A stretch of 23,396 nucleotides of DNA from IMG/VR virus record IMGVR_UViG_3300037104_000418, positions 1-23,396 of that record, one strand, 5' to 3'. Position 1 is the first letter of the stretch, and each line of letters begins with the position of its first letter. This document shows positions 1-23,396 of this stretch, piece after piece. The DNA comes from a virus. The translations under genes were made by a program, and so were the position numbers. The notes below the pieces were generated by a model. The model did not search any database, had not been told where the DNA came from, and worked only from the letters and a program-made list of their open reading frames with translations.

Positions 1-368
1 ATGTTGGTATTAAATTTAATATTTCCGCCCAATCCAGTAAGTCCAGATACATCCAATGTTCCATTTAAACTACAATCGTAAGCGTATATGTATGTTATAG
101 CTGTAGATGAATTAGGAAATATGATATTTGTAAGTTTTCTATTTGTTTGAATTTCCAAATCTGCGATACTTATTAAAGAACTAATATCAAGTGTTCCCAC
201 CAAATCATCAATATCCATTACGATTTTTGTGATTGCACTCGCGCCACTAGCAGTGCCTTTATATACTTTTACAGTTTTATTTCCGGGTGTTGCGTATGTG
301 TGCGTGATATCATTTGCGTTTACGTTATTTGATGAATCACCTAAATCCCAATTTAAAATGCCTGCCAT
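1..368 (-). CDS. PKD-like / leucine-rich-repeat-like adhesin, 3' end outside window
   Basis: This minus-strand gene starts at the ATG read from position 368 and stays open to the window edge, giving at least 122 residues. The product begins MAGILNWDLGD and has a PKD-like segment (GD...THTYATPGNKTVKVY) at about residues 8-40. It then enters the same repeat type as its upstream neighbour, with GTLDVSGLTGLGGN visible near the edge. It starts 22 bases after the stop of that neighbour, behind an all-A/T leader. It is most likely a surface-exposed tail tip or adhesin that helps bind the host. The role is inferred from the tail-fibre neighbourhood, and the C-terminus cannot be seen. The N-terminus aligns with an internal part of the neighbour's N-terminal domain, as if one unit had been split here. 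Confidence 0.7.
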   Translation of the reverse strand, partial: MAGILNWDLGDSSNNVNANDITHTYATPGNKTVKVYKGTASGASAITKIVMDIDDLVGTLDISSLISIADLEIQTNRKLTNIIFPNSSTAITYIYAYDCSLNGTLDVSGLTGLGGNIKFNTN

Positions 369-390
369 ATTATTTTTATATTTTTTATTT

Positions 391-2097
391 TTAAGTTACT
401 GTGAATATTGGATCAAATGCTAATGTTGAAGATTCTGTTGTAAATATCATCAAAGGTATTGCTACTACAGCTGGATAGTTGATACTTATATCTGCTAATT
501 TTCCAACTGCAGTAAAATCAGCATAAATAGCTAATAAGTCGGCATTCGAACTACCATCTGTAGGCCATGCATTTCCCGTTCCATCAAAATTTCCAATTAA
601 ATTAGCAACAGGAGCACTTGCGTCATACAATGTGCGTAATTTTGCCAATGCAGCATCAATAGAAGTTGTATTTAATGAACAGTTTTTAGCATTAAATGAT
701 ACAAATTGTCTTGTTAGGGTTGTAGGTAAAGTTAAACTTGTAACATTAATGTTATTATTAATTTCAAAAGCTCCTCCTAAATTTGTTAATCCTGATACAT
801 CTAAATTACCCGTTAAATTACAATTATATGCCCAAAAATGCGTAACATTTGTTGAAGAGTTTGGAGTAATTATTTGTGTAAGAGCTGGATTAGAATAAAT
901 AGTTATTTGTCCTCCCAATCCTTTAAGACCTGATATATCTAAAGTTCCTGTTAATCCATTATTATGTACACCAAACGCCGTTATATTTTTAGAAGTATTT
1001 GCAAAAAGTATGTTTGTAAGAGTTTTATTATTATATGCTGCAAATGTTCCTCCTAAATTTGTTAATCCGGAAACATCTAAAGTACCCGTTAAGCTACAAT
1101 CGTATGCGTAAAACGATGTAAATGTTCGTGAGGAAGTAGGCATAATTATATGTTGAAGATTTATATTGGCATTAACTTGAAAATCTCCTCCTAATTGAGT
1201 TAATCCAGATACATCCAGCGTTCCATTTAAACTGCAATTATATGCCGCCCAACTTGTAAATATTTGTGAAGATACCGGATTTAAAATTTTTGTAAGATTT
1301 TTATTTCCATTTACATCAAAATTTCCGCCCAAACCAGTTAATCCAGATACATCTAATGTTCCATTTAAACTACAATCCGAAGCCCAATATATAGAAAATA
1401 TTTTTGAATTTTTTGGATTTAATATTTGAGTAAGATGATGATTAGAATAGACAATAAATGATCCTCCTAAACTAGAACAAGGTCTCATATCCAAAGTTCC
1501 TGTTAAATCACAAATCGGAGCCCAATACATAGAAAAATCAATATTAGTGCTTGGATTTAAAATTTGTGTAAGATGTGGATTGTTTTGAGCATTAAATTGT
1601 CCTCCCATTCCAGTAAGACCGGTCATATCTAAAGTTCCAGTTATATCACAGTCATTAATACCAAGAACATTAAGAGGTTGAGAACTAATAGGCAATATTA
1701 ATTTAGTTAATTTAGGATTAGAATATAAATTTAATGGCAAACCGCCTATTCCTAAATTACTTAATGATCCCAAATCTAAAGTACCTACTAAATTATCAGT
1801 ATTCATATTTAACGATGCTATACTTAAAGGTCCTGTAGTAGTACCGTTAAAAATCTGAACATATTTATTTCCTAATTGACTATAAGTATGTGAGAAATTA
1901 TTAGATGCATCGACAGTTGAACCATCTCCAAGACTCCAATTTAATAGGCCTGCGGTAGTAACAAAAGCAGGATCAAATGTTAATGTTGATGCTTCAGTAT
2001 AAAAATTTAAAAAACCAATAGAGGGAATTTCAAACTGTAATAGTATGTTATTATAAGTTATCGGAATATTGTTCCAAGATAGTATTTGTTTACTCAT
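391..2097 (-). CDS. PKD-like plus leucine-rich-repeat-like tail adhesin (568 aa)
   Basis: The product has an N-terminal domain of about 100 residues with a PKD-like motif (NWSLGDGS near residue 53, then SHTYSQLGNKYVQIF). This is followed by one longer repeat and then about seven repeats of 46 residues with the consensus GTLDVSGLTxLGGxF-x(5)-NxxLTxIL-x(14)-YxCSL. Each 46-residue unit looks like two leucine-rich-type turns and would stack into a solenoid. The last 90 residues form a separate tail domain (from about IDAALAKLRTLYD) ending in TTESSTLAFDPIF. No signal peptide or membrane segment is seen. It lies 16 bases after the tail fibre gene on the same strand and is followed by a truncated paralogue. 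A host-binding adhesin at the fibre or baseplate tip is the best guess, by inference. The repeats also match loosely the LRR-like proteins common in Bacteroidota. Confidence 0.75.
   Translation of the reverse strand: MSKQILSWNNIPITYNNILLQFEIPSIGFLNFYTEASTLTFDPAFVTTAGLLNWSLGDGSTVDASNNFSHTYSQLGNKYVQIFNGTTTGPLSIASLNMNTDNLVGTLDLGSLSNLGIGGLPLNLYSNPKLTKLILPISSQPLNVLGINDCDITGTLDMTGLTGMGGQFNAQNNPHLTQILNPSTNIDFSMYWAPICDLTGTLDMRPCSSLGGSFIVYSNHHLTQILNPKNSKIFSIYWASDCSLNGTLDVSGLTGLGGNFDVNGNKNLTKILNPVSSQIFTSWAAYNCSLNGTLDVSGLTQLGGDFQVNANINLQHIIMPTSSRTFTSFYAYDCSLTGTLDVSGLTNLGGTFAAYNNKTLTNILFANTSKNITAFGVHNNGLTGTLDISGLKGLGGQITIYSNPALTQIITPNSSTNVTHFWAYNCNLTGNLDVSGLTNLGGAFEINNNINVTSLTLPTTLTRQFVSFNAKNCSLNTTSIDAALAKLRTLYDASAPVANLIGNFDGTGNAWPTDGSSNADLLAIYADFTAVGKLADISINYPAVVAIPLMIFTTESSTLAFDPIFTVT
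950..1690 (-). repeat. Tandem 138-bp coding repeats in the LRR-like adhesin
   Basis: The 46-residue protein repeats of the adhesin correspond to 138-bp DNA units. Related sequences such as TCCAGATACATC and AATGTTCCATTTAAACTACA recur on the plus strand, and again near position 40-80 in the next gene. They could recombine within or between the two genes. Confidence 0.6.
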
Positions 2098-2113
2098 ATT
2101 GTATTTTTAATTT

Positions 2114-5100
2114 TTAAAATGATACATCTAATAATAATCTACCCCATAGATTTGTGCTTGTGCAAATGAAAAGATAAGATGCATCATAAGACCAATCTCC
2201 AGCATTTCCTGTTGTAGTATGTCCAGGAATTGTAAGTTTTGTTATTTTATTTTGGAAATAAGTAGAACCATCCAATGGAACTACGTTTTTCCATTTAGAT
2301 GAAACAATATCATACTGTATAAGACTCTTATCTGCTAATGCTGAAATTGAAACATCTGAAAGCGCTGAAAGACTTGAAACTCCAGCTCCAATAGAAACAT
2401 CAAGTACTCCGGCATTCCATACAAATTCAGTTCCCAATGAAGCATTTGGCACGTATTTATTTAAAGCGGTACCTACTGATGAGTTTGTTGCAAAATTTTG
2501 AATTGCCAATCCTACACTTGCATTTGTTGCGAATGAAGCAATTGATAAACCTACAGAAGAGTTAGTTGCCATTAATCCCAAAGAAGCATTTATAGTTGAA
2601 ACGACTAAACCAACTGAGGCATTTGTTGCGAATGGAGCAATTGCCAAACCAACTGAAGCGTTTGTTGCGTAAGGATTTAATGCAGTGCTTGTTAAACTAT
2701 TATTTTGCAACCAAAGTATAGAAACATCTCTTTTTGCTAATGAACCATCTACATATTCATAAGTTGCTGAGTTAAATTGTAAATCACTTATAGATGAATC
2801 TCTTGCTGATAAAGAACCATCAACGTAATCATGGAAATAAGCTGTTGTAATTTCTCCTGATGTTTGACTCATTAACCAATTTATAGATGAATCCATTCTA
2901 ATGATAGAACCATCTTGAGTTAGATTTTGATTTTGTAAAAGAGTAATTTGACTTTGTTGTGTTGCATTAGCTCCTATTACAAGAGCAATAGTAGCGTCTT
3001 GAGTTAATTGCCATCCATAAAGATAATTTACCGAACTATTTTTTGCAAATGCTGCTGCATTTACTGAAGCGTTAGTTGCAAAATTCAATGATGAAACAGT
3101 TAATGCATACAATGAAGCATCTAAAATACTTATATCTAATGTCAATGTCAAAACTGAAGCATCTGCAATGTCTATTCTATTGAATAAAACAGTTATTGAA
3201 GCATCTCTTGCAGCTAAAGAACCATCAACATAAAGAAAATCAACATGTCCTGTAGAAGCTTCCAAAACAGTAACTCTATTATCAAGAGAATCAATTTGAA
3301 GTTGTTGCAAAGCTAAAGAACCGTCTACGTAAGTTTGTGTGATATAAGTTGCTGCTGCTGATGTAATTGTTAAATAATCGGAAAGTGCAACGTTAACTGA
3401 TGAATTGGTTGCAAAATCATAAGTGTTTATTACGTCTTGGAAACTAGCATTTTTTACAAAATTATTAATAACGTAACTATATGGTGCAAATGTACTATTA
3501 ATATAAGTTGTAAGAGTTAATAATGATCCATCTACATAAGGAATAGTTGCCACGTTTGTAAGACCAGCAATACTAACATCAAGTAATCCACTTGCATCCC
3601 AAACTAAACCGAATCCTGTTGAAGTGCTTTTGATAAATTGTGCTAATGTGTTATTAATAGAAGTATTAGTCGTATAAGCACCTAAAGCTAAACCCACTGA
3701 AGCATTTGTAGTGTAAATTCCTAATGAAGAATTTTTTGCAAAATCAGCTAATCCAATTGATACATTTGTTGCATAAGGTGCTAATGATGAAGCATTAAGA
3801 AAACCTGCTGCTGCAATAGAAGCGTTGGTTGCAAATCCGGCCGCATTTACAGATGCATTAGTTGCATAAGAATTTAATGAGGCGCCTGTTGCAAATCCAG
3901 CCAAACCTATAGAAGCATTAGTAGCAAAGCCTGCAGTGTTTATTGATGCATTCGTTGCATAAAGTCCCAGCGAAGCATTTTTTGCAAATCCAGCACCATT
4001 TATTGATGCATTAGTTGCATAAGCTCCTAAAGCTGTACCGACACTTGCGTTTGTTGCATAAATTCCTAATGAAGCATTATTAGCTTTATTTATAAATAAG
4101 AAAGTTATTGAAGCATCTCTAGAAGCTAATGATCCATCAACATAAAATTGACTTACACCTACTAAACTTATTGAAACATCTAATGTTCCAGCATTCCAAT
4201 AAAGTGTAGTTCCAATAGATGCACTTCTAATAAATTGAGCCAAAGCCAAACCCATAGAAGCGTTTGTTGAAAATTGATTTGCATAATCTAAGTTAACAGC
4301 ATCTGAAGGATCAGTTGGTGTTGCAACACCTGTAACTTTTTTATTTGTTAAAGTGATCACGCCATCAGCATTAATTGCAAATGTATTGAGATCAGAACCT
4401 ACTATTGTAAGAGGAGAATTTGTTACAGTATTTGGTCCCGTAAACATTGCAATTGTATCTACAGTTCCCGGTCCTACTGTTCCACTGCCACTACCACCTC
4501 CACCTGTTCCGACAACTGGAAGTCCATATTTATATTGAGCCCATGTAGTTCCATAAGATGGATCATATGATACAGCTATTAATTCAACATAAAATCCCGT
4601 TCCCATTGAAGGGTCTCCGGCTGCTGAAGCATCAGCTGTAAAATACGTGTTTCCTACAGGATCTAATAATACTTGAAATTGATTTGTTGGACTTACTAAT
4701 GATGGATCCAAAAATATTCCTACAACCTGTGACAAATTGTTGTTATTGAACACATAAGGCTCGGTTATATTTTGAATCTTATAATAAGGCTTGTTAACAT
4801 CAAGATACTTTAAACCGTTGTGTTCTTGCGGCCACCAAGTTGCAGCAGTGCAGGGGTCTCTTGGCTGTACAGCTGGGTCAATATACATTTTATAGAAGTT
4901 AAAATCTGCAGTTGTATTATTATCATACAAATTGGTGAATTGATTCTTAACAGTTAAGTTATCAACTACCACATTGACAAATTGTCCTGAAGCTGCTTTA
5001 ACGTTTCCTGGAGTGTTAATAGGAGCTATAATTATTCCTCCTGCATCATTCCAAAATACATCTAAATAACGTTGTATTGCAGTATTGTTAGCATTATAAA

Positions 5101-5155
5101 TGCCAGGAATTTCAGGCTGCATTGTATTTAAAGTCCACTGAGCAAAATTTATCAT
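2114..5155 (-). CDS. Long tail fibre protein with NAS and YVDGSL repeats (1013 aa)
   Basis: The start was placed at the ATG read from 5155 (MINFAQWTLNTMQPE), because it lies just behind a promoter-like box; an upstream in-frame ATG at 5242 would place that box inside the coding region. The N-terminal 250 residues form a globular region, probably the attachment part, followed by a Gly/Ser linker. A classic tail-fibre sentence comes next (ITLTNKKVTGVATPTDPSDAV). The rest is repetitive: nearly 30 short TNASVG/KNASLG-type units and six YVDGSL units, several continuing as xRDASI. This pattern fits a trimeric fibrous shaft. The C-terminus (YDASYLFICTSTNLWGRLL) resembles the end of the 124-residue protein at 22617. 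It is the first gene of a minus-strand adhesin operon. Tail fibre identity is well supported; which fibre (long, short or side) is not. Confidence 0.85.
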   Translation of the reverse strand: MINFAQWTLNTMQPEIPGIYNANNTAIQRYLDVFWNDAGGIIIAPINTPGNVKAASGQFVNVVVDNLTVKNQFTNLYDNNTTADFNFYKMYIDPAVQPRDPCTAATWWPQEHNGLKYLDVNKPYYKIQNITEPYVFNNNNLSQVVGIFLDPSLVSPTNQFQVLLDPVGNTYFTADASAAGDPSMGTGFYVELIAVSYDPSYGTTWAQYKYGLPVVGTGGGGSGSGTVGPGTVDTIAMFTGPNTVTNSPLTIVGSDLNTFAINADGVITLTNKKVTGVATPTDPSDAVNLDYANQFSTNASMGLALAQFIRSASIGTTLYWNAGTLDVSISLVGVSQFYVDGSLASRDASITFLFINKANNASLGIYATNASVGTALGAYATNASINGAGFAKNASLGLYATNASINTAGFATNASIGLAGFATGASLNSYATNASVNAAGFATNASIAAAGFLNASSLAPYATNVSIGLADFAKNSSLGIYTTNASVGLALGAYTTNTSINNTLAQFIKSTSTGFGLVWDASGLLDVSIAGLTNVATIPYVDGSLLTLTTYINSTFAPYSYVINNFVKNASFQDVINTYDFATNSSVNVALSDYLTITSAAATYITQTYVDGSLALQQLQIDSLDNRVTVLEASTGHVDFLYVDGSLAARDASITVLFNRIDIADASVLTLTLDISILDASLYALTVSSLNFATNASVNAAAFAKNSSVNYLYGWQLTQDATIALVIGANATQQSQITLLQNQNLTQDGSIIRMDSSINWLMSQTSGEITTAYFHDYVDGSLSARDSSISDLQFNSATYEYVDGSLAKRDVSILWLQNNSLTSTALNPYATNASVGLAIAPFATNASVGLVVSTINASLGLMATNSSVGLSIASFATNASVGLAIQNFATNSSVGTALNKYVPNASLGTEFVWNAGVLDVSIGAGVSSLSALSDVSISALADKSLIQYDIVSSKWKNVVPLDGSTYFQNKITKLTIPGHTTTGNAGDWSYDASYLFICTSTNLWGRLLLDVSF
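2430..4290 (-). repeat. Short NAS-type coding repeats in the tail fibre shaft
   Basis: Nearly 30 imperfect units encoding (T/K)N(A/S/T)S(V/I/L) recur through this stretch, seen on the plus strand as variants of GAAGCATTTGTTGC. Six YVDGSL units are interspersed. They mark the fibrous shaft and are candidates for length variation. Confidence 0.7.
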
Positions 5156-5290
5156 AAGATTTTTATTTATTTTATATATCTCTACAATTTGGAAGATCGT
5201 ATATGCTGGCGGAAAATAGTTAAAAATGACATTTATTAACAAAATATATAGACTATAAATTAATTTTTAAACTTTAAAACTAAAATAAAT
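5156..5290. promoter_or_regulatory. Divergent intergenic region between fibre operon and S1-domain gene
   Basis: These 135 bases separate the minus-strand fibre operon from the plus-strand S1-domain gene, so they should hold promoters for both directions. The minus-strand box is clear. On the plus strand only a weaker candidate is visible, ACTATAAATTAA near 5252-5263, followed by the A-rich leader AAAACTAAAATAAAT directly before the ATG at 5291. No hairpin was noticed. Confidence 0.45.
5165..5181 (-). promoter_or_regulatory. Late-type promoter box before the tail fibre gene
   Basis: Read on the minus strand this is AGATATATAAAATAAAT, ending 9 bases before the fibre ATG at 5155. The same box occurs upstream of 7251, 8837, 14978 and 18589 on the plus strand. 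It resembles the T4 late -10 element TATAAATA. Function is inferred from recurrence and position. Confidence 0.6.
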
Positions 5291-6514
5291 ATGAGTGAAC
5301 AAACATTTGGCGTTTTCAATTGGGAACAATATGACGACGGGTATAATGGAAATACCAAACTAACTCCAAACCGATCAATCAATGGCAACAACGATAAAAA
5401 CAAATGTTTCTCTCGAGAGCCTTACGCTCAAAAACTCTTCGACATCTATACCGAACAAAACACCGATTTAATCCGAAAAGATTTAAATAAGGGTGATATT
5501 GTGCCGGTCACAGATATCTTCAACATCAAAGGACAATTCATTGATGTGGAACTTGCAGGAGGATTGACTGTAACAATAGATCTTACCAGAGAAAAGAAAT
5601 TTATCCAAGTATTTGGATATAATACAGCTAATGAATTTACAGATGCTTTACACAATGCAGCAATTATAAAAGAATTTGTAGCTAAAGGATTAAATGCCTT
5701 TATACTTGAAGCTACACCTTCAGTTAAAATTTCCTTATGGCAAGGACATCTTAAATCTGTAAGAGATGAATTTATGGAACAAATTTCAAATCCAAACAAA
5801 GCATATAACGCAAAAGTATTACAAGCAAACAAAGGTGGATTCTTTGTAGAAGTTCAAGGTATTGAAGCATTCATGCCAGGTTCGTTGGCCGCTCCAAATA
5901 AAATAGTTGATTTCCAATCATATATCGGAAAAGAAGTAATCGTAATGGTTGAAGACTTCTTAAAAGAAATGAATTCATTCATCGTATCTCATAAGAAATA
6001 TTTAGCCCACATTCTTCCAATCAAAACAAAAGAATTAGATTTATCTAAGAAGTATTCCGGTATCGTAACCGGGTGTTCTAAATATGGCATATTCGTTGAA
6101 TTTGACATATTCACTGGATTACTACATACATCAAAAATGGATGTAGAAACTAAAACACAATTTAATGCACGAAATATTAAGCCGGGTGATTCTATTGATT
6201 TTTACATTTCCGAAATTACAAAAGATAATCGCATAATTCTTACTAAAGAAAGTCCTGAAGATAAATTGAGTAAGATTCAAAATTTTATAGTTGATTCAAA
6301 AGATAAAGTGTTAGAATCTAATGTGGCAGCAGTTATGAATTTCGGTGTGATTATTTCTATAAATGAGATAAATGGTTTGATTCCTATTAAAGAATTTAAA
6401 CGTAATAAAATTATGGCAAATAATTTTGTAGCAGGTGATAAAATTAAAGTAATATTTGATTCTTATGAAAATGATCGACTTGTTTTCAAATTGCCTGAAA
6501 ACAAATTATCATAA
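5291..6514 (+). CDS. S1-domain RNA-binding protein (ribosomal protein S1-like, 407 aa)
   Basis: Three OB-fold S1 domains can be read: about residues 171-238 (YNAKVLQANKGGFFVEVQGI...FMPGSL), 252-320 (KKYSGIVTGCSKYGIFVEF...GLLHTSKM...KPGDSI) and 336-402 (ESNVAAVMNFGVIISINEINGLIPIKEF). A fourth, degenerate S1-like segment may lie at about 67-155. The first 60 residues are polar and unrelated. S1 domains bind single-stranded RNA, and bacterial S1 brings mRNA to the 30S subunit. Some large phages are known to encode S1-like proteins. A role in steering ribosomes to phage messages with A-rich leaders is plausible but inferred; binding RNA for protection or degradation control is an alternative. HNH endonuclease no. 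1 follows after 2 bases, so the two are probably co-transcribed. The family call is firm, the role is not. Confidence 0.8.
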   Translation: MSEQTFGVFNWEQYDDGYNGNTKLTPNRSINGNNDKNKCFSREPYAQKLFDIYTEQNTDLIRKDLNKGDIVPVTDIFNIKGQFIDVELAGGLTVTIDLTREKKFIQVFGYNTANEFTDALHNAAIIKEFVAKGLNAFILEATPSVKISLWQGHLKSVRDEFMEQISNPNKAYNAKVLQANKGGFFVEVQGIEAFMPGSLAAPNKIVDFQSYIGKEVIVMVEDFLKEMNSFIVSHKKYLAHILPIKTKELDLSKKYSGIVTGCSKYGIFVEFDIFTGLLHTSKMDVETKTQFNARNIKPGDSIDFYISEITKDNRIILTKESPEDKLSKIQNFIVDSKDKVLESNVAAVMNFGVIISINEINGLIPIKEFKRNKIMANNFVAGDKIKVIFDSYENDRLVFKLPENKLS

Positions 6515-6516
6515 TT

Positions 6517-7203
6517 ATGAATCACCGAAAGATATATGACAATATAATACTGAAAGCTAAATCAGAAAATCGACAAAGACATCAAGGAACTTATTATGAA
6601 AATCATCATATAAATCCTAAATGTTTAGGCGGAAATAATGATAAAGAAAATTTAGTACTATTAACTGCAAGAGAACATTATATATGTCATAAATTGCTTA
6701 CATATATTTACAACGGCAACCCAGAATTAGTTTATGCATTTTTTCGAATGACTTTTAATAAAAATGTAAAACATCATTTGACATCTAGAGATTATATGTA
6801 TGCAAAAGAATTACGATCTATAACGCCTATGTCAAAAGAACAAAAAGAAAAATTAAGTGAATCACATAAAGGAAAAATTTCATTTTTTAAAGGAAAAACT
6901 TACGAAGAAATATATGGAAAAGAAAAATCTAAAAAATTAAAACAAAACTCAAGTAAATCTCGTTTAGGAAAAATTAGTCTTAAGCGTGGAACTACACTTA
7001 CAAAACAACAAATAGAAAAAATCATACATACATTAACAGGAAAAAAACAATCTAAAGAAACTATAGATAAACGAGTTAAAAAAATTAAAGGATTAAAACG
7101 AAAACGAATTATTTGTGTATATTGTAGTCAAGATTTTTCTGTAAGCACTCATAATAGATGGCACGGAGAAAATTGCAAACAAAAACTACCAAGTCGAGAA
7201 TAA
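6517..7203 (+). CDS. HNH homing-type endonuclease no. 1, NUMOD3-like and C-terminal zinc motif (228 aa)
   Basis: The N-terminal HNH core is clear: YENHH (His30, His31), Asn45 in KENLVLLTAREH, His54 and His58. It is followed by Lys/Ser-rich NUMOD3-like DNA-binding repeats (MSKEQKEKLSESHKGK, SKETIDKRVKKIKG). A likely zinc-binding end follows: Cys200-x2-Cys203...His216-x3-Cys220. Such enzymes nick or cut DNA at a target site and spread their own gene. It starts 2 bases after the S1-domain gene and ends just before a terminator, so it looks like an insertion behind that gene. Residues 1-105 are strongly similar to the endonucleases at 11922 and 17810 in this window, showing paralogy. No group I intron structure was recognised around it, so it appears to be a free-standing gene. 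Confidence 0.88.
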   Translation: MNHRKIYDNIILKAKSENRQRHQGTYYENHHINPKCLGGNNDKENLVLLTAREHYICHKLLTYIYNGNPELVYAFFRMTFNKNVKHHLTSRDYMYAKELRSITPMSKEQKEKLSESHKGKISFFKGKTYEEIYGKEKSKKLKQNSSKSRLGKISLKRGTTLTKQQIEKIIHTLTGKKQSKETIDKRVKKIKGLKRKRIICVYCSQDFSVSTHNRWHGENCKQKLPSRE

Positions 7204-7210
7204 AATATGA

Positions 7211-7234
7211 AGGAGCCACACGGCTCCTTTTTTG
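7211..7234 (+). terminator. Intrinsic terminator after HNH no. 1
   Basis: AGGAGCC and GGCTCCT form a perfect 7-bp stem around a 4-base ACAC loop, followed directly by a T-rich run. It closes the S1-domain/HNH transcription unit and lies about 10 bases before the next promoter-like box. Confidence 0.85.
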
Positions 7235-7237
7235 TTG

Positions 7238-7250
7238 GATATATAATTAT
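7238..7250 (+). promoter_or_regulatory. Promoter-like box directly before the gene at 7251
   Basis: GGATATATAATTA, followed by T at 7251-1 and then ATG, is a variant of the GATATATAAAATAAA box. It lies between a terminator and a start codon with almost no leader, so a transcript starting here would be leaderless or nearly so. Confidence 0.5.
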
Positions 7251-8468
7251 ATGAAGTTGATAAGAGAAATATTATACGAGAAATTTAGTGTAGATGCAGA
7301 CCCTGTTCATGCTATGGGAATAGGAGAAATTCCCGTTGAAGATCTAATGATACAAATCTTAGCGATTGACAGAAAACATAAAAAGAAAATATCATATATA
7401 GACGCAAGATATTCAAGTTATTTAGAATTTGTAATGAAAGCAAAAAGTCTTACAAAACAACATGTGCGTTATTTGAAAAAAATAGTTGAAGAAGCTGGTT
7501 ACTTAGAGTTTTTTAATTCAACTGTTAAAAGAGATAATGAGAATAACATCATTTATTTTTATGTACAAGATCAATATAAAAAACTTATTATTAATGGTGA
7601 TTATCGAAAAAGAACGCGCCAGTTAAATGAGAAATTCGAAGAAGTATCTGATCCTGTAAAAGATTTAGGTGTTGGAATCATACCCGTTTATTACTACTTT
7701 TATATAAGCACGTGGGCTGCAAATATTCTTATTGATTTTAAAAATCCTAATCATATTAAATTACTTGAATGGCTTCAAAAATATAGCACACATAATAATT
7801 TTTATTCAGCAGAAATACAAAGAGTGCGTAGATTATGTAAAAAAGCTGGAGTAATACAAGAAGAAGATGATGGAAGTATTCATGTTCCCGAAGTAACAAA
7901 AGAAAGCGGTCCAGATATAATGTTGCGAGTAGCAAGCACAAATGATGTTGAACATTTATTTGATAAAGGCGTTTACCAAGAATGGGTATGGAATTTTAAT
8001 AGCGTCTCTTTAAATCCTGAAGATCATTTTAAACGTCGCTCAGAACTTCGTGGAAAAATAAAAGAAAGTCTTTATGAAAAGTTTTCTGAAGAAGGCGACC
8101 CTATAAAAGATTTACAAATTGGTCATGACGCTCAAATGGCGAAATTAAATGTCAAGATAAATTGGGATTTGAATCCGGAAGATTATCCGGAAGATCGTGA
8201 AGTTCAGATAATTGACATTATTACGTATAAAAAATACGAATTTGAAACTAAATCACATAGTTTTAATCAAAAACCATTACACATAAAAGTTTCTAGAATT
8301 ATTCATAGTGGTTTTGATAGTAAAACCTATGAAGAAAAAGAATTTTATTTTGCCACTTCAGATGTTGGTGAACCTTATGAAGGAAAAGAACTCGAAGGAG
8401 CACCTACACCAGAAAAAGCATTGGCCAAAGAAAAGAAATGGTTAGAAGAATATTTTGATAGCATGTAA
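7251..8468 (+). CDS. Three-module tagged protein of unknown function (405 aa)
   Basis: The open frame reaches back to 7158, but that would run through HNH no. 1 and the terminator; the ATG at 7251 gives the tag-like start MKLIREILYEKFSVDADP. The tag occurs three times: residues 1-25, 125-142 (LNEKFEEVSDPVKDLGVG) and 273-291 (SLYEKFSEEGDPIKDLQIG). Each copy precedes a module of about 115-150 residues. Modules 1 and 2 resemble each other (YLEFVMKAKS...VRYLKKIVEEAGYLEF versus LLEWLQKYST...VRRLCKKAGVIQ), so they arose by duplication; module 3 differs and is more beta-rich. The stop overlaps the next ATG by one base. I do not recognise the domains. The layout suggests a polyprotein that may be cut at the tags, which is a hypothesis. 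No membrane segment or signal peptide is seen. Confidence 0.75.
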   Translation: MKLIREILYEKFSVDADPVHAMGIGEIPVEDLMIQILAIDRKHKKKISYIDARYSSYLEFVMKAKSLTKQHVRYLKKIVEEAGYLEFFNSTVKRDNENNIIYFYVQDQYKKLIINGDYRKRTRQLNEKFEEVSDPVKDLGVGIIPVYYYFYISTWAANILIDFKNPNHIKLLEWLQKYSTHNNFYSAEIQRVRRLCKKAGVIQEEDDGSIHVPEVTKESGPDIMLRVASTNDVEHLFDKGVYQEWVWNFNSVSLNPEDHFKRRSELRGKIKESLYEKFSEEGDPIKDLQIGHDAQMAKLNVKINWDLNPEDYPEDREVQIIDIITYKKYEFETKSHSFNQKPLHIKVSRIIHSGFDSKTYEEKEFYFATSDVGEPYEGKELEGAPTPEKALAKEKKWLEEYFDSM

Positions 8469-8803
8469 TGAAAATAGTTAGAGAAAATTTAGGATTTACA
8501 GAAGACAGCGATCCTATCGTAGATATGGGCATTGGATTAGAAGCTATGATGAAAAAAAAATTAAAAAACTTTAAAGTAACAGATTTAATTGATTTTTTAG
8601 ATGAGATTCCTGAGATATATGACGAATATCGAGATGAAGATGCGAAATATGATGACATTTATTATGATGACATTCCATGGGAAATATTACATAAATTTGG
8701 TATAAAAGAATATATGCTTAAGAAAATTGAAAAAAATACAGGTGAGTATGACGGCTTCATTGATTGGGATGAAAAGACAGTTACATTAGGTGGAGGTGAT
8801 TAA
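8468..8803 (+). CDS. Small tagged acidic protein of unknown function (111 aa)
   Basis: The ATG overlaps the last base of the previous stop (TAATG), which suggests translational coupling. The product begins MKIVRENLGFTEDSDPIVDM followed by GIG, the clearest single example of the tag family in this window. The remaining 85 residues are acidic, rich in Asp, Glu and Tyr (IPEIYDEYRDEDAKYDDIYY), and end with a predicted helix and short strands (GIKEYMLKKIEKNTG). I recognise no known domain. Its place directly behind a tagged three-module protein suggests shared expression and possibly a shared destination. The gene call is supported by tag homology and tight packing. Confidence 0.75.
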   Translation: MKIVRENLGFTEDSDPIVDMGIGLEAMMKKKLKNFKVTDLIDFLDEIPEIYDEYRDEDAKYDDIYYDDIPWEILHKFGIKEYMLKKIEKNTGEYDGFIDWDEKTVTLGGGD

Positions 8804-8808
8804 AATTC

Positions 8809-8826
8809 ACGAATATATAAAATAAA
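8809..8826 (+). promoter_or_regulatory. Promoter-like box before the gene at 8837
   Basis: The sequence ACGAATATATAAAATAAA matches the recurring late-type box. It sits in the 33-base gap between two plus-strand genes and ends about 10 bases before the ATG at 8837. A closer ATG at 8825 opens only a three-codon frame. Confidence 0.55.
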
Positions 8827-8836
8827 TGCACAAATA

Positions 8837-9532
8837 ATGAGAGCGAAATTAGTATCCGAAAGTCTTGGCAAATCGCCGATATACAACAAAAAGGAAATAA
8901 TCGATTTTATGCTAGCAAATCAAGAACCGGAAACGATTGATTATCTTCGTCATGAATATGAAAATCTTCAACAAGACGAATTTAAAGATTTAGCAGCGTC
9001 AATAGGATTTGGGCCAGTTGGCAAATATTGGACTGTGTTAGACTTACAAAAAAATACGAATGAATCTATTAATGAAGGCTCTAACAAATTCAGAGATGAA
9101 GAAATAGAACAAATGGCAAATCAAATTGCTAGTATTGTATACATCACATATAACGGAGATGATGTTGATTATGAACCAAACGAAGAAGACACTGAAGAAG
9201 TAAAGCAAATAATCAAAAAAAATGTTGATATTACTAAACTTCGTTATGTAGACGAAGATGCAGATATAGATGAACCTTTAACTGAAGATGGTTTAGACGT
9301 ATTCGGAGATGAAGAGTGGATTTTAAATGAAGTGCCCGAAGAAGATATTGAATCTTTATACAACGCTTTTTTAAAATCTAAATTTTCAAATGAGAATGTA
9401 GATGATGATGACGATGAAGATACGGGTGTATTAGATAAAAGAGGAAATGTAATTAATACAGGCGATCACGTAGATTTAGATGACGATGATGAAGATGAAA
9501 TGGATCGCGTTGATAGAGAATATGACGATTAA
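8837..9532 (+). CDS. Acidic tagged protein of unknown function, two modules (231 aa)
   Basis: The start MRAKLVSESLGK matches the first half of the tag family but lacks the DPI-DMGIG half. A second tag-like stretch, NESINEGSNKF, occurs at residues 74-84 before a new predicted domain (FRDEEIEQMANQIASIVYIT), so the protein looks bipartite. Residues 1-72 form a small domain ending in FGPVGKYWTVLDLQKN. The C-terminal 100 residues are extremely acidic with runs of four to five Asp, which may be disordered or bind cations or basic proteins. It follows its own promoter-like box, and the next gene starts 2 bases after its stop. I recognise no enzyme family. Acidic phage proteins can be DNA mimics, but nothing here shows that. 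Confidence 0.7.
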   Translation: MRAKLVSESLGKSPIYNKKEIIDFMLANQEPETIDYLRHEYENLQQDEFKDLAASIGFGPVGKYWTVLDLQKNTNESINEGSNKFRDEEIEQMANQIASIVYITYNGDDVDYEPNEEDTEEVKQIIKKNVDITKLRYVDEDADIDEPLTEDGLDVFGDEEWILNEVPEEDIESLYNAFLKSKFSNENVDDDDDEDTGVLDKRGNVINTGDHVDLDDDDEDEMDRVDREYDD

Positions 9533-9534
9533 TT

Positions 9535-10965
9535 ATGAGAAAACCAAAACATTATAGTGTATTAGAAGTTCTCAACTTTTCTGAAATTGGATTAGTTTTT
9601 GAATTTTATTCAACAAAAGAATCAAATTTTATTGTTGATGACTTAACCCGTTTAACATCCAAGAATATTGTTTTAACAAACGAAGAGGGACATACAGCTA
9701 CATTTGCAAATGTTATTCTTTTAAAAGAGTACGAAGCCACGCGTGCACGATATAAATTAAATATCGCTCCGCAAAATTATCATTCAATACTCCCTGTAAT
9801 CGACAGTGTTTCAGGATGGATTTCTGAAAGCTGCGAGACCACTGCAGATACACAGTTAAAGATATCCTTATCCTTTAACCACCGTCATCTCGATACACTC
9901 TCAAGTCTTTCTCAAATGGATCCTACTCGATTGATTTTGAAATTTGATGAAAATGAAGTGTATAAAAGATTCCCAGAACAGAAGGGTTCTCCTTATGCAT
10001 TATCAATCAAAAATATTGCTCCAATTACAAATTACATTAATGAATCTGATATCGCAACCAACATTAAGTATATTTTAACAACTCCATACGCAGAATTCTA
10101 CGGAATCAACTTCAAAGAATACACAAGAGGAATTCTTGAATGTAATTATGTAGGTGGAAAAGATTATGCCAGTAAACCTGAAGAAATTAAAAATATTTTG
10201 GAATACTTCATTATAAAAACCTATCAAAGTATCAATGAAGAAGAATATAATGTTGATGAATCAATAGAAATGAAAAGAATAACTGAAGGCTTTGAAAAAA
10301 TGCAAATGGCATTCTACGATCCCGAAGTATTTATGAATGAATTTAAAGATATACGAGTTTATGTTGATCTTAAAACATCAGTGCAAACAGTTAAAAGTTA
10401 CTGGAATAACATAAGAAAAACGTTGTTTGAAATGATAATTAATGGCGGTTTAAGAGAAGGTCAATTTAATTATGATACACAAATTGGAAGATTTCAACTT
10501 AGAAAAAGCAAACTTACCAACTCTTTAAATTCAATTAAAGACATGGATTTGGTACATTGTGATTTATCAGGAATCATGGAAAATTGTTCTTTTGTTTCTT
10601 GTAATATCGGAAAAGCTAGAATTTACAACTCTAAATTTATTAGTAACAATAACGTTCAAGATTCATATATGGAAGGTGTCAGCGTTAACAAGAGTAATGA
10701 AATTGCTAGATGTTATGTTGTTAACAATGAAGAAATTATAAATTGTCCAGTTAAAGAAAGTGTTATCAAATTTGCAAGTCCAGGAAAGGCCATGGAAGCA
10801 GATGATAAAACTACAGTTATAGTTAAACAAATGCCTTTACCTCAATTAACCGATGCTGTTAATGTTAAGGAAATTCGAGATTATAGCTGGATTAAAAGTT
10901 TTAATAAGAAATCAGATGATGTAGGTTACGGTAATGCTTATGATAAAAATAAATATCCAAAATAA
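9535..10965 (+). CDS. Amidoligase-like protein with pentapeptide-like C-terminus (476 aa)
   Basis: The N-terminal 235 residues have features I associate with the COOH-NH2 ligase (amidoligase) family, which shares the glutamine-synthetase fold: an early strand with acidic residue (EIGLVFEFYS, 17-26), a strand with histidines (KISLSFNHRHLDTL, 109-122), and an E-x-N-Y-x-GG-K-D-Y segment (202-211) before a long helix. Family members are predicted to join amines to carboxyl groups on peptides or cell-wall material. I could not confirm all ATP and metal ligands, so activity is uncertain. Residues 338-411 form a pentapeptide-like right-handed helix pattern (CDLSG, CSFVSCNIGKARIYNSKF). A coiled or linker region lies between. 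It is packed 2 bases after the acidic tagged gene. Alternatively, it is a structural protein with no catalytic role. Confidence 0.5.
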   Translation: MRKPKHYSVLEVLNFSEIGLVFEFYSTKESNFIVDDLTRLTSKNIVLTNEEGHTATFANVILLKEYEATRARYKLNIAPQNYHSILPVIDSVSGWISESCETTADTQLKISLSFNHRHLDTLSSLSQMDPTRLILKFDENEVYKRFPEQKGSPYALSIKNIAPITNYINESDIATNIKYILTTPYAEFYGINFKEYTRGILECNYVGGKDYASKPEEIKNILEYFIIKTYQSINEEEYNVDESIEMKRITEGFEKMQMAFYDPEVFMNEFKDIRVYVDLKTSVQTVKSYWNNIRKTLFEMIINGGLREGQFNYDTQIGRFQLRKSKLTNSLNSIKDMDLVHCDLSGIMENCSFVSCNIGKARIYNSKFISNNNVQDSYMEGVSVNKSNEIARCYVVNNEEIINCPVKESVIKFASPGKAMEADDKTTVIVKQMPLPQLTDAVNVKEIRDYSWIKSFNKKSDDVGYGNAYDKNKYPK

Positions 10966-10976
10966 AATATAATGTG

Positions 10977-11168
10977 ATGCAAAAATTAGTTAGTGAAAGT
11001 TTAAAAGAGAGAATATCATTTTTAAAAGGTATTGAAGGCGTTCGTGAAGGACCCCTAAGAAAAGAAGAAAGAAATGATGGTTGGTGGGTAATGGGCGAAG
11101 GACATCTTGTATCTGCAAACGATGAAGAAGATGCAGACAGAATTATTAAAAATATAAAAAATACTTAA
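10977..11168 (+). CDS. Small tagged protein (63 aa)
   Basis: The open frame allows a GTG at 10974, but the ATG at 10977 gives MQKLVSESLKERISFLKG, matching the tag-like start MRAKLVSESLGK of the gene at 8837. The body contains a short motif, DGWWVMGEGHLVSANDEEDA, then a basic helix. This resembles a small two-strand fold with paired tryptophans, but I do not recognise a family. It lies between the amidoligase-like gene and a structural gene with gaps of 11 and 4 bases, so it is co-transcribed with them. The tag and tight packing support a real gene despite its size. Confidence 0.65.
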   Translation: MQKLVSESLKERISFLKGIEGVREGPLRKEERNDGWWVMGEGHLVSANDEEDADRIIKNIKNT

Positions 11169-11172
11169 AATA

Positions 11173-11907
11173 ATGATAGATACAGAATTTGTAAGTAGTG
11201 TAAACGGAGAAATAACCGCATCATGCGGTATTCCATTTTCGCTTCCTCCAATCGAAATTGAACGTTTGGTAAAACTAGAGGCCGAATGGATGTATCGTGA
11301 ATATCGAGATGCTGTTCAAGATGCTTGGTATGTTCTTGATAAAAAGTATTTTGGCACGGTCGAATGGAAACACACCAGAACTTTTCAATTACCTCCATGT
11401 GTAATGGCTATGAAATATGTTTATGAAATGACTTCAGGGCAAAGAGTATTCGGTATTAACGACCCTGATATGAGTTTTGATAGATTGATGGCTGCAGATA
11501 TGTATTTGACTCCGCTTTCTTCTGATCAGATAACTTACAGAACAATTCAATGGAGTTTTTGGGATTTGGCTAGATCATTTAACTTAAGAGATATTCAACA
11601 CCACTTTAGTATTAACACGAAAAGATTAATCATAACCGGTAGAGACCCAGCTGAATCACTTTGGTTAGCAACTTTAAATAAAATTCCTATAGAAGATTTA
11701 TATGATGATCCTCTTTTCTTAAAATGGGTAGTTGCAAGAGGAAAAATGCAATTAGCTAGAATATTGGGTACATTCAACTACACTCTTATTGGTGGTATAC
11801 AAATTAATTACGCAGATATTAGATCAGAAGGAAAAGAAGAATTAGACGCACTTAAAGAAAAGATCAAAACAGATTCGAGTGCTGATTGGTTTATGATGAT
11901 GTCTTAA
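11173..11907 (+). CDS. Probable virion structural protein, connector/neck candidate (244 aa)
   Basis: The product has helical N- and C-terminal parts around a beta-rich middle (QITYRTIQWSFWDLARSF...INTKRLIITGRDP). The C-terminal stretch, LYDDPLFLKWVVARGKMQLARILGTFNY followed by an INYADIRSEGKEEL helix, has the style of conserved phage connector or neck proteins in large Bacteroidota phages. That resemblance is from memory and not a confirmed match. No tag-like start is present and codon use is like the baseplate genes, which fits a structural rather than cargo role. HNH endonuclease no. 2 follows after 14 bases. Assembly at the head-tail junction is an inference; a baseplate component is the main alternative. 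Confidence 0.5.
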   Translation: MIDTEFVSSVNGEITASCGIPFSLPPIEIERLVKLEAEWMYREYRDAVQDAWYVLDKKYFGTVEWKHTRTFQLPPCVMAMKYVYEMTSGQRVFGINDPDMSFDRLMAADMYLTPLSSDQITYRTIQWSFWDLARSFNLRDIQHHFSINTKRLIITGRDPAESLWLATLNKIPIEDLYDDPLFLKWVVARGKMQLARILGTFNYTLIGGIQINYADIRSEGKEELDALKEKIKTDSSADWFMMMS

Positions 11908-11921
11908 ATAAAAATAAAAAT

Positions 11922-12677
11922 ATGAATTATCAACAAGTTTATGATAATATAATTCAGAAAGCAAAATCTAAAAATAGAGTACGATTTAAGAAAAAAGATT
12001 TAGGATATGTTTATTACGAAAATCATCATATTATTCCTAAGTGCATAGGAGGAATAGATGAAAAAGAAAATAAAGTTTTATTAACCGCAAGAGAACACTT
12101 TGTATGTCATAAATTGCTAACATATATTTATCCTAATAATAGAAAACTAGCATGTGCTTTTCATTATATATGTTTCAATAATAAAGCTAATAGAAAATTA
12201 TCTTCAAGAGATTATGCTCGTGCAGTAGAATTAATGAGAGCTATTCCTGTTTTACAATCATCAAAAGATAAAGCTAGAGAATCGATGAAAGGAAAAAATG
12301 TAGGTAGAATACAATCTGAAGAAACAAAAAAATTACGAGCTTTAGCTAATACAGGCAAAACACGAACACAAGAAACGAAAGATAAAACAAGAAAGTCCCT
12401 ATTAGGAAAAACCTTTTCAGAAGAACGAAAAAATAATATTTCAAAAGGTCATCTCGGGCAAACTCCATGGAACAAAGGAAAACCTACATGGTCTGGAAAA
12501 AAGAATCCAATGTATGGAACAACCACATATGATTTATGGGTTAAAAAATACGGAAAAGAAGAAGCCGATAAAAGAAAAGAAGCTAGACGAATTAAATTAT
12601 CAAAATCAAATATTGGAAAGCATAATAAGAAAATTGAAGAATCATTTTATCCTCGATTAAAAGAAACAATTGATTAA
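11922..12677 (+). CDS. HNH homing-type endonuclease no. 2 with unusual C-terminus (251 aa)
   Basis: The start at 11922 (MNYQQVYDNIIQKAKSKNR) aligns with the starts of the two paralogues; the earlier ATG at 11886 lies inside the preceding gene. The HNH core shows His35, His36, Asn50 and His59 in YENHH...KENKVLLTAREHFVCH. NUMOD3-like repeats follow (EETKKLRALANTGKTRTQET, SEERKNNISKGHLGQTPWNK), then a stretch with KNPMYGTTTYDLWVKKYGKE. Unlike the other two copies it lacks the C-terminal Cys/His zinc motif. It ends instead in EESFYPRLKETID, which matches two internal segments of the next protein (DESFKYPSLFET and EGFYPRLDEV). This suggests it took over the end of a resident gene when it inserted. 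It starts 14 bases after a structural gene and 3 bases before the 740-residue gene. Confidence 0.85.
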   Translation: MNYQQVYDNIIQKAKSKNRVRFKKKDLGYVYYENHHIIPKCIGGIDEKENKVLLTAREHFVCHKLLTYIYPNNRKLACAFHYICFNNKANRKLSSRDYARAVELMRAIPVLQSSKDKARESMKGKNVGRIQSEETKKLRALANTGKTRTQETKDKTRKSLLGKTFSEERKNNISKGHLGQTPWNKGKPTWSGKKNPMYGTTTYDLWVKKYGKEEADKRKEARRIKLSKSNIGKHNKKIEESFYPRLKETID

Positions 12678-12680
12678 TAC

Positions 12681-14903
12681 ATGGAAAACACCGACTTTAT
12701 ACCGATAACAGAATATTTAAATGAATCTGAGTTAATCGATTACATGAAGCAGGTTGCTGATATGTTCAAAGGACAAAGACAATCAGATTATTGGCAATGG
12801 AAAGTTGATCACGCCAAAGAATTGAAACATGTTAATACAGTTGAGATTCGTAAACAATATCCTCAAATAGATGAATACTTGAAAAATAGCCATCACCAAG
12901 TAGTACAAAAAGAATGCTATAAAAATGCAGGTCAACTTTGTATTAATTGTGAAGGCGTTGATTATGTAGAAGGTGAAATCTCGTATCATGGAATTCCTAT
13001 CGAACATGCCTGGAATAAAATAGATGGTAAGTATTTTGATATCACAAAGGATGTTTTATTTTCTAAAAATTCTGATTATGCAGAATATGTTTCTATAATT
13101 GAACTCGATACTAAAGAGTATTCTCATATGTTATTTAAACACAAACATTGGGGCGGATTTGTTCATGAAAAATATGCCGAAGAACGAGGAAAGAAATCAG
13201 TATTCGAAAGCTCAAAAATGGATAATTATTACGAAAAGAATTTTGGAATAAAACATGGATATAACACCGAAGCTGTAAATTCATATGATATAGTTGCCAA
13301 AGTAGGAAAATACAAAACACCTATTATGAAGAATCCTAAATCATTAGAAGGATTTGATCCAGATGTAAGAGCTATTTCAGATGAACAAGGAAATTTATAC
13401 GTATCATATAAACGTAAATATTTCAATCACGGAGAAATGGCCAATGCTCTTATTAAAGCAGATGTTATCAAAACGTTAATATACAATCAAGAAGCCGATA
13501 AAGAACCCGATTTGGCAGGAGTATATGATGATCAGACTCGTTTCATATTATTTGATAGATTAGAAGATGAAGATATCTTCGTTCCTAGCGATACTTTTGA
13601 ATGGGAAGGATCAGAAACAGAAAAATTATTAACCGCAGTTAAAAATAAAAATCCACAATTTAAATTTGATATGAAATATTTCGAAGATGATGACGATTAT
13701 GATTTAGATGAAAGTTTTAAATATCCATCATTGTTTGAAACTCCTGATAATTTTAGAATAGGAGGCAGACATTATGAAACGGAACGTGATTTATCTTATG
13801 CTTTTGAAGTAGTTTGGGATGAAGATAATGAAAAAATACTTGACGTTTTAGTTTCTAATAAAAAGAATTCTTATCATGGAACTGATCCGGAAACTGCCGG
13901 TTTTTGGAGAGGCGGTCCACAAAATGCAATCAATAACAAAACTAAACCTTATGGCGTAAATTGGAAAAAGATTTATCCCGGTCGTTTATTCATGGAGCCA
14001 AAAATAATTACCTTTTGGGTTTATCCTTCGAATAAAGAATTAAAACAAATTGTTGGCATAATTGAAAAAAAGAAAAAAATTCAAATCTATGATAATGATT
14101 GGAAGATAGAAATATATCCCGAGGGCATGCGATTTAAAGGACAGCAAGATTATAGCAACAATTATGATAGAGATAGAGAATCAAAAATAATTCCTATCGA
14201 AAAATATATTGGATCGAAAAAACCATCAGAAAAAGCTTATTTACAACACTTAGATACAAAAACTAAGCATAAAGTTCCTTATGGATTTGGTTCTAAGAAT
14301 CCCGCATATATGGGTAAGAGACAATGGCAAATGGCTTCTGCTACTGATGAAGGAAAAGATGAAGGCTTTTATCCTCGTTTAGATGAAGTATCTCATGAGA
14401 AAATTGGCAAATTCAACTTTAAAGATTTTGAAAAATGGGATGCAGGCGGAATTGATCATATCGAGTATAAAGATAGTGATAAACTTATTGATAAAAATCC
14501 TATGCTCAATAAAGCAAAAGAAAATAATGATAGAGGCAAGAAAATAACATACAAACAATCACAAGATTTTGGCAAAAAATTAATTGTAACTACTAAAGAT
14601 GGTGTTAAAATTTATTTTGTAGACGGAACTCATGTAAGAGACGTTAAAGGCAAAGGATTTGATATTGATTTTACGATGGGTGGTCATGCCTATATTTACC
14701 CACATTATATTCCTGAAGATGAAGCTTGGATCGATGAAGATATGGATAAGGAAGATAAGTACACTACGATAGTTCATGAACTTACTGAAAGAAAAGAGAT
14801 GAAAAATAAGCATGCTCCATACGATAAGGCGCATGATGATGCTTCTGCTAAAGAAGAAAAAGTCCGAAAAGAAATAGAAAAAGAAGAAGGCGAAGATAAA
14901 TAA
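12681..14903 (+). CDS. Multidomain protein: Cys-His-Asp protease-like plus HELTE metallopeptidase-like domains (740 aa)
   Basis: At the N-terminus a tag-like ITEYLNESEL (9-18) precedes a transglutaminase/papain-like segment: Cys79 in ECYKNAG, His109 in IEHAWN, Asp120 in KYFDIT, the usual order and neighbours for that fold. Residues 200-330 hold a second unit (VRAISDEQGNLYVSYKRKYFNHGEMANAL). Tag-like segments recur at 342-353 (DESFKYPSLFET) and 560-570 (EGFYPRLDEV), each before a new unit. The C-terminal unit contains IPEDEAWIDE and then VHELTERKEM (His699, Glu700, Glu703) with KAHDDA (His718) and Glu724/725, the pattern of a zinc-peptidase-like family. Both activities are inferred from motifs. 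The layout resembles a polyprotein. It follows HNH no. 2 after 3 bases and ends before a terminator. Confidence 0.65.
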   Translation: MENTDFIPITEYLNESELIDYMKQVADMFKGQRQSDYWQWKVDHAKELKHVNTVEIRKQYPQIDEYLKNSHHQVVQKECYKNAGQLCINCEGVDYVEGEISYHGIPIEHAWNKIDGKYFDITKDVLFSKNSDYAEYVSIIELDTKEYSHMLFKHKHWGGFVHEKYAEERGKKSVFESSKMDNYYEKNFGIKHGYNTEAVNSYDIVAKVGKYKTPIMKNPKSLEGFDPDVRAISDEQGNLYVSYKRKYFNHGEMANALIKADVIKTLIYNQEADKEPDLAGVYDDQTRFILFDRLEDEDIFVPSDTFEWEGSETEKLLTAVKNKNPQFKFDMKYFEDDDDYDLDESFKYPSLFETPDNFRIGGRHYETERDLSYAFEVVWDEDNEKILDVLVSNKKNSYHGTDPETAGFWRGGPQNAINNKTKPYGVNWKKIYPGRLFMEPKIITFWVYPSNKELKQIVGIIEKKKKIQIYDNDWKIEIYPEGMRFKGQQDYSNNYDRDRESKIIPIEKYIGSKKPSEKAYLQHLDTKTKHKVPYGFGSKNPAYMGKRQWQMASATDEGKDEGFYPRLDEVSHEKIGKFNFKDFEKWDAGGIDHIEYKDSDKLIDKNPMLNKAKENNDRGKKITYKQSQDFGKKLIVTTKDGVKIYFVDGTHVRDVKGKGFDIDFTMGGHAYIYPHYIPEDEAWIDEDMDKEDKYTTIVHELTERKEMKNKHAPYDKAHDDASAKEEKVRKEIEKEEGEDK

Positions 14904-14925
14904 CGATTGCAAGAAACAAATAATC

Positions 14926-14950
14926 AGGGAGCTATGACTCCCTTTTGTTT
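14926..14950 (+). terminator. Intrinsic terminator after the 740-residue gene
   Basis: AGGGAG and CTCCCT pair as a 6-bp stem around a 6-base loop (CTATGA), followed by TTTGTTTTC. It closes the accessory block, and the promoter-like box for the baseplate genes begins only a few bases further on. Confidence 0.8.
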
Positions 14951-14955
14951 TCTGT

Positions 14956-14970
14956 GGATATATAAAATAA
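14956..14970 (+). promoter_or_regulatory. Late-type promoter box before the baseplate wedge genes
   Basis: GGATATATAAAATAA lies 7 bases before the ATG of the gp25-like gene and right after a terminator. It is one of the best matches to the recurring box in this window and probably drives the genes from 14978 to 17827. Confidence 0.65.
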
Positions 14971-14977
14971 AAAGTAA

Positions 14978-15340
14978 ATGATAAAAGATTTGTACATAAG
15001 AAGTTCCGAAGATCCAAATTATCAATTTGGTGTGTTAGAACATACAGATGCAATTGAATCAATTATCACGAAGATTAAAATGATATTGGGAACTCGTTCT
15101 GGACAGATATTCGGAGATTTAGCATTTGGAGTTGGAATTGAAGATTTGATCTTCGAAACAAGAATCAATAAAACTCAACTTGAAGAAAAAATTAAGATGC
15201 AATTTGATCGTTATATTTCTGAAACAAAAGATTACTCCATAGTTCCTCAAGTTTCTTTCGGGAAAGCAGATGGATATGATTATGCCGTTATCGATATTTT
15301 TATAGATAATCAAAAAGTAATTGGACTTTTAATAAAGTAA
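14978..15340 (+). CDS. 25: Baseplate wedge subunit, gp25/gpW-like (120 aa)
   Basis: The product is close to the usual length of T4 gp25 (about 130 residues), the baseplate wedge protein that joins the sheath to the wedge and belongs to the gpW/gp25 lysozyme-like family without lysozyme activity. The diagnostic segment is residues 36-60: ILGTRSGQIFGDLAFGVGIE followed by DLIFE, matching the family pattern in which a TRxGE-like turn precedes FG--L--L-F. The N-terminus (LYIRSSEDPNYQFGVLEHTD) and the C-terminal strands (YDYAVIDIFIDNQKV) also fit. It is first in a wedge cluster that continues with gp6/J-like and gp7/I-like proteins, the conserved W-J-I order of contractile tails. The ATG follows an A-rich leader with no Shine-Dalgarno sequence. 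Confidence 0.85.
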   Translation: MIKDLYIRSSEDPNYQFGVLEHTDAIESIITKIKMILGTRSGQIFGDLAFGVGIEDLIFETRINKTQLEEKIKMQFDRYISETKDYSIVPQVSFGKADGYDYAVIDIFIDNQKVIGLLIK

Positions 15341-15341
15341 T

Positions 15342-15629
15342 ATGAAAGCAAAATATATTAACGAAGCTTTTGATGAAGAAACAGATCCAATTGATGATAT
15401 GGAAATTGGAAGAGTGAAATGTCCTCAGTGTCAAGGAGAAGGTTCTTATCCAGATCATGATCAGAATTCAATTGATCCACGAACTGGAGAACACGATTGT
15501 AGATATTGCCCAATAGAAGTTGAATGTGAAACCTGTGAAGGAACAGGATATGTAAGTAAGAAAAAAAAGAAAGAATATGAAGATAAATCGATAAGTCATA
15601 TAGATGATGCAATTGATATACCCTTTTAA
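15342..15629 (+). CDS. Tagged zinc-finger protein, DnaJ-like CxxCxGxG motifs (95 aa)
   Basis: The start MKAKYINEAFDEETDPIDDM followed by EIG is a full copy of the tag family. Directly after it comes a cysteine-rich body: Cys27-PQ-Cys30-QGEG, Cys53-RY-Cys56, and Cys62-ET-Cys65-EGTG. The first and last match the CxxCxGxG repeat of the DnaJ/Hsp40 zinc-binding domain, but only two canonical repeats plus one plain Cys pair are present instead of four, and there is no J-domain. The C-terminus is basic then acidic. It lies one base after the gp25-like gene and 15 bases before the gp6-like gene, so it is expressed with the baseplate wedge. Possible roles are a structural zinc-knuckle protein, an assembly chaperone or virion cargo; none is shown. 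Confidence 0.7.
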   Translation: MKAKYINEAFDEETDPIDDMEIGRVKCPQCQGEGSYPDHDQNSIDPRTGEHDCRYCPIEVECETCEGTGYVSKKKKKEYEDKSISHIDDAIDIPF

Positions 15630-15644
15630 AAATAAAACAATAAT

Positions 15645-17549
15645 ATGCCACAAATTTTTAGTACCAGTAGGATACGTTTTCAAGAATTATACCAAGATGC
15701 GTTAAACTTTGTAAAAAACTCGTATGGAGCATTAGGACAATACTTTACATTAGCTTCTCCTATGGGTCAATTACTTCAAGTAGTTCTAAGTTATGGACGT
15801 ATGATTTTATTCTATAACGAAGATTCAGTTACAGAATTAAACATCAATACTGCAACTCGACCTGCCAGTGTTAAGGGTGTTGCAACATTAACAGGACATA
15901 ATCCATCAAGACCTATTTCGGCAAGAGGAACTTTGATTCTTCAATATAATGGTCAGAAATTACCACCCGGAACAAGCATTATTTCTATTCCAAATTACAC
16001 TTTATTGGCAAATACTCAAAATGGTTTAACTTATACGATTACACTACCCGGTGAAGAATTAGTTTTTGATTTAACTAGCGTTACAAATGCAGTAGAAGTA
16101 AATATAGTTCAAGGAAAAACAGAATATCAGCAAGCAACTGGAACTGGAGACCCATTGCAATCATTCAACTTTCAGAATAAAAAAGGAGCTTCCATCGATA
16201 ATTATTACGTTAACGTTTTTGTTAACGGAACAAAATGGGATGTAGTTGATTCAATTCTTGATATGACTATTGATCAAACAGCAGTAATGGCTAAAACGGG
16301 CCAAACTGGTGGTATAGATCTTTTCTTTGGAAATAGCTTTAATGGAGCAATGCCTCCTTACGGTTCAACTATTTTAATTGAATATCTTATAACTGATGGT
16401 GCAGCAGGAAATTTAAATGCTCAAAATAACAACTTAAATAATAGTTGGAAATTTTCTACGCCAGGATTTTCTCTTAATGGTGATCAACTCGATCTAAACA
16501 AATATCTCAACGTTCTTATTAAAAATGAGATTATGTTTGGCGCTCAAGAAGAACCTCTTTATTTAACGAGATTATTAGCTCCACATCTTTCAAGAAGTTT
16601 TGTTTTGGCAAATGAAAATAATTACATTTATTTTTTACGTAAATTGAATATCTTCACGATAATTGATGCTATCCCTGGATTTGCAACATTTGAAGATCAG
16701 TATGCTGCAGATAAATACAATCAGGCCAAAACAACCTTTGAACAATTAAGCACGCAATATCAACAAATTATTTCTACAAACGGAGTTAGTTCAGTGCAAG
16801 CTACAACATTAAAACCTCAATTAGATAATGCTTCTTCACAACTTAATTATTATACACAACAAGTCGAAGCCCAAAAGAAAGATGATAATACAGTTTATTT
16901 GTTTTTAGTTCCCGATGTTAATAAGAGAATTCAATCAAACGAAAATTATTATACATGTTCCTTAGAAGCATTTATTATGTCCGATAGTGAAAAAGCTGCA
17001 ATCTTAGATTATATCGAACAAAGTGGTCAAAGAATCTTAACTGTTGATAATGCAATTTTGAATTTGCAATTTCCAAAGTTTTCAATAAATATGTCTCTTA
17101 TATTATGGGAAGGCACAGTATATGATACAGTACGACAAGCAATCATTTCGGCCACCTCAGATTATTTCTTAAAAAATACTCGTAGAGATAGAATTCCGGT
17201 TTCAGATTTAATTCGAATTATTGAAGGACTTGATGGTGTTGACTCAGTTAATGTTTGGTTTGATGCAGATGCAAAAAATTTAAACATTTATAAAACATTT
17301 TATGGAATAGATGATTATGGCGATATTATTCTTCAAAGATTTGTAAAAGACGCATTTGGAAACAACGTTCCTGTTAATGATATATACGCATTAATTCGTG
17401 GAAACTTTGAAAACGCCCAAGGAACATTTTATGAAGATAGTTTAGTTAAGAATAAATTATCAAACGTAAACATACAAGTAAGAGGTTACACTCAGAAAAA
17501 TATCAACTCAGAAAACAACATAGCAATCGTAAATAACATCACAGGATAA
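15645..17549 (+). CDS. 6: Baseplate wedge subunit, gp6/gpJ-like (634 aa)
   Basis: Length (634 residues; T4 gp6 has 660) and position directly after a gp25-like gene fit the gp6/baseplate-J family, which forms the ring of dimers around the hub. The N-terminus (RFQELYQDALNFVKNSYG...SPMGQLLQVVLSYGRMILFY) and the following NINTATRPASVKGVATLTGH resemble the J-family start, where a helical segment leads into the attachment region. A long middle insertion has a beta-rich part (to about residue 310) and a Gln-rich helical stretch near 360-410. The C-terminal part has the conserved core (VDNAILNLQFPKFSINMSLI, TVYDTVRQAIISATSDYFLK, IPVSDLIRIIEGLDGVDSVN). The next gene starts 2 bases after the stop. Confidence 0.82.
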   Translation: MPQIFSTSRIRFQELYQDALNFVKNSYGALGQYFTLASPMGQLLQVVLSYGRMILFYNEDSVTELNINTATRPASVKGVATLTGHNPSRPISARGTLILQYNGQKLPPGTSIISIPNYTLLANTQNGLTYTITLPGEELVFDLTSVTNAVEVNIVQGKTEYQQATGTGDPLQSFNFQNKKGASIDNYYVNVFVNGTKWDVVDSILDMTIDQTAVMAKTGQTGGIDLFFGNSFNGAMPPYGSTILIEYLITDGAAGNLNAQNNNLNNSWKFSTPGFSLNGDQLDLNKYLNVLIKNEIMFGAQEEPLYLTRLLAPHLSRSFVLANENNYIYFLRKLNIFTIIDAIPGFATFEDQYAADKYNQAKTTFEQLSTQYQQIISTNGVSSVQATTLKPQLDNASSQLNYYTQQVEAQKKDDNTVYLFLVPDVNKRIQSNENYYTCSLEAFIMSDSEKAAILDYIEQSGQRILTVDNAILNLQFPKFSINMSLILWEGTVYDTVRQAIISATSDYFLKNTRRDRIPVSDLIRIIEGLDGVDSVNVWFDADAKNLNIYKTFYGIDDYGDIILQRFVKDAFGNNVPVNDIYALIRGNFENAQGTFYEDSLVKNKLSNVNIQVRGYTQKNINSENNIAIVNNITG

Positions 17550-17551
17550 TT

Positions 17552-17827
17552 ATGGCAGTAAATAATACAAAGCGAAATTTATATACGACAAGACCTTCGT
17601 ATTTTTATCAATCAAAACATTTTAATGATGTTTTCCTTAATTTAGGATTTAATTACAAAGGTAAATTACTTAAGAAAGGATTATCACCGGAAATGTATGC
17701 CAATCAATTACAGGTTCCAATGTATAGCACGATTGAAGCTATGTTAAATTTCTTAATTGAACATACAAAGATAGTTAAAAAATGGTATTCAATTGCACAC
17801 GATAAAAACTCAATGAACGTAAATTAA
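17552..17827 (+). CDS. Small protein in the baseplate cluster (91 aa)
   Basis: It starts 2 bases after the gp6-like stop, so it is coupled to it, and lies between the J- and I-type wedge genes. The product is basic and contains FNDVFLNLGFNYKGKLLKKG and an apparently helical end (YSTIEAMLNFLIEHTKIVKK). I recognise no family; a small wedge or hub partner is likely from its position. Its last six codons overlap, on the opposite strand, the 3' end of HNH endonuclease no. 3. The final residues (HDKNSMNVN) could therefore have been reshaped by that insertion, and a longer original C-terminus is possible. Confidence 0.65.
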   Translation: MAVNNTKRNLYTTRPSYFYQSKHFNDVFLNLGFNYKGKLLKKGLSPEMYANQLQVPMYSTIEAMLNFLIEHTKIVKKWYSIAHDKNSMNVN

Positions 17828-18484
17828 CCGGCATTTATCACCATGATATTTTTGATAATTACCTGCGTCAAATAATCGGTTACAGTGTGGACATAATTTC
17901 TTAGGTTTATTTAATAATCCTTTAGATATATTATTCTTATGTTTTTGAGATATATTTTTATCTTTAAGTTTTTTTCGTATGTTTTCAATGCTTTCTTTTG
18001 AGTGATGTTTATTAAACATTCCATTTTTATCACCTACATTAGCTTTTTTCTTATTTGTTTCGTTGGAATATTTTTTGCCAATGTGTCTTTGACTATTTTT
18101 TTCATTATGTTCAGGCGATTTACTTTTTCCTGTAAGCGCTAAACTTATTTTTGTTTTTGTTTCTTTAGATATTGGAGTATTTCGAATTAATTCAATGGAA
18201 TACGCATAATCTCTTGATGTTATTCCGTACTTGCGTTTATTCATAATACTCATTAAATGAAATGCGCATACAATTTTCCTGTTTTCTTTATAGATGTATG
18301 TTAGCAATTTATGACAAACAAAATGTTCACGAGCAGTTAATAAAACTTTATTGTCTTTTTCTTCACTTCCATTTATACACTTAGGAATAATATGGTGATT
18401 TTCATAGTACTCACCATTTACTCGAATTCTTTTTTGATTTCGAGCGTTAGAAATTATTTTTTCGTATACTGCTTGGTGATTCAT
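17810..18484 (-). CDS. HNH homing-type endonuclease no. 3, inverted in the baseplate operon (224 aa)
   Basis: The minus-strand product has the same build as endonuclease no. 1: YENHH (His30, His31), Asn45, His54 and His58 in KVLLTAREHFVCH, then NUMOD3-like repeats (SKETKTKISLALTGKSKSPE, ISQKHKNNISKGLLNK), and a C-terminal Cys198-x2-Cys201...His214-x3-Cys218 zinc-like motif. It ends with LIYVH and its TGA overlaps the 3' end of the convergent 91-residue gene by 18 bases. Being on the opposite strand to the surrounding late genes, it needs its own promoter. Only a weak candidate (AAGATATAACGATATTA) is visible upstream on the minus strand. Insertion between the J- and I-type wedge genes is typical of selfish endonucleases that target conserved sites nearby. 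Confidence 0.87.
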   Translation of the reverse strand: MNHQAVYEKIISNARNQKRIRVNGEYYENHHIIPKCINGSEEKDNKVLLTAREHFVCHKLLTYIYKENRKIVCAFHLMSIMNKRKYGITSRDYAYSIELIRNTPISKETKTKISLALTGKSKSPEHNEKNSQRHIGKKYSNETNKKKANVGDKNGMFNKHHSKESIENIRKKLKDKNISQKHKNNISKGLLNKPKKLCPHCNRLFDAGNYQKYHGDKCRLIYVH

Positions 18485-18588
18485 GATTAATATCGTTATA
18501 TCTTATATGAAAAAACATATGAATAGTTTCATTGCGCATAAAGTTTAGATATATAAAATAAATACATTTCAAATAACATTAAGCTATA
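18485..18588. promoter_or_regulatory. Divergent gap between HNH no. 3 and the gp7-like gene
   Basis: The gap contains the plus-strand late-type box AGATATATAAAATAAAT at about 18547-18563, which precedes the ATG at 18589 by about 25 bases. A small inverted repeat, ATATG-AAAAAA-CATAT, lies near 18505-18520 and could be a weak hairpin or a protein-binding site. The minus-strand promoter of the endonuclease should also lie here but is not clear. Confidence 0.55.
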
Positions 18589-21500
18589 ATGAATACTTCC
18601 AACTGGAAAATTTTTGATAAAGCCGGTTCCCAACTAAATTGGAACCCTGACCCATTAATACAACTTACTTTCGCTGATCCAACGGGTACCGGAGCAAATG
18701 GTTTTTTGCAAACTGATCCAAGCGGATTGGCAAAGTATACTGGAATAACTAACGGTGGATATTCGTATACGGGAGACCAGACCGTCGTATCGTATGCATA
18801 CGCATCTAACAGCGACATCATTCCTTTGACTCCAGTTGATGCATCCGTATCTACCGTGGTTATTCCTATTTTTAGCACATTAAATAATTTTGACACAAGC
18901 ACGCAATCAAATATTGCGTATGTTAAAAGCATCGATGGATTAGTTTTCGATCCTTGCCTTTATACAAGAAATTTCTTAGAAGCCAATGATTGGAGTTTAT
19001 TTTATCCAGTTTGGACGTTAAATTCTTCATGTTGGTCCGGAGATAATAATATAGGATTTACAAGAGATCCATCTGGAAGTACTGTTGCCGATACATCAAC
19101 TTTGACAAATAATTTTACTTCTGAAGCTCATAAAACTTATAAAGTATTTTATAATGTATCAGGTTTAACACAAGGAGATTTTAATATTTCTTTTGGTGGA
19201 TATACACAATCTGACGTATCAACATCAGGATATTTTGAAATAATAGCAACAAATAATTCGCCGTTAATTATTACACCTTCTATTGATTTATCTGTTAATA
19301 ATTTATATTTTAGTATACAACGAAAACCTACAGAATTTGTTTATCCTTCTGTAACCTATGCCAGCGCTATTTTCTTACAACCTGTCGCAACAGGTTTAAT
19401 CGAAACAGAAACTCTTTATATTTTAGATGAATTTGTTAAAGATCAATACAGACGTCCATACGATGGAGTCAATCCAATTTTAGTTATGGAATTCATTGGT
19501 AATGATAATCAAATTCAATTTTTTAATGTTGATGAAAATAGTAATGAAATAACCTGGACTGATTCACTTGCATTTGATACAAGCACTTTTGCACTAGATA
19601 CGCCAATTCAGGTTAACGTTGGATTTAGAGCTGATGCAGAAGGTGTTTATGAAAGAATTCTTCGAATCTATCATTTAGTAGGTACAACTTTATACACAAT
19701 TGCCGAAATCGTAGTTAACGCTGAATCAATCGGAGAAGATGAAAGATTTAGAACACTTATAACAAACTTTGGTTTGCCTGATCCTAAAGGCATGAAAAAT
19801 ATCTTTAAAGAAACAGATATTAACGAAGATCTGCCAGATTGGAAACTTTTAAACTACAAATCAAAACACATCATTCTTGAATATGATAAAATTATGCCGT
19901 TTATTGGAACTTACAAAGGTTTAATAAATGCGATTAAATGGTTAGGATATGATGACATTTATATTCGTGAATGGTTCTTAAATGTTAAGACTAACACAAA
20001 ATTATCTCTTATTGTTCCTTACGAAGCAAAAGATAGAACACAAACTATTTTGATGTTTAGTCCTGAACAGAGAAAAACACTTAAGAAACTCAATCAATTA
20101 TCACTTAATTATTGTTTAACGGAAGAAACTGGAACATTAGACGTTTATGGCACACCAGAAACAAAAGATTGTTATTCATATAGTCTTGATGAAGTTTTTG
20201 TAAAACTTTTAGGATTAAAAACTTGGCTTGAAAGAAATATCATTGGAGTTAACTGTAGAATCACTGACATAACTGGAGAAGGTATTTATTTTGAAAGAGT
20301 ACAAAATCTTGTTTACACTACAGATAACATTGGATTTAATTACTCTATTGATCAAACATTAACACCTTATAGTCCAGACGAAATGTCTGAATTGATAATG
20401 GGTGATGCAAGTATAAGATTAACTTTCTTGGAATTAACAAATACGAAATCTGCTGACCTTCCAACAACTTTTGGACAAATGGTATCGTATGCATGGAATC
20501 CTTCGGATCCATCAACATATTATTCAATTACAGACCCATCATATCTTGCAAATCCAACAGCATTTTTACTTGTAGGTTCATCATTTGCTTATCCTTTTAT
20601 CAATATTGCAGATATTCTTTGGAGATTATCAGTTGAAAAAGATTTAGGTGGCGTATTAACAAATAACGTAGTTACAAACCCATTATTCGTCTATGAAAAT
20701 GAAATACGTTTCTATAACACTTATGATGTATCTACAGTATTCTTTAATGTATCAACAAATTTAACAGTGCTTTTAGAAAAAGCTTACTTAAGAGACCCAA
20801 GTATTGACGAGTGGATTCATTCAGTCGCATATTCAATTTATCCTGATCCTTCAAAATTCTATGACTACATAATGGAATCTTCAATAGGTGATAAAGTCGG
20901 ATTCCATGATTATGCAGAATTTGCTCCAGATATTTCAGCACGTTTACAATATGCGTATGACACAAATTATAAAGTGCCTCTTTTAAGCATGCAATATTTC
21001 AAATTTACTGATCCAAGCGGAAATAAACAAACATTTGGAAATAAAATATACTATCTTGATATTTTAGATGGAAAAGTTTATATGAATGCAGGAACTGTTC
21101 CAAATTCATCAGATAATTTAACTCTTTATCTTAATTTCAATTACGATACAAGTTTAAGTGAACAACAAATAACGGTTAATGCAGTTTATGAATCTCCACG
21201 TATGAGATTGTTCCAATTCGATCCAAGCGCATATTATTGGGCAGATCCATCAGGAAGAACAGGTGGTAACGATCCTAACGTATATTTGCAGGATAATAGC
21301 ATTTATACAATTCATGTTAATCACATTGGCGATTATCATATTGAATTGTTTGCGTGGGACGAATACAATACATTAATGTACAATCCTGCAAGAGAATTAT
21401 ATCCTGTGTTTATTAAAGCACCCACACTTTACACAGCAATTGATAATTGTTGCAATAATGTTTGTGTAAGTACATATATGAGTATAGATGAAGTAAGCAC

Positions 21501-22620
21501 ATTAATTTCAGAAAATCCATTTCCAATTTATGATAGATTGATCCCACTACAGGGGTTAGATGTTGAAGTTGATCCAAGCGGAAATGCATATGTTTCTGTG
21601 CCTTCAATTACATACTTCCAAGATGTGCCAGAACCCAATTCAATAAATCGATTCATCAATATAACAGAAAGAGTTACAGATATATCAGGCTTAAATATTA
21701 CAATTGATCCTGATTTTCAAAAATTTTATTCTGGTGATGATGTAAGATTAATTAGATTTGATAAAGGAAAATACGCATTAATTGAAGAAGTAAGCGCGCA
21801 TATTATTTCAGCAACTCCCGGACAACCTACAACAGCAACTCTTAATGTTATTCCTCCTTCATTTGTTATTGAAGCATCTACTGATATTTACATTTTGAAT
21901 GACACGTATAGAACTGTTTTTAATCCAAGCAATAATGGCTCAAACTTTACTGCCGATATTAGTAACTATCAATTTGAAGTAAATCAGATTGTTGGACTTA
22001 TTGTTTCACATAACACTAACGGATATTCTTGGGGATCATCTTATAAAGTTTTAGACGTAAGCGGAACTACACATACATTTGATTTTCCTGTTCCTGAATT
22101 CTTTATTAATAATCCAAGTATCTATTCAATACAGGCGAAACATGCATTTTCGACTTACGCAGATTTTACAATATCTACAGAAAATGCCGATGAAGCAGCA
22201 AATAACTTTCAAATTTATTTGAAGAATTCATATTGTCAAGAACATTATCTCGATGACACATTCGTACTCATCAATATTTTATTCGATCAGGATAAAATCA
22301 ATCAACAGTGGTATGAACCATCAGATAATCTGATCAATACTCAATATTTCACATATGATCAAAGTAAACCACTTAGTGTTGATATAAGTACGCTCGTTAT
22401 ATTACAAGCGATATACGATCCTTCAAATTATCTTCTTAATCAACAAAATATTTGGGAAATCATAGAACATGATTCAAGTATTGTTTTAATGAAAGTATTT
22501 AATAAAAGTGTTCCTTACATATTCGATACTGCTGGAATTTATGATGTAGAATGTACAGCTTATGATAGTTACGGAAACGCAATTATTAAGAAATATGAGG
22601 GATTAATTCAAGTATCATGA
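18589..22620 (+). CDS. Giant baseplate wedge protein, gp7/gpI-like with inserted beta domains (1343 aa)
   Basis: The conserved piece lies near residues 415-460, where YDKIMPFIGTYKGLINAIKW followed by LGYDDIYIREW matches the 'GT--gl--a-k-lG' helix pattern of tail protein I; T4 gp7 is its wedge counterpart. Position after W- and J-type genes supports this. It is longer than T4 gp7 (1032 residues). Extra parts include a carbohydrate-binding-like beta domain at about 145-255 (KTYKVFYNVSGLTQGDFNIS, then FGGYTQS...YFEIIA), PKD/Ig-like segments near 905-930 (YTIHVNHIGDYHIELFAWDE) and at the C-terminus (DTAGIYDVECTAYDSYGNAI). D-x-S triplets occur about 26 times. It has its own promoter-like box, possibly because the endonuclease insertion separated it from the upstream wedge genes. 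Confidence 0.65.
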   Translation: MNTSNWKIFDKAGSQLNWNPDPLIQLTFADPTGTGANGFLQTDPSGLAKYTGITNGGYSYTGDQTVVSYAYASNSDIIPLTPVDASVSTVVIPIFSTLNNFDTSTQSNIAYVKSIDGLVFDPCLYTRNFLEANDWSLFYPVWTLNSSCWSGDNNIGFTRDPSGSTVADTSTLTNNFTSEAHKTYKVFYNVSGLTQGDFNISFGGYTQSDVSTSGYFEIIATNNSPLIITPSIDLSVNNLYFSIQRKPTEFVYPSVTYASAIFLQPVATGLIETETLYILDEFVKDQYRRPYDGVNPILVMEFIGNDNQIQFFNVDENSNEITWTDSLAFDTSTFALDTPIQVNVGFRADAEGVYERILRIYHLVGTTLYTIAEIVVNAESIGEDERFRTLITNFGLPDPKGMKNIFKETDINEDLPDWKLLNYKSKHIILEYDKIMPFIGTYKGLINAIKWLGYDDIYIREWFLNVKTNTKLSLIVPYEAKDRTQTILMFSPEQRKTLKKLNQLSLNYCLTEETGTLDVYGTPETKDCYSYSLDEVFVKLLGLKTWLERNIIGVNCRITDITGEGIYFERVQNLVYTTDNIGFNYSIDQTLTPYSPDEMSELIMGDASIRLTFLELTNTKSADLPTTFGQMVSYAWNPSDPSTYYSITDPSYLANPTAFLLVGSSFAYPFINIADILWRLSVEKDLGGVLTNNVVTNPLFVYENEIRFYNTYDVSTVFFNVSTNLTVLLEKAYLRDPSIDEWIHSVAYSIYPDPSKFYDYIMESSIGDKVGFHDYAEFAPDISARLQYAYDTNYKVPLLSMQYFKFTDPSGNKQTFGNKIYYLDILDGKVYMNAGTVPNSSDNLTLYLNFNYDTSLSEQQITVNAVYESPRMRLFQFDPSAYYWADPSGRTGGNDPNVYLQDNSIYTIHVNHIGDYHIELFAWDEYNTLMYNPARELYPVFIKAPTLYTAIDNCCNNVCVSTYMSIDEVSTLISENPFPIYDRLIPLQGLDVEVDPSGNAYVSVPSITYFQDVPEPNSINRFINITERVTDISGLNITIDPDFQKFYSGDDVRLIRFDKGKYALIEEVSAHIISATPGQPTTATLNVIPPSFVIEASTDIYILNDTYRTVFNPSNNGSNFTADISNYQFEVNQIVGLIVSHNTNGYSWGSSYKVLDVSGTTHTFDFPVPEFFINNPSIYSIQAKHAFSTYADFTISTENADEAANNFQIYLKNSYCQEHYLDDTFVLINILFDQDKINQQWYEPSDNLINTQYFTYDQSKPLSVDISTLVILQAIYDPSNYLLNQQNIWEIIEHDSSIVLMKVFNKSVPYIFDTAGIYDVECTAYDSYGNAIIKKYEGLIQVS

Positions 22621-22991
22621 GATTACATAGAGTAGATCACGAACATATCGATAAATCACAAGTATTTGTTGAAGTTAATTCTGTATCTTGGCGATCGCCA
22701 CAACATATTTCTATTGAAGATTTGCAAAAAGGCGTTAAATATCATATTCAGAAAGATATTGATAATGTGACGTTGAAAATGGATCCGAGTACGCATAAAC
22801 TTGAAGTTGACTTTTCACATCTCGAAACACCAAGTGTTCACAGTTCATCTTACACTGATCAAAATATATTCTATAATCAGCCGCCTAAAGATTGTTCTAC
22901 ATTATCTGGAATGCATGTCGTTACCGATGGAAATTTTCTTTATGTATGGGTAGGAAATCGATGGAAACGATCGATCTTAAGTGAGTGGTAA
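22617..22991 (+). CDS. Small virion-associated protein coupled to the gp7-like gene (124 aa)
   Basis: The ATG overlaps the preceding stop (ATGA), a sign of translational coupling with the baseplate wedge gene. The product begins MRLHRVDHEHIDKSQVFVEV and is polar, with no tag. Its C-terminus (DGNFLYVWVGNRWKRSILSE) resembles the end of the tail fibre protein at 2114 (DASYLFICTSTNLWGRLLLD), a short aromatic-strand module ending in W-x-R. I know no family name for it. A baseplate or fibre-attachment accessory is suggested by position and by that shared module. Confidence 0.65.
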   Translation: MRLHRVDHEHIDKSQVFVEVNSVSWRSPQHISIEDLQKGVKYHIQKDIDNVTLKMDPSTHKLEVDFSHLETPSVHSSSYTDQNIFYNQPPKDCSTLSGMHVVTDGNFLYVWVGNRWKRSILSEW

Positions 22992-23396
22992 TTACATGTA
23001 ATCTTCTCTGTGGGCTGCATCCCAACCTATAATTTTTAAACCACCTATGTGAATATTTTTATTACGAAGAAATAAATGTACATATTCGTCTGTCATGTTT
23101 TGACAACCAAAACAAACGAATTGACCCTGAATATCAACAGGCATTCCTTCAAGAGAGTGTAATAAGGGATTTTTAGAACAATTGAAATTACCTCTAATTG
23201 ATTTTGGACAGCCTTTTAACGATGTCAATTTATTTTCAAACAACATTAAATTAAGAACATCAGTCTGCGGTAAATATTCAACAGATGTTAATTCATTGCG
23301 CCCTAAATATACGTTGCCGTTAACTGTTTTTGGAAATCCTCTAGTACTTGTTAATCCACTTTCATAAAATTGTATTTCGTTAACATCTAGTTGTTT
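22992..23396 (-). CDS. Leucine-rich-repeat-like protein, 5' end outside window
   Basis: The frame is open from the window edge, so at least 134 residues are encoded; an internal ATG at 23246 is not a convincing start because the repeat pattern continues upstream of it. Repeats of about 20-25 residues follow the pattern N-LTS(L/V)-x-P-x-x-V-x-G-N (RNELTSVEYLPQTDV, ENKLTSLKGCPKSIRGNFNC, LHSLEGMPVDIQGQFVC), the style of small LRR-like proteins common in T4-related phages. A non-repeat cap follows (DEYVHLFLRNKNIHIGGLKI) and ends in HREDYM. It is convergent with and directly abuts the 22617 gene. Its role, in the virion or the host cell, is unknown. Confidence 0.7.
   Translation of the reverse strand, partial: KQLDVNEIQFYESGLTSTRGFPKTVNGNVYLGRNELTSVEYLPQTDVLNLMLFENKLTSLKGCPKSIRGNFNCSKNPLLHSLEGMPVDIQGQFVCFGCQNMTDEYVHLFLRNKNIHIGGLKIIGWDAAHREDYM

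Follow-up and report, generated by a model that had tools for sequence, protein, structure and literature searches.

A 25-residue peptide carried by dozens of otherwise unrelated small proteins of a giant T4-like phage clade is very probably, to judge from the sequences, a two-part virion-cargo signal that serves a polyprotein-style system. Five copies are present in the window (the whole stretch of DNA analysed here, a viral contig of 23.4 kb that includes a T4-like baseplate block), and many others were found in related contigs, among them the 405-kb IMG/VR contig G001. No paper describing this tag was found in a literature search.

The two halves of the tag become apparent when copies at the beginning of proteins are compared with those located inside them. 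The 216 N-terminal copies conserve M-K-[LI]-V-[RK]-E-[HY] followed by [IL]-[NYF]-E-K-F, with MRAK[FY] as a shorter N-terminal form, while the 120 internal copies have lost residues 1-7 and keep [LIV]-N-E/K-F...DPIxDMGIG (the slash marks the predicted cut, here and below). Relative entropy over residues 1-7 is 0.2-0.9 bits in the internal copies versus 1.0-2.0 bits in the N-terminal ones. Conservation of the internal copies rises exactly at P3 (from 0.71 to 2.10 bits) and is downstream equal to that of the N-terminal copies. The motif [ILV]-x-E occupies the predicted site in 324 of 335 tags, including 209 of the 216 N-terminal ones, as in the capsid-targeting peptides (CTS), which span about 10-20 residues and have (L/I)-x-E at their end. 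The propeptide lengths have their main peak at 10 residues (95 tags) and a second class at 8 (57 tags). The internal proteins ipII and ipIII of T4 start with MKTYQEFIAE/A, a peptide also of 10 residues that shares residues 1, 2, 6, 8 and 10 with the tag, and an aromatic residue or His at position 7. T4 genetics assigned residues 4 and 7 mainly to targeting and 8 and 10 to processing (PMC9026906), and the difference between N-terminal and internal copies follows this same division. P1' is Lys in most tags, versus Ala in T4 ipII/ipIII and gp23. The DPIxDMGIG half had been described as lacking a counterpart in T4, and this is still so. Since it is the most conserved part of the tag and lies past the cut, something beyond CTS function must select it; we guess that it serves the mature cargo as a signal for docking or ejection.

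In the window, the profile recovered exactly the five full copies noticed originally, at the starts of the genes at 7251, 8468 and 15342 and twice inside the 7251 protein (7251-7328, 7611-7679, 8055-8126, 8468-8539 and 15342-15413; E 1.9e-15 to 1.1e-12). The predicted cuts fall after residue 10 (base 7280) in tag 1 and after base 15365 in tag 5. Tag 4, which is followed by an acidic domain extending to 8803, lacks the x-I-N-E stretch, so that cleavage there (VRE/N) is doubtful. Among the motifs first proposed as cut sites (LIRE, YINE, LYE and LNE), LYE does provide the cut-site glutamate of the 7251 protein (residue 10 of the aligned tag), but LIRE has to be discarded, its glutamate (residue 6) falling within the targeting half. 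The shorter forms suggested at 8837, 10977 and 12681 fared worse, none of them rising above noise (i-E 0.9-5.3); SINEGSNKF lies at an internal position of the 8837 protein (residue ~76). However, a full tag is present in the G001 ortholog of the 12681 gene, which is 39% identical to it over the C-terminal 143 aa and has a matching gene order. The FYPR(L/I)xE linker seen in the 12681 protein is rare, with 5 occurrences in tagged ORFs versus 0.65 expected.

Table 1. Tags, modules and neighbouring genes in the window.
Feature	Coordinates	Strand	Evidence and remarks
Tag 1, N-terminal, MKLIREILYE/KFSVDADPVHAMGIG	7251..7328	+	profile E 1.9e-15; 36.5 bits
Module 1 of 7251 protein	7329..7604	+	clustering (cluster 15); relative in a four-tag protein of contig L034
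Tag 2, internal, RQLNE/KFEEVSDPVKDLGVG	7605..7679	+	profile E 1.1e-12; 34.1 bits
Module 2 of 7251 protein	7680..8054	+	37% identity over 177 aa, and clustering
Tag 3, internal, KESLYE/KFSEEGDPIKDLQIG	8055..8126	+	profile E 1.4e-14; 38.0 bits
Module 3 of 7251 protein	8127..8465	+	cluster 18; relative stands as a first module in L066 (G004)
Tag 4, N-terminal variant without xINE, MKIVRENLGFTEDSDPIVDMGIG	8468..8539	+	profile E 6.2e-14
Possible targeting half only, MRAKLVSE/S	8837..8860	+	like the 8-residue class MRAKFINE; not significant
gp13-like gene	11173-11907		phrog_211, E 7e-6
Protein with short CTS-like start (MENTDFIPITEYLNE/S) and internal FYPRLDE site	12681..14903	+	short form itself not significant
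gp25-like baseplate wedge gene, structural neighbour	14978..15340	+	phrog_261 E 0.0012; 74% to G001
Tag 5, N-terminal, 8-residue class, MKAKYINE/AFDEETDPIDDMEIG	15342..15413	+	profile E 5.5e-14
Cys-rich, DnaJ-like zinc-binding module after tag 5	15414..15629	+	58% identical to G001 g0216
gp6-like baseplate wedge gene, structural neighbour	15645..17549	+	phrog_219 E 8e-19; 72% to G001

Searching related phage genomes with a profile and listing what follows the tag, as had been proposed, yielded many copies: G001 alone has 88, and contigs of 84 and 162 kb have 58 and 24, respectively. A scan of IMG/VR with the core pattern returned 100 DNA stretches. The 26-base core pattern matched 48 times in G001 and not once in the reversed control, and the profile gave no tag matches in 20 shuffled G001 proteomes; a chance origin of the tag is excluded. 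By profile, there was no tag in Lak-A2, two other huge phages, Tenacibaculum phage PTm1, T4 and five further phages, nor in any of the T4-like genomes tested, and tblastn of the 34-aa tag against INPHARED gave nothing even at E 10. Of four single matches in GTDB genome contigs, one (L139) was inspected; it proved to be a bacterial protein matching by chance, at 10.8 bits, and was rejected as a tag carrier. It is left out of the 335-tag site count and is included in the counts of 225 ORFs and 110 module groups given below, which does not affect the conclusion. Codon identity at the invariant residues of the tag is 0.57 versus 0.50 expected from background usage, i.e. the codons are nearly as mixed as the background, which argues that selection acts on the peptide and not on the DNA. 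No tag is present in G001 on replication enzymes or sugar genes. The candidate late promoter TATAAATA was not enriched ahead of tagged genes in a genome as AT-rich as this.

What the earlier reading missed is the main point: the internal copies delimit exchangeable modules, and the layout is therefore that of a polyprotein. Two to eight tags are carried by 64 of the 225 non-redundant tagged ORFs, with internal modules of a median of 96 residues, and 63 of these 64 mix module families. Grouping by sequence gave 110 module groups behind the tag (70 of them single), so that, as with a CTS, one leader precedes unrelated proteins. There are 22 families found both first and in later positions, and 20 found both alone and in multi-tag ORFs. 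The 7251 protein illustrates this. What had been taken for a duplicated domain turned out to be three separate module families, each of which has by clustering a relative elsewhere; the relative of module 2 is the first module of a non-syntenic tagged protein of G001 (136-138 kb). The whole protein found no relative in a homology search of IMG/VR. The modules include ankyrin repeats, an LRR-like repeat, SH3-like barrels, zinc fingers, nucleotidyltransferase-associated domains and many orphans. Pfam assigned 14 families to 142 tagged proteins, with ankyrin repeats in 23 and no peptidase of the kind that, embedded, releases polyvalent proteins; beyond ankyrin, Pfam, PHROGs and PADLOC gave little on the tagged proteins. 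The Cys-rich module after tag 5 matched DnaJ_CXXCXGXG at E 4e-4, below the cut-off.

Structure prediction is consistent with such a layout. With an alignment of 44 sequences, AlphaFold gave the tag a pLDDT of ~50 and most of the following 85-residue module values >90. A tag predicted to be disordered before a module predicted to be folded is as would be expected of an accessible cut site preceding an independent domain. Repeated putative cut sites between modules predicted to fold independently are thus found, the folding prediction covering one module family. AlphaFold of the 7251 protein alone reached a pLDDT of 38. The modelled fold of the commonest unknown module (47 members) had no match in PDB or BFVD, and for this reason we propose no function for it.

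The structural proteins of the window are 72-78% identical to those of G001, in unchanged gene order, and in both genomes gp13-, gp25-, gp6- and gp53-like genes flank the tagged genes. The Cys-rich module between gp25 and gp6 is kept in G001. At the G001 locus syntenic to the 7251 protein there is a different tagged polyprotein, although the neighbours are ~75% identical, and this replacement indicates that the putative cargo turns over faster than the structural genes. Homing endonuclease-like genes adjoin tagged genes in the window. Among named phages, the G001 capsid protein comes closest to those of Prevotella Lak megaphages (48%) and other huge metagenomic phages. G001 also encodes a PorP/SprF gene, a type IX secretion protein typical of Bacteroidota.

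A candidate protease for the predicted site is encoded in this clade. Gp21-type proteases, as expected alongside a CTS, were identified in G001 (Peptidase_S77, E 2e-17) and G002 (E 7e-18); none was matched on the small contigs, the 23-kb window among them, most tagged contigs being fragments. The G001 serine protease keeps the GEL(D/N)HP and SSR motifs and is fused to a scaffold-like region, and this ORF has 12 [LIVM][NYF]E sites versus 2.1 expected, a sixfold excess. The G001 capsid precursor has HALNE/AAMGG at the predicted end of its propeptide, a site of the tag type (L/M)-(N/Y)-E, again as expected alongside a CTS; LNE, LYE and MNE occupy the same alignment column in the capsid proteins of relatives. 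P2 of the tag is N or Y, like in these capsid proteins. The site of T4 gp23 (FLTE/AEIGG) lies further downstream and is not column-aligned, so that the match is by rule and not by position.

An independent test of a junction between modules comes from the polyprotein of contig L035, in which a nucleotidyltransferase-like domain is followed by a tagged module and then by DUF6267 (E 1e-69) after FLALDE/S. Free DUF6267 proteins of Stenotrophomonas, Methylophilales and Pelagibacter phages have T4-like starts (MMKFTQFLAE/S, LINFSKYITE/D and MYNDLLVE/D), and these targeting peptides end at the position of the L035 junction; two cyanophage versions have no targeting peptide. DUF6267 is thus common to one tagged polyprotein and to the GC_71/DUF6267, nucleotidyltransferase and cytidyltransferase cluster of T4-like cyanophages and their relatives, in which the genes are separate, whereas in the tagged clade they are fused by tag and site.

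The original prediction of a sorting and cleavage tag for virion cargo is supported by the propeptide lengths, the [ILV]-x-E fit and the N-terminal/internal difference, as well as by the gp21-type protease, the capsid-protein site and the L035 junction with DUF6267. We propose that residues 1-7 (MK[LI]V[RK]E[HY] or MRAK[FY]) would dock the new protein on the prohead scaffold core, like the T4 CTS, and that residues 8-10 ([IL]-[NYF]-E) would be the cut site of the gp21-type prohead protease, the cargo being freed at K-F. In longer proteins the putative cut site and K-F-x-E-x-S-D-P-I-x-D-M-G-I-G recur every ~115-120 residues, and within the head one targeted polyprotein may be split into several small modules, each starting KF...DPIxDMGIG when mature. 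Shuffling of these modules between genes is seen in the sequences. By analogy with the T4 internal proteins, the modules may then be delivered to the host together with the DNA and work against its functions or defences.

The tag might instead be an uncut docking peptide, DPIxDMGIG binding a common partner (scaffold, shell or a phage compartment) and the multi-tag chains remaining intact and multivalent. The strong conservation of this half, equal in N-terminal and internal copies, and the existence of polyvalent multidomain proteins in phages (PMC5512222) speak for such a role, which we nevertheless consider unlikely, since it leaves unexplained why internal conservation sets in precisely with the P3 residue of an (L/I/V)-x-E site, why the propeptides have 10 or 8 residues, and why the capsid protein and the scaffold share the motif. 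Self-cleavage at the Asp-Pro bond was also considered and would leave the P3-P1 pattern unexplained.

Targeting to a destination outside the head (a phage nucleus, for example, or the host membrane), with the T4 resemblance coincidental, is conceivable in that jumbo phages may have internal compartments (PMC13282480) and the DPI half has no T4 counterpart. We find it quite improbable given that 5 of 10 residues are shared with the T4 targeting peptide, K2 and E6 outside the protease motif among them, that tagged genes are located within the baseplate gene block, and that in other phages the DUF6267 homologues have a targeting peptide of the T4 type at the corresponding position. A DNA cassette that is selfish or was copied recently, with no function for the phage, would agree with the very high copy number and with the homing endonuclease-like genes next to tagged genes, but the codon evidence for a conserved peptide, and the separate maintenance of both halves, make this hardly credible. 

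Returning to the two-part cargo signal, we think it reasonably probable that these giant T4-like phages, whose hosts are probably Bacteroidota, have a combinatorial head arsenal of ~90 small protein modules, the prohead protease cutting tagged polyproteins during maturation and the DPIxDMGIG start being a second signal on the mature cargo, for example for in-head docking or tail exit.

Among known systems, the closest are T4 IPI-IPIII (PMC9026906, PMC12373910), whose CTS is cut by gp21; the (L/I)-x-E cut and the unrelated proteins behind one leader are common to both, and a T4-type protease, scaffold and capsid protein are also present in G001. T4 has three copies versus ~90 tags per genome here, and the tagged clade differs by its internal, polyprotein-splitting copies, the conserved KFxExSDPIxDMGIG past the cut, Lys at P1' and the 8-residue class. 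Polyvalent proteins of phages and conjugative elements, compared to polyproteins by their authors (Iyer et al., 2017; PMC5512222), are likewise multi-domain, mosaic and probably virion-borne, with shuffled modules, but they are released by embedded peptidase domains, in place of which the tagged proteins have a uniform inter-module tag; unlike them, tagged modules also exist as single tagged genes. phiKZ and SPN3US (PMC5694885, PMC10052503) also have giant heads full of proteolytically matured, ejected proteins, which in our phages we infer from sequence. Their sites are A-x-E or S-x-E, their propeptides are mostly long and no module polyproteins have been described in them.

If this interpretation is true, a short pattern search lists likely head cargo, with >100 orphan modules, most of them without known relatives. 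Type IV restriction enzymes are known targets of inhibition by the internal proteins of T4 (PMC12373910), which would make these modules ready-made candidates in a search for new anti-defence proteins. The tag would offer a means of loading very large capsids with foreign proteins, and its DPIxDMGIG half, which would remain on the mature protein, is the most novel part. The system would then also exemplify the processing of polyproteins by the head protease of a tailed phage. The combination of a T4-like signal with a cutting part repeated between modules suggests that these phages carry a large, swappable protein load in the virus head.

A loose pattern for the targeting half, the T4-like part of the tag, was found in 29 untagged genes of G001 (a related 405-kb phage contig), against 14 expected and a maximum of 22 in 200 shuffles. 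Such genes (e.g. those at 37374, 80951, 145389, 177664 and 243551) begin with the targeting half alone, as in MKYVKEYLNE and MRAKLLNE. The protease-scaffold ORF of this contig is similar to an annotated protease-scaffold fusion of the Tenacibaculum phage PTm1.

Selected features of the window and G001
Feature	Location	Strand	Remark
gp21-type protease and scaffold-like region	G001 306658-309003		single 781-aa ORF (L124)
Protein matching repeats of giant G001 ORF	window 391-2097	-	
HNH homing endonuclease-like ORF	window 6517-7203	+	adjoins tagged or structural gene
HNH homing endonuclease-like ORF	window 11886-12677	+	adjoins tagged or structural gene
HNH homing endonuclease-like ORF	window 17810-18484	-	adjoins tagged or structural gene
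LRR-like repeat (LTSLKGCPKSIRGNFNCSKN)	window 22992-23396	-	

The three HNH-like ORFs are related to one another, and the second ends in ESFYPRLKE, similar to a cut-site linker. The LRR-like repeat is of a type shared with a common tagged module; its ORF is incomplete at the window end, and the upstream region where a tag would sit lies outside. The giant G001 ORF (198289-213297, ~5000 residues), whose repeats the window protein matches, may encode a tail fibre or a surface protein of giant size.
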